DNA from: Apostichopus japonicus
Lineage: Eukaryota > Echinodermata > Holothuroidea > Aspidochirotida > Stichopodidae
DNA length: 64,000 bases
Reading direction: 5' to 3'
Assembly: GCF_037975245.1 (NCBI RefSeq)
Contig: NC_092570.1
Location: 8,677,001 to 8,741,000, forward strand
Shown here: piece after piece, positions 1 through 64,000 of the stretch
Layout of the letters: each line of letters opens with the position of its first letter
How positions within the stretch are numbered: the first letter of the stretch is position 1
Made by a program: the position numbers and the translations under genes
The notes under the pieces: generated by a model
Databases searched by the model: none
Told to the model about the DNA's origin: nothing
Seen by the model: only the letters and a program-made list of their open reading frames with translations

Positions 1-864
1 TAAATTAAAACTAGATGTAACGTTGAACAAAGACAATAATGCAAGTTTATGTCTATTTCAGTGTATTGGATCATATGTGTACAAAGTAACTTGCTCTACT
101 TAGTCATCGTAATTATGTGTCTTTAATTAACATCTTATTTATCTTAGTCAACTTACTTAAGATCTAATTCCAGGAATCTTTTGGTGATTCCACATAATTT
201 ACTGTTTGCCAGAACTAATTATGTACATATATAGCTTTCCTTATTATCAAGCGAATACACATTAACTTCACTAAGGTCTTAACGAACACACAGAATAACT
301 CAATTCAACCAATGCACTACAACAGCAATCCAAACTGTACTTAGATGATGCAATGTGGGATATCCCCTATTGCGACATCAATCGTGACGTCACTCAAAAT
401 GATCCCCGCAGCTAACCATTGAGCTGTTCACTTCAATCAAGCATCAACAAATGCTACACCCATAATCATCTCCAAAATGGTAGCTCATGTGTCGTACCGG
501 AACTCTAAAATAACATTTTTCATTAATATCAACTGTAGTACTTCATCCCATGTCCATTAACCTCATAGAATAGCTTACATTCTTGACGGAAAATAACGTA
601 TCAACATTGTCAATACTGAAATAAAGATATACTTTACGGTAGTTATCACACTACTCAGGCATACACACAGTACATTGTGATGTTGAATGCGTGTTAAAGT
701 ACCTGGTTATTAATGTCACAAACGATCATACTCCTACTTATTTGATACTTAACAACAGGTCATCTACGAATAAAACCAACATATTTAAAATCTCAAAACA
801 TTTATCAGGCTTAGAAGTGATTAATTTAAGCAAATGGTAGGACTTAAAGACGTTCTTACCTAGA
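1..864. other. No feature seen
   Basis: AT-rich sequence without convincing open frames, repeats or RNA signals. Confidence 0.5.
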
Positions 865-872
865 GATGAGAC

Positions 873-1254
873 CAAGGGCGCAGGAACCGGGGGGGGGGGC
901 TGGGGGGCGCCAGCCCCCCCCCCCCAGTGAAAAATGTGGAGGGGCGGAAGTATTATTCCGCCCCCCCGCTTCGCAAGTCAGAAAACCCCTTTTTCATTTC
1001 CAAATGAGATAAAAAATCTCATTTGGAGCACCAAATTGCATCTAAGGCCAGGTGAAAATACAAAATTAAGTTTACAAAATGGAGTGGGTGTTGAAGTGTG
1101 CTATATTGCACCAAATTGCATCTGAGGCCACCTGGAAATGCAAAAATTTCCAAAGGGGAGGGGGACACCCCTCCCCTTAGACCCCTCCCCCAGGCCGGCC
1201 ATCAGTCTTCAGCCCCCCCCCCCCCCCACTCAAAAGTGCCTTCCTACGCCACTG
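873..1254 (+). mobile_element. Non-autonomous hAT-type element, 382 bp
   Basis: Flanked by a perfect 8-bp duplication GATGAGAC (865-872, 1255-1262). Imperfect inverted ends contain GGCGCAGGAA and TTCCTACGCC next to G/C homopolymers. A second copy in opposite orientation is at 5368-5738. Confidence 0.85.
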
Positions 1255-1434
1255 GATGAGACTGAACCAACAACTCGATGTAACGTTGAACTGTTCCACC
1301 CATGATTTCATTGGCGTCTAAGTGGTACGCGTGCGCTATCATGCGTTATGTTAATTAGGTTGTATGTCGTTATGGCATAGTGGAGTCAGTGAGGTTGAGA
1401 AAAATCATAGAAAAGGACGCAAAATGCTGCTTTA

Positions 1435-1590
1435 ATAATAAAATAAAAATACTGATAATAGTAACGATAATAATCATAATTATAACAACGATAATTATAC
1501 TAATAATATCATTAATAAGTATAATACTTATATTAATAATGATGATAATAATAATAATAACAATAATAACAATAGTAATAATAATATTAA
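1435..1590. repeat. Interrupted AAT/ATA microsatellite
   Basis: Dense ATAATAATA-type triplets with interruptions. Open frames on both strands are isoleucine-rich artefacts. Confidence 0.85.
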
Positions 1591-1599
1591 AGCGCAAAG

Positions 1600-2490
1600 T
1601 AAAAGATAATTTCTTAGCGCTGTACGAAGAACATATGAACAAATTAACATAAAATACAAACAGGACAGAGAAGACCGAAAAAAACTAATTCAGTAATAAG
1701 TTTCGAGTTTATATTTGAAGTTAGTTATTGAGAGGGTGTTGCGAATATTGAGAGGCAAAGTATTCCAAAGCTTCGGTAATGTTTTGGCGGTAACTATATT
1801 TCGTCAGTGAAGATTGCGTAAACGTAAAGTGATTCTCCTTTACTGCGAACTTCAGGGAAGCGCACGATGGTATAAAATCCTTGATTTGGTGAGCATGCAT
1901 GACTTAAAGAAACTGAAAATACAAACAAGGGTATATGTTGTACGCAATGCAGTGGAAGCTGCTTTTTACCTAAACATACAAATATAACCATTTGCTAAGA
2001 TCCTCATCGTCTAAGAATTTCTACACCACAGGGGGACATACTGAATACCATAGAAATCGATTCAAATACTTAGCGGTTAAAGAACGGAAAGAGCTAAATC
2101 CTAAGATAAAACATGCTAACACTCTTGCAAGTTTTAAAGAAATGATTGGCCATGTTTAGTAATGGTGTATTTACCAGACCTTGATATGTTTTATCTACTC
2201 GTTTTACTTCTATTTCAGTGTTCTTTGTGATTTTATTTTGTGTTTTATTCTTATTTAACTCTGTTATTTAAATATTTATATGTTCTAATTTCTGATTGAG
2301 AAAGAAAGAAAGGTGGCACTGATGCATACAGTACGTACCGAATGCGACAACAAGCAGTAAAGGGAAAATAAGAGCACTCAGTGGCGTCTTCATGTCTGCA
2401 TGCATAAGAAAAGGAAAGTTGATTTAAAGAATGCGCACTTTATTCACGCAACGTTCAAATGGTAAAATAGCAGAATACTTAGAATATAAA
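1600..2490. other. No feature seen
   Basis: AT-rich, with only short open frames lacking recognisable motifs, ending at the SINE. Confidence 0.5.
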
Positions 2491-2582
2491 GCCTAGTGGT
2501 TAGGGTGTCCGCATATAAAGCGGGAGGCCCGGGTTCGAATCCTGGTGGAGACTGGAAGTTTTTTTCCACTGTTCTTGATTTC
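2491..2582 (+). mobile_element. tRNA-derived SINE
   Basis: A-box-like TAGTGGTTAGGG and a perfect B box GGTTCGAATCC lie about 35 bases apart, followed by a non-tRNA tail ending TGTTCTTGATT. Two further copies in DAW1 intron 6 share the tail, which argues for a SINE rather than a functional tRNA. Confidence 0.75.
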
Positions 2583-2609
2583 CAACTCACTACGATTTAT
2601 ATATATATA

Positions 2610-3937
2610 CAGGGGCGTATCCAGGATTTTCCAATAGGGGGGGGCGTCAGGCATGAATGATCGCCGTCCTGGGGGATGGGTCTAAGGGGAGGGGTGGACA
2701 ATTTTTGCTTTCGAAGAAGGGCTGAAATGCAAAATGGTGCCATATGCATGGGCGGCGATCCGTACTTCCGAGTGAGGGGGGGGGGATATGACCTTGTTGA
2801 CTATCTAAGCGTAGCGCCACCATGGGTTGGCGCGAAGCGTACACGAAAATTTTGGGATTAACAAACCCTCTAGATGGCCGGAAACGGCACTTCCCGAGGT
2901 TTCCAAGCGGTATATACCCAACTTTAAAATAGGGATGTCATGTCCGAAATATCTCATAATCAGGATCCAAAATACTTTTTTTTTTAATTTCGGGTGTTAT
3001 TTTGGGAAAATTGCCCCTGTCAATCTTGTTTCAGGCGCAACGGTAGAATGTTCGAGAGCTCTTTTATATTATTCGATGAAGAAAATGGCCTCATGCAGGC
3101 TATTATAGGCCTATATACATGCAATACACAATTACACATAGTTACATTCCTAGGTACCGATTGTTAGGGCATCCAGGTGAAACGTGTATTAAGCATTACC
3201 CTGGTAACATGAGATTCTCAGCTGTTCGAGGGAACATGTACGTGTGTAGGCCTACTATTGGGCCTATATGAATACTATGAGGGTGCATATATGTACTATA
3301 TCAATACCGTGGGCGCAATAATACATTTTGTTGTTATAGGGCCAATGAAGCCTACAGTCAACTATTCTTGCTTTATAATGACGCTTTATTTGAAAAGATC
3401 GCACTGCGTTTATGGTAGGCGAGAAATGAAGCTAAAAAAGAGCCGTACATTAACGATGATGCATAAATGTAGGCATGAAAATATTCTTATCCCTGGCATT
3501 TGGTGGGGGGATATGGTGTATTACATCCCCTCCAACCATTTTCATGGGGGATATATCCCCCCTTCCCCCCAGGATCGCCGTCCATGGCCATATGTGATCC
3601 ATTTTTCGACCTTAATAATAAGCAACATTTCCAGTAAATATGGACACAAAATGCACAATTTAGTATGGCTGGCATGTCACTTAGTGTTTATAGTGATAAT
3701 ACAAACACAATTACCATCTATGTTTCTAAAACTATTATGCCGCCGAACTTCGCCAGAACCTTTTTTTGGCAAACAAAAAATAAAGCATACGGGAGGGGGG
3801 GGGGGTTGAGCGATCACCGACATCTCACATAAAGGTCGTCATCAATTTTTTTTTTTTGGCTAATCTTTTTTTTTTTGGTGACGGCCAATAGGGGGGGGGC
3901 GCGCCTGTTGCGCCCCCCCCCCCTGGATACGCCCCTG
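2610..3937 (+). mobile_element. Non-autonomous hAT-type element, 1.33 kb
   Basis: Perfect 16-bp inverted ends CAGGGGCGTATCCAGG (2610-2625 and 3922-3937) are flanked by TATATATA on each side (8 bp; low-complexity, so less telling). It holds the internal block CTATCTAAGCGTAGCGCCAC shared with several fragments at 15-21 kb. Internal open frames have no recognisable domain. Confidence 0.85.
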
Positions 3938-4424
3938 TATATATATATCTGAAATACCAAGAAATTACCTGAAACACACAAAACAGCAGTAGGAACACTG
4001 ACCGGGTGTTATACAACAACAACGGATAATGAAGACAACAATGATTTGTACCTAAAATCATTATAACTTATGTTATAGAACCGAGAAAAGCAACATTTAA
4101 TGTTAAACAATAATCATTAAGTGGCCTTAATTAATCTTCACCATGCAGTCAATTGTTGAGAAAGTTTCAATGTCATTACCAAAACATCATGATATATGAA
4201 CTTCAATCTATACTCAGGCTATACAAAAATTGAAATAGGTCTTTATTTAAAAAGTAGGCTAACGTGTCCACTTCAAAAGTTTGATAACCAACTCAAAGAT
4301 ATAAATTGATGCAGACTATACTATTTTGGTTTGGGCGATACTCACTGACAGTTACAGTTTGCTTGCGTGACTTATCTGTCTGCCTGGTATCATTTGGATG
4401 TATTAGTATAGAGTGTGCACTAGA

Positions 4425-4600
4425 CTGGTGTTGTATCGGTATAGATGGTCCACTGTAGGCTGCTGATGTATTGGTACAGATGGTGCACTAGGCTGTTGAT
4501 GTATTGGTACAGATGGTGCACTAGGCTGGTGATGTATCGGTACAGATGGTGCACTAGACTGCTGATGTATTGGTACAGATGGTGCACTAGACTGGTGACT
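4425..4600 (+). repeat. 33-bp tandem repeat, about five copies
   Basis: Unit contains GATGTATTGGTACAGATGGT followed by GCACTAGGCTG. The 33-bp period (11 codons) keeps frames open on both strands without indicating a gene. Confidence 0.85.
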
Positions 4601-5367
4601 GGTGACAAATGTAGGGATCCACTAACAAGAGAGAACACACTTAAACCTGCTGGTAGGAGGAACAAAGCCGTTCGGAACCAAGAGACAGCTCAAAACTTGT
4701 CAAAATGAAACAGAGAACCGTTGAATTATGCAAAATTTTGAAAATGCATTACCAGCACGGTCTATACGAAGCAAGGTCGGTTACAAACTAACTGAGCTAG
4801 GGTTCGGTGAACATTTTAAATGAGTGAGCGTTATTGCCGTATATAGCCATTGTAAATCACTTCGAGGTGAAAAATATGTTTGTTCTACTCGTGAATACAG
4901 ACCGTGACAAACAATATGTCTAGTCTTTAGCATTCAGCGAGAAACCTACACAATATAGAACATAATAAAAGCCCACGCGCTAATCACATGATATGCAGGG
5001 AGTAAGTAGCAATAACTGGTCCGAAAGTGTCGCCATTCAAGCTAAAGAAGTCAACAGGTAACACATGCAGTAGTTGCGTGATCATCAAACTTTGGTTGAG
5101 TCCCTGCCCAGTTTGCATCGCTGTATCGTCGTCTGCTTCATCGCCACTCAGACGACTGCATGTTACGTTGAGCTGTAACTCTGCACTATTCTGTGTAAGG
5201 AGCTAATTAGCCTTTGGTTTAAACAATGAAAGGAAAGTGGATTATTTAATGCTAAGTAAACATAAATATATGTGGGTCAGTATCTGTACGGGAGAGGGTT
5301 AAAGTTGTGCAATTACTCTCTGGAGATGAATTTTACACCATTCATGATCTTGGCATTCAGGTTAATG

Positions 5368-5738
5368 CAGTGGCGTAGGAAGGTACTTTTGAGTGGAGGG
5401 CCGGGCTGAAGACTGATGGCCGGCCTGGGGGGAGGGGTCTAAGGGGAGGGGGTGTCCCCCTCCCCTTTGGAAATTTTTTGCATTTCCAGGTGGCCTCAGA
5501 TGCAATTTGGTGCAATATAGCACACTTCAACCCACCCACTCCATTTTGTACATATTTTGCATTTTCACCTGGCCTTAGATGCAATTTGGTGCTCCAAATG
5601 AGATTTTTTTTCTCATTTGGAAATGAAAAAGGGGTTTTCTGACTTGCGAAGCGGGGGGGGCGGAATGATACTTCCGCCCCTCCACATTTTTCACTGGGGG
5701 GGCTGGCGCCCCCCAGCCCCCCGGTTCCTACGCCCTTG
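5368..5738 (-). mobile_element. Non-autonomous hAT-type element, 371 bp, inverted copy of 873-1254
   Basis: Flanked by a perfect 8-bp duplication GGTTAATG (5360-5367, 5739-5746). Its reverse complement matches 873-1254 along almost all its length, including CATTTGGAGCACCAAATTGC. Confidence 0.87.
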
Positions 5739-5746
5739 GGTTAATG

Positions 5747-7484
5747 ATATTCAGCAAACTGAGAACATCCTTAATTTTCAGCTGTGATGTATTCTACGTA
5801 GCTTATCAGTTATCAATGTAAATGGTCAGGGAGTGAGTAATTGTACATTAATAGTTTGAAAGGAACACCGCCACACTTCAACAGATCACAGTATATTTGG
5901 TATATTTGCGAGATACACAAGGAACATGAAAAGGATATAACGGAGAGGGGTGGCGGCTGGAGAGGGGGGGGGCGGATACGCTGTTGATGTGAACTTTTGA
6001 TAGAATTGGTAATTTGTAGAGACAGCCATTCCAAAATAGTCTACAGAAAGTGAGTTAGTGCCAACTGCAGAATATGAGCAAACAGGAACAGTATTATGGA
6101 GACAAAATACTCTTCGTTCTTCACAGATGAAATCTTTGAATGCATTACGTGCAACGATGCGAGTGTTGTACGATCATAAACGTACTGAGACGTAGAAGGC
6201 CATCTATGCAATTAATCTATTTCACCGGAAGCTTCAGACCCGATTTATGGTAAGTATATTCGCAGTTACGAATGATTGCTTCGTAGCAAACGATTGTCAC
6301 TAATGGCCGAACAGACTTTAACAAAAAGCAGATGGATGAATTTCCCTCCGATAAATGGCTCTGCCGCCCTCTATTTATTAAAGTCGAAAGTCCTGCACGA
6401 TAAGATGACTATCAAAGGAGTAGCGATATACTTAAAATGTTAACGCCATTGCCCACCCTCGCCCTAGCTCCCGTAACCACCAGGGCGTACTTAATTGTAC
6501 CTCTGGGGTTTTTAACACCGGAACAAAATAGTACGCACCACACAGTTCCGTAACGAGTTACAGTGAATCTTCAAGGTAATGTGGGCCCTAGGTCTTTGCA
6601 AATTATTTCACCATGTATAAACACCATGGAGAGTCGGAAATACGAACACTCCTAATTATTCCAATTTTCCTTATCATGACCATGTAAAATATTAGCTATA
6701 AGAACCATAAGTTTTCGTTAGTTGTTAACAAATCTCGGTTCTTGGAAGGTCTGAATTGTCTCAATCGACCCAATTTTCGTACAAAATATACTTCCCATCA
6801 ACACATAGCAAAGCCCCAACCCCCCCCCCCCCAAAAATAACTAAAAACCTAGTTGCTATCGTACCTAAAAGATGTTCTACTATTTGCTTTTTATTACTTT
6901 TATGGTTCCTTGAGAGGGAAACCTATTGAGACACTTTTGCTGACCTTGAAAAATTGCGAAGAGGGACCGCAGATTGCATAGTCTATAAGCAGATGGCAAA
7001 GTCGGTAATTACTATTACGGTTAGATTCGTCCAACACGGCAACATACAGGAACGATGTACTCAAAGCCAAAGACTGTGTTATTTGGCTAGCAACGACTAG
7101 GCCGTCATTTCTTAGATAGGTTGCTATTACTATAGTCGTAGGGTCTGCACTATTTGTTCAATGTTAGAAAAAACATTCAACAGGTAGAATAAAATTATCA
7201 AAGGCGCGATAAAATTGTACTTGGTACTATTAAATAAGTAACTGTTGATAATATTATGTAGTTAATGTCTTTAAATGTTAACAAAAAATTATGTTAATGC
7301 AGGAATTGTAAACCCCTGTACAATAGTCCATGTACCTGACGCTTTTTAGGTTATTACCAATACCATTGTGTTGACAGGGTTAACGTATTAAAGTTGGCAT
7401 TAAATATAACACACTTCCTGTTGCAAAACTGCTCAATACATAGAAGTAGAGCAAGTACATAATAACGTATACCTATACGGTAAC
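5747..7484. other. No gene seen
   Basis: Unremarkable AT-rich sequence apart from a G-run near 5965 and a C-run near 6820. Confidence 0.45.
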
Positions 7485-8200
7485 CTACAGCATGTTGTTA
7501 CTCCAGTCACGCCTGCAGTATGCGGCAATCATCAGACAACTGGGCGAAAACCTTCCTGCATGTGACCTTAACATGTTTCTTCCTAGCACGTTTAGACCGG
7601 CAGCCCAGTGCACTTTGATCAAACGAACGAGGTACCAATATCTGAGTATTGGAACATTTGTGGAAAAACCCAGTATATCCAAAAGTGGATGTCTGCCGTG
7701 GTCGCTCTGCTGCATGTGGCCCCTGGGGCCGGTTAAAGGGGGCCCAAAAATGCATCTGATCAAACGAGGTACCACTTGAAACCAATGTCAACTTAATGCA
7801 TGAATGCCACATAGTACTGAATGGCCCATGCCAGACAAATTTTCTGCTGCAAAGGGCCCGCCAGACGCCCCCAAATATGGCCCAAATGCCCATTAGCGTA
7901 GCATTGACCCAGATTAAATATGCAAGGTACCACTCAAAACCGGTTTGGAACCACACAAAAACAATATTAAATGCAAAGGTACTTTCCACAGAGTAAAGAA
8001 CTGCCAATGCAAGACAAATTTTCTTCTGCATAGGTCCCACCAGATAGAAGGTATAGGTGGCCCAATGCGGCCCTATATGGGCCTAATGAATTGTATATCG
8101 ATGCAGACTATATGTGCCTTGTGACATGACATTTGTTGCATTCCACAGAGTAAAGAAATGCCAATACAATACAAATTTTCTTCTGCAAATCTACAAAGTT
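7485..8200 (+). repeat. Internally repetitive, probably mobile, non-coding region
   Basis: CAAACGAGGTACCA-type and AGACAAATTTTCTTCTGCA-type blocks recur (for example near 7835, 8010 and 8165), as does CCACAGAGTAAAGAA (7987, 8142). The open frame on the - strand at 7507-8040 is interpreted as a by-product. Confidence 0.5.
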
Positions 8201-8535
8201 TAAAATCTTGAGAAAGAACGCTTAAAGGCGATATCGCTCGTAGACTTTTTTTTGAGGGCGCTGGCATTATCGAGGTTTCAGCGAGGTTTACGGGGACCCC
8301 TATTAATCACGTGACCTCGGTGGCAAATTTAGATCAGTGAATAGCACAGGCAAGCGTATGCGCAACAAGCCCGTACCCATTGCACACATAATGTTATAAC
8401 ACAGCATTTCAGTTTACTGTACTGTTTACCGCATAGGACCTTCGTCCTCGATAGTTTGTTGTTTGTGTGCCTTTTGAGTAAAGAATACTGTACGATTTTC
8501 GTCCAAATACATTCGATTAGAGTATTGTGACAATC

Positions 8536-11500
8536 ATGGAAAAAGGATCAGGGCAAGAAGAATCGGGCGAAATAAAACGACCTTATCCTGGAACGAGCGT
8601 AGGTTAGGTTTAAGTGGAGGAAGGCCTTTGTTGCATGGACCTGACAAAAACAGCAGTGCAAAGGAACAACAGCGACGAAGAGATGCCACGAAGATCTATC
8701 TTCTACGTTCCTATGTAAGCTGGCAAATGGAGAAAGAACTATACAGACATGTCCATGATTTGACTTCTGTGAGCAACGTATATTTCGCAGGACATTTGCT
8801 TCAGGACCACACAAAAAGGTAATGATTTGCTAAGCTAGGCTAAAACTGTATAGGGTAGTTGTCCTAGGTTACATGTATAGCCTATCAGTTTTGCGAAGTA
8901 CAGAATACTGTCAAGTTCGGACACCCCTAAGAAATACACGATTTCACAATGATAACCTACAAGCAAAAGCCAGTATCACTAAAAACTACGAAGCTACAGT
9001 TATTTCCTCTGCAAAATGACCTGTGTGCAAGTATGTACGTTTATATTTGTCAATAAAATGAAGATAACGGAGTTTTGGGGTATTTTAAGGCTTAGGTGTT
9101 CGAATTTCGCATTGTCTAGTATGCTATTGTATTTGTAACATACATGATTTGATATGCCTAAGCCATGTAACTAGTCCTATCATTCATTATTTTTCCAATG
9201 GGCCTAGCGTATGCTAACCTTATCATACTTATCCTAGCACAAAGTAGCAGTAAGTTGTATTACTGAGTCAGCATCATCACTGTTTGTGAATGCTTGTCAT
9301 GAAGATACTGTATACAGTTAAAAATGAAAGTATCCTTTCTAAAGAAGACTGACTCATATTTATGCAATGGAAAGCTGGGCCATCTCATCACCAAATAGTA
9401 AACTGTTTTTGCCTCAACAAATTGATGGAAATATATTTTCTAACCACTAGGCCTTGGTGATCTGTTCATCCCCACCCCCTCCAGGTTCTAAATTGTTATC
9501 AGCTGTCCTTGTTTGAAGAAGATATTCTTGTGAATGAGCATTTGAAAAAAAGAAAGAAGTTTGAAGCCTCATCTTTGCCCAGTCATAATTAACTAGGCAT
9601 ATATAGAACTAAGGCCTATTGTAATAAGTATCTGAATTTAGTGTTCAAAGTAACTGCATCCCCTAATTTTGTAAAATGCACCAGTGAGGAAGGCCTACTG
9701 TGCTGTACACGTACAACCACATGGACCTGCAGTTTTTCCTATAAAAATAATGCATCTACATAAATACTTTAGAATCACTCCTAACTGATTCACATGTTTT
9801 CACACCGCTACATATGCAACTATACCTTAGGTTTTTCTAAGGTCAGCCACAGCCAGCATATACGCAATCAAGTTTTAATGGTTCATTTGGGCAACGGGGT
9901 GTACATGTTATCTACTGACTCAATCATGTGTACATTTCTGCGTTTGGGATTTTTGAAGGAACCCAACTGCTATGCAAGAACTAAGGTAAATTAGCCTCAC
10001 AAATTGAGGGAACATATTAGTACATATAGCTACACCTATATAAACCTTTATATTGCCATGCCTGGAGGTAAGAAAGTACCAGTTTTTTTGTGTAGGCCTG
10101 ATGCTATAATGTTGTGATAAGTTATCATATTTTTATATATGGGTCCATCCATGCCAAATCAACAGTGGCCTCCACGCCCACCCTCTCAGAATTGCCTGAA
10201 ATTGATATGGTGTCTTGCAATATGTCTCAAAGGATGAAATTGGGCAAAAAAAAAATGGAAAACTTTTTGGTTGCTAGGATACGGCCCGCCTAGCAACCAA
10301 ATCCAGATTGCATTTTAAGAGCCCTAAATGATCTGATGTTTAGTGTTCAAAAATTATAATCTATTAAATTTGGTAACCGTAACTATCTCTTGTGGAGAGT
10401 AATCTAGCATTAATGGTAGTCTGAAAACTAACTATGCATGTAAACAGGAATTTTTCACAATGGTGGGCTTATGTCATGGAGTAAGCTAGCATCTCAATTC
10501 TCACTCATGAAACCAACTGCTCACATAAACAGGAAGTTTACACAGTAGGTAAATAATGAGTGTACATCAAACTTTGATCAAAAGACTGGACATCTTTTAG
10601 TGATATGAAACCAATCAGTTCACTTAGACAGGAAGTTTACATAGTAAATTGTACATTGACATGTGAGCTCAGGTTGTTGAGCAAGCAGTTGGGCAACACA
10701 AAATTATCCTCACAATTTTCTTGAAAGGTACCACGGTTTTAGGATATGTTGAAGAATATATCATCCTTATCTGGGTTTAAATCATTGTGGGTTAACAATA
10801 TGTTATTATTGAAATCTGCCAAAGTGTTTGTTTGTTACTTCTCTCTTTCATATTTTTTCTTGGGTAGGTATGATAAAAACATGTTTGTTTGTAATAATCA
10901 TTACCAGATTCATTACGCATACAATTAAGCTTGGGGTGTACAGTAAAATTACTATTTCAGTTATATGATTTACGGACAATTTTTTTGTTTCATTGAACAG
11001 GTGTTAAATGCATCTTTCCAGAAGGATGCCGAAAGTCAAACAGAGGCATTCTCAGCAGCTGTCACCACAGAAAGATCAGTTGACACTCAGAAAGGAGAAG
11101 GTAAATTTATATGTTTATCCTTGCATGAATAACAGACTGGAAGAGCAGTGCTAATCTTATATCTGATCTGATGTGATCAGAAAAATAATACAATTTCATT
11201 CTCATTAAATTCCTAAAGAAAAGAAAAAAATGGTAGCATATTGCTCATCCACTAAAAAGGGTACATGTGTATGAGAATTTATATAAAAGTCAGTGGGCCT
11301 GATATCATGAGGATCTTCTTTAGAGGCAAACTGACTAGTAACAGGAAATTCAAGAGACACAATAGAGCCTGGTACAGAGAGGACATGGTGAACACAAAGA
11401 AAGAAGTTAATGGTGTATTGAAAAAAAGGAGTCAGGGAAAGCAAAGGTATTTAGATAAACTGTGGAGTACAAAGCGAGGATTAAGAAAGGAGAGAGGGGG

Positions 11501-13174
11501 AATGAACTATGGCAGAATACAGAGATGGAGCAGGATTAAGTTAGCATAGGTGTAGGAGCCTCATTTGATTTGTGGGGGGCTGAAACGACTTGCCCGAAAA
11601 ATATATCCGAAATTTTCGTGCGCTCCGTGCGCGATCAACATGTTGTTGTGCATATCATATAGGCATTCATCGGTTATTACATCACATGCCAATAACATAC
11701 AATCTTATTAGCCTTCCATATTGGTTAAAATTATTGGGGAATCTGTAAAACAAAAATGATCATAACAATATAAGTTTAAACATTGAAAAACACATTGCAA
11801 AATATTCTTCTTGCAGTAGGTGCCCGAAAAATTCTCAACTTATTGCCGAATTTTCACCAAAAAAAGTGAAAAACACATTGCAAATTATTCTTCTTTCAGT
11901 AGGTGCCCGAAAAATTCTCAGCATACAGTATTGCCCGAATTTTCACCAAAAAATGTGAAAAACACACTGCAAATTATTCTTTTTTCAGTAGGTGCCTGAA
12001 AAATTCTCAGCATATTGCCCAAATTTTCACCAAAAAATGTGAAAAACACACTGCAAATTATTCTTTTTTTAAGTAGGTGCCCGTAAAATTCTCAGCATAT
12101 TGCTGGAATTTTCACCGAAAAAAGTGGAAAACTCATTGCAAATTATTCTTCTTTCAGTAGGTGCCCGAAAATTTCTCAGCATTTTGCCCGAATTTTCACA
12201 AAAAAAAGTGAAAAACACATTGCAAATTATTCTTCTTTCAGTAGGTGCCCGAAAAATTCTCAGCATATTGCCCGAATTTTCACCAAAAAATGTGAAAAAC
12301 ACACTGCAAATTATTCTTTTTTCAGTAGGTGCCTGAAAAAGTTTAAACATATTGCCCGAATTTTCACCCAAAAATGTGCAAAACACACTGCATATTATTC
12401 TTTTTTTAAGTAGGTGCCCGAAAAATTCTCAGCATATTGCCCGAATTTTCCTACGCCTATGTAAGTTAGTCATGTCCTTCTTGTATATTGAGCCCATTCA
12501 GTTGAATGGTGCTAAGGCATTCCGTCCACTCTCTCTATCTCTGCTGTGGTGTACTATGTCTGAGATGGTTAGTCTACGAATTTAGTTACCTGTTGGGACA
12601 TGTCTTACTTTAATGGTATGATTGGGGAACTGAAAGTGTTCCCCTACTGGAGTCTCCATTTTCATTGTATTGACCTGTGACTAGAACTGCTTATTGAGGG
12701 TGGTCTTGGTTTCACCAACATACTTGTAACTTCAATATCTTCTACTTCAATGTCCTCTAAACTCAATGACACCATTTAAATTGAAATATCAGTTTCCAGT
12801 GCTGCGAAAGTGTGATAAGTTCTAAACAAAAGTATATTTTTAGTCACAGCCATAGTAGCTATAGCAGGATACTTGCCATCTAGTAACAAATGTTTTATGT
12901 AATCTTTACAGATACTTCTGATCCAGTTACTTCAACACCTCTCAAGAAGCCATCTGCCATGTTCTGTCCAATGTCACCAGTAGGATTAGATATGGAGCAG
13001 CATGGGAGAGAAACATCAGACCATACAAATACACATTGCCACATTTACATGATCCTGAACAAAAGAGATCATACATATGGCAGGGGCAAGCACTTTTCCC
13101 AGACTTTTATTGACAGGTTGTGCGACATTCACGTTGGATTAGCAGCTATTGATACATCTGCATCACCAGATTGA
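8536..13174 (+). CDS. Possible uncharacterised spliced gene, tentative
   Basis: The best-supported parts are an exon at 11001-11100 (acceptor TTGAACAG, donor GTAAAT) and a terminal exon at 12912-13174 (acceptor TTTACAG, TGA at 13172-13174). They join in phase to give an open frame reading VLNASFQKDAESQTEAFSAA, then TSDPVTSTPLKKPSAM and GLAAIDTSASPD. Upstream, 8628-8715 (or to about 8773) encodes RRRDATKIYLLRSY and has phase-0 donors (GTAAGC at 8716, GTGAGC further on) that could join. An ATG at 8536 opens MEKGSGQEESGEIKRPYPG but in another frame, so the first exon structure is unresolved. I recognise no domain. A hAT element (11545-12461) lies in the second intron. It could instead be part of an old mobile element. 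Confidence 0.3.
8881..9119 (-). mobile_element. Short member of the MITE family found at 53.5-54.0 kb
   Basis: The reverse complement of this stretch aligns with 53517-54004 over both ends, sharing for example ATCGTGTATTTCTTAG and TATTTGTCAATAAAATGA, with an internal deletion. Ends contain TTGCGAAG and GAATTTCGC. Confidence 0.65.
11545..12461 (+). mobile_element. Non-autonomous hAT-type element with an internal 83-bp tandem array
   Basis: Inverted ends CATAGGTGTAGGA and TCCTACGCCTATG are flanked by a perfect 8-bp duplication TAAGTTAG (11537-11544, 12462-12469). From about 11790 onward an 83-bp unit containing GTAGGTGCCCGAAAAATTCT repeats about eight times. Confidence 0.9.
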
Positions 13175-15077
13175 GATAAATTGCTTTCGTTCATTTTGTT
13201 CGATAGTAGCTATGACTGTGAATCAGAAGCTTGGCCACCCTCTAAGTCAAGGTGGGCAAGGTTGGGGAAATTCAATCAAGGAGTAACAATCAGAGAATGG
13301 CCAGCTTTGTATTATTGTATATAGGCCTACACACAGCGGGTATAAATATCTGTATCGGTTTATTTATACTGGTGTTCATATCCGTTGCCAGGAGGCAGGA
13401 GGGGATATGATTTGAACGTGGGGAGGGTGTGGGGAAGGGGTGGGGAAGGGGTCCCCTTTGAAGTGTTCAAACAGTGCTACATTTTACATCTATCTTCTTG
13501 AATCACATGTATATTAAACACCCCTGTATAGACACGATCAATCAGTCCTGTCTCTCACCTCCTCTCATGCACTGGTGTATTTATTCCCTGGCAACATAAC
13601 AGTTAGGCATAGTAAGGGTCAGAGGTCATCACAACTTAAAGAGTTGTGTGAGTCCCTGTGGTCTCTTACATCCTTGTAGCAGTAGGGAGAAGAAGCCTAA
13701 TAGATCAGAAACCATGATTATCTTCTGTTGTGTCTTATTTTCCAGCATCCTTGAAACATTATATCCTTCCCCTTTGATTTCTTGATGTCATAAGCTGTAT
13801 TTATGTGGTGCAATATATAATTCCAGTATTGAGATTGTATATTCTTTTTGTGTATTTGACAGTATCCCAGTGATCTCCATTTTCTGCTCTTGGTTTTCTT
13901 TTCTCTGTATTTCATATCATATCTATCTCTACCCCTAACCTCCATCTCCACATTTTCTTTACTTTCTTGCTCCATCCCTTCAACTGTCTTTCACTCTTTC
14001 TTTTTTGACTTCTTTCCTTCCCTCTGTTTACCCTGTATGTTTTAGTTTGCCGACTCCCCCCCCCTTTCATCTTACCCCCCTAAAAAATGTTCACAAGGTT
14101 GACAAGTCTCCCCATGCTAGTCCCAAGTTATACACCTTTGTTGTGGTGACCGTTCACTATACTTGCGGATCAAATGGAAAGCCCCACCCCCCACCCCTTA
14201 CTTCCCCAGTGTCATGAACCGGCAAATGGAAGATTATTCGGAGTTGTTCGTGATGGTTCAATGGTCTTATAGTCAGGCATAGGCCTATATGGTTCTCTTT
14301 GTCCTTCATTGTCGTCGAAGTTTGAAATGAATTAATCGTGCTAGGAACTTCCGGGCAATGTTTAATTTTCTGTGGCAAGAAAAAAAAGCTCCCCCCCCCC
14401 CTCCAGTGTCCCTCCTGGTTGACTAGAGCCTGTACGCCTATATGGTCACATAATAGTATAGATAAGTATGAGCCATGCAGACAGCTTTTTTTTTTCTTTT
14501 TTCTTTTAAATTCAATCCAATTTGAGTTATAGTTTTGAGTTGTAATTCGAGTCAGTCGTGATGGGGTGCCCCATGGTGGGGCTGGGTAACCCACCCCCAA
14601 CCCGTTGCCGACTTGGCATTTCTTTGGGAGCCGTTCGGAACAAGAGGCAGGAAAATCAATACTGGAGTACAGTACGCTGGAAAGCAATAAACTGACGTGA
14701 TTTAGAAAAAAAAAAGTTGTTTGCTTTGACTGCAGATGTTCAGCGAGTCACTTTTCAATGGAAATAACTTTTAATGTATTGTTCATGTACTTATTCCCTT
14801 TTTGCCAATCCTTTCTAAAGAGGGTGGAGCCGCCCCTTATGGCAACGAATAAGGATCCATCCATTCTTAAAGGTATGTTTAGATCTTTCACAATAATACG
14901 AAATGAAGAAAAGCGGTTCCAATAAAATTTATCTATAGCGGTCGGATAGTAACATTTCCCAAGTTGATAAGAATTATCCGATCGAAAGTAATAATTAGGC
15001 GACTAAAGGGTGTGAAGACTTGCGCAAAAAGAAACGTCTAATGCCGTTAATTTGACCTAGTTTTGAATGAGGTGTAC
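13175..15077. other. No gene seen; pyrimidine-rich and low-complexity tracts
   Basis: T/C-rich tract at 13900-14080 and C-runs near 14055 and 14390. The - strand open frame at 14157-14687 crosses these low-complexity tracts and shows no motif. Confidence 0.45.
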
Positions 15078-15245
15078 ATGCAGGGGCTTATCCAGGATTT
15101 TCTAACCCGGGGGGCACGAATTACTATCTGAGCGGAGCGCCACCATCGGTTGGCGCGCAGCGTACAAGAAAATTTCTGGTTTTGACATCCCCCAGATCGC
15201 CGGAAATGGCACATCTCGGGCTTGAAAATGACCAACTAGATGTTC
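15078..15245 (+). mobile_element. Truncated fragment of the hAT-type repeat family
   Basis: Begins CAGGGGCTTATCCAGGATTT and contains TCTGAGCGGAGCGCCACC and CGCCGGAAATGGCAC, as in the elements at 2610 and 20578. No right end was found. Confidence 0.6.
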
Positions 15246-15479
15246 ACTATTGCCTGACTAACCAAATATTTTCCCAATATTTTTTTCTCCATCCGTAACC
15301 TTTTTGAAGATTGTCACCAGTCACACATCATGTTCGACCTTATCGCATCTCCTGTGGATCATTGCTTTTGAAGGTGATTCTACGTCGCGACCCACAATAC
15401 GCGTCAGCCCCACTTTCAAGGTTTTCAGCCCATTTCTTTTTCATACTTTTCTTTTTTGTCATTACATATATGATAATTC

Positions 15480-15716
15480 TTTAAATTGTATAATGTTATC
15501 TTTTGTAACGTAAGTACAGTTACATGGTTTATTTGTGTGTGCAACCTTTGTTTTATTGCATGCATTGTTCATTTTTTTTTTCTTATTGTCTTTGTACGGG
15601 GGGTCTGTCTCGTAAGAGCCTCGGCTTTCTCAGACCTCCTCCACTTGTCACATACATTTTCTTCTATTATTGTGTTATATATTTTGAATGTGGAAGCAAA
15701 TAAATGAAATGAAATT
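15480..15716 (+). mobile_element. Probable 3' tail of a non-LTR retrotransposon
   Basis: T-rich sequence with GTACGGGGGGTCTGTCTCG and TAAGAGCCTCGGCTTTCTC, ending AATAAATGAAATGAAATT. This resembles 3' UTRs of invertebrate CR1/L2-like elements by style only. No reverse transcriptase was seen. Confidence 0.35.
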
Positions 15717-16689
15717 ATTCGTTCAGAATTTGAAAATTTACACTTATCGTGAAATCAATTCACTTAAAAAAATACCCATAATGTTACACAAAATTTCATC
15801 TATGGACAGCCAAAACAGAAAAACCTCCATGTTTAGGAATGTTTAACAGGGAAATTTCGAAAATTCAGACACAGTTAACATATTGGTGCATGCGCGCATC
15901 TCAGTCTTGGATACTGGTGGGGACGCGTTTCTGTTCTCTGATACTATACAACACCTAATTATATTCCGGCCATTTGATTGGTCAATTGCTCGTCGATTGC
16001 ATGTTTAATCTGCTCTATTGCACGCTATGATGATAGAACCATTCGTTATACTTTTTTTGATAGCACTTTTTTCAATGGTAAGAGAGCAGAGAAACCTGTC
16101 TGTTCAAAACAATCTGTGGCATGAGTGCATTTTACATCCAATTATATCCAAATTTGAAGGTGTTGTATAAAACAAATAATGAATGGTTTCCATTCGTGCA
16201 ATAGTGCAAATATTTCATTCGTTGAAAGATGTAATTTGTTCGATTCAACTCGGCTGCGCCTCGTTGAATGGAACATTCCATTTTTTAACTCATGAAATAT
16301 TTGCACTATTAAACTCATAACCATTCACTATTGGTTTCGATGAAATCGTAACCTATGCATTCATGCATCCGGAGAGTGTGTGTACGGGTGCGTTTGTTTT
16401 GCTATCCAACCGAGGACTCGAACAAAAGAATTTCAGGTCCTCGGTTGTGATTTCTAAAGAATCACCACGTCCTCGGAAGAACTCTATTGTATGGGGTATT
16501 GTTAAGGTTAGGGTACGTGGATTTGAACAATGGAAAATACAATGTGGTCCTCGGTCTGAATGTAATACAAACATGTGTGTGTGTGTGTGTGTGTGACGCC
16601 TGGCTTGTAAACACGGTATCTCAAGTAGGGAAGCTTGGACCAATCTAATATTTGGTGTATATGAGTACCACAGTAGATGTGCCCTATTT

Positions 16690-18770
16690 TTGTGTTGCCT
16701 GTGAAGGTCACCAAAGGTCAATTAGAGGCCAAAAACCAAAATATTAAAACAAGCAATAACTCCCATTGACAGGATCCGACATGGTTGATATTTTGGGACC
16801 AGTTGTGAACGGGCTAAGGGATCATTTCAAAACATAACGGTCATGTGATCCAAGGTCAACAAAGGTCAATCAGGGGTCAAAAACTAGTATTTTTGCAATA
16901 ACTTGAGAACCAAATGTCCGTGAAGGTTGGGAGTTACGCTATTGTAATGAGGGAGTCGACCCGCATCTAGGTGACCTTTGACCTCAGGTTGACCTCCGGT
17001 GACCTTTATCAGTTTTTTGGGTTATTTGAATTTCGTGGCCATAATCGGATCTCAAAGGTACCTTCCGATCAAAATGGTCCATAGTTGACCTTTGTGCGAC
17101 CTTCGTATGCGAAGTTATCAGAGGTCAATGTTTTTGTTTTTTAATAAGTACAGTTAGGATGATCGAACAGACTTGTCATGTTGCTTTTTGGAATCAGCGT
17201 GACAAACTACATCTGACCGCGAGGTCAAAAGTCAAATCTTAAAAAATATGCTCAATTTAGGAGATACGGGCAAAACAAAACAGAACAAAGATAAGTTTAA
17301 AATTTGTTGACATATGATAGAGCTTTTTGTGCTGAATGTAGGAAACCAACTCCCGCTTCAATCGGACACCCAGTTCTAAAGTTATGAGGGGCCAAAGGTT
17401 GGTTTTGACTTTTGATACATTTCTAGCAATAACATTATGTGTGTACATTGTAGGCCAAACAAATTTTAGGACAGAGTGCACCTCATCAAGAGGAACATTT
17501 TTGATCCAAAGGTCATTCAAGGTTGATTATGGGCAAAAAACTGTCAGCTTATGCTAATTTTTGCAACAACTTCTAGTCACAAAGTCTGACATGGCTGGTA
17601 TATAAGGACAAGTTGTGAATGGAGTAGGGACACATTTTCAAAAATAACCGTGATGTGATCCAAGGTCACCAAAGGTCGTTTATGGGCCAAAATGTGTTTT
17701 TTTTTCTCAATAACTTGTGAAACTACCACTGACAGGGTCCGACATGGTTGATATTTTGGGACTAGTTGTGAATGGGGTAAAGAATCGTTTCAAAAGTTAA
17801 CGGTAATATGATCCAAGGTTAACAAAGGTCAACTAGGGGTAAAAAACTAGTATTTTTGCAATAACGTGAGAACCAAATGTCCATCAAGGTTGGGATTTTA
17901 GGACAGAGTGCACATCATCAAGGGGAAAATTTTTGATAAAAACCATTAGGTCATTCAAGGTCATTCAAGGTTGAGTATGTGCAAAAAACTCCCAACTTAT
18001 GCTAATTTTTGCAACAACTTCTAGTCACAAAGTCTGACATGGCTGGTATATTAGGACGAGTTGTGAATGGAGTAGGGACACATTTTCAAAAATAACCGTG
18101 ATGTGATCCAAGGTCACCAAAGGTCATTAATGGGTCAAAATGTGTTTTTTTTTCTCAATAACTTGTGAAACTACCATTGATGGGTCCGACATGGTTGATA
18201 TTTTGGGACTAGTTGTGAATGGGGTAATGGATCGTTTCAAAACATAACGGTAATATGATCCAAGGTCAACAAAGGTCAATAAGGGGTCAAAAACTAGTAT
18301 TTTTGCAATAACGTGAGAACCAAATGTCCATCAAGGTTGGAATTTTAGGACAGAGTGCACATCATCAAGAGGAACATTTTTGATGAAAATCAATAGGTCA
18401 TTCAAGGTTGATTAAGTGCCAAAACTCCCAACTTATGCTAATTTTTGCAACAACTTCTAGCCACGAAGTCTGACATGGCTGGTATATTAGGACAAGTAGT
18501 GATTGAAAGTAGGAAAACATTTTCCAAAATAACCGTGATGTGATCCAAGGTCACCAAAGGTCATTTATGGGTCAAAATGTGTTTTTTCCCGATAACTTGT
18601 GAAACTACCACTGACAGGGTTGAGAGTTACGCTATTGTAATACAATAGTCGAACTGCATTTGGGTGACCTTTGACCTCAGGTTGACCTCCAGTGACCTGT
18701 ATTAGCTTCTTTCAAGTTGATTCTTTGAAGTTTCGTGGGCATATTCCAATCTAACTTGTCCATAAGTGGA
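16690..18770 (+). repeat. Tandem repeat of about 450 bp rich in AGGTCA half-sites
   Basis: Blocks such as GTGATCCAAGGTCACCAAAG and CAACTTCTAGTCACAAAGTC recur about every 430-460 bp over roughly four units. AGGTCA occurs as direct repeats with 4-bp spacing (16705-16720, 18111-18126) and, on the other strand, 1-bp spacing (16972-16984, 18665-18677). No coding evidence. Confidence 0.85.
16972..16984 (-). promoter_or_regulatory. DR1-type nuclear-receptor motif
   Basis: The - strand reads AGGTCAAAGGTCA, a perfect direct repeat with 1-bp spacing. It sits inside a repeat with no adjacent gene, so function is uncertain. Confidence 0.35.
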
Positions 18771-19021
18771 CTCCTCTGCAACCCTAATGTGCGAAGTTAT
18801 TAGAGATTTGCTTTGGTTTTGTAATACTTGGTGTGTGGATTCATAACATTGAGTACAAGAACCCTATTGCTTTTGATGGAGGTGTGCATAACCACGTACA
18901 GTAGACTGACCTGTGTTAGCATGCCATAGTGTTATTGTAACAGCTAGTTCTGGTTATACTAACAAACAGAAGTCTAGTGCATTGAAGTCATCGAAACCTC
19001 AATGCATTTTGCATTCTGGTT

Positions 19022-19406
19022 TGTATACTATCTAAGCGGAGCGAAGCGGAGCACCATGGGTTCGCGCGTAGCGTACAAGAAACTTTTGGCAAATACTCCT
19101 CCCAGATCGCCGGAAAAAACATTTCCCAGACCCAATGATGCTCCCATACCTCCTTAAGATTTAGATCTCGTGGCTTGGAAATTTAGTTTGGGGAAATGCA
19201 TGGGCGTCTGCAGAAAAAAATCAGGAAAAAAAATAATCGAAGTAGACTTTTGTATACGATGGGTCTGGTTTTGTAACTCATCGGGAAGCGATTAGAGGGG
19301 TGGGCGTAGGGTTGTGGGGCGCGCGTTTTCATGCAGATGGGAACAATCTCAAGAAGTGATGGGTGCGTCCGCCCCCCCCCCCCCGCCGGCAATGATACGC
19401 CTTTGG
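19022..19406 (+). mobile_element. Fragment of the hAT-type repeat family
   Basis: Starts within the CTATCTAAGCGGAGCG block and ends in a C-run plus GATACGCCTTTGG, like the right end of 2610-3937. No matching left end or duplication was found. Confidence 0.55.
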
Positions 19407-19738
19407 ATCCACTACATGATATTCACAGGAAATGAGCTCAATTCTCAAATTGCATGCGGAATTTATTTTTAGATTCATTGTATGAGTTACGGTACTAGGG
19501 TTGGGGTAACAATTAGCATTCAGTTCGCGTTGTATAACATTTTAACTCTGCATGACAATGTTGCATCGAAAGACATATGTCTAGTGCAGTTCGCCTATAG
19601 ATCCTGGGCTAATACCGAAGTCATGTTCCCCGACGTCTCGGTCGAGTTCAAGACCAGCCGCAGTTGGTTTCATAGCACAAATTTACAATTGTTTAAGGCG
19701 TCCATACACACACACGCGCGTCATGATATACTATATAT

Positions 19739-19839
<101 letters not shown>

Positions 19840-20191
19840 TAGTGAGAGAGGAAAAATGGAAACGTCATAAATGGAGTTGTCGGTGTAAGGGGTAAGCTGA
19901 GGCGCACGCCCCTTCCGAAATCCTCGATCCGTCACTGGCTACCCTGTATATATAATAGGGATCAGAGCTGTAATTATAACTATTCCTCTTTCTCTTCCCA
20001 GTGTCTAGGCGTTTATCTTCTACTCCCTCCTCTTCTCCTTTTTCTCTTCTTCTTCTTTTTCTTTTCCCTTCCTTCCTCTCCTTCCTCCTCTTTTCCCCCC
20101 TCTTTTTTCCCTTTTTTCTTCTCTCTTTTTTTCTCTCCTCTTTTTCTTACCCGGGGGGCGCGCGTCCCCAACGCCCCCTGGATACGCGCCT

Positions 20192-20505
20192 GGTGTACAG
20201 AAGTGTCAACCACCACCATCGATCCCAGAAAATACACACACACCCACAGCTTGCTACCGTCTGTAATTAGACACTAGTGTTCAGTCAGCACATACAGCTG
20301 TGGTCAATGCCCACAGCACAGTATACAAACGATGCAGCGATGGACATCTCAGGTCCAGCTAAAGATAACAATTAAGGTATCACGTTTCATTACTGTCTGC
20401 ATTTTGTAGCGACACGAACAACACTTCACTTGCAAGCAACATAAAGTTAACTTTTTCAGATGGCCACACGCGTTTTGGGCGAGTCTTCAATGCCTTTAAT
20501 GTAGG
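20192..20505 (+). repeat. Dispersed repeat, inverted partner of 24695-24995
   Basis: About 300 bp matches the reverse complement of 24695-24995, for example AGCTTGCTACCGTC, GACACTAGTGT and AAGTTAACTTT. Ends are undefined. Confidence 0.75.
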
Positions 20506-20577
20506 TCGTTGGTAGCTCGTCGTGTTGAGCGGTCGAAGTCGAAAGTCGAAGTGGTGTAAGTTCGAGCCATATATACG

Positions 20578-21661
20578 CAGGCGCGGCGGAACGGAAAAAT
20601 TATTGGGGGGGCTAATGTGTGGAGACTATCTAAGCGGAGCGCCACCATCGGTTGGTGCGGAGCGTACAAGAAAATGTTGAGTTTTTTCAAACCCCGAGAT
20701 GGCCGGAAACGGCACTTCCCGAGTGTTTAATGCTGCAAATACCTAGCCCTAAAATATGGGTCTCAAGCCTGCAATTTCTCAGATTGCACGTAAAAGTCTG
20801 TAAAAACATTGTAATTTGTATATTCGATGGTGTTCTAAGAGAGTAGCTATTACTCGTAGTGTACTCGCAAAGACGTTTTTGAGTGTAGTAAGCGCAGTGG
20901 CGGAGCTAGGGGTATTGATCAGGGGGGGCAAGAATGGTCTGTAGGGGCACTTTCGACACTATCTAAGCGGAGCGCCACCACAGGTTGGCGCGGAGCGTAC
21001 AGAGAATTTTTTGAGTAAAGTTACTCCCTAGATTGCAGGAAATGACCCTTTCCGGGCCTTGCTAATTTGCAGATAAACGGAGAATAAATAGGTGTCGTCG
21101 CCATTTTGTCGGAAAATTACACCAACAGAATATGACAAATGTCAATAGGTACATGAGTGCGCAATAAAATAGTCAATAATCGCGAATAAGTAAAAAGTAG
21201 TGAAAAGCTGAAAAGGGCGCCAGCAGTCCATTTGAGTCCGTCAGGGGGGGGGGGGCATCCGCCCCTGACTGTATATATGGACGCTCCGCCACTAAGTAAG
21301 GGGATGTTGGAGAACTGGCTGAAATGAGGCAAGTCATTGGCCTAAGACGAAGTTGTGTTACGCTTACCGGTACTCACACTCACTGCTTCCACTTTTCACG
21401 GGGCGTGAAGACGCGGTCGGGGTGACAATGTGGTCTATAGCCAGGGGACGGGCCGAGGGTCCCCCAGCAATTACTAAAATTATTACACCTATATAGTATA
21501 CGTGTGCATCGGACAGATCGACAAGTATGCATTGAAAAATGTGCAGATGTACGTTTCGGAGCCTTGGTAAATATTGGGGGGGCTTATCATGCATTTGCCC
21601 CCTCAACTTTTTCATTGGGGGGGCTGAGCCCCCCCAAGCCCCCCCGGTTCCGCCGCCACTG
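20578..21661 (+). mobile_element. hAT-type element interrupted by a second hAT-type element
   Basis: Ends CAGGCGCGGCGGAAC and GTTCCGCCGCCACTG are flanked by a perfect 8-bp duplication TATATACG (20570-20577, 21662-21669). Contains the repeat block CTATCTAAGCGGAGCGCCAC and a nested insertion at 20895-21294. Confidence 0.85.
20895..21294 (+). mobile_element. Nested hAT-type element, 400 bp
   Basis: Ends CAGTGGCGGAGC and GCTCCGCCACTA are flanked by AGTAAGCG and AGTAAGGG (7 of 8 match). It carries another copy of the CTATCTAAGCGGAGCGCC block. Confidence 0.75.
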
Positions 21662-21744
21662 TATATACGTTTGGTTGGTTGTCGTCTATCTTGGCGCAGA
21701 GTTCTCTATGTCCTTGCTTCATCGACAGAGCGAAATATAGATGA

Positions 21745-21890
21745 GACTTGAACTAGTAATTGAGACTAGTGGAACACTAACTAGTACAGTAGTTGTTACT
21801 CAGAGTTTCACGCATTAAGCGATCATCATATAACTAGTAGCTTCATGTTTCACTCATGTTCCACTAGTCTAAACTAATTCTCATAAATAT
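21745..21890. repeat. Foldback-like inverted repeat
   Basis: GAGACTAGTGGAACA on the left pairs with TGTTCCACTAGTCTA on the right around ACTAGT-rich sequence. This suggests a small foldback element; no duplication was identified. Confidence 0.45.
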
Positions 21891-22992
21891 ATATAATATA
21901 TATACATAATATATTTATATTTAGCTCTGTATTGTAAGGATGACTGCATTATGAAGAAATAGAAAATGTTTTGCGCGATTTGCTGTTCAAGACATAACAT
22001 TGCAAATTATACTACGTCCGAACCTTTTTTTCTATCTCCAAACTCCGACTATGTGACGTTGAAATTGCTACTTTTTCCTTCAGAATTTCGACTAAAATTT
22101 TGACAATTGCATTTCATCTCAGTACAAATTCTCCAATTTTACTCTTCAAATGATTTTTCTTCAAAGTGCTGAAATACTGTTATGGATGCATGTGGGGGCT
22201 GGGAGGGAGGGGGGGGGCGAAAGGAAAAAAAAACTGTACCCTGAAAATGGATGAAATGGATACTAACTATAGATTGGGTGAGTAAATATTATTCCGTAAA
22301 AATGGCGGAGGAAGAGGTTGGTTTCATTTGTTCACTTTATGGGTTATGCGTGAACACATTACGTAGCTATAAATCCATATGATCATTCCAGTTCGGAGGT
22401 TTTAGAGGTGATCATAAGTTGAAGATCGGGGTTTTCTTATGGGCTGTATTTTTATTATTCGAAAAGTTGTCCAATTACTATCCAGACGCGGATCCAGGTT
22501 GTATGGGGTGTACAATCTCATTAAATTTCGAAAGTAGTTATTAGCACATACATGCGTTTAGACGTAATTATAAATCTAATTTCTAGTATACATATTTCTA
22601 GTATACATATTCCTCAGCATACATCATTTGATAACTACAGTTTTATTTTTTCTGGGGGAAGGATCCACAACCCCTTCATGGGAGTTGGCGTCCACGATCC
22701 CAGGGCCACATCCCTCCTTATAAAATCCTGCATCCACCTTGCTGTGTTTGAATTAGGAACGATGACGGCCGGGCCCTATGAAATATAAACACTAAAGGGT
22801 CGACGGACCGTATTACCGAAATCGGCCTTGCCCATTCTTGGTGTTCAACTCAAAATGAAATATGTAAGAGCGCCATCTCAACTCGTAGGCCTAGCTACCG
22901 CAACAAGCGCATCAGACTGTTCCTGTGATTGAATCATTGCATACTACATTTAAAAAGTTCCTTATCATCTTGCTTCATTCAGTTGACAGAAA
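21890..22992. other. Region upstream of DAW1, including its presumed promoter
   Basis: No upstream gene seen. A partial X-box-like GCTACCGCAAC lies at 22894-22904, about 90 bases before the DAW1 ATG; it lacks a full half-site and is only suggestive. Confidence 0.35.
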
Positions 22993-23032
22993 ATGTTACT
23001 AAAGAGATTCTTACTCCGTTATTATCCTCCAG
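22993..23032 (+). CDS. DAW1: DAW1 exon 1
   Basis: Encodes the first 13 codons plus one base of a glycine codon. The donor is GTAAGC at 23033. The upstream 5' UTR border cannot be placed. Confidence 0.9.
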
Positions 23033-26000
23033 GTAAGCCTTTCTTATGTGAAAAAACAGTACACTTTGAGCGATGTCAAGTTCATCTTGAGAATCATAAC
23101 AGTTAGTGTCTATAGCATTGGTATCAGTTCAACGATTTCTTATCATTCGTGTGATGTTTTTTGTCATGTTGCCATAAGCTAGGGCCGTACCCTGTTGCAG
23201 CGCCCAAAAACAGTTTGACGATTTTGAATGACATAGCCTAGGCCTCACAAATATTAGGAGTAAGAGAAACAGCTGAAGGTCCCCCTTCCCAAAGAACATT
23301 GATTTCAACCATTCCATCATCCATGTTGTTCAGTTTAACTCAAGGTTGCATATATATTAGGTAAACGTTGTAATTTTTTTTACCATGCATCACTCCATAA
23401 TATTTGTCCAAGATCTACAATCAAAACGAATTGCATTTAAATCCACACAACTGTTACACAAATATAGGGCCAGTTGTCATAAAATTACAGCAGTTTTGTA
23501 TTTGCACCCAATTTGGCTGCCATATACAGTAGGCCATTTAAGTTTGGCACAACTGTCACAAAGGAAATACATTTCTATGACTGCAATTGACCTGATGCAG
23601 TACTGGGCTATACTTGGCATTACCATTTTAACATCCGTTGATAAAGCATTTTAGGAAATTTGTTTAATCTAACGTAAAGCCTGACAACTGCATTACTGTA
23701 GGCCTATGGCATTTTAAACAATGTGCCTATAAGTGCCTACAAGATTGACACTACTGTCACAAAGGAATACATTTCTATAAATACAATTGACTTAATGCAG
23801 TACTAGGCTTAAGTTGGCATTACAATTTTAACATCCATTGATAAAGCTGTTTAGGAAGATTGTTTAATCTAACATACTGTAGATAGCCTAACAACTGGAT
23901 GAGGCCTATGGCATCCTCAACCATAAATTTAATGCAAGTTTAGGATAAGAGATACAGTTGTAACTTTCTTATACGTATGTGATGTTGCTTATGTCTTTAA
24001 TGTTATAAATCTAATGGTTTGGCAGAAACACATCTTATGCTAACCTTAGCTACTAACTGAAGCCTGTACGTTAAAATTATACTGAAGAGCAAAGCTAGAA
24101 AATTTTAATTTGCTAGTATTATCATTGAACTAAAAATATTTGCTCTTATAGTTTACACATTTTTAAATTGTAAGCAAACTTGAAATGGTTTCCGATACCT
24201 GGTCAAGAAGTTCCTTTCAAATGGAAGATCTTCAGAAATTCCTTAACTTTTGTTTTTGTTGTCCATACAAAGTGTATCTTTTCATCCAACAGGTATAATT
24301 TTGGAATATGAACAAGCCAAGCAAATCAAAACAAAATCCATCGATCTCTTGGAACTCAGTCCAGAGTAAGTATACATTAAAAGGATTACGGACAGCAAAT
24401 CTTCATTTACCTTCTACAGTATATGCCTTGTCTCATTCATTGGTTAACCTTTCTATAGCAGTTACAGTATGGAGGCTTATACTGACCATCCTATGGACAA
24501 AAGTTACAACCAACTGATCAAGAGAATGAAATGAGACAGTATCTAATCCGTTGATATTTATAATCCGTTATTTATAATTATAATCCGTTGATATTTATAA
24601 TCTGTTGAAATTTATAATTCTTATGCCATAGGTTGGGATGTGGTTGGAATTATTGTCAGGTCAGGGTTGAAGGGTTATGTGAGACCTTAAACCTTAAAGG
24701 CATTGAAGACTCGCCCCAAACCGCGTGCGGCCATCTGAAAAAGTTAACTTTCTGTTGCTTGCAAGTGATGTTTTGTTAGTGTTGCTACAAAATGAGACAG
24801 TAATGAATTGTGATACCTTGTTATCTTTAGCTGGACCTGAGATGTCCATCACTGTATCGTTTGTATACTGTGCTGTGGGTATTGACCGCAACTGTATGTA
24901 CTGACTGTACACTAGTGTCTAATTACCGACGGTAGCAAGCTGTGTGTGTATTTTCTGCGATCGATAGGGGTGTTTAATACTTCTGTTACACCTCATTCAA
25001 AACTATGTCTGATTACCAGCATTAAACATTTCTTTTTGCTGTATCCTTTAATGAATCATATAAGTACTTATGTCTAAGTAGGAATATATTTTCTATAACA
25101 CTACTGCTAAATGAATGTTTGTAGAAAGCATCATCTATACCTTAAAGAGGTGTCATCTCTCTCAGGTTTTATTTGCTCAGTCTGCACTCTCAAAGTGTTT
25201 GTTATAAACTAGGGTATCGTGGTCCTCAGCAAAGTCTTGTATACATTCCTTTTATTCAATGTTAGGAAGAAAAGTTAATCTTTCATTCACTCTTTTATCT
25301 CTTTTGTTTATGTTTAGTTCTAGTACACTTTGAAGATGAGTCTGGAATTTCAATTCTTTCATTTGTATATTATGTATCCAGAAAGCTGAAATATGTCTCA
25401 TTTTATATTTCTGCCAGTCAGTTGTAAATTTCTGATGGAATGTTTCCTAAAATACTTGTTCTTGCTATTTTTCTAACTTAACTTTGTGACGACATGCATG
25501 TCTGGTCATTGCTAGGTGAATGGGGTATGTCTTTTAAGTCTTAAAATATTAATTGCATTCGCTTTAGACACAGAACCAACTGGGTTTGTCAGTTGTACTG
25601 TATTTGCACAACTTATCAATAATTCCTCTTGAATATTAAAAACAAAAATCAAGATATTGAGTATCGTTGCAAGCAGAATAAGAAAATTTCTAAGTAGTAA
25701 TTCACGGTGATATCAGCCCCACCAAATCAACGACAGGTTTTTCTCTTGATTTCAGAATGAAACCCACAAGTTAAATTAAGTGAATAAATATGAAAGCAGG
25801 TAACTATTTTCACAGCCAATACTGCCCTTCATAGTCATTTCAGAGACTAACCAAATGACCTACGTTATCGAAATCGATAAAAATTCTGGCTATTTTTGCG
25901 TTTGTTTCTTAGATCGGATATCGATGCTCTTCTCGATGACATCAGCCGCAGGGAGCCGCTAATAACTCCGAATAGAATGAACCAAGTGCGCCAACTCATC

Positions 26001-28902
26001 GTGAAGCTACAAACCAAGTTATCAAAGAAAGATGATCACAAATTTTATTTATTCAAAGTGAGTGAGCTTAGTTGCTTTCGTTAGCTGTAAGGTAGCATCT
26101 TAACTGAATCTTTTCCAGATAAGTCCACATTCCTGTCAATCTCCTTAGGATCAGTTCTAAGACTAATGTGATTTGAAATGATTCAGAGTTTCTGCTGTGA
26201 GTTATTCAACCTTGTCATGTCGATCGTCTCTCTTTCTGTAAGTTTAAGTCAAGTTTATTTGCTAAAGACATTTGTTACTCACTGACAGCAATAGGGGAAA
26301 TCAGGAAGAATTGTTGGGGGTGATTAAATGAAAGAGTTATGCCTGTATTAATAAATGCAGTCAAAGCATTCCAAATGATCACTTATAACAGTACAACTCA
26401 TTACAAACTTGTCATAATAATATATAATCCAAAGGTTGAATAAGCAGGGAATAATTCAAAGCCTTAATGCTTGAAACCCAATTCACAGAGATTCAAACCC
26501 AGCCACAGGGGTTAAATTCTCTAAATAATGAGCTTTACAGGTAGCATGAATTTTTCATGTTCCCTTATGCAGTTAATTTATAAATCATTGTAGACATATT
26601 ACTGTGTTTATCTTTTTAAGTGCTTACAATTTAATTTTTTGGGGTAAAAATTTAGACTAAATTCTAGAACCTGTAAACTAAAATCATGAGATAAGCTATT
26701 CGTTCCATTTCGTACCGTAGATACTCCGAGCTCACATCTTACCTTTGACCAACGTTGCTTTCAATAAATCCGGTTCGAGCTTCATCACGGGAAGCTATGA
26801 TAGAACCTGTAAAGTCTGGGACACAGCTTCAGGAGAAGAACTGCACACCTTAGAAGGACACCGGAATGTAGTTTATGCTATTGCCTACAACAATCCTTAT
26901 GGGTGAGCACTATTTAAACTTGAAGAATATAGCTCACTGTAGTCATTTTGATATTCCTTTGAAGGTGTGTTAGATCATGGAAAGGCATGAATGGCAGGCG
27001 CGACTGGTGTGCCTCGTGTACAGGCCTCAGGTTTTACCTAGAGTTGAATGAAGCTGTTGAATGCTAAAAAATATGCTGTATTGGCCCCAAATATGCTAGA
27101 TCTACAAGTATGGTCACCTTTGGTCAAAATTCTTAAAGGGTTTTTATTACAACCTTCGAGGAAATTTTCCTCACTGGGACATTCAGTCATCTTGTGTGTT
27201 CCTTTAAAATGTCTGAGAATAATTTGGAGAGTAAAGACCTCCGGGAGGGTATTTTTTGAAAACTTCTAGCAATTTTAGTGGCAATAATTTGGTTCCTATA
27301 CTGACTACCTTTAACATTAATTCTGACCCATGTTAGTGAAAAGAGAAAATGCAACTTTCACAAAGGTTGCATCACTCATTATACGTCCAAGGTGTTTGGT
27401 CAATGGATATGCAAGTGCTGTTACTATAATACCACACCTAACACATGAATGTGCTTTCACCTTAATATGATTCCTTATACATGAATATGTTGTTACTTTA
27501 AGATACCTTAACATTTTTTATGTTATTCTTCCCCCACTGGTAAATTACCTATAATATTCTGCTAACACACTATTTATATCTGAAAATTATGAATAAGGTA
27601 CTTGATCAGGTTTTTATGTTTTTTTTTTGCTTTATAACATATAACAGGGACAAAATTGCAACAGGATCCTTTGATAAGACCTGCAAACTGTGGAGTACGG
27701 AGGATGGTAAATGCCATCACACCTATAGAGGACATACTGCTGAGATTGTAAGATTTATCAATAATTCATATTTTTTAATGATTCTTTGCTTCTGCATTAA
27801 AGTTTTACTACCCATTACCTTTCATACCCCTCCTCCCCCCCCCCCTTCCTGTAACTTTGCATCTCTGCTTTTTTTTTAAGGCTAACATCACTACTTTATT
27901 TGGGAAGTAATGTCTCCATCATAATTGCCGGCAATTCAAACATTTTTCATGATGCATAATTAATCCATGGCTGTCAAATACTTGAAAACATGTTAGCATT
28001 CTACAATTACTTTTATGTACACTAGGTATTCTCTGCATGGCCTTGTGTGTTACAAACATCTCTGTGTGAAATGATTTCTGTGCGCATTATACATGGATCA
28101 TATATATATTTATTTAGAAATATCACTGAATTGGGATAAATAAATAGTGACCCCTAAAACCTTAACATCAAACAACCAGAGATTGTTGCATATAGGTAAT
28201 TGTAAAGAAATGGGAGAGAGAGTTTCGCACTTATGAAGATATTTCTCCACCTGTTGCAAGAATTTAATCTTATTGAAAAATTCATTTGTATTTGGAATAC
28301 CACTGTCCATTTTTTTCTGATAAATATAACACTTATAAAATATAACACTTGCTACTCTTCTGAAGTAGCAAGGGGAGGTATTCTACCAGAGATGAGACCT
28401 ATTATGGACATGTAGTTGTTATTGTGTAAGTATCTATCTGGACTGCTTCTTGGAAGCATCATGAACTCATGTTTTGTATCGATAGCATCAGTCGACTGTC
28501 TTTTTTGGTATTGTAATACAATGACAGTAATATTAATTTCATAATGGATTTCCATTTCTATCTCTCTCTCTACCAGGTCTGTTTGTCCTTCAACCCACAA
28601 AGCACACTAATAGCTACAGGTAGCATGGATCACACAGCTAAACTGTGGGACGTAGAGAAAGGCAATGAAGTTAGAACATTATCTGTAAGTTGACATCTTA
28701 TCTTACACTAGATGAAGTTAGTCAGTGATCCTGCTTTCTTGCTCTTTTATCCAAACTTGGAATGCAAATTCTGGAACATCAGTTGTGTTACTCAAAACAA
28801 AAGTATAGTTTTGGGGGTGTTCATTGGGTTGTAATTCTAGTGTTAGTTGACTATACCCATCTGTTTGTTGTGTTTTGTTTGCTATTTATTCATATTTATA
28901 TC

Positions 28903-28952
<50 letters not shown>

Positions 28953-29257
28953 GGTGTCCGCATATAAAGCGGGAGGCCGGGTTCGAATCCCTTTGCCGGC
29001 TGTGGGGTTTAGAAATGAGATTGAGTCGAGTTGGATTGAATCAAGAGAAATATGTCACCAAACAGGGCTAGCATTGTTCGATACAGGTTGCAAAAGCCTA
29101 CAGTGGAATGACAGCCTTCCTTTCTAGTTTCAAACCTCTGGATATACAATCAGTGTCCATAGCTGGTTAGGGTGTCTACATATGAAGCAGGAGGCTGTGG
29201 TTCGAATCCTGTGGGGGTTTGAAGTTTTTTTAACTGTTCTTGATTTATATATAATTA

Positions 29258-29302
<45 letters not shown>

Positions 29303-32300
29303 GGATTTATAGATATATATGAATACATATATATATATACATGAAAAAAAATAAATGAGTGTCAAATCTGGTGAGGACATAAGGAAAATTTCTGTACTGA
29401 GACGCAAACCTGGAAATAGATTTCTGGAAAGGATCTAGTTTGTTCCACAGCAGTGCACCACATTTATCATGTAAGCTGTGGCTCCAGATGTGGTCATGTG
29501 ACGTCTAGCTTTACAACCAGCCCAGGGTGTCTACATGGATCATCCGATCAGATAAAAGGCAAGAGTTTAAAACCGCCAATAATTGGAATATTCGGCATGA
29601 ATGTTACATCAAGGATAAAAGTAATTAACGTGACATAATTGATGAATATTTCAGTGTATGATTTCTCTATTGCTTTCCTTCATTAGGGGCACACGGCTGA
29701 GATAATCTCACTGTCCTTCAACACCACTGGTTCTCACATCATCACTGGTTCTTTTGACCACACTGTAGCTCTCTGGGATATCCATGCTGGAAGGTTAGTT
29801 TTATGTAATCAGATCAGTGTAGAATATTTTACGCACACTATAACCCTGGAATGCATAAAACAGGATATTTGTGTGGCTGGAGGAGAGTAATAGGCAGGGC
29901 TGATGCCTTTCATAACTTTATGCTTGGCTTCTGTTTTTTTTTCCAGCTATGTGCTCTGCAATATGTACAGTAATATGCATAATAAGATGTATAGCAAATG
30001 TGCAATAATTTGAACGGTGATGTGTTCAGTAAATATGTACAATAACATGGACAGTAATATGTGTAATGATGTACAATAGTGAATGCATTGATATATGCGA
30101 TAAGATTCTACATCATGTAGAATAATGTACTATTAGCATGAGCACCTTCGGGCGGATACTTGCACTATACAAAGTGTCCATTTATATTATTATTATTAGT
30201 ATTAAATGTACAGTAGTATGCACATTAATATATGTAATTATGTGCACAGTAATACCTATAATGACGTACACAGTAATATGCACAATAAGATGTACAGCAA
30301 ACGTACAATCTTTTGAATGGTGATATGTACAGTAATATGTACAGTAATATGTGTAATGATGTGCACAGTAATACCTGTAATGATGTACACAGTAACATGC
30401 ACAATTAAATCCAGCAAATGTACATAATTAGAATGGTGATATGTACAGTAATATGTGTAATGATGTGCACAGTAATACCTATAATGACATACACAGTAAT
30501 ATGCACAATAAAATCCAGCAAATGTACATAATTAGAATGGTGATATGTACAGTAATATGTGTAATGATGTGCACAGTAATACCTTTAATGACGTACACAG
30601 TAATATGCACAATAAAATCCAGCAAATGTACATAATTAGAATGGTGATATGTACAGTAATATGTGTAATGATGTGCACAGTAATACCTATAATGACATAC
30701 ACAGTAATATGCACAATAAAATCCATCAAATGTACATAATTAGAATGGTGATATGTACAGTAATATGTGTAATGATGTGCACAGTAATACCTTTAATGAC
30801 GTACACAGTAATATGCACAATAAAATCCAGCAAATGTACATAATTAGAATGGTGATATGTACAGTAATATGTGTAATGATGTGCACAGTAATACCTTTAA
30901 TGACGTACACAGTAATATGCACAATAAAATCCAGCAAATGTACATAATTAGAATGGTGATATGTACAGTAATATGTGTAATGATGTGCACAGTAATACCT
31001 ATAATGACATACACAGTAATATGCACAATAAAATCCATCAAATGTACATAATTAGAATGGTGATATGTACAGTAATATGTGTAATGATGTGCACAGTAAT
31101 ACCTATAATGATGTACACAGTAATATGCAGAATAAAATCAAGCATATGTACCATAATTTGAATGGTGATATGTACAGTAATATAATATACTTTTATGATG
31201 CATAGTTATATGTACAATAGCATGCACAGTTAATATGTATAATGATATGCATAGCATTATGTATCATAATATGCACAGTACTATGTGTACTAATGTGCAC
31301 AGTAATATGCGCAATCAGATGTATATACAGTAAGATGGCTGAGTACAATAGTGTGTAAACTTAATATGTGCAATGAGATGTACGACATCATGTAGCATAA
31401 TATCAACAGTAGTATGCACAGCAATATGTACAAAAAGATGTACAGCAAATGTACAATAATTTGAATGGTGATATGTACAGTAATATGTACAATAGCGTGC
31501 AAAGTAATATGTACTATATTATGCACAGTAAAATGTGTAATGATGTGCACATCAATATGTACAGTTATATGCATAGTCATATGATGTGTGGAATAATGTA
31601 TACATAGATGTACAATACAATGCAGGACATCATGTAGAATAATATGTAGGATAATATGTAAAGTAGCATGGACAGTAATGTGAACATCAAAAAGATGCAC
31701 AGTAATATGATTTGTACAATAAATGTATACATTGATATGTACAATAAGATGAACAATATATTTTATGTATGATATTATGTAAAGTATATCATGTGTAAAT
31801 TTTTCTAATAATAAGTGCAATAACAAGTAGGTAATATGTGAATTATTCTTACTTGCAGTGTGTTATTTTTTCCACTTCAGGCAAGTTCATACCTTCATCG
31901 GTCATCGCGGAGAGATCAGTTCTGCCCAGTTTAACTTTGACTCCTCAATGGTGGTTACAGCATCCATGGATAAAACCTGTAAGCTCTGGGACGTTAGGAC
32001 AGGACAGTGTACCGGTACCTTCAGTGGCCATGAAGATGAGATTTTAGATGTTGTATTTGATAGCACAGGACAGCATATAGCATCTGCATCAGCTGATAGT
32101 AAGTTCCACAGATAACACCTGTATTAGCTGATAGTAAGTAACACAGATAACATCTGCATCAGGTAGTAGCACATAACATCTGCATCAGCTGATAGTAAGT
32201 AACACAGATAACATCTGCATCAGCTGATAGTAAGTAACACAGATAACATCTGCATCAGCTGATAGTAAGTACCACAGATAACATCTGTATCAGCTGATAG

Positions 32301-35300
32301 TAAGTAACACAGATAACACTTGTATCAGCTGATAGTAAGTAACACAGATAACATCTGTAACAGCTGATAGTAAGTAACACAGATAACATCTGTATCAGCT
32401 AAGAGTAAGTAACACAGATAACTTCTGCATCAGCTGATAGTAAGTAACACAGATAACATCTGCATCAGCTGATTGTAAGTAACACAGATAACATCTGCAT
32501 CAGCTGATAGTAAGTAACACAGATAACATCTGTATCAGCTGATAGTAAGTAACACAGATAACACTTGTATCAGCTGATAGTAAGTAACACAGATAACATC
32601 TGTATCAGCTGATAGTAAGTAACATAGATAACATCTGTATCAGCTGATAGTAAGTAATACGGATAACTTCTGCATCAGCTGATAGTAAGTAACACAGATA
32701 ACATCTGCATCAGCTGATAGTAACACAGATAACATCTGCATTAGCTGATAGTAAGTAACACAGATAACATCTGTATCAGCTGATAGTAAGTAACACAGAT
32801 AACATCTGTATCAGCTGATAGTAAGTAACACAGATAACATCTGTATCAGCTGATAGTAAGTAACATAGATAACATCTGTATCAGCTGATAGTATGTAATA
32901 CGGATAACATCTGCATCAGCTGATAGTAAGTAACACAGATAACATCTGCATCAGCTGATAGTAACACAGATAACATCTGCATTAGCTGATAGTAAGTAAC
33001 ACAGATAACATCTGCATCAGCTGATTGTAAGTAACACAGATAACATCTGCATCAGCTGATAGTTAGTAACACAGATAACATCTGTATCAGCTGATAGTAA
33101 GTAACACAGATAACATCTGTATCAGCTGATAGTAAGTAATACAGATAACATCTGCATCAGCTGATAGTAAGTAACACAGATAACATCTGTATCAGCTGAT
33201 AGTAAGTAACACAGATAACATCTGTAACAGCTGATAGTAAGTAACACAGATAACATCTGTATCAGCTAAGAGTAAGTAACACAGATAACTTCTGCATCAG
33301 CTGATAGTAAGTAACACAGATAACATCTGTATCAGCTGATAGTAAGTAACACAGATAACATCTGTATCAGCTGATAGTAAGTAACACAGATAACATATGC
33401 ATTAGGTGATAGTAAGTAACACAGATAACATCTGCATCAGCTGATAGTAAGTAACACAGATAACATCTGCATCAGCTGATAGTAAGTAATACGGATAACA
33501 TCTGCATCAGCTGATAGTAAGTAACACAGATAACATCTGTATCAGCTGATAGTAACACAGATAATATCTATATCAGCTGATAGTAAGTAATACAGATAAC
33601 ATCTGCATCAGCTGATAGTAAGTAATACAGATAACATCTGCATTAGCTGATAGAAAGTAACACAGATAACATCTGCATCAGCTGATAGTTAGTAACACAG
33701 ATAACATCTGTATCAGCTGATAGTAAGTAACACAGATAACATCTGTATCAGCTGATAGTAAGTAATACAGATAACATCTGCATCAGCTGATAGTAAGTAA
33801 TACAGATAACATCTGCATTAGCTGATAGTAAGTAACACAGATAACATCTGCATCAGCTGATTGTAAGTAACACAGATAACATCTGCATCAGCTGATGGTA
33901 AGTAACACAGATAACATCTGCATCAGCTGATGGTAAGTAACACAGATAAAATATGTATCAGCTGATAGTGAGTAACACAGATAACATCTGCATCAGCTGA
34001 TAGTTAGTAACACAGATAACATCTGCATCAGCTGATAGTAAGCAACACAGATAACATCTGTAGCAGCTGATAGTTATTAACACAGATAACATCTGCATCA
34101 GCTGATAGTAAGTGACACAGATAACATATGCATTAGCTGATAGTAAGTAACACAGATAACATATGCATCAGTTGATAGTAAGTAACACAGAAAACATCTG
34201 TATCAGCTGATAGTAACACAGATAACATCTGCATTAGCTGATAGTAAGTAAAACAGATAACATCTGCATCAGCTGATAGTAAGTAACACAGAAAACATCT
34301 GTATCAGCTGATAGTAACACAGATAACATCTGCATCAGCTGATAGTAAGTAACACAGATAACATATGTACCAGTTGATATTAAGTAAACAGATAACATCT
34401 GCATCAGTTGATAGTAAGTAACACAGATAACATCTGTATCAGCTGATAGTAAGTAACACAGATAACGTCTGCATCAGCTGATAGTAAGTAATACAGATAA
34501 CATCTGCATCAGCTGATAGTAAGTAACACAGATAACATCTGTATCAGCTGATAGTAAGTAACACAGATAACATCTGTATCAGCTGATAGTAAGTAACACA
34601 GATAACGTCTGTATCAGCTGATAGTAAGTAACACAGATAACACTTGTATCAGCTGATAGTAAGTAACACAGATAACATCTGCATCAGCTGAAAGTAAGTA
34701 AATAAAATATTGTCTCTTCTATGTTATTAACAGCTTCATCCAATGCAGGAAACTGTGTGTCTTTCAAAATAACTGTACCCAAACTTTGTTTCATTTGGAA
34801 ATGTTTAAATTACTGTGCTACGTTCAACATTCCCGTTTGATTGTTGTTGACTTAAGTAGCAGATTGTGTTTGCAGAGACATTCTAGAGACATAACACAAA
34901 ATGCCATCTTTAATAATGAAATATTTCTATATACATGAATTTACAAGATTGGAAGCATAGTGTGAAAAAACAATGAATAAGTAATAATAAAGTTTCTTCT
35001 GTTTATTCTTCTTTCTTAAGGTACTGCCAGGATCTATAATGCTGTCACACAGACTTGCATGGCCAAACTAGAGGGACATGAAGGTGAAATATCAAAGGTA
35101 TGCGCTGTTCTTCCTTCAAAGATGTTGTATCAGCTCTTAAGATTAAAATATCAGCATAGGATGTTATGACCACGAATTGTAAAAGTGTTACTTGATGGTT
35201 TCACATGAATATCTCTGTCTTCCTATTCCAATGTGACTCTCATATTCTAGAATATGTCTTATGGCTTTGTTTGAAGGTCCATCGTTCTTGATTAACGTGA

Positions 35301-36192
35301 TCCACAGGAGTAGTTTCTGGTAGTCGAGAAATTAGGACCATCTGTGTATAAATCCATGCAATAACCTTGACATTGTTTTGACATTGACACCCCATCATCA
35401 GGTGGCCTTCAACTCCCAGGGTACTCAGATACTGACAGCCAGTGCCGATAAGACGGCCCGTATTTGGGACCCGAACACTGGACAGAATATGCAGGTACTA
35501 GAGGGCCATACGGACGAAATCTTCAGCTGCTCTTATAACTATGAAGGGAACATCATCATCACAGGTAAAGCACTGTCACACTAATGAACAAACTTATCAG
35601 AATTAGGGCTGTTTAAAGCTTGTCATGAAGTTAACACAACAAATGACAAAGTGCATGAATTATGTTCATTATGTATATGACCAATATACTTTAACATGAC
35701 TGTAAGTTTCAGCAGTGAATATACATTGTTCTTTTCTTTTGTAATCATGTGACATAAATTACCTGTAGTGGCTGTTTTTTGTTTTATCACCCCTAAAAAT
35801 TACGTAGTGGATATTCGTTTTACTTATCACCCCTTAAAATTACCTAGTGGGTATTCATTTTGCTTATCACCCCTGAAAATCACCTAGTGGGTATTTTTCG
35901 TTTTGTTTATCACTCCTTGAAACTTCCACAAGGAAAAATTTGGCATATAAAGACTCATGAAGACTATAAAATCAGTCAGGTACAGAAAATTTGTACATAT
36001 TTGAATATCTACATCATTTGCATTTGTCCTATTATTCCAGCCATACTGTGTATTCTCTTACCATCAACTATTATGAAACATATTCATACAGTGAAAGTAA
36101 ACAAACTTTCAGTTATAAGCTAATCGTAACAATGTTTATCTTGTTGCATCTTTTCAGGGAGTAAGGACAACACTTGTCGCATCTGGCGATGA
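22993..36192 (+). CDS. DAW1: DAW1 (WDR69), dynein axonemal assembly factor with WD repeats, complete, 11 coding exons
   Basis: Family role (established): a cytoplasmic WD40 protein needed to deliver or assemble axonemal dynein arms in motile cilia. Seen here: exons 22993-23032, 24293-24365, 25913-26057, 26721-26902, 27648-27747, 28577-28684, 29687-29793, 31881-32098, 35021-35097, 35402-35564 and 36158-36192. All have GT-AG borders and compatible phases, and they join into 1,248 nt (415 residues plus TGA), the length I recall for vertebrate DAW1. The N-terminus ([14 protein letters not shown]) is typical of the family. Eight WD repeats follow, with strand-d motifs such as [54 protein letters not shown] and a terminal DNTCRIWR. 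The start is the only ATG giving the conserved N-terminus. Odd points: introns 7 and 8 are filled with tandem arrays, and the intron 8 array copies the exon 8 donor. The gene is convergent with the FMR1 homologue, with 6.6 kb between stop codons. Confidence 0.96.
23520..23920 (+). repeat. Diverged tandem duplication in DAW1 intron 1
   Basis: Two copies of about 190-200 bp share ACTGTCACAAAGGAAATACA and TTTAACATCCNTTGATAAAG. No gene. Confidence 0.75.
24293..24365 (+). CDS. DAW1: DAW1 exon 2
   Basis: Acceptor CAACAG, donor GTAAGT. Encodes [20 protein letters not shown] and the start of the ELSPE motif, characteristic of the DAW1 N-terminal region ahead of the propeller. Confidence 0.93.
24695..24995 (-). 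repeat. Dispersed repeat in DAW1 intron 2, inverted partner of 20192-20505
   Basis: Shares ACGGTAGCAAGCTGTGTGTG and ATTGAAGACTCGCCC with the other copy. The weak open frame across it (24694-24912, - strand) belongs to the repeat. Confidence 0.75.
25913..26057 (+). CDS. DAW1: DAW1 exon 3
   Basis: Acceptor TTCTTAG, donor GTGAGT. Encodes the helical region with the REPLITPNR motif and ends in YLFK just before the WD propeller. Confidence 0.95.
26721..26902 (+). CDS. DAW1: DAW1 exon 4
   Basis: Acceptor ACCGTAG, donor GTGAGC. Encodes WD repeat 1 ([11 protein letters not shown]) and the GH dipeptide of repeat 2 ([18 protein letters not shown]). Confidence 0.95.
27648..27747 (+). CDS. DAW1: DAW1 exon 5
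   Basis: Acceptor TAACAG, donor GTAAGA. Encodes [13 protein letters not shown] (WD repeat 2) and YRGHTAEI. Confidence 0.95.
28577..28684 (+). CDS. DAW1: DAW1 exon 6
   Basis: Acceptor TACCAG, donor GTAAGT; 36 codons in phase 0. Encodes [20 protein letters not shown] and then AKLWD (WD repeat 3). Confidence 0.95.
28905..29010 (+). mobile_element. tRNA-derived SINE fragment with TA microsatellite, DAW1 intron 6
   Basis: A TA run (about 28910-28950) abuts TAGGGTGTCCGCATATAAAG and a B box GGTTCGAATCC, shared with 2491-2582. Confidence 0.65.
29160..29300 (+). mobile_element. tRNA-derived SINE copy with TA microsatellite, DAW1 intron 6
   Basis: Contains GGTTAGGGTGTCTACATATG, the B box GGTTCGAATCC, and the family tail GAAGTTTTTTTAACTGTTCT, followed by a TA microsatellite near 29262-29300. 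Confidence 0.7.
29687..29793 (+). CDS. DAW1: DAW1 exon 7
   Basis: Acceptor CATTAG, donor GTTAGT. Encodes [12 protein letters not shown] and [10 protein letters not shown] (WD repeat 4). Confidence 0.95.
30310..31160 (+). repeat. 104-bp tandem repeat in DAW1 intron 7
   Basis: About eight units with period 104 bp built from ATGTACAGTAATATG-type submotifs. Diverged submotifs extend over about 29950-31830. The open frames here are by-products of the period and have no family support. Confidence 0.9.
31881..32098 (+). CDS. DAW1: DAW1 exon 8
   Basis: Acceptor CACTTCAG, donor GTAAGT. Encodes WD repeat 5 ([10 protein letters not shown]) and most of repeat 6 up to IASASAD. Its last 18 bases are the first part of the intron 8 tandem repeat unit. 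Confidence 0.95.
32081..34701 (+). repeat. 35-bp minisatellite in DAW1 intron 8, seeded by the exon 8 donor
   Basis: About 75 near-identical head-to-tail units, mostly 35 bp with some 31-bp variants lacking TAAG. Each unit runs CATCTGCATCAGCTGATA, then GTAAGTAACACAGATAA. The first unit includes the last 18 coding bases of exon 8 and its GTAAGT donor, so nearly every unit repeats the authentic 5' splice site. There are no spacers, so it is not a CRISPR-like array. Confidence 0.97.
35021..35097 (+). CDS. DAW1: DAW1 exon 9
   Basis: Acceptor TTCTTAAG, donor GTATGC. Completes WD repeat 6 (STARIYN) and encodes [11 protein letters not shown]. Confidence 0.94.
35402..35564 (+). CDS. DAW1: DAW1 exon 10
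   Basis: Acceptor CATCAG, donor GTAAAG. Encodes WD repeat 7 ([10 protein letters not shown]) and [18 protein letters not shown]. Confidence 0.95.
36158..36192 (+). CDS. DAW1: DAW1 exon 11, terminal
   Basis: Acceptor TTTTCAG. Encodes [11 protein letters not shown] and the TGA stop at 36190-36192, closing the last WD blade. A palindrome resembling an RFX site starts 17 bases after the stop. Confidence 0.94.
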
Positions 36193-36208
36193 TGATGATG
36201 AGGTCACA

Positions 36209-36222
36209 GTTACTATGGTAAC
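36209..36222. promoter_or_regulatory. X-box-like palindrome just after the DAW1 stop
   Basis: GTTACTATGGTAAC differs by one base from the palindromic RFX consensus form GTTACCATGGTAAC. It starts 17 bases after the stop codon and is probably inside the 3' UTR. Confidence 0.4.
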
Positions 36223-36394
36223 TGCTATCAATTGTGAGAATGTTCTCTGTGTTTACTAGACAGATGTCACCCAGCTTTCAAAGTCATCTGCAGGCCAGTT
36301 TTATGTCAGCTTGAATTGGGTGAAATAGTTTGCAGGTTCCAAAGAAGAACTAATGTTTTTTGTTATTTACTCTGCTAAACAATTAATATGTAGC

Positions 36395-36640
36395 GCCAAG
36401 CATAATATCTTGACTCTGTAATATGTAAATGAGGTATACTTGCTTCTTAGTCCATATATTCACTGTGCTACCATTTTGTATTTAGAGCCAAATCTATGCT
36501 AATAAGTAGAATATGCATAATATCTTGACTCTATAATATGTAAATGAGGCATATTTGCTTCTTAGTCCATATATTCACTGTGCTACCATCTCGTATTTAG
36601 AGCCAACTCTATGCTAATTAGTAGACTATGCATAATATCT
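36395..36640 (+). repeat. Tandem duplication of about 120 bp, DAW1 downstream region
   Basis: GCATAATATCTTGACTCT and CTTAGTCCATATATTCACTG occur twice in tandem, with a partial third start at 36630. Possibly within the 3' UTR. Confidence 0.85.
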
Positions 36641-38017
36641 GGTGTTTCTATAACATATGTCAAAATAGGCATCTTTTACTTTGGCTTTTGTGTTTATTCA
36701 TGTAAGAGTGAGAACGTGTCATAGTTATTTGCCTTAGACCTGTTTACATTTTTCCTTGATATGTTTGTGGACATGTATCTGTAATAGGTTACTAGTATTT
36801 ACTGCTCACATGTATTCTCTCACTACAGCAAAATTATATGTTTAATCTATTGTTCAACCAACGTATAATGATGCTGTTAATAACTTCTGGCCAGAACTAA
36901 ATTGCTCAAATTTGAAAAAAAAATGGCTAGATGTAGCCTTTCTGGAAGATGTAAATAATAATAATAATGGTGATTTGGAAAAAAACTCGCATATTCACCT
37001 GGAAGGGTGCTCAAGGCACTGGAGAGTCCATTTTCTGTAAACTGTAAACTCTAAGTTCATCCCTCAAGACCTATCAGGTTGATTATAGTATCTTTACAAT
37101 TTTTCGATGTGTATCTATCTTCCAAATTCTGTTCAAATATGTCATTTTTGTGTAGTCATTCATTACCTAAGTTTCTAATGTAGTTAAATAATTTGTATTC
37201 TAAATCAGCCATAAAACCAACAGTTAGTTGAAATTTCTTCATCAAGAGACCAAATGTCATTCCAAATTTAACTATTTATCTTTTCACAATAGGTTAATTT
37301 ACTTCTTGATTTTTCTATATGAATAACAATTTTTGTTCTATCAAAGTTAAATGACTCAGTGTGAATACAAGCCTAAGTGCCATTTTGTACTATAGGGATT
37401 CACTGTAACCTTATAATGCAGTTATCTTCCATTCACGATTTCTTCCTGTGATCTCAATTCAAATCCTTCTCCGATCAAGTTATTATCCAATGGTAGCCTT
37501 GGGCACACATTAATATCACCTTGAATGTTTTATACATTTTTCAATATCTTTCATGTCACATTTGTAAAATTTCACCTTGAATGCTGTAAAACCTTCAAAC
37601 CTATACACCTTGGAATGAGCCTTGATATTTTTGCCCTTAGGTGTTTCACTACTTTTTGTAACTGTGATCATATGTGACTTTGTATATTATGTTTTTCAAA
37701 TGTGTTGCAATACTGTCAAATTAGAATTGTTCAATAGGAAGGCAGAGATAAAGTGAAAATAGTAATGGCAATGTTTTAGTATTGCAGTGAATATTTAAGC
37801 TTGGGGTGGGGGGGGGGGAGTGGGGGAATGAGGCAGGGGGATAATGGATGAGATTTATTGTCGTCTGTTGAATTTGCTTGGTAATGGTATTTTGCTGTTA
37901 GATAATTGATTTGAGTGTGTACATGTGTAATGTTATCAGGCTGTTAGAATGTTATAATTCCACATAACTTGTACTTCTTACACCATATATGTTTGGGACG
38001 TTAACATGGGAATATTA

Positions 38018-38031
38018 GTTACCATGGTAAC
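38018..38031. promoter_or_regulatory. Perfect X-box palindrome downstream of DAW1
   Basis: GTTACCATGGTAAC, a perfect 14-bp palindrome matching the RFX X-box consensus, 1.8 kb after the DAW1 stop. RFX factors control motile-cilia genes (established); action on DAW1 from here is inference. Confidence 0.45.
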
Positions 38032-39289
38032 ACACTCCTGCTGATCTGAACTAAGAATTACTTCTGCAAATACAGTGACAACCAATCAAAGAGAGGTAGA
38101 GTTTAGCTTCTTGTTGAAACTTTATTTTCTAGTTCTTCCTTTTCCATCAGCATTTAAAGTTGAGCCTTATAGGCGAGTGTAACCACAAAGATGAAACGGA
38201 TTGCATAGTCTAAACTTTAATACAGAATATTGTACACACTCTTATTACCGTCAAATCACGTCATGTATGCAAATGTTCTGCTGAATATTCATTAATAGCT
38301 TTACATGCTAGAAACATTTACGAGTCCAGTGTAATTATTTTCTCTATGTCACAAACTTGGCAACGGCACTTGCACAAAGAGCTCCTTAAAGTAAACAGCA
38401 ACATTGCTGGAAGTTTCTCACAGAATATCAATACATGAACAGGGTCATAACCATCCCATACGAGTAAAAAGGTAAATATGTTGCGATGACCTAAATCAGA
38501 AGGAACACAACAAATGACCATTTCTGCTGACTCCAGTCACAAGGTCGTAAACAATCTCCTCTTGAGGTGAACAAGAGTGATGACCATTATTTTTTACTTG
38601 GTTCAACGGTTTCCATCAGTGTCTGAAGGTAACCAACCCTGCATGACTTTAGAACCTTCAGCAGGAGTGATAATACCTGCAATGATCTTAACCTCATCAT
38701 CTCCAACTAGATAACATTTCTGTCCTTTGTAATCTTGTCAGGTAAAGAGTCATTAGTCTTACCAATATTCAGTTAATCCTTCATAGTTATTGGTGAATCC
38801 AGTTCTGACATACCCCTAATCAGTTTCAATAACATCTGAGTTGTTTCAACCAACAATGGGAAACACCTTGTCAAGATACATTTTTGAAACCTTGTCAACC
38901 AACATTGAGAAAGCACATCAAAGTGTCAGACCAGTTTCCAAATGACCAGTTTTCAAATGTCCCATGCCTTTGGTATTGCACAATTCAGTAGTGTCCTGTG
39001 AATAGTGTACATGGTTACATATTTCCACACTTCTGTTATGAGTCCTTTTTTTATCAGTAGGTTTGAAACTTTTCAAAAACATCAAGTTGTACTTCCATCA
39101 TGAAATCAACTGTCTTGATAGGAAGACGTGAACAAGCAACTTCCTGTACACCAAGTTCAGCTTGTGACAGATAAACAATGTAACAATATGCATTTCATCC
39201 GATGGTGACGAAACGGTTAAGTTTGAAATGTGACCATTACCATGTCATGCGAGATGATTACATCATCACCATGCACGCTACTCTGGCAT

Positions 39290-40380
39290 CGATGCCACAT
39301 ACTACTTCTTGCAGTGAGTACATGTTCAACTCTCTTATTCTTACACTGATGTATGAACAATGTGTACACATGTCTCCCCGTACATCGACCAAATGTGATC
39401 ACACAATAACTAGTCTCATGTTCACAATGTGATCACACAATAACTAGTCTCATGTTCACATCTTACACTGATGTATGAATAATGTGTACACATGTCTCCC
39501 CGTACATCGACCAAATGTGATCACACAATAACTAGTCTCATGTTCACATTACTCTTAGCCGTAACAAGACCTACAGTTATTCTGTGTGTGCATCCAGTGT
39601 CTCTGTGATACCAATAAGTAGAGAAAGTAGTCTCATGTTTACCAGCACCAGTCTCTTAGTCGCAATGAGACATACAGTTATTTCCATGTGCATCCAGTAT
39701 AAATCTGGATCTGACTGGTGAGACCACACAGTAAGCAGTCTTGTGATTATGTATACTGTGTTCTCTTAGTAACAATACCACAAATATTCTGTCTGTACCA
39801 ATGTCTTGTATAACGACTGGAGAGGACACAGAGAGCAGTCTAAGGATGATGGGTCTCAGTCTCTAAGTCATACTGAGATGTAAAGTAATTCTGTGCGAAC
39901 TCTCTGTTGTGTCTCTCTGTTCACTGACTGGTGTGACCACACTGAGTAATTAGTCATGTGTACTGTTCTCTTAGTCATACTGAGTAGATTTTCTGTTCGC
40001 ACTCAGGTGTCTCTCTGTTGACTGGTGAGAACACACAGAGTAAGCTGTCTCATGTTCACGTCTACTGTTCTCTAAGTCATACTGAGATGTAAGGTTATTC
40101 TGTGAGCACTCAGGTGTCTCTCTGTTCACTGACTGCACAGACCACACAGTAATTAGTCTCATGTTCACATCTATTGTTCTCTTAGTTGTATGGTTTATTT
40201 TGTATGCACTCCAGTTCCAGTGTCCTGCTGTTCACTGACTGCACAGACCACACAGAGTAAGCAGTCTCATGTTCACATTTACTGTTCACTAAGTCGTACT
40301 GAGTAGTTACTCTGTGTGCACTCAGGTGTCTCTCTGTTCACTGTCTGGTGAGACCACAGACTAGCTTCATGATGATAGTC
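39290..40380 (+). repeat. Degenerate tandem repeats between DAW1 and FMR1
   Basis: Units of about 100-120 bp contain AGTCTCATGTTCACAT and CTCAGGTGTCTCTCTGTTCA. There is also a cleaner duplication at 39340-39550 with ACACATGTCTCCCCGTACAT. Confidence 0.75.
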
Positions 40381-41039
40381 TCATAATATCTGTCTCGGGT
40401 CTACTTCTGTAATCTGTTAAATGAGACTTTGACTCAGCTGCTGAGTCAGCTGCTGGTCTAGTCTCTCTCTAAACACAGATTAGTAATGATATGAGAGAGC
40501 AGGTGCATCAGATTCACTGCAACATGAGCCAATGCTCTCAATACTTTATGTTAAACATTGATCTGGCTGCATATCAATAAATTTGTTGCCATTTCAAGCT
40601 TCAGATCCTGTACACAAAGAAATGCCTTTCCACATGTGCAGTCACCTCTACTAGTTAGGACATGCAAACTGGTTTATCCCACAATCTGTGCAGACACAAA
40701 CTGGTACTTCCAAGTGTCTGCGAATAAAATAGCTCGCATCTTTATTTGAGCAAACACTTACGGTACTGTGCTAGTAGTGCACAAACTATGAGAGATTAAT
40801 ACAGCTTACTTTTTTCACTGTTTTTCACAAGGTTTTAAGTGTAAATGCTGCCAAATTGACCAAACACATGAAATATACTCATTTAGATATATATATAAAG
40901 ATCATAAGATATACAAATTCTGATTGTCTTATCTTTGATAACTTGAAAAAAAGCCCTGCCAAACTTTAAGTTATGCAATGTATTTATATGTATATACTGT
41001 CCATGAGCATAATGCATTATCACGTATACAAATGGATAG

Positions 41040-41680
41040 AATTACCTGCAGGGTGGCACACATATACCACGTATGATTACATGTATAGACTGATTACCCA
41101 TGTGGTGATCACATGTACAATATGCACGGACACATGTACAACTTACCCAATGGTTGGCCAAGTGTACAGCATGCACGATCACATGTGTACATTGCTTAGC
41201 CACAAGGTAGTCACATGGCTACATGTGCAAATAGATAATCCATTGGGTAGTGACATATTCATGAGCACATGTCCAGACTGATAACCCACAGGGTGGCCAC
41301 ATGTACACATTGACCACTCTCATTACTTTGCTCATATTCTCTATCTACTGAGAGCCTAAGATTTCATCTTTTAATACTCCTGCATCTTTGTCTAAGTAGA
41401 CAGTGAACCTGTCGTGACAGCTTCCTAGCAATCAGTGGCTGCAGAAATGGTCACACATAGCATCCTATTTACCTATGTGCAGCATCTAACACATGAGAAC
41501 AATACACTGTAGCCATGGTACATATGCAACTGTGACTCAAGTATCTCTAGCAATCAGTGGCTGCAGAAATGGTCACATAGCATTCTATTTACCTGTGTGC
41601 AGCATCTAACACATGATAACAACGCACTGTAGCATTTGTACATATGCAACCGTGTCCCAAGTATCTCAAGTTTTGACCAT
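41040..41680 (+). repeat. Two tandem repeat blocks between DAW1 and FMR1
   Basis: 41080-41310 holds diverged units around GATCACATGTACA. 41425-41670 is a two-copy, roughly 120-bp duplication with AGCAATCAGTGGCTGCAGAA. Confidence 0.7.
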
Positions 41681-42458
41681 TTTTTTCATTTTTGATGTGA
41701 AAATGTTTTTAATACTTAATTATGCTAAACAGGAAAGTACAGACATAACAAGAGAAGTTTACATTAACAAGAAAAATGTCTAAATTGTAACAAAAGGTTT
41801 GGAGTAAAGAGCCATCTATCTATCTATCCCATAGCCATGAAATCAAAAGAAGGATGATTGTCCCTTTTACTTCAAGAAAATCTTTGGTTGAGGCAATGTA
41901 AATCTAACTTGATAATAGTCTGAACAAAATGCAAATATGTTGCAGAATTGTTAACAGGTTTGAAGAAGATAATATCGGTTGATTCAATCTTCATCAAAAA
42001 GAGTGACATAGCAATCGATAAACTTTCAATATGGTCACTACAAACCCCCCTCCCTCCACCCACCCAAATAATCCCCCTCTAAGACAAAACTCTGTAGAAA
42101 AAATCAAACTATTCATTAGTACCTCATGAAAAATCACAACAAATTGAACAAAAGATTATAACAACATCTTAAATTACATTTCGGGTTTTTTACTACAAGT
42201 GGCAAGAAGAGAGAAAACGAAACCAGATTTGTCCAAGACACAAATGTTGTCAACAGCAAATCAATTTAAAAATAATTTTTTTGTGAAGCACAAACTAAAT
42301 AATTTTTTTTTTGGTTATGTTGCGAGGCATATTGCACTGTGAGCAACTCGTTGAAGGTAAGTATGATTAGTATAAACTGAAAATATCATTAACTTATTGC
42401 AATCGATTAAATTCTGCAAAGCTTGGAAGTGATAATGTAACAATCAAGCCTTTTCCTC

Positions 42459-42464
42459 TTTATT
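42459..42464 (-). promoter_or_regulatory. Candidate polyadenylation signal for the FMR1 homologue
   Basis: The - strand reads AATAAA about 360 bases after the stop codon. It is the nearest clear match I noticed; longer 3' UTRs ending further left are possible. Confidence 0.35.
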
Positions 42465-42703
42465 TATATAAACAAAAAACAAAAGCTTGTAATATACAAA
42501 CACATGCTGTTAGAAGACAAAAATGTCTTGTTCATGGGTCTTCTTCCGCTTTTGTATCTGTCTCTTCGTGCGTACGTCTCAACGGTTTGTCTCATTTCTT
42601 CCAATGAACAAGATTTCTTGTAAATGTCGGTTTAAGTAAATTTTAGTAGTATCGTCACAAGGTTTGCTTTGGCAGTTTGGTTTGTAGAGCCGAATCTACC
42701 GTC

Positions 42704-42744
42704 ATCATCATCATCATCGTCGTCATCATCATCGTCATCGGGGT
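42704..42744 (-). repeat. GAY trinucleotide tract in the FMR1 3' UTR
   Basis: The - strand carries about 13 consecutive GAT/GAC triplets, 80 bases after the FMR1 stop codon. In the +1 frame they would read as polyaspartate, but that frame has no family support, so I treat it as an untranslated microsatellite. Confidence 0.75.
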
Positions 42745-42824
42745 CAAGGTTTGTTTCTTCTGAAAACAAATGCTGTTTTCCATAACAATGGTAGAGAGAG
42801 AGAGAGACAATGCTTCCATTGTCC

Positions 42825-43066
42825 TTACAGGGTGCCATTAACCAATGGGCTACTTTCTTGAGCATCTGTTGTCGGTGCTGCAGTACTGGTCTCGGCATTG
42901 TCTGGCGGACTCACATCCTGCCCGTTAGGAGTAGGCTTCCTCCCCGATCCGGATCTGCGAGGTCGTTGCGGTCTCGGACCTCCACGGCCTCCTGGCCCAC
43001 TGGATCCGTTGCCCCTATCACTGCTGCTGCCATCCTTCCTGTTGTTGTTGCTCTGTCCTTTCTTTT
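42825..43066 (-). CDS. FMR1: FMR1 homologue exon 15, terminal
   Basis: Acceptor TTCATTAG. Encodes a low-complexity basic tail ([20 protein letters not shown]) and ends SSPLVNGTL with TAA at 42827-42825. Confidence 0.9.
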
Positions 43067-46000
43067 CTAATGAAGAACAATCAAGTCATTGTTTAAAGCA
43101 GCTTTTTGCGTCCTTTTCTATGATTTTCTCAACCTCATTTACCCTAAGATGCCATAACATTATACATGACTAGCTTATCTATTCAAATCTAACTTCAAAT
43201 GGTGGAAATAAAATAAAATTACAACTTTGAACTGTTTTTTTCTCAAAGATATTTTCCATTAGGATCACAATAAACCCCACCTATCATATGAATATTTAAA
43301 TTCTATGAATGTCATTGAATAATCAGGTAAAATAATTTTCACTTTGCCGGCATAACAACCCAGTACACCAATATGTACTACAACACCATGCTTTACTTGT
43401 GTATGGCTGTGATACTGAACTGACTTTTTGGATTGCTGTAAATTAATCTAGTTTAAGCAATGGCTCATTAATAAACATGTTATTTGCTGATTGGTTGAAT
43501 TCAAACTAGTGGATTTGGGGAACTGTAGGCGATTAGTTATAAATGAGGAATTTTGTAGGAAGACACTCTACTCATTATCTGCCAAAGTATTTAATAACTC
43601 ACCAATTAATGCTCTTGGCAGGAAAAACTTGGCTGATATCTTAGTTTGCTATTTTGTGATGAATACATGTAGAAATCTCAATGGACATCAAAAGGGTGGG
43701 AAAACAGCGACAAAACGCAAAAAGCTGTTTTAAAGCGTTCATAATATTGCTATCATGATATTCTTAACAAACTTTCATTGTTCCAAATTGTATTGTTGTC
43801 CATGACTGGGTTCACTCAATACACCAAACATAAACCTTTTTGTCATTTCAAGGAAGTTGGTTAATTACAAATTCAGTTTTCAACTTGTACCAGGCACCCT
43901 CAAGTAACTGTTGTAATGTCTCATACACACACTATGTATTTCTTCTCCTCGCCTAGAACTGCATGGCAACTAGCTTAAAAATGATCCCCCCCCCAGTTTA
44001 TAATTACAAATATATATACTGATCAACCATTTATAATATAAATTGGTGAGTCAAAGAGGTGCTTGAAGAGATGGTTGAAAGTGTCTGAAAGTTACATTTC
44101 AAGTACACAACTAGAGAGGGAGGGGCGAGTGGGGGGAAGCTTACAAGTAAATTGAGCATTTATATTGGTTTCATATGGTTTGGAAACAACAAGTAGAGAA
44201 ATGTATTTGTGAAGTTTGGGTTCCTGTTCTACTTCAATTTTCAAACTGTAAGCAATAACGTGAATTACCTTAACACAACACAGTTTTAACAAAACTTGTT
44301 TGAATTCCAAATCTAAAGGTTTACATCAGGTAAGGAAGGCATGTGGAAAGCCAGTATTCAAATAGCACGTCTGATCTACTAGAAGGATGATGTTACATAG
44401 TTCCACTTTGTTTCTGCTTTCAAATCCATTCACTCTGCCCCTCTCATCCACACCCCTAGATCCAGCTAGTCCTACCATCACACTCTCCTTCAACTAGTAA
44501 CCATCCCCACCCCTATCTCCAGCTAGTCCTACCATTACCCTCCTTCAACTAGTTACCATCCTCACCCCTATCTCCAGCTAGTCCTACCATCACCCTCCTT
44601 CAACTAGTTACCATCCTCACCACTATCTCCACCTAGTTCTACCATCACCCTCTTCTTAAACTAGTTACCATCCACACCCTATCTTCAGCTAGTACTACCA
44701 TCACCCTATTCTTCAACCCCTATCTCCAGCTTGTCCTATCATCACCCTCTCCTTCAACTAGTTACCATCCACACCCCTATCTCCAGCTAGTCCTACCATC
44801 ACCCTCCTTCAACTAGTTACCATCCCCACCCTATCTCCAGCTTGTCCTATCATCACCCTCTCCTTCAACTAGTTACCATCCACACCCCTATCTCCAGCTA
44901 GTTCTACTATCACCCTCTCCTTCATCTAGTTACCGTCTCTTGTATCCATTCATCTCACCTGTGTTGTTTGCAGGCTTGTGTCCATTGGAGCTCGCTTTGC
45001 TGGTATCAGTATCATCCTGGTTTTGATTTCTTCCTCTCTCACTTCTGGGTCTTCGTCTTTTCGGCCGCTTTGAACTGATCTGTTCACCGTCATCTGATTT
45101 GAGAATTTCAAAGAGTCGAGAGTGAGTCCTTGTTACTATTGTATGGATATCAATAACTTCAACAGTAACTTGTACATATGTAGCAAACAAATATCCTGTA
45201 CTGGATTAAAAGGGTTGATAACAATAACAACATACAGAGGAGCAGGCACATAGTTCATCCCCAGCCGATATCCCTGCCACCATCAATGTCCCAGCAGATA
45301 TCCCTGCCACCATCAATGTCCCAGCAGATATCCCTGCCACCATCAATGTCCTAGCAGATATCCCTGCCACCATCAATGTCCCAGCAGATATCCCCTGCCA
45401 TCATCAATACCCTAGCACTGGGGATTGGGCAACCTACGGCTCGCGGGCCACATGCAGCCCACCAGTGATTTTTTTGCGGCCTCCGAGTGTCTCAAGAAAA
45501 AGAAAAAAATTCAATCTATTTTACATCATCACAAAAAAACAAGCTAGCTGCTTAAAATTTAACGGCACTAATGGTGCTGTCAGGTAGGCCTTTTATCCCC
45601 ATTAGTTATCAACTGAACTGTATTGACATTATGTTTTTGTGAATACAGATAAAGTACACACACCTATTGCTTGAAAGTCCTCGGAATCAAAGGTTTGAAA
45701 TCAAAAGCAGGTCGTTGGTTAGGTGCGGCCAAGTCAATTTTTTCACTCCTGCCCATTCATTCAAAAAGGTTGCCCACCCCTGCCTTAGCAGATACCCCTG
45801 CCACCATCACTCCCTAGCAGATATCCCTGCCACCAATAATGTCCACAGAGATATCCCCTGCCACCATCAATGTCCCCACAGATATCCCCTGCCACCATCA
45901 ATACCCTAGCAGATATCCCCTGCCACCATCAATGTCCCCACAGATATCCCCTGCCATCATCAATACCCTAGCAGATATCCCCTGCCACCAATAATTCCAC

Positions 46001-49000
46001 ACAGATATCCCTGCAACCATCAATCCTTCAGCAGAAACCCTTACCTTCATCAACTGTTGTATTATCCTCCACCAGGACGTTATCATCATCTGTTCGCCGA
46101 TGGCGACTGTTTTCCTGGAAGCTGTCTTCATCTGTCTCTGATGTTGGGGCATTGCTATTACTCCTAGAGCCGCCTCCTCCTCCTGAAATTATGATAGCGA
46201 CAAATGATTCCCTTGTTTTAGTCACGAAAAGACCCAGTTAATAGATACTTCTCACTTGGCAATGCCTCATCAGTCTGCAGACCTATCCAAACATTTCCAC
46301 TCACTAACGGAGTGCAACAGAAATGGGATTAAGCATTGCTTACAGCTTTCATTGAGCGATAGGTTAAAAACGAAAATGTAATTCCTTCAGACCTAGTTTG
46401 TAGTCTGCCACTCAATCTTACCTCTTCCACCTGAGGTGTAACCACCCCTTCCTCTACCCCTGGAGCCCCTGTAGCCTCCTCGACCCCTGGCTGAAGGCTG
46501 ACCGGTAGGCTTTACTTCTACTCCATCTGACTGACTGCCACCTGAAGTACAAGCAACATTTGAAGACTGCCACTAAGATACACACACTTTAATACCAAGC
46601 TCGACTATTCTAACAACGCTTCCACTTTCTCTTCAAGAGATCTCATAATCCAAAAAGGTTTGAATCACAATTCACCTGTTAACCTCAAATACCTTCCAAT
46701 CCTTCTTTCAGATCCACCTCACTTATCTCTTCATCTCACAAACTGCTGACTTATATAACTCATCCTCTCACAAACCCCTTGCATCACATAACTCTATCTC
46801 TCACAAACCTCTGCCTCAGATAATGCTTTCTCTCACATAACTTTTATTCTCACAAAACTGTTAATCCCATATAACTCTACATCTCACAAACCTCTTACAC
46901 TCCTCTATCTTGCACACATCTCACCCTGATTAATAGATAAATGAATAACAGACAATTTCTTTATATTTAATTATTCATGGCTCTGTTACTCACCTCTTCC
47001 TCCACCACGTGCTCCAAATCCCCCTCTATAGCCTCTACCTCTGGTGGGTCCTCCTCTACCCCTCATTCCTCCTCTACCTCTTCCTCTGTAACCGGGCCTG
47101 TCGTCCAAGTTGTCTGAGCTGTAACCTCGTTCTCTCCTGTCCCTTGGTGGGCCCATGCCGTATGAAGGCCCTCCTGAGGAACCGAACTGCCTTAGTTGCT
47201 CGTCAATCTGTAGACGTTCTATCCGCAGCTTTTCCATACTCTTAATCAGAACAATAGAGATGAATGAAACAATTAGCCTTCTCATCAAAATCTGCGGACG
47301 TGCTATCCGCAGCTTTTCCATACTCTTATTCAGAACAATCTGCTCTCACGCTCTTTTCACACTCTCTGTTTACTTTTAAATGATATCATGTGTACATGCT
47401 ATCACACAAGTATGTAGATGTAATGTTCAGAATCTTTCAAGTTAATCACTGGAGTCGTGAAGGAGGTCGAAAATACATACGCTTCCAACTCATTTTCTGT
47501 CCTGTACAACTATCAGGTTAAGTCAGATTCTAAGTTGTGCAGCAACCTCTAATGTCATGGAATGTGCAGTCACACACATACTACCTGTCATGGAGTTTGA
47601 ATCTTCAAACTCTTAACCCAAGGATTTTAGTGAGTTTGATAAGACAGAAATTTCAAAAAGAAGCCAGCAATGTGTTGGTAGCTTACACATCAATCACAGT
47701 GAATTTTTTGGAGGACGCTACTTTTGGTTTATTTTCTTGATTATTATTATTATTAGCTCAAGCCATTCTTGCAACGTGATGAAGTCGCCTTACCGGCAAC
47801 ATTTACATCACACACTACTGAATAAAGAAAACTGTACATTGGTTTAATTAGTGAACCTAATTCAGTGAATCTTGCCAGTTTAACTTTTATATTTTTGTTT
47901 CAATATTAAGACCATCTGAGAAGATAAAATAATTACCTTTAAATGTGAAAGGTGATATTCTACCAGTACTTGAGCGTTAGAGATTTTATCCTTGGTACCA
48001 ACAAAGACAAACGGAACCAGCTCGGAATTGTCCAGTGCTTTGTCCCGCTCATCGTCCCCGGTGATCTTGACCCTCACTACCCCAGATTTATCGACTATTT
48101 CTTGAATAATGCGACCGTTCTTGCCAATCACTTTCCCTGGAGGACAAAGAAGATGATGATTGTAAGGAGACTCGTACCGTACAACTTATAGGATCAGTCT
48201 GGTAAATACTGCAGCAAACGTATTATAAACACAGAAAATTTTTACACGATTACTATTAGTCACTACTAACGCAACATATTTTGGTAATTTGTAAAAGAAT
48301 GGTTACAGGAATCAATCCACAATAGACATTAACTAGTGTTCAAACGATAATCGGAATCGGGCCTATCATTACTCTGGGTTCTAAAACGTTTTCTTACCTA
48401 TCATTTCTCTAGGTACTATAACTTGATCCTCTGTGAACTCAAGAATACTCCGAGCTTTCTTGAGGCATTCAGGATTCTACAAGAAAGAAAAAAAACAACT
48501 AAGAATTGATCTTGTAGAAATGAAAAAACACAAGAAACATAGAACAATGCCACAAAATGTGTTGTCCATCAACATTTATGTGTATCTAACATGTGTGTCT
48601 AAGATGTGCATCTAATATGATTGTTGAATGATAACATACTTGCCTGCATGATATCACACAATCAGTCTACGGATACAAACTTATTTATACCAACGATCAT
48701 AAATAAACTCTTGCAAACCTATGCCGCGGTTACAGGGTCACTTCAATATCAGTATTTTTGTTGAACTTAAAAAAGTTAACAATTTTGTTGCTTCAAAAAG
48801 GAACCTTTAAAACAATTTTTCACAAAGACAGTATTGATAGGAAGGTTTGACAGTAAAATTCTTACACAGACGTACTTTTATGACCGGTGAGATAACCTGA
48901 GAAAGATTGGTGAAAATCCTTTTTATGATAGAAAGCCAGTACACGATGGCAGCGGTTAATTTAATATTTTACTTTCATTTTTGATTTGCTGTACATAAGA

Positions 49001-52000
49001 AGAGAGGACAAGGAAGAGGATTTCATCCTTTTCTTAGCTTAGTCGGTTTTATGATAAAATTTCAATTTGCTTGAACTCGTGAACACAAACATACTATTTC
49101 CTCCCCCTCCCCCAAACTTATGAACACAAACAAACCATTGCCCCCCTCTCCCCTCCTCCCCCCCCATTCTCTTTTAATTTAGAGACTTACATCACCAAAT
49201 ATTTTGAAAGTACATGTTCTCTCATCTAAGTCAATTCTCTTGACTCCTTCCACCGATCTAGCTTGGTGGATATTCGATCCATGAGTACCGATTGCTAGAC
49301 CCATCAGATCTTCTGCTACAGAGACCTCTTCAAAGTGACCATCGGTTTGCTGTTTCGATTCCTATGGGAAAGAATTGGTAAAACCATTAATCAAAATCCA
49401 CGAGTAATAAGTAGAAAGATAAATGCATTCCTTATACAAAAGCAGTGTAGCAGTGGACTCATGGATATATGATGTAGACGTTGGGACCAATCAGTTCATG
49501 GTTTGAAGATAATTCTATAAGTGTACAGTGTAGCAGGGGTGTCATGAGAGTACATGGTGTAGACATGGGGACATATCAGTTTATGGTTAGTAGATAAATA
49601 CCTTACAGTGGACTCCTGAGTATATGGTGAAGACATTGGGACCAATCAGTTTATGGATTGTTAATAGTTCTATAAGTGTAGCCGGGGTGTAATGAGTATA
49701 TGGTGTAGACATAGGGACCAATCAGTTTATGGTTAGTAGATAAATACCTTACAGTGGACTCCTGAGTATATGGTGTAGACGTTGGGACCAATCAGTTTAT
49801 GGTTTGTTGATAATTCTATAAGTGTACAGTGCAGCAGGGGGGTGGGGGGAGTTTAATGAGTACATGGTGTAGACATGGGTACCAATCAGTTTATGGTTAG
49901 TAGATAAATACTTTACAGTGGACTCCTGAGTATATGGTGAAGACATTGGGACCAATCAGTTTATGGATTGTTGATAGTTCTATAAGTGTAGCCGGGGTGT
50001 AATGAGTATATGGTGTAGACATAGGGACCAATCAGTTTATGGTTAGTAGATAAATACCTTACAGTGGACTCCTGAGTATATGGTGTAGACGTTGGGACCA
50101 ATCAGTTTATGGTTTGTTGATAATTCTATAAGTGTACAGTGCAGCAGGGGGGTGAGGGGGGGGGGAGTTTAATGAGTACATGGTGAAGACATGGGTACCA
50201 ATCAGTTTATGGTTTTCAGACAAATACCTTAAAGTGGACTCCTAAATGCATGGTGTAGACATGGGGACCAATCAGTTGATGGTTTGTAGATAATTCTTTA
50301 AGTGTTGCAGGGGTGTAATGAGTACATGGTGCAGACATGGGGGACCAATCAGTTTATGGTTTGTAGACAAATACCTTACAGTGGTTACATGATTATGTAG
50401 TGTAGACATTGGAGTTTATGGTTTGTAGACAGTGGACAAACAAGCCTACAGTGTGTAACAGTGGACTTATCACTCTATGGTGTACATGTGGGGCCAGTGA
50501 TATTGTTACAACCCTTACCTCTAATTGTTGTGCAGCATCTTTTGCCCTCTGGATCATAATGAATTTCTCCCTCAGGTTCCTGACATGCATATCTCCTAAC
50601 AGCTCCGTCCTCTTAGAGATGGCTTCTGACTGGGACTGCAGGTAGAGAATGGATATGAAGAGATGATTGTCTGACAAATGATACAGACTCCTTAAAAAGA
50701 GTGTTTTGTTGGTTATAAAATATTTAACAATAACTAAAGACAACATTACACAAAGTACAAAGTAACCATTGGTAATTTTTACCATTGATGATAGCATTGT
50801 TACATTATAGTCATCTAAGCATTGCTACCTACATACCCATATGAAAGTATCATCAAATATTTGTTACTTCTGAGGAAATATTTTACTAACTCGTCAACTT
50901 TTCAACAAAAATCTGATATATTCATTATAGCTGAAAGCTGAGAAGATATTTCTGAATTTACTCACAAAGACTAGAAGGGCTTGGCTATCTTCGTGGTATA
51001 TGACTGACATTGCACCGGTAGCGACAGCAAATTCTCTATGATGAGCAGGATCCTTAGCTCTGAATAACATGAAACCAAGCATGGCCATCAATTTCAAAGG
51101 ATTTCGCAAATGAAATAATAAGATGTCATAAAAATTAGTGGGAAACTAAGCATTTTATGAAATGGATTAAATGGCTAAAGACTGGTGTAACTCAATGTGA
51201 AATAATAATAATCATGAGCAGCTAAGCAGTTGCAACCTTCGTATGCCCCCCCCCCCCCCCCGTAAGTATGATGAAGGGATATCCAATTGTGTGAAAATGT
51301 GACAGAATGTGGTCAAATTGGTGCAAAGTTACACCGAAGTTACACTTTACTGGTAATATTATTATTATTATTATATGATACAACGCATAGAAAACTGAAT
51401 TGCAAGCTGATAAGACTAATCATTGTAGACGTTTCACTATGCATATTCATACTTACAATTGCCTGAGATCTGCAGGGACTTCGATACTGTTCTTGAATAC
51501 AGATTCTGCGGAGAGGGGAGGACTGGAAGGAAAATAAGAAACAAAGGACCTTTCCCGTAACAATCGTAGTTAAACAACTATTAATGCAAACGATATCATC
51601 TTTATCCAAAAAGATGACTGAATTGGTTCTGAAAATGCAAAGTTTAAAATACACTTCCAGTGATAATTGAATATTAAATATATTAAGGTATATACAGTAC
51701 CGCCAATAAGTAACTTGGTAAACCACGCTCTTTTTTTGCGCTCTGTGCATTTAACCTCGCTCTATCTTTTGTTAAAACCCTGCATTGGTAATTGCGGGAA
51801 ACTGTTTATCAGAGCGCAGATTCCGTCGGAAGGCTTCCCTAATTCTATTCATGCCCGCTAGAAGTGTGAAGTTCATTGTTACCGTCAGACGGTCAATGGC
51901 TGTAATCCTACTTAATTCCTTCCAATCCGGTAACAAAAGAATATCGATCGTCGCCGGTAGAAGGAAGACCGCAGGTTTATACTCAGTCAAGAGAAGGGAT

Positions 52001-55000
52001 AGTGTTAAGCACGTATCTTACACTGTTTAAATTCAACGTACAATACAAATGTCCAAGTGTGCGCAAAACAGTTGGTTTGATGAGTGAAACGTTAGCATAA
52101 AAACTTCCCACGAACAATAAAAATTGCCGGTTAATATTCAAACAGTTCTCAACATCCTTCCGGAAATAACAATATTCCGGAAAGTTATACAGGAATCATG
52201 ATTTTTCCTACCACAGACAAAGTAAGAAAGCCAAATTGATCAATCCCTGGGCTAGAACAGTATACTAATCTTGCAAGTATATGGGCTATTCGCGCACGTG
52301 TTACATTACGGAACTGAGTTGGTACTCAGTTGTATACTGCACTGAGACATTGCACGTTGTCACTGCCCTTGGAATTCCCCAAGTATACAGCTTCACGGGC
52401 ACTGTTCAAAACAACACTTCAAACGTTTGTGCACGTTGTTCTCATTTAGTATGCATGACCATTAAATCCCCCCAAAAGGGAATTCACATTTTACCTGTAG
52501 GCGGAAAATCATTGGTACAGCAGGCTGTCGTCTGATGATTTGCATGCTACAGTACTGTACAACATTCTTACAATGTGCGTGAAACCCTTGTTCTTAGTTA
52601 AACTTGGCAAATCTCCAAGAAATGATTGGCAGTGAAACGGCATCCTAGAATTCGACTTTACCTTCAAAAAATCGCCTTTAGTTCGGTTGTATCAGCAAAA
52701 GTCTCAATTTGCCCGAAAATGCCACGACATATCGATGATTATACTCGACGTCGTATAGTGTATTTGCACGATAAGAAGTATTCAAAATCGAATATTCGCA
52801 GAACTTTGATAAGAGAAGGACTTTCAGCAAGTTATAATAGTATTCTTCACGTAATCTCAAAATATGAGGAAACGGGCAAAATTGAGGACAAACACAGATC
52901 AGGAAGGAAAAGAGCAATACCCGACAGGACAAGAAATTATCGAAAGCAGTCTCTTAGCGAATGATGAAATGACGGCCCCGGACTTACAGAAAAAGATTCA
53001 AGAGGAGACCGGGTCTTTAATTTCGCATTCTACAATTAAGAATGTTTGCCTTAAAAAGCTAAACTGAGTTACGTCATCGCCTAAATATTGTCAGACAATA
53101 CGAGAACTGAACAAGCGGAAGAGACTTGCATTTGCGTTGAACTGTCTCTATAACGATGAAACATTCGAAAATGTTATATTTACGGACGAAAGTAGTATTG
53201 AACTGAACAGGCATTCTAACGTAACGTTTCGGAAACGCAAGGATCCACATTACAAAAGAAACTTAAAGCTGAAACCAAAACATCCCACTAAAGTTCACGT
53301 TTGGGCAGGTATTTCATCAGCTGGAGCGACACCAATCGTTATATTTCGCGGTATAATGGATTCACAGTATTATGTTGAGGAAATCCTACAAAACACTCTT
53401 TTACCCTATGTTGAAACCAAATTCCCCGATGGATCATATAGATTCGTTCAGGACAACGATCCTAAGCACCGCAGCCGTCTTGCCCTTGATTTCATCGAGC
53501 AAAACAACATCAAGTAGGATGGTGACTTCGAAGTTCGGCCACTTAAGACTTAAAACACCCCAAAACTAAATCTTCTGGTATAAATCATTTGAAAATATAC
53601 TTCATATGGTCGGAGAATTTTGTTATAGTACGATACACGGCCAAACTTTCTTTCCTGCAAACTGTTTTCACGTGTTTTCCAAGAAGATTCTTCGTGATTG
53701 TGGAACTGGTATTTCTTGCTAGAGTATTGCGAAGTTCGGACACGCAACCCACAGTGTGGCGCTGGTGATAAAATTGGTGGCGCAGTTGCTTTTTCAGTAA
53801 TTATAACAGACTTCATAGATCTTCGTCATTTTATTGACAAATATGTAAGTAATTTCTTGCACACGGGTCATTTTGGAGAGAAAATAACTGTAGCTTCGTA
53901 CTTTTTGGTGAAATTTGACTCTTCCTGTAGATTTTCATGGTGAAATCGTGTATTTCTTAGGGTGTCCGAACTTTCGCAGTATGCCGAACTTCGCAATACT
54001 GACTATACTGGGAAACACCTCCAGAATCCCCGGACCTCAATCCCATAGAGAACCTTTGGCATGAGCTGAAATATTTTTTGCGCAAGGTATTATCTTTATT
54101 ATTTTCAATTTCATGTAATTAGGGACACGTAATAAAGTTATCTAAAATGGGTGGTTTCTACCTAGTACACATCTCATTCTTGTTTCAGTCCAAATCTTGC
54201 AAATTCTTTTACGATATTAACTGATATTTACTGACCATGAGGAGTTATATGTTTAAATACTGTATGTTAATTAGCAACATCACGTAATGTTTCGCATCAC
54301 CAAAAAACGTAACCTACTAACACGTCACTGTAACATTTGGGTCATTGTAACTTTTGCGAGATCGGTTCATTGAACCAGACTAAACTCCAGACATACAAAT
54401 AAAGTGATATATTTTCTTAACAATAGCCATCACATTCTTGTTGCAGGTTCATAAACCAATGAACCAAGACCAGCTTATAGCGGGTATACAGCTGTTTTGG
54501 ACACAGAGAGTCACAGCGGAAAAGTGTAGGAAATACGTAAACCACCTTCAGAAAGTTGTTCTCACAGTTGTAACGCAAAAAGGCGGACCATCCGGGTTCT
54601 AATTAGAAGAAAGATATTATAAAATTGAAAAAATTCAAAACTTTAATAACTTTAATATCTTTGCTGTCGGCATATTTCAACACATTATTACTAGCACCCG
54701 TCTGTGGTGGTCTTTACGCAACAGTATTTGGTTTTGACACATAATTATAGATCAAAAGCAAGCGACAAAATCATTAATCCGTTTTGGTTTAATCCAAGGC
54801 GGAACATCAAACAGCGGATTTCTTTAAAATAAGAAAATTTCACTATAAGGCTGTCGTTATAATTTGAAACTTTGGTGCTTAGGTAAGAAGACGCAGCAAG
54901 AAGTAGGCTACTGTATAATTAATAATGTCTCTCAAATTAAAGTCGTGTGTGCAAGCTTTGGATCCCGTTTCGGGAATTTGGCTATCTGGTAGGATCGTAT

Positions 55001-58000
55001 TAATAGAGCAGAATAGATTCAAAATAAAATGGACCGGTTATTCAGAACAGTCGTTTGTTGCAAAAGCTGAAGTAAGATCTCCAATAATACGATGGAACAT
55101 CAAGTTACAAGCAAGCGATTGGAAAAGCGTCGATATAAAGTCATGTCAACGAGGGGATAAAGTTGTACATAAGAATCCGAATGGAACGAAGGGGAACGTG
55201 CTTACAATCTCATCAAACGATCCTTGGAATTGTGAGGTAAGTGTTTCGATTTCTTTTTTGAAGTAACACGAAATCCGTACCGCCAACGTGGTCTGGCTAT
55301 TCGTCAAACTCAGCTTAGATATCATTACTTCTGAACTTTGGAAAGTTCTAGAAAATACTTAACGATAAACACTCAGAGGTGGTCCTTTTTTTTCTTTTTC
55401 TTTTGGGGCGGGGGATAGCTTTAAAATGTTTTACTCGATCCTCCGTTATATTTTAAATCTCTAATATCTTTTCACCAATTTATTTTCATTACTATCACTC
55501 TAAAGAGGGTGGAGATAATTTTTTATTTACGGCTCCGACGATTGGTATCATACCGACGGGTTTATCATTGTACAATAGGAAATTAAGTTGCGCCAAATGG
55601 TAGAGGCGATTGTGTATTTCTGACCGAGTGAACTACAGTAGCCTTCTTTACTATAGCACAACAACCATTTTTGAGGATCTATAGGTTTAAAGTTTTTTGC
55701 TTCAACCTCTGTAATATTTGAAATTTTTTCTTTCTCTTATCTATGTCATTCCTTTCACTTTTAAGAGGGGGGGAAGAGTTTTGTCTTATTTATGACACGG
55801 ACGACCGGTATCATAGTCGCATTCGAAAAAGAGACAGACTTACAGGCTTACATCACCAACCAAATTGGCTGATAATAGCACGTTTACACATCAATTGGCC
55901 TTAGCATTATTTTTACCACTGCATTTGTAATATGGTCCTCCAAGTGAAATATTTACTACTAGCCTATTGTATTTTACTTTGCTTGTAAATCTTGATTCGC
56001 ACGGCCGAACGTCTTCACAAGTATGAACACGTCCAAGAGTTTGCGGTGGGACCAGAGACAAGCTGCAATGATGAGCCTGCGTGTCGCAAGGAGGTAAGGA
56101 CAATGTCCAATGTGGGCTGTGTATGTATTTGTGTATGTATGCGTGTATGTGTGGGTGAATGTATTTGTGTGTCATGTATGTATGTATGCATGTATGTATG
56201 TGTGTACACCCAACCCCCACCCCCTTACTTAATTACCACAGACTCAAAAGTGAGTTCAATGAATGTTTGGTGCTTGCACCTATTTCCACAATGACAGGAA
56301 AAGTAAGCATTTGCACTTAACTTAATTTCACACACCCTATTTCAGACATGTCAACAGCCAAGAAAGAAACCAAAGGTCAACAAGGAAAACTGCGACCCAC
56401 GAAGGGAACCACTGGCTCCGGTTTGGTTAGAGTCTGCCCAGATAGGTAGAATGCAGAAGAAAGTGACAGACGGTACAAGCGATGTAAGTAATCTTAGCAG
56501 TAATAAGTAGCAGCCGGTAAAACAAAGTTAGGCATTACAATAAACTTTCACACGCTTTTCCTGTTACTCCTTTTCACGGTGAACAAGAAGAATTCTGGCC
56601 TAAATGCCCGCAAAAAACCACCATCTACTGTTCAGTCGGAGTTGGTCAAAAAAGTTGGAGTACTGAAGAAAGTAACAAAGAAAGTTACAAAAGAAGTAAG
56701 TTATCTTGCCATTTATTTGTACTACCTTTGACCCGCCCACCCCGCCCCCCAAACCCCCACCCCCATAGAAAAATTAAAAGTCTATAAATATGTACCTTTC
56801 ATGCAACACTTTCATAACTTCCCTTTTCAGAGAGCTGTAACAATCGCAGTACAACCTGCAGTGAGGGAGCTGTTGGAGGGTCCTATCTCCCAATCTGATG
56901 AAGCTGCGGTTATGAGAGGCAACCATAACAAGCTCGTCAATGGCAAGAAGGAAAACTTGCTGAGGTATGGGCTTTTAGCTCTAAACGAGCTAGAACAAAA
57001 TACAGGAGAGGGAACGGCAGACCCTGTGACAGTGGAACTTGATCTTGAGCCAGAACAAAATACAGGAGAGGGAACCGCAGACCCTGTGACAGTGGAAATT
57101 GATCTTGAGCCAGAGTTATTGCTGCCTCCACCAATATCACCCCTTCTTCGTACACCATCCCAAAGTGAAGAAACGCCAGCTGCAAAGGATGATCAAGACT
57201 CCCTATGCCAACGGGTAGCAACTCTAGAGAGGCTTGTTGCAGAGCTACAAAAGCAGATTTCGACCCGTCCACCTTCAATATTTACGAGTACCCCGTCACC
57301 TTCAACAGTTACGAGTACCCCGTCACCTTCAACAGTTACGAGTTCCCCGTCACCTTTACGCCCTTCAGCCAGTGTTGACAGCGCATCTTCATCAAACGCT
57401 AGTAACTCATTTTCCACCCCAGTGAGAAGTTGTGGTTCAGATTCACCACCAACAGAGGAAATCCATTTTGGACCAGGAGATATATTTTTGAACATATGAT
57501 CACTTCCTCCAAGGTGCCAGGAGCAGAACTTGTCATAACAGAAATAAGACCTGACGTTGTACTGTCGTCTCTTTCTGAACAGGGAGATCCATGTGGTCTT
57601 GCCAGATATTTAATGCGTCAAATATTTACACTATATGAGCTTTCAAATTGTAATGTTAATGGGATTAAGAAAAATGCACTTGATAAGGATAGGGTGTCTG
57701 CAATTAGAAAATGTATTATGGAGCAGTGTCATGTACCCTTTCACATTCAGAAGGCAGTTTGGAGACAGTGTGTTAAAAAGATGGACACAGCCAACAGAAA
57801 TGCTAAGATATACTTAGCAATGGTAGTCAAATCTTGAAGTATTTTCAGTATATTCCATTTTCCTCTATTCTTTTTGTCATCACATATTTGAACTAATTCT
57901 TGATGTGAAACCTTTGAAGACTGTAGTCAAAAAGAACTACATGTTAATTTTGATCCCTTGCATGGTAATTTTGATATTTTGCTTTCAATCTTGTATTTTT

Positions 58001-61000
58001 CAATGTTTTTGCCTTTGTAAGTGCAATGTTTCCTAGTCTAATAGACAGTGTGTTGCTTTTAGTTTGCTTTTCTAAGCGTGACACTGTTGTACTGTTTTCT
58101 TTTATATTATTAATTTATTTGCTTTGTGAGTGCAAAGCTTCCTACTGTAGCCTAATGTGTGCCTAACTTTCCTTTTAGAATTTTTAAAAGATTTAGAGAA
58201 AATACAGACTGTTTGTTTCTTTTTAGTTTGCATTTCTAAGCTTTAACACTGTTGCATGTTTTTCTTATTTTATAATCATTTGCTTTGTTGGATTACATCC
58301 TTAAATTTGTTTCGTCAACATCGGCATCATCGTGAAGTTCTTTGTTCCTCGTCTTTCTTGCTTGCTTTACGAAAAGATAAGTGAAATATATGTACTTCTC
58401 TTGCTACAGTATGCTAAATCAAAATGTTCACAATTTTTGAACTGTAAGTAAATACCCCCAGGAAAGAACTCTTTGAAAATTTCTAGCAATTTAGGCATGA
58501 CATTATTTTGAGCTAAAGTAATACAGACCTCCTTTATTGCAACCAACAAATTAGAACACATTTAACTTACTATAACTGTTACCTTAGCTGACATCAAGGC
58601 ATGATAAGAGATAAATCATGCCATCCTAGCTTAGGCCTAGAACCAAGGATATACAGCACAATGGACTAGCCTTTCCAATCAAAATTTCAAAATATGACGC
58701 CGAGACCTAGGCTAGGTACTTAATGAATTGGTGCGTTTCCTACTCCTAAGCTAATGTGGCATAAGTTAACACAGAACGCGAGGCCTAATGTTACTATTAC
58801 TGATGACTGGTCGATAAAGTAAAACAAGCATGTGTCCTTAGAATTCTTTTTCAGTTTGGTTTCCAGGATATCACAATTATTCTCTTTACAACTCCTTTCA
58901 GTTAATGCCAACCTTCGTATTCGTAAGCCTATGAACAGTACTCTATAAATCAGTGCAACGTTTCCTGGCCTAATGTGCCTAAAGTCCACACAAAACGCGA
59001 GGCCTAATGTTACTACTAAAAATGATATGTTACCCCGAAAGGATAAGGCACGAAGTTTCCTTCTTGCTTTTTATTACTTCTGGTAACCAGAACATATCGG
59101 GGAATAAAGTAAAAACGTTTAAAACAGGTTTTGCCCTTCAACACGAAACTATTCTCGTTTAAAACTTTCAGTCAAAGTCGTGTACTTCGTCACTGGCCTA
59201 ATGTGCCTAAACTCAACACAAAACGCGAGGCCTAATGTTAGTACAAAAAAAGGTCTGTTAGTGTTACGGCGAAAGGATAAGGCACGAAGTTTCCTTCTTG
59301 CTTTATATTACTTCTGGTAACCAGAACATATCGGGGAATAAAATAAACACGTATAAAAAGGTTTTGCCCTTTAACATGAAACTCTTCTTGGTTAAAACTT
59401 TCTTTCAGTTAAAGTTCGTAATCTTCGTACTCGTAGGCCTTCTCTGGATGTTTACAATTGTGATGCATATAACGTGTGTTGGTTACAAGCGATCGGTTTA
59501 CACTACCTCCACACTATGAATAGCGTTGTATCGATCGGTTCACTCCCATTCCGTCGGTGGTGAATAGCGAGCGAGGGGAATTTGCGTTCCTTTATTTGGA
59601 GCGCGGGGAAAGTAGCGTTCCTTTATTTGGAGCGGGGTTAATTACAGTTAAGCTGCGTTTTGCGCTGAATCGCGCTAATCTTTACCAAGTTACTTCTTGG
59701 CGGTACTGTATATATATTTTTTATGACAAACATTTTGCCACAGGAAAAGGGAATGAATTGTTTTTTACTCAACTCCAAAGAAAGAGGTACTCACTTTTTG
59801 TTTCGGTGTCGTAACCTATCTTTTGTCACTATTTCGTTGTAAGTATTGTCATATCCCACATATTCTATGACATAAAACTGAAAAATCAGTGAACGAAAAA
59901 TAGAAAAGTAAATAATATGAATATTAAAGACACAGTTGTAACCTATAGATTAAATACATAACCAGATATTACTCAAAGTAATCATAATGTTATGATTCGA
60001 TATTATTCCGTCTATTGATCACCTTCACCCACTGCATATTGTACATGATCAATGACATACATGTGCTAAGTCATTTCATGGTTGTGGTTCAAACACATAT
60101 TCTAAAAGAGTTGTTCAAAATGTCTCCACAAATTGTTCCAGTCATTTTTCCTGAGCCCTATGCATATTGCATAGCCTTTGTGGTTTAACCATGATATTGT
60201 GCAAGTGAGAAATTTGTTTACTTTCAAGGATTATGGGGAACAATAGCCACAAGTGCTTTGGTTGAACTAAAACTTATATATGTGCACAGGTATGCAGTAT
60301 TGGGTGTGGTACATTGCAGCATACTGTAGACGTGTATGCTGTGATGTGGATGAGGTTAATACCAGGGCATTGGGATGCTTGCATCTCATGGGGGAGAGGT
60401 CAGCCGTCTCTCCTTTGTAGCAGATTTAACACGGATTTGAGATTACTGAAGGAGAGGATCCAATCACTGATCGACTCTATATAATCTTGTGTGTCAATAA
60501 AAAGATTGAGCACAGAGTTAGCAATCTGGGTGGGGTTCACAGGAGGCCATTGATTAAACAAAAGTTACAAAACATGCCATTACCTAACCAACTAAATTTT
60601 TTACTGCTCTAGGTAATAACAGCTGAATGACAGAGGACAGTGTCTTCCTATGCCAGTCCTTATATAATTAATGTCGAAAATTCAACCCTTTGCAGTGTTT
60701 AAAAACCCTAGCGCAGAATGTTTCTACTCCATTAAGTTAAATCCATTACCGAATTGTGACAGTAGAAGAACAAATTTCACTGCTTGTAACTGTGTTGTAC
60801 CACAATACACTATTCTCTCCACTATTCACTTCTGTGTTCAAAATCTTACATTTTTCGAGAAAGACAAGTATAAATTCTGGGAGATGCACCTGGCCAAGGC
60901 TTAGAAATGAAGTGAGCAAATTATGCTGAAAAGAGCTAAGAGATGAAACATGCCTATAACTATACAGTCTATCATCCCTCTTCCCCCCCCCCCACCTCGA

Positions 61001-63696
61001 GGTTTTTATATAAAAATGAAACATTTACAACAACTTGGACGAGAAATGAAGCATGCATATCGTGGTGCAGTGTACAGTGTTGCCTTTGGATTTCGTCAAG
61101 AACAATTGATGAGAGATGAAAACATACCAATAGCATCACAGTTCATTCCTATGAGTCTTATCCAGATATCAAAATGTGAATGACATGGCAGGATAGATGA
61201 CACATGCCTATAACAGTACAGTGTGTGTCTGACAGTTTTCATCACGATATAATGTATGGAAAATAAGACCTATGACGATACAGTATATTCATGAATTTGA
61301 TCAAGATAGGAAATATAAAAAAAATAAAATAATAATAATAATAAAATAAATAAAAGGCCAGTAGATCGCCGGACCATTGGATGAGAGATAAAGCATACCT
61401 TTTAACAGTGCAGAGTATGCGTATTGGTTAATAAAGGAAATTTGACATATCAATACAATTTGTCATATAAATCCCCCAAGTATAAATGAGTAGACATTTT
61501 ACCATTGATTGACTAACCTGTGTCCCCTACAGATTTGTATGGGTTTGCACTCATCTAGTACTCAAACCTTTAACACTGCACAGTCAACTAAGTGACCTAT
61601 GACCTTAACAATCCAATTGGTTTTGTGAACCTTTGTAAGAGCCTCCACAAAGTACTATGGGGGGAGGGAGGGGGGGGGGATAATTCTTATTTATAACACA
61701 ATATAACACATGCACTGATACAACTGGGAGCAAAACTGAGACTGCACTGTTCCTCTACATCTTAACAACACAAACACACAATTAATGGAGAAAAAGAGAA
61801 AGAGTATGACATATCCGTGATAAACTGTGATGTGATCAGAATAAGCCATTATGACAAATGATATTACTTGCCTCTCCTTTCACCATTTGTATTTTAGCAG
61901 GCCACCAGCCACAAGGTTCACTCTCAAATGATCGTGAATATACCTTAAAAACAAACGTAACATGAATACGATGTTAATGTTGAACTGTAGTGGTATCCTG
62001 AAATTTGTAGTGTAAAAACATTACGCAGTAATAAGTGTTGAGCACATTATGCGCAATATTATCCATTATACAGTCACCAAGCAGCTAAAAGTAGTTGTGA
62101 AATCTTGAAAATGTGCTTCAGAAAAAGCAAACATATCGTTAGTTTTATCAATTATTGTCACAAGCCCGTTTTAATCCCTCGAGAAGTCAATTAATTTTCA
62201 AAACAAAAGTTACACTCATTTAGGTTTAATTGGGATGGAAGCCATTAATTGTTGAGGCTAAACCTACACCTTCATGGATAAGAGACAACTCATAGCGCTC
62301 ATGATATTGCGCTTGCTGCCCTAAGTGAATCTGGTAAATTTTATGCAATGAAACAAAAGTAGTAGACATTAACGTTCCAATTACTTTTTTGCAGTACTAT
62401 TGAACACTTGGTACTACCATACAAAAAGACACTCTCTTACATGATATTGTTCATAAATCAGGAAACAGAATTCTATATTACATGTACAATACTAGTTCAC
62501 ACAGTCGATTTAACCAATCTATGAACCTGTACATTGAACAATACTAAACAAAAGGTTCTTTACACAGCTTTGTGATCTAAACTGAACAGTTAACAAATAC
62601 ATGCCATAATACACACAATACATGACACAGTAGCATGTACCAAAGCTCTTATGACTGTGCATAATTTATGTATGTCAGTACAGTATATCCACTGCACACA
62701 AATCCTATTTAAAAGATAATATTAAGAACTTGCAAAAACTAACTAAAGAAAGCGGATATGATCAAGTGAATGTAGATATATGTTAGTGGCAAGAGCTTGT
62801 GCCTTTTGATACTGTGTAAGTACTGAGATTTAAGCTATATATAGATACCTCTACTTCGTCACCAGCAGCGAGATCTATGTCTTCTTGTCCCATCAAGTCC
62901 GGAGGGAGTCTCACCACAGAATACTGTACTTTACGCTCTGCTGTCCAGCTATCAAAAGGACAGAATTTAAGCTATCAGATTAAGCAGTTTTTATATTGAT
63001 TCCATATTTTGGATGTAGAATACATTGTACATACTGTGAGTATTATAATGCCTCCCTGTAAAGGATTGACGATCCATGCCCTATGTGCTGCTGTGCGTAC
63101 TACACACTTGCAGTCATGTCTGATGCTGGTTTCATCTGTATGGATGGATAGCCCTTTCAATTTTGTCACATTTCAGACATTTGACAGTACTTTTATTGAA
63201 AACATAATTTATTGTACAATCTATGATATAGCCTTGCAATTAAGCCAAATTCTTGATTTAACTGTACTACACATACTGTGTGGGTTACAAAACTTATGAT
63301 AGACAGTTAAGTTGCATTCTTGGTTTAACTGTACCCACTGTGTGGGTACCATAGACAAAACCAATGCAGTTAAGTTTAGCTTTCAGAGGTTTGATGGCCA
63401 CTGTATGATACAGCCTTGCAATTGAGACATATGGTTTGAATGTACTATATGTATATACATATATATATACATACTGTGTATTAAATACAGCTTTACAGTG
63501 ATATTGATACACTTGTAAGATTATCATGCATTCCCTTAATTAACAGTGATTTCATCTTTAATCTTCAAGTATTTAGTAATTTCCAGTCACATTCATGAAT
63601 TACTATTCAATTTAAAACTACGACTTCTCTTTGAATGACTTACTTGTTTTCGAAAGCAATCATAACTTCTTCATCGTTGATGTCTTTAAGAATTGC
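42825..63696 (-). CDS. FMR1: FMR1/FXR-family RNA-binding protein; 15 coding exons, first coding exon outside the window
   Basis: Family role (established): polyribosome-associated RNA-binding protein controlling translation and mRNA transport. Seen here, in transcript order: 63696-63644, 62948-62849, 61943-61872, 59877-59795, 51522-51457, 51059-50966, 50635-50519, 49361-49191, 48476-48398, 48136-47937, 47240-46994, 46541-46422, 46182-46045, 45093-44959 and 43066-42825. All phases join, giving 1,917 nt (638 codons plus TAA). Domains: two N-terminal Tudor/Agenet modules (exons 2-5), KH1 with GTHG (exon 8), KH2 with GKNG (exons 9-10), an [12 protein letters not shown] segment, RGG boxes (exons 11-13), an acidic SETDED patch, and a basic tail ending PLVNGTL. 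That tail resembles the LVNG tail of vertebrate FMR1. Only the first ~17 codons are missing. Odd points: exon 5 is split by a transposon-filled intron, the intron after exon 4 has a GC donor, the KH2 loop is compact, and the exon 11 acceptor is duplicated. One gene symbol is used because invertebrates often have a single homologue; FXR1 would be an equally fair name. Confidence 0.95.
44430..44935 (+). repeat. Minisatellite in FMR1 intron 14
   Basis: About eight or nine units of 55-65 bp containing CAACTAGTTACCATCC and TCCAGCTAGTCCTACCATCA, ending 24 bases before exon 14 on the genomic map. Confidence 0.85.
44959..45093 (-). CDS. FMR1: FMR1 homologue exon 14
   Basis: Acceptor AAATCAG, donor GTGAGA; 135 bp. 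Encodes a basic segment with [20 protein letters not shown], a plausible nuclear or RNA-binding basic patch. Confidence 0.88.
45262..46030 (+). repeat. 30-bp minisatellite in FMR1 intron 13, split by a MITE
   Basis: Units of the form CAGCAGATATCCCTGCCACC plus ATCAATGTCC repeat on both sides of the MITE at 45418-45782. Confidence 0.85.
45418..45782 (+). mobile_element. hAT/Charlie-like MITE, 365 bp, in FMR1 intron 13
   Basis: Left end CTGGGGATTGGGCAACCT and right end AGGTTGCCCACCCCTG, with GGCTCGCGGGCCACATG just inside. Flanked by CCCTAGCA and CCTTAGCA (7 of 8). It interrupts a 30-bp tandem array. Confidence 0.85.
46045..46182 (-). CDS. FMR1: FMR1 homologue exon 13 (acidic patch)
   Basis: Acceptor ATTTCAG, donor GTAAGG; 138 bp. 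Encodes a glycine run, then [20 protein letters not shown], resembling the phosphorylated SETESD region of vertebrate FMR1. Confidence 0.9.
46422..46541 (-). CDS. FMR1: FMR1 homologue exon 12 (RGG repeats)
   Basis: Acceptor ACTTCAG, donor GTAAGA; 120 bp. Encodes [20 protein letters not shown], a second RGG cluster. Confidence 0.9.
46994..47240 (-). CDS. FMR1: FMR1 homologue exon 11 (RGG box start)
   Basis: Acceptor GATTAAG, donor GTGAGT. Encodes [20 protein letters not shown] followed by an arginine-glycine-rich RGG segment. A near-identical copy of the acceptor and exon start lies 84 bp upstream (alternative start at 47324). Confidence 0.92.
47937..48136 (-). CDS. FMR1: FMR1 homologue exon 10 (KH2)
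   Basis: 200 bp. Acceptor CCTCCAG, donor GTAATT. Encodes [20 protein letters not shown] with the GKNG loop, then a short acidic loop and [20 protein letters not shown]. Vertebrates spread this region over several exons with a much longer loop. Confidence 0.95.
48398..48476 (-). CDS. FMR1: FMR1 homologue exon 9
   Basis: 79 bp, the vertebrate length as I recall it. Acceptor TTGTAG, donor GTAAGA. Encodes [20 protein letters not shown], the KH1-KH2 linker and first KH2 strand. Confidence 0.94.
49191..49361 (-). CDS. FMR1: FMR1 homologue exon 8 (KH1)
   Basis: 171 bp, the vertebrate length as I recall it. Acceptor CCCATAG, donor GTAAGT. Encodes [19 protein letters not shown], with the GxxG loop of KH1, then [14 protein letters not shown]. 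Confidence 0.95.
49440..50510 (+). repeat. Higher-order tandem repeat in FMR1 intron 7
   Basis: A subunit with GGACCAATCAGTTTATGG recurs about every 75-90 bp. Four subunits form a roughly 305-bp higher-order unit (for example 49613 and 49918). Each subunit carries a CCAAT box by sequence; a regulatory role is not implied. Confidence 0.85.
50519..50635 (-). CDS. FMR1: FMR1 homologue exon 7
   Basis: 117 bp, the vertebrate length as I recall it. Acceptor CTGCAG, donor GTAAGG. Encodes the helical segment with [19 protein letters not shown]. Confidence 0.93.
50966..51059 (-). CDS. FMR1: FMR1 homologue exon 6
   Basis: 94 bp, the vertebrate length as I recall it. Acceptor TATTCAG, donor GTGAGT. 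Encodes [20 protein letters not shown] and [11 protein letters not shown]. Confidence 0.92.
51457..51522 (-). CDS. FMR1: FMR1 homologue exon 5b
   Basis: Acceptor CCTTCCAG, donor GTAAGT; 66 bp. Encodes [20 protein letters not shown], matching the family stretch before the KH0-like region. A nearer AG (CTCCGCAG) was rejected because it breaks the frame. Confidence 0.88.
51695..51722 (+). repeat. Left terminal inverted repeat of the 8-kb element
   Basis: Starts CAGTACCGCCAATAAG and ends in GGTAAA. It is the reverse complement of 59681-59708 except for one base. A TA precedes it. Confidence 0.85.
52719..54602 (+). pseudogene. Tc1/mariner-type DD34E transposase, spliced, decayed
   Basis: Starts [20 protein letters not shown] with a helix-turn-helix-like N-terminus and a basic GRKRA hook. 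The DDE core follows: [22 protein letters not shown], and then [14 protein letters not shown] after an insertion. Spacing from the D of QDN to the E of NPIE is 34 residues, so DD34E. A phase-0 intron (54087-54446, GT-AG) precedes a last exon ending PSGF and TAA at 54600-54602. Breaks: a one-base frameshift near 52925, an in-frame TGA at 53065-53067 where the family usually has a tryptophan codon, and a MITE at 53517-54004 that adds a TAG. This copy cannot make transposase. An intron in a Tc1-type transposase is uncommon. Confidence 0.85.
53517..54004 (+). mobile_element. TA-flanked MITE inserted in the transposase
   Basis: About 485 bp separate EQNNIK from the PPESPDLNP block of the transposase, bordered by TA on both sides. 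The ends share the inverted core CGAAGTTCGG (left near 53530, right near 53985). An internal inverted copy of AGTATTGCGAAGTTCGG lies at 53727, matching the right end. A shorter reverse-complement relative sits at 8881-9119. Confidence 0.7.
54925..55236 (+). CDS. BEN gene exon 1
   Basis: Starts [20 protein letters not shown], 104 codons, donor GTAAGT. The first ATG of the open frame was chosen. Confidence 0.6.
56022..56093 (+). CDS. BEN gene exon 2
   Basis: Acceptor TTCACAAG, donor GTAAGG, 24 codons ([14 protein letters not shown]...). The acceptor is inferred from phase. Confidence 0.45.
56126..56205 (+). repeat. TGTA/TATG microsatellite in the BEN gene
   Basis: Interrupted TGTATGTATG runs in intron 2 of the transposon-borne BEN gene. 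The open frames on both strands are artefacts. Confidence 0.8.
56346..56483 (+). CDS. BEN gene exon 3
   Basis: Acceptor ATTTCAG, donor GTAAGT, 46 codons, basic ([16 protein letters not shown]...). Confidence 0.55.
56588..56695 (+). CDS. BEN gene exon 4
   Basis: Acceptor AACAAG, donor GTAAGT, 36 codons, lysine-rich ([12 protein letters not shown]). Confidence 0.5.
56831..57837 (+). CDS. BEN gene exon 5, frame broken near 57490
   Basis: Acceptor CTTTTCAG. The upstream frame ends at 57499; the BEN domain continues in the -1 frame to TGA at 57835-57837. The frames overlap between about 57430 and 57499. Confidence 0.55.
58745..59430 (+). repeat. Tandem repeat of about 220-230 bp, about three copies, inside the transposon
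   Basis: The motif CGAGGCCTAATGTTA recurs near 58780, 59000 and 59225. The last two copies also share the block containing GGCACGAAGTTTCCTTCTTG. The first copy is more diverged. No coding function is seen. Confidence 0.7.
59584..59634 (+). repeat. Subterminal direct repeats of the 8-kb element
   Basis: GCGTTCCTTTATTTGGAGCG occurs at 59584-59603 and 59615-59634, start to start 31 bp, just inside the right end. Tc1-like elements of the IR/DR type carry such repeats as transposase-binding sites; that role is inferred here. Confidence 0.5.
59681..59708 (-). repeat. Right terminal inverted repeat of the 8-kb element
   Basis: Ends GGCGGTACTG, followed by TA. It pairs with 51695-51722 over 28 bases with one mismatch. 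Confidence 0.85.
59795..59877 (-). CDS. FMR1: FMR1 homologue exon 5a (Tudor/Agenet 2)
   Basis: Acceptor TTTTTCAG, donor GTGAGT; 83 bp. Encodes [20 protein letters not shown] and RLRHRNK, the conserved second Tudor strand motif. It joins in phase to 51522-51457, and the two together make 149 bp, the size of the single vertebrate exon 5. Confidence 0.9.
61872..61943 (-). CDS. FMR1: FMR1 homologue exon 4 (Tudor/Agenet 2 start), GC donor
   Basis: 72 bp, the family length as I recall it. Encodes [20 protein letters not shown] and VKGE. The acceptor is TTTTAAG. The donor is GAG|GCAAGT, a GC-AG type that otherwise matches the consensus. Confidence 0.92.
62849..62948 (-). CDS. FMR1: FMR1 homologue exon 3
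   Basis: Acceptor TTGATAG, donor GTATCT. Encodes [20 protein letters not shown] and then an acidic stretch ending AAGDEVE, linking Tudor 1 to Tudor 2. Confidence 0.9.
63644..63696 (-). CDS. FMR1: FMR1 homologue exon 2 (Tudor/Agenet 1)
   Basis: Acceptor CCACAG, donor GTAAGT; 53 bp, the length I recall for exon 2 of vertebrate FMR1. Encodes [17 protein letters not shown]. Confidence 0.9.
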
Positions 63697-64000
63697 CTGT
63701 GGAACGAAAAAAGTGAAGAATTGGAAAAATAAAGAAAAAAAAAACCCAGAATATGTAACAAAAACTGCCGAACAAAAAAGGAGCTATACTAGTCAAGTTA
63801 CTAGTCAAGTTATACTAGTCAAGAACAAATAAGGGCTGTGTGGTAAAGCTATGAGATGCAGCATAGTTGCTCGGTTTCTTCATAGCCTCTGTGGTACAAT
63901 GTCAAAGGTCATCAGTTTTGATCCCAGGAATATTGGGACTTGACCCTGATAGTTATTCCCAGACACTGAGAAGTGCTTAACTAGTTTACAATTAACAATC

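Follow-up and report, generated by a model that had tools for sequence, protein, structure and literature searches.

Members of the Tc1/mariner superfamily are the textbook one-protein transposons and are usually about 1.3-2.5 kb in size. Mariner elements bearing Fanzor1, GIY-YIG, or restriction endonuclease plus methyltransferase genes have been described (PMC3627910), and KolobokP constitutes a two-protein lineage of eukaryotic DDD/E transposons, for which Apostichopus japonicus is among the species listed (PMC9587614). Among the open-access matches listed, no precedent for a BEN-bearing mariner element was found, and among those on two-gene Tc1/mariner elements nothing on BEN was found.

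Here an element lying within a 64,000-nucleotide stretch of A. japonicus DNA (the whole of which is termed here the window) is compared with its relatives throughout the same 671.6-Mb genome. The comparison suggests, with considerable confidence, that this element is a giant DD34E Tc1/mariner transposon, represented by a copy that is old and no longer active, whose normal set of genes would consist of a transposase and a BEN-domain accessory that the element needs.

Results

As the original prediction proposed, one giant element of the Tc1/mariner type encloses both a transposase gene and a BEN gene within a single pair of TA-flanked terminal inverted repeats (TIRs; Table 1). The inverted repeat reaches 34 nt at 97% when the TATATA flanks are included. 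Within the genome the 28-bp TIR has 110 matches at three or fewer mismatches, as compared with none for a reversed control, which is far beyond chance; the 10-bp CAGTACCGCC, which had been quoted as marking the ends, is by itself not beyond chance, having 402 matches as compared with 384 in the control. CAGT-starting TIRs and TA flanks, as in the DD34E Tc1/mariner transposons, occur in the window element, in 12 of 13 further paired elements of the same family (family 1) and in both copies of a diverged family (family 3, described below). Shortness and a single gene, which are usual for Tc1/mariner elements though not strictly defining, do not apply: the elements are 8.0 and 13.6 kb long and have two genes.

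Table 1. Features of the two-gene element (positions within the window)
Feature	Position	Strand	Remarks
Left TA flank	51693..51694		inside TATATA
Whole element, family 1	51695..59708	+	DD34E Tc1/mariner type with two genes; 8,014 bp
Left TIR	51695..51722	+	28 bp
Transposase, first coding part	52719..53516	+	start codon 52719; HTH region; first two catalytic Asp in IFTDESS and QDNDPKH
Nested TA-flanked interspersed repeat within transposase	53517..54005	.	489 bp
Transposase, coding part with catalytic Glu	54006..54086	+	Glu 34 residues past second Asp, counted across insert
Transposase intron, phase 0	54087..54446	+	relative at C2:30.0 Mb breaks at same residue (288/289)
Transposase, last exon	54447..54602	+	
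BEN gene exon 1, conserved N-terminal module (WxGY...NDP[YW])	54925..55236	+	donor GTAAGT
BEN gene exon 2	56022..56093	+	predicted, splice signals only
BEN gene exon 3	56346..56483	+	predicted, splice signals only
BEN gene exon 4, basic	56588..56695	+	predicted, splice signals only
BEN gene exon 5, Pro/Ser-rich linker and C-terminal BEN domain	56831..57837	+	
Subterminal direct repeats	58965..59398	.	period about 228-234 bp; matched in 13/13 paired family-1 loci
Right TIR	59681..59708	-	28 bp, 1 mismatch vs left
Right TA flank	59709..59710		inside TATATA

The assignment of the transposase to the DD34E group agrees with a match of 135 aa to Sleeping Beauty (PDB 5cr4, E=1.8e-10) and with a match of a 27-aa C-terminal catalytic piece to DDE_3 (PF13358, E=8.3e-7; 29.4 bits, cut-off 28.6). 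Pfam scanning covered selected pieces of the window element, among which the 135-aa piece gave no match. The catalytic spacing runs from D241 to E276 in the uninterrupted family-3 reading frame, and the count is equal in the window across the nested repeat. PF13358 matches in the transposases of family 2 (another diverged family) and family 3 reach 1e-12 and 8.2e-13, respectively. Within the HTH region, HTH_32 is found above its cut-off in the family-1 copy L020 (1.7e-9), while HTH_Tnp_Tc3_2 is found below its cut-off in family 3 (3.3e-6) and more weakly still in family 2. The transposase had also been described as spliced, which holds for the phase-0 intron, whereas the sequence at 53517-54005, supposed to be a second intron, belongs to a high-copy repeat nested in the gene and present at 96-100% identity in at least 40 other places (40 scored of 988 candidates); the alignment of the window to the family-3 transposase halts at this repeat and picks up again at residue 260.

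The transposase frame is broken both by a 2-nt length difference relative to L020 near 52930 and by an in-frame stop at 53065-53067, and the frame of BEN exon 5 is shifted by a 1-nt length difference near 57476 relative to L020, in which 307 codons of this exon are open. The window copy is inactive, both genes being broken, and is about 6-10% diverged from its relatives.

The recurrence of the element within the genome, which had been suggested as a check, is seen at several levels. There are 13 further TIR pairs (L009-L021), each of which has both of its ends in common with the window element; TA is found on both sides in 12 of the 13, or at 11 of 12 sites once L017 and L018, which are a single insertion counted twice, are merged. 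L020 retains the start of the transposase and BEN exon 5 within one TIR pair, and L029, a locus without TIRs, has the C-terminus of the transposase followed by the BEN gene. At the single TIRs L022, L024 and L025 the match to the element spans only 66-79 bp, so that long ends may be dispensable in cis.

Family 3 comprises two copies, one at C1:21310750-21324391 and the other on C17 (13,642 and 13,633 bp), which are 99.875% identical over 13,647 bp and which have perfect TIRs of 31 bp, a TA at either end, flanks unrelated to each other and uninterrupted reading frames for the transposase (363 aa) and for the BEN exon (445 aa). No ends or TIRs were found for family 2, either by comparing its C1, C17 and C14 copies or by scanning for TA-flanked inverted repeats; a candidate family-2 TIR, CAGTGCCGTAATTTAGTAACTTCG at C1:11246722, was rejected because it fits a different repeat family, whose 20 matches include one inside L019. 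Only in families 1 and 3 is the complete two-gene structure, TIRs included, proven. Transposase and BEN identities to family 3 are, respectively, 68% and 50-53% for family 2, 53% and 45% at C17:15.9, 52% and 29% for the window, and 46% and 34% at C2; the two do not drop strictly in step. The region C1:11.24-11.26 Mb holds duplicated blocks, and the C1, C17 and C16 copies of family 2 share ancestry.

BEN-domain proteins usually bind DNA, and are often chromatin-linked repressors or insulators. The C-terminal BEN domain of the window element is confirmed by PF10523 (E=5.5e-10; 39.8 bits, cut-off 23.2), with scores of 39.5 bits in L020 and of 30.6-33.1 bits in family 2; the family-3 domain scores 18.2 bits, under the cut-off, yet is 53% identical to that of family 2 over 94 aa. 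The L020 domain is nearest to family-2 BEN (1e-12), the remaining BEN open reading frames being far off (0.001 or worse), and no relatives of the BEN exon were found among viral contigs. At the other end of the protein, window exon 1 matches the N-terminal exon of family 3 (pairwise blastp E=2.7e-11, with 0 of 1000 shuffles as high), and in both the splice donor is at the identical place, four residues past NDP. Judging from these similarities, the second genes of the window and of the diverged families constitute one gene family. The N-terminal exon, labelled Tudor/chromo-like in the original prediction, has no Pfam match at E≤1 in the window and no chromo or Tudor match in family 3, and its AlphaFold2 models, one from the single sequence and one from three sequences, were too poor to use (mean pLDDT 40.8 and 39.6); its WxGY...W pattern is reminiscent of chromodomains. 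This exon is nevertheless a conserved module.

Between families 2 and 3, synonymous sites are saturated (pS 0.83-0.89), while pN is 0.22 for the transposase, 0.37 for BEN and 0.39 for the N-terminal exon; by this measure, both proteins have been kept between these families despite that saturation. Inside family 2, dN/dS for BEN is 0.31-0.60. Within family 1, the window and L020 give 0.78 for BEN exon 5 and 1.19 for the start of the transposase (which includes some codons beyond the L020 deletion junction), and L020 gives 1.26 against L029 and 0.58 against L031; these family-1 values say little about selection.

Throughout the genome, 10 of 12 loci related to the family-3 BEN domain, and 12 of 13 related to its N-terminal exon, have a DD34E transposase of the same clade no more than 11 kb away, as counted against a set of 25 transposase loci; displaced-position controls gave means of 0.03-0.33, with a maximum of 2 or 3 in 20,000. 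Seven transposase loci are free of stops over a match of 270 aa or more, and each of them has some portion of the second gene no farther than 11 kb away (both parts at three, BEN only at two and the N-terminal exon only at two). The second gene is undetected at 10 of the 25 transposase loci, most of which are fragments; one of them, C20:4895082, has a distant, 335-aa open frame at 32% identity. Conversely, a BEN match within 11 kb is absent at 5 of the 13 N-terminal-exon loci (C3, C20, C23, C16:30.66 and C17:17.91 Mb), and the BEN end is thus not proven in every lineage. Several loci cluster on C16 and C17.

Discussion

The most likely interpretation is that of a giant, two-gene Tc1/mariner lineage in which the BEN protein has been conserved as one of its parts and would serve as a DNA- or chromatin-binding accessory. 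This second protein would begin with the conserved module, continue through basic and Pro/Ser-rich linkers and end in the BEN domain. The transposase would have excised the element and reinserted it at TA, with recent movement in family 3, and the smaller elements, which lack both genes but share the ends, would have been moved in trans. The BEN protein most likely binds either the element's own end regions or its chromatin, and such binding would aid transposition of an unusually long element or keep the element expressible, two roles that are not separable here. A stronger proposal, put forward tentatively and at slightly short of an even chance, is that of a two-component lineage that depends on its self-encoded BEN protein to move efficiently, to choose targets or to evade silencing, both genes having persisted while the families diverged deeply and the gene order was rearranged repeatedly.

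Alternatively, the BEN protein may be mainly a self-encoded repressor or insulator and not a cofactor of transposition, either restraining transposition or protecting the element against silencing by the host. This reading, possible though somewhat doubtful, draws upon the chromatin-linked roles of BEN proteins and upon the divergent orientation of the transposase and the second gene at 9 of 15 linked loci, which in family 3 face away from each other across an upstream region that would be a place for regulating both. Against it, gene order varies among families: the transposase precedes the BEN gene, both reading in the same direction, in the window and at C2 (T>B>), and follows it in family 2 and at C16:26.08 Mb (B>T>). 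Given these differing orders, shuffling or repeated gain of the genes may have occurred.

That the BEN gene was instead acquired from the host and merely rides along as passive cargo, with no role for the element, seems improbable. Other BEN open reading frames, possibly host genes, are present in the same genome (L040-L043), and both genes are absent from 12 of the 14 family-1 TIR pairs read (the window included); because these short derivatives lack the transposase too, however, their success is uninformative about BEN alone. Passive cargo is harder to reconcile with the retention of the protein between families 2 and 3, with the conserved exon end and with the presence of some second-gene part at every uninterrupted transposase locus. 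The term 'passenger', which the original prediction applied to the BEN gene, rightly places a second gene inside the element but is too weak, because this gene appears to be a conserved partner.

It is very improbable that linkage in the diverged families arises from TE-dense regions or segmental duplication rather than from shared elements. The clustering on C16 and C17, the common ancestry of the C1, C17 and C16 copies of family 2 and the duplicated blocks on C1 would fit such an origin, but shifts of 20-100 kb inside the same regions gave a mean of only 0.29 (BEN) or 0.33 (N-terminal exon), with a maximum of 3; the linked loci are spread over eight contigs, their best transposase matches being 41-100% identical to family 3; and the family-3 copies have TA on both sides within unrelated flanks. 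Least credible of all is an accidental nest, in which a repeat or gene containing BEN was inserted by chance into a Tc1/mariner element of the ordinary kind so that the outer TIRs enclose unrelated pieces: nested repeats do occur (the one within the transposase, for example) and the window copy is diverged and broken, but the pairing is repeated in L020 and L029, beside transposases at most BEN and N-terminal-exon loci, and within the perfect TIRs of the 13.6-kb family-3 pair, so that the outcome named in advance as refuting a single element was not encountered.

If a two-gene lineage is indeed conserved across diverged families, then the Tc1/mariner superfamily can become multi-genic and much larger. 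Such a lineage would provide a natural system for asking how BEN domains act on DNA, and hints that transposons may be a source of BEN genes or a sink for them; the near-identical 13.6-kb pair, with its uninterrupted frames, makes the question approachable by experiment.

Like Tc1 and Sleeping Beauty, the present elements have a DDE_3 transposase (D, D, 34 residues, E), CAGT-starting TIRs, TA flanks and internal-deletion derivatives; unlike them, they are 8-14 kb long and have a conserved second gene bearing a BEN domain. They share with the mariner elements of PMC3627910 a mariner-type transposase, extra proteins between TIRs and TA duplications, but differ in the second protein, a BEN domain not being among those described in the passages of that source considered here. 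KolobokP differs both in its superfamily and in its second protein, which is a His-Me finger homing endonuclease (PMC9587614). Finally, as in other PF10523 proteins, the C-terminal BEN domain of families 1 and 2 scores above the Pfam cut-off; unlike those proteins, the present ones are transposon-borne and are joined to an N-terminal module that has no Pfam match.

Structure of the window element

The terminal inverted repeats (TIRs) are 28 bp each with one mismatch between them, and both ends adjoin TA within TATATA; with up to three mismatches allowed, the 28-bp TIR has 110 matches in the 671.6-Mb genome versus 0 for a reversed control. The original prediction of one TIR pair with TA flanks around 8 kb thus holds, although the 10-bp end motif quoted in it is uninformative alone (402 genome matches versus 384 in the reversed control). 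Both genes that it placed between the TIRs were identified: on the left a DD34E transposase gene, and on the right a five-exon gene with splice signals, whose four junctions are all in phase 0 and whose product ends in a BEN domain scoring 39.8 bits (Pfam cut-off 23.2). The claim that the transposase is spliced stands for a single intron; the other break is a copy of an interspersed repeat that was inserted at TA, interrupting the gene, and that has at least 43 genome matches, window copy included (the best 40 of 988 first-look candidates were scored), the long ones being 96-100% identical and the first 40, among which is the window copy, 98-100%. The transposase of a diverged relative, family 3, aligns to residue 260 before this repeat and on from 260 beyond it, and picks up at residue 289 past the intron; a relative on contig C2 has a break at 288/289, the same residue as the window intron. 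Both genes are broken in the window copy.

Coordinates of features of the window element
Feature	Window position	Length	Remarks
Whole element	51695-59708	8,014 bp	
Transposase start	52719		
Nested repeat in transposase	53517-54005	489 bp	TA-flanked; abundant interspersed repeat
Transposase intron	54087-54446		Phase 0; sole real intron

Other copies of the window element's family

Of 20 stretches fetched at TIR matches, 13 (loci L009-L021) are TIR pairs 1.5-6.4 kb apart. In all 13 both ends match those of the window element, and TA stands on both sides in 12; in L020, the one without, an end is altered. L017 and L018 share their flanks and are counted once, so that TA is on both sides at 11 of 12 sites. 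L017 and L018 hold one 4.1-kb element, on C2 and C8, and their common near flanks point to a probable duplication of a larger block once the element had inserted. Eight pairs (L009-L016) bound internal-deletion derivatives, in which pre-transposase sequence is joined to sequence following the BEN gene. The predicted recurrence of the two genes is seen at L020, whose TIRs enclose the beginning of the transposase together with BEN exon 5, open over 307 codons, and at L029--a locus in which no TIR was found--where the BEN gene comes after the transposase C-terminus. Of the transposase sequence, the initial 871 bp occur at two genome places only, the window and L020. The two-gene arrangement belongs to the family itself. 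Its copies show dN/dS values of 0.58-1.26, as is expected for decaying copies. Three single TIRs match the window element across just 66-79 bp, so the long ends may be dispensable in cis.

The BEN exon query matches 21 further loci in its 3' part only. They represent a repeat family: all three copies read (L030, L031 and L032) have variant TIR or end sequence, and the 18 others likewise match the 3' part only; L031 is a 3.8-kb TA-flanked element with variant TIRs, beside which (L031:1117-1741) a short motif occurs five times at 156-bp spacing and looks like a tandem repeat. A separate repeat family with TIR CAGTGCCGTAATTTAATAACGTCGTACG has a pair 3.76 kb apart at C7:5764490-5768245 and further matches, one of them within L019.

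Diverged relatives and selection

With the window transposase as query, relatives were found that share 49-56% identity and have long open frames. Two of these, on C1 and C17, belong to family 3, in which whole elements with both genes between TIRs and TA recur (13,642 and 13,633 bp): the two copies differ by 6 mismatches and 2 gap openings over 13,647 bp (99.875% identity), lie in unrelated flanks, and have perfect 31-bp TIRs (CAGTACTGATTTCGCTTAACTCCCGTTGAAA) with TA on each side. The TIRs enclose a transposase frame of 363 aa (D, D, 34 residues, E) and, on the other strand, a BEN exon of 445 aa, both uninterrupted; the exon ends in a BEN domain, which scores 18.2 in Pfam, under the cut-off, and is 53% identical to that of family 2, another relative with both genes. 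The family-3 TIR has 323 genome matches versus 0 in the control, and the one derivative fetched (L050, 3.76 kb) is 87-91% identical at both ends and matches neither gene. At C3:27189790-27203799 a family-3 TIR pair lies 14.0 kb apart, with no match inside in BEN and transposase searches; the interior is possibly filled with other repeats.

Ends of family-2 elements were looked for and not found. Duplicated blocks at C1:11.24-11.26 Mb (L034/L046) contain two BEN copies and a 179-aa ORF (VDGGCCLCTENY...RLDIWHF) with no Pfam match. Four loci (L040, L041, L042 and L043) have ORFs whose BEN domains are not closely similar to those of the transposons; they are candidate host BEN genes for comparison.

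Exon 1 of the window BEN gene has a homologous exon lying upstream of the BEN exons in families 3 and 2 (pairwise blastp E = 2.7e-11 and 2.8e-5, respectively); 0 of 1000 shuffles match the score against either. In all three, the splice donor lies four residues past NDP. Pfam gave no convincing match for this N-terminal module, and structure prediction gave no usable fold. Families 2 and 3 have diverged to saturation at synonymous sites (pS 0.83-0.89), whereas pN is 0.22 for the transposase, 0.37 for the BEN domain and 0.39 for the N-terminal exon, and pairs among three family-2 copies give BEN dN/dS of 0.31-0.60; selection has thus maintained both proteins for a long time.

Genome-wide linkage of the two genes

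Transposase matches (46) were grouped into 25 loci, and linkage was defined as a distance of at most 11 kb. The family-3 BEN-domain search finds 12 places, of which 10 are linked to a transposase locus, as compared with control means (20,000 runs each) of 0.03 for uniform placement (maximum 2), 0.14 for displacement by 20-500 kb (maximum 3) and 0.29 for displacement by 20-100 kb (maximum 3); the places on C14 and C19 have no transposase nearby. The N-terminal exon (14 matches, 13 loci) adjoins a transposase at 12 loci (mean 0.33 and maximum 3 under displacement by 20-100 kb) and family-2 BEN at the thirteenth; a BEN match lies within 11 kb at 8 of the 13 and at 5 none does. Conversely, some part of the second gene is linked to 15 of the 25 transposase loci (BEN at 10, the N-terminal exon alone at 5), including all 7 stop-free loci with at least 270 aa matched (3 with both parts, 2 with BEN only, 2 with the N-terminal exon only); most of the 10 remaining loci are fragmentary or match only distantly. 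Gene order is transposase then BEN on one strand in the window and on C2, BEN then transposase in family 2 and at C16:26.08 Mb, and divergent at nine linked loci out of 15, the two family-3 copies being among the nine. This variable order, the unlinked BEN places on C14 and C19 and the N-terminal exon loci at which BEN was not detected are points that do not fit, as are the family-2 ends that were not found, the short matches of the three single TIRs and the N-terminal module for which neither Pfam nor folding gave an answer.

Mechanism and relation to known elements

Given this anatomy and the known behavior of Tc1/mariner elements, the DD34E transposase would cut and paste the element at TA and would also move deletion derivatives in trans. 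Conservation of the BEN protein argues that it has a role for the element: our tentative preference is for a factor in transposition or targeting of these long elements; regulation or anti-silencing is a somewhat less probable function, and cargo, or some other explanation, is unlikely.

Among the matches listed, no BEN gene within a Tc1/mariner element was seen in the open-access literature. Because mariner-type elements with other extra genes have already been described (PMC3627910), the window element is a variation on a known theme.
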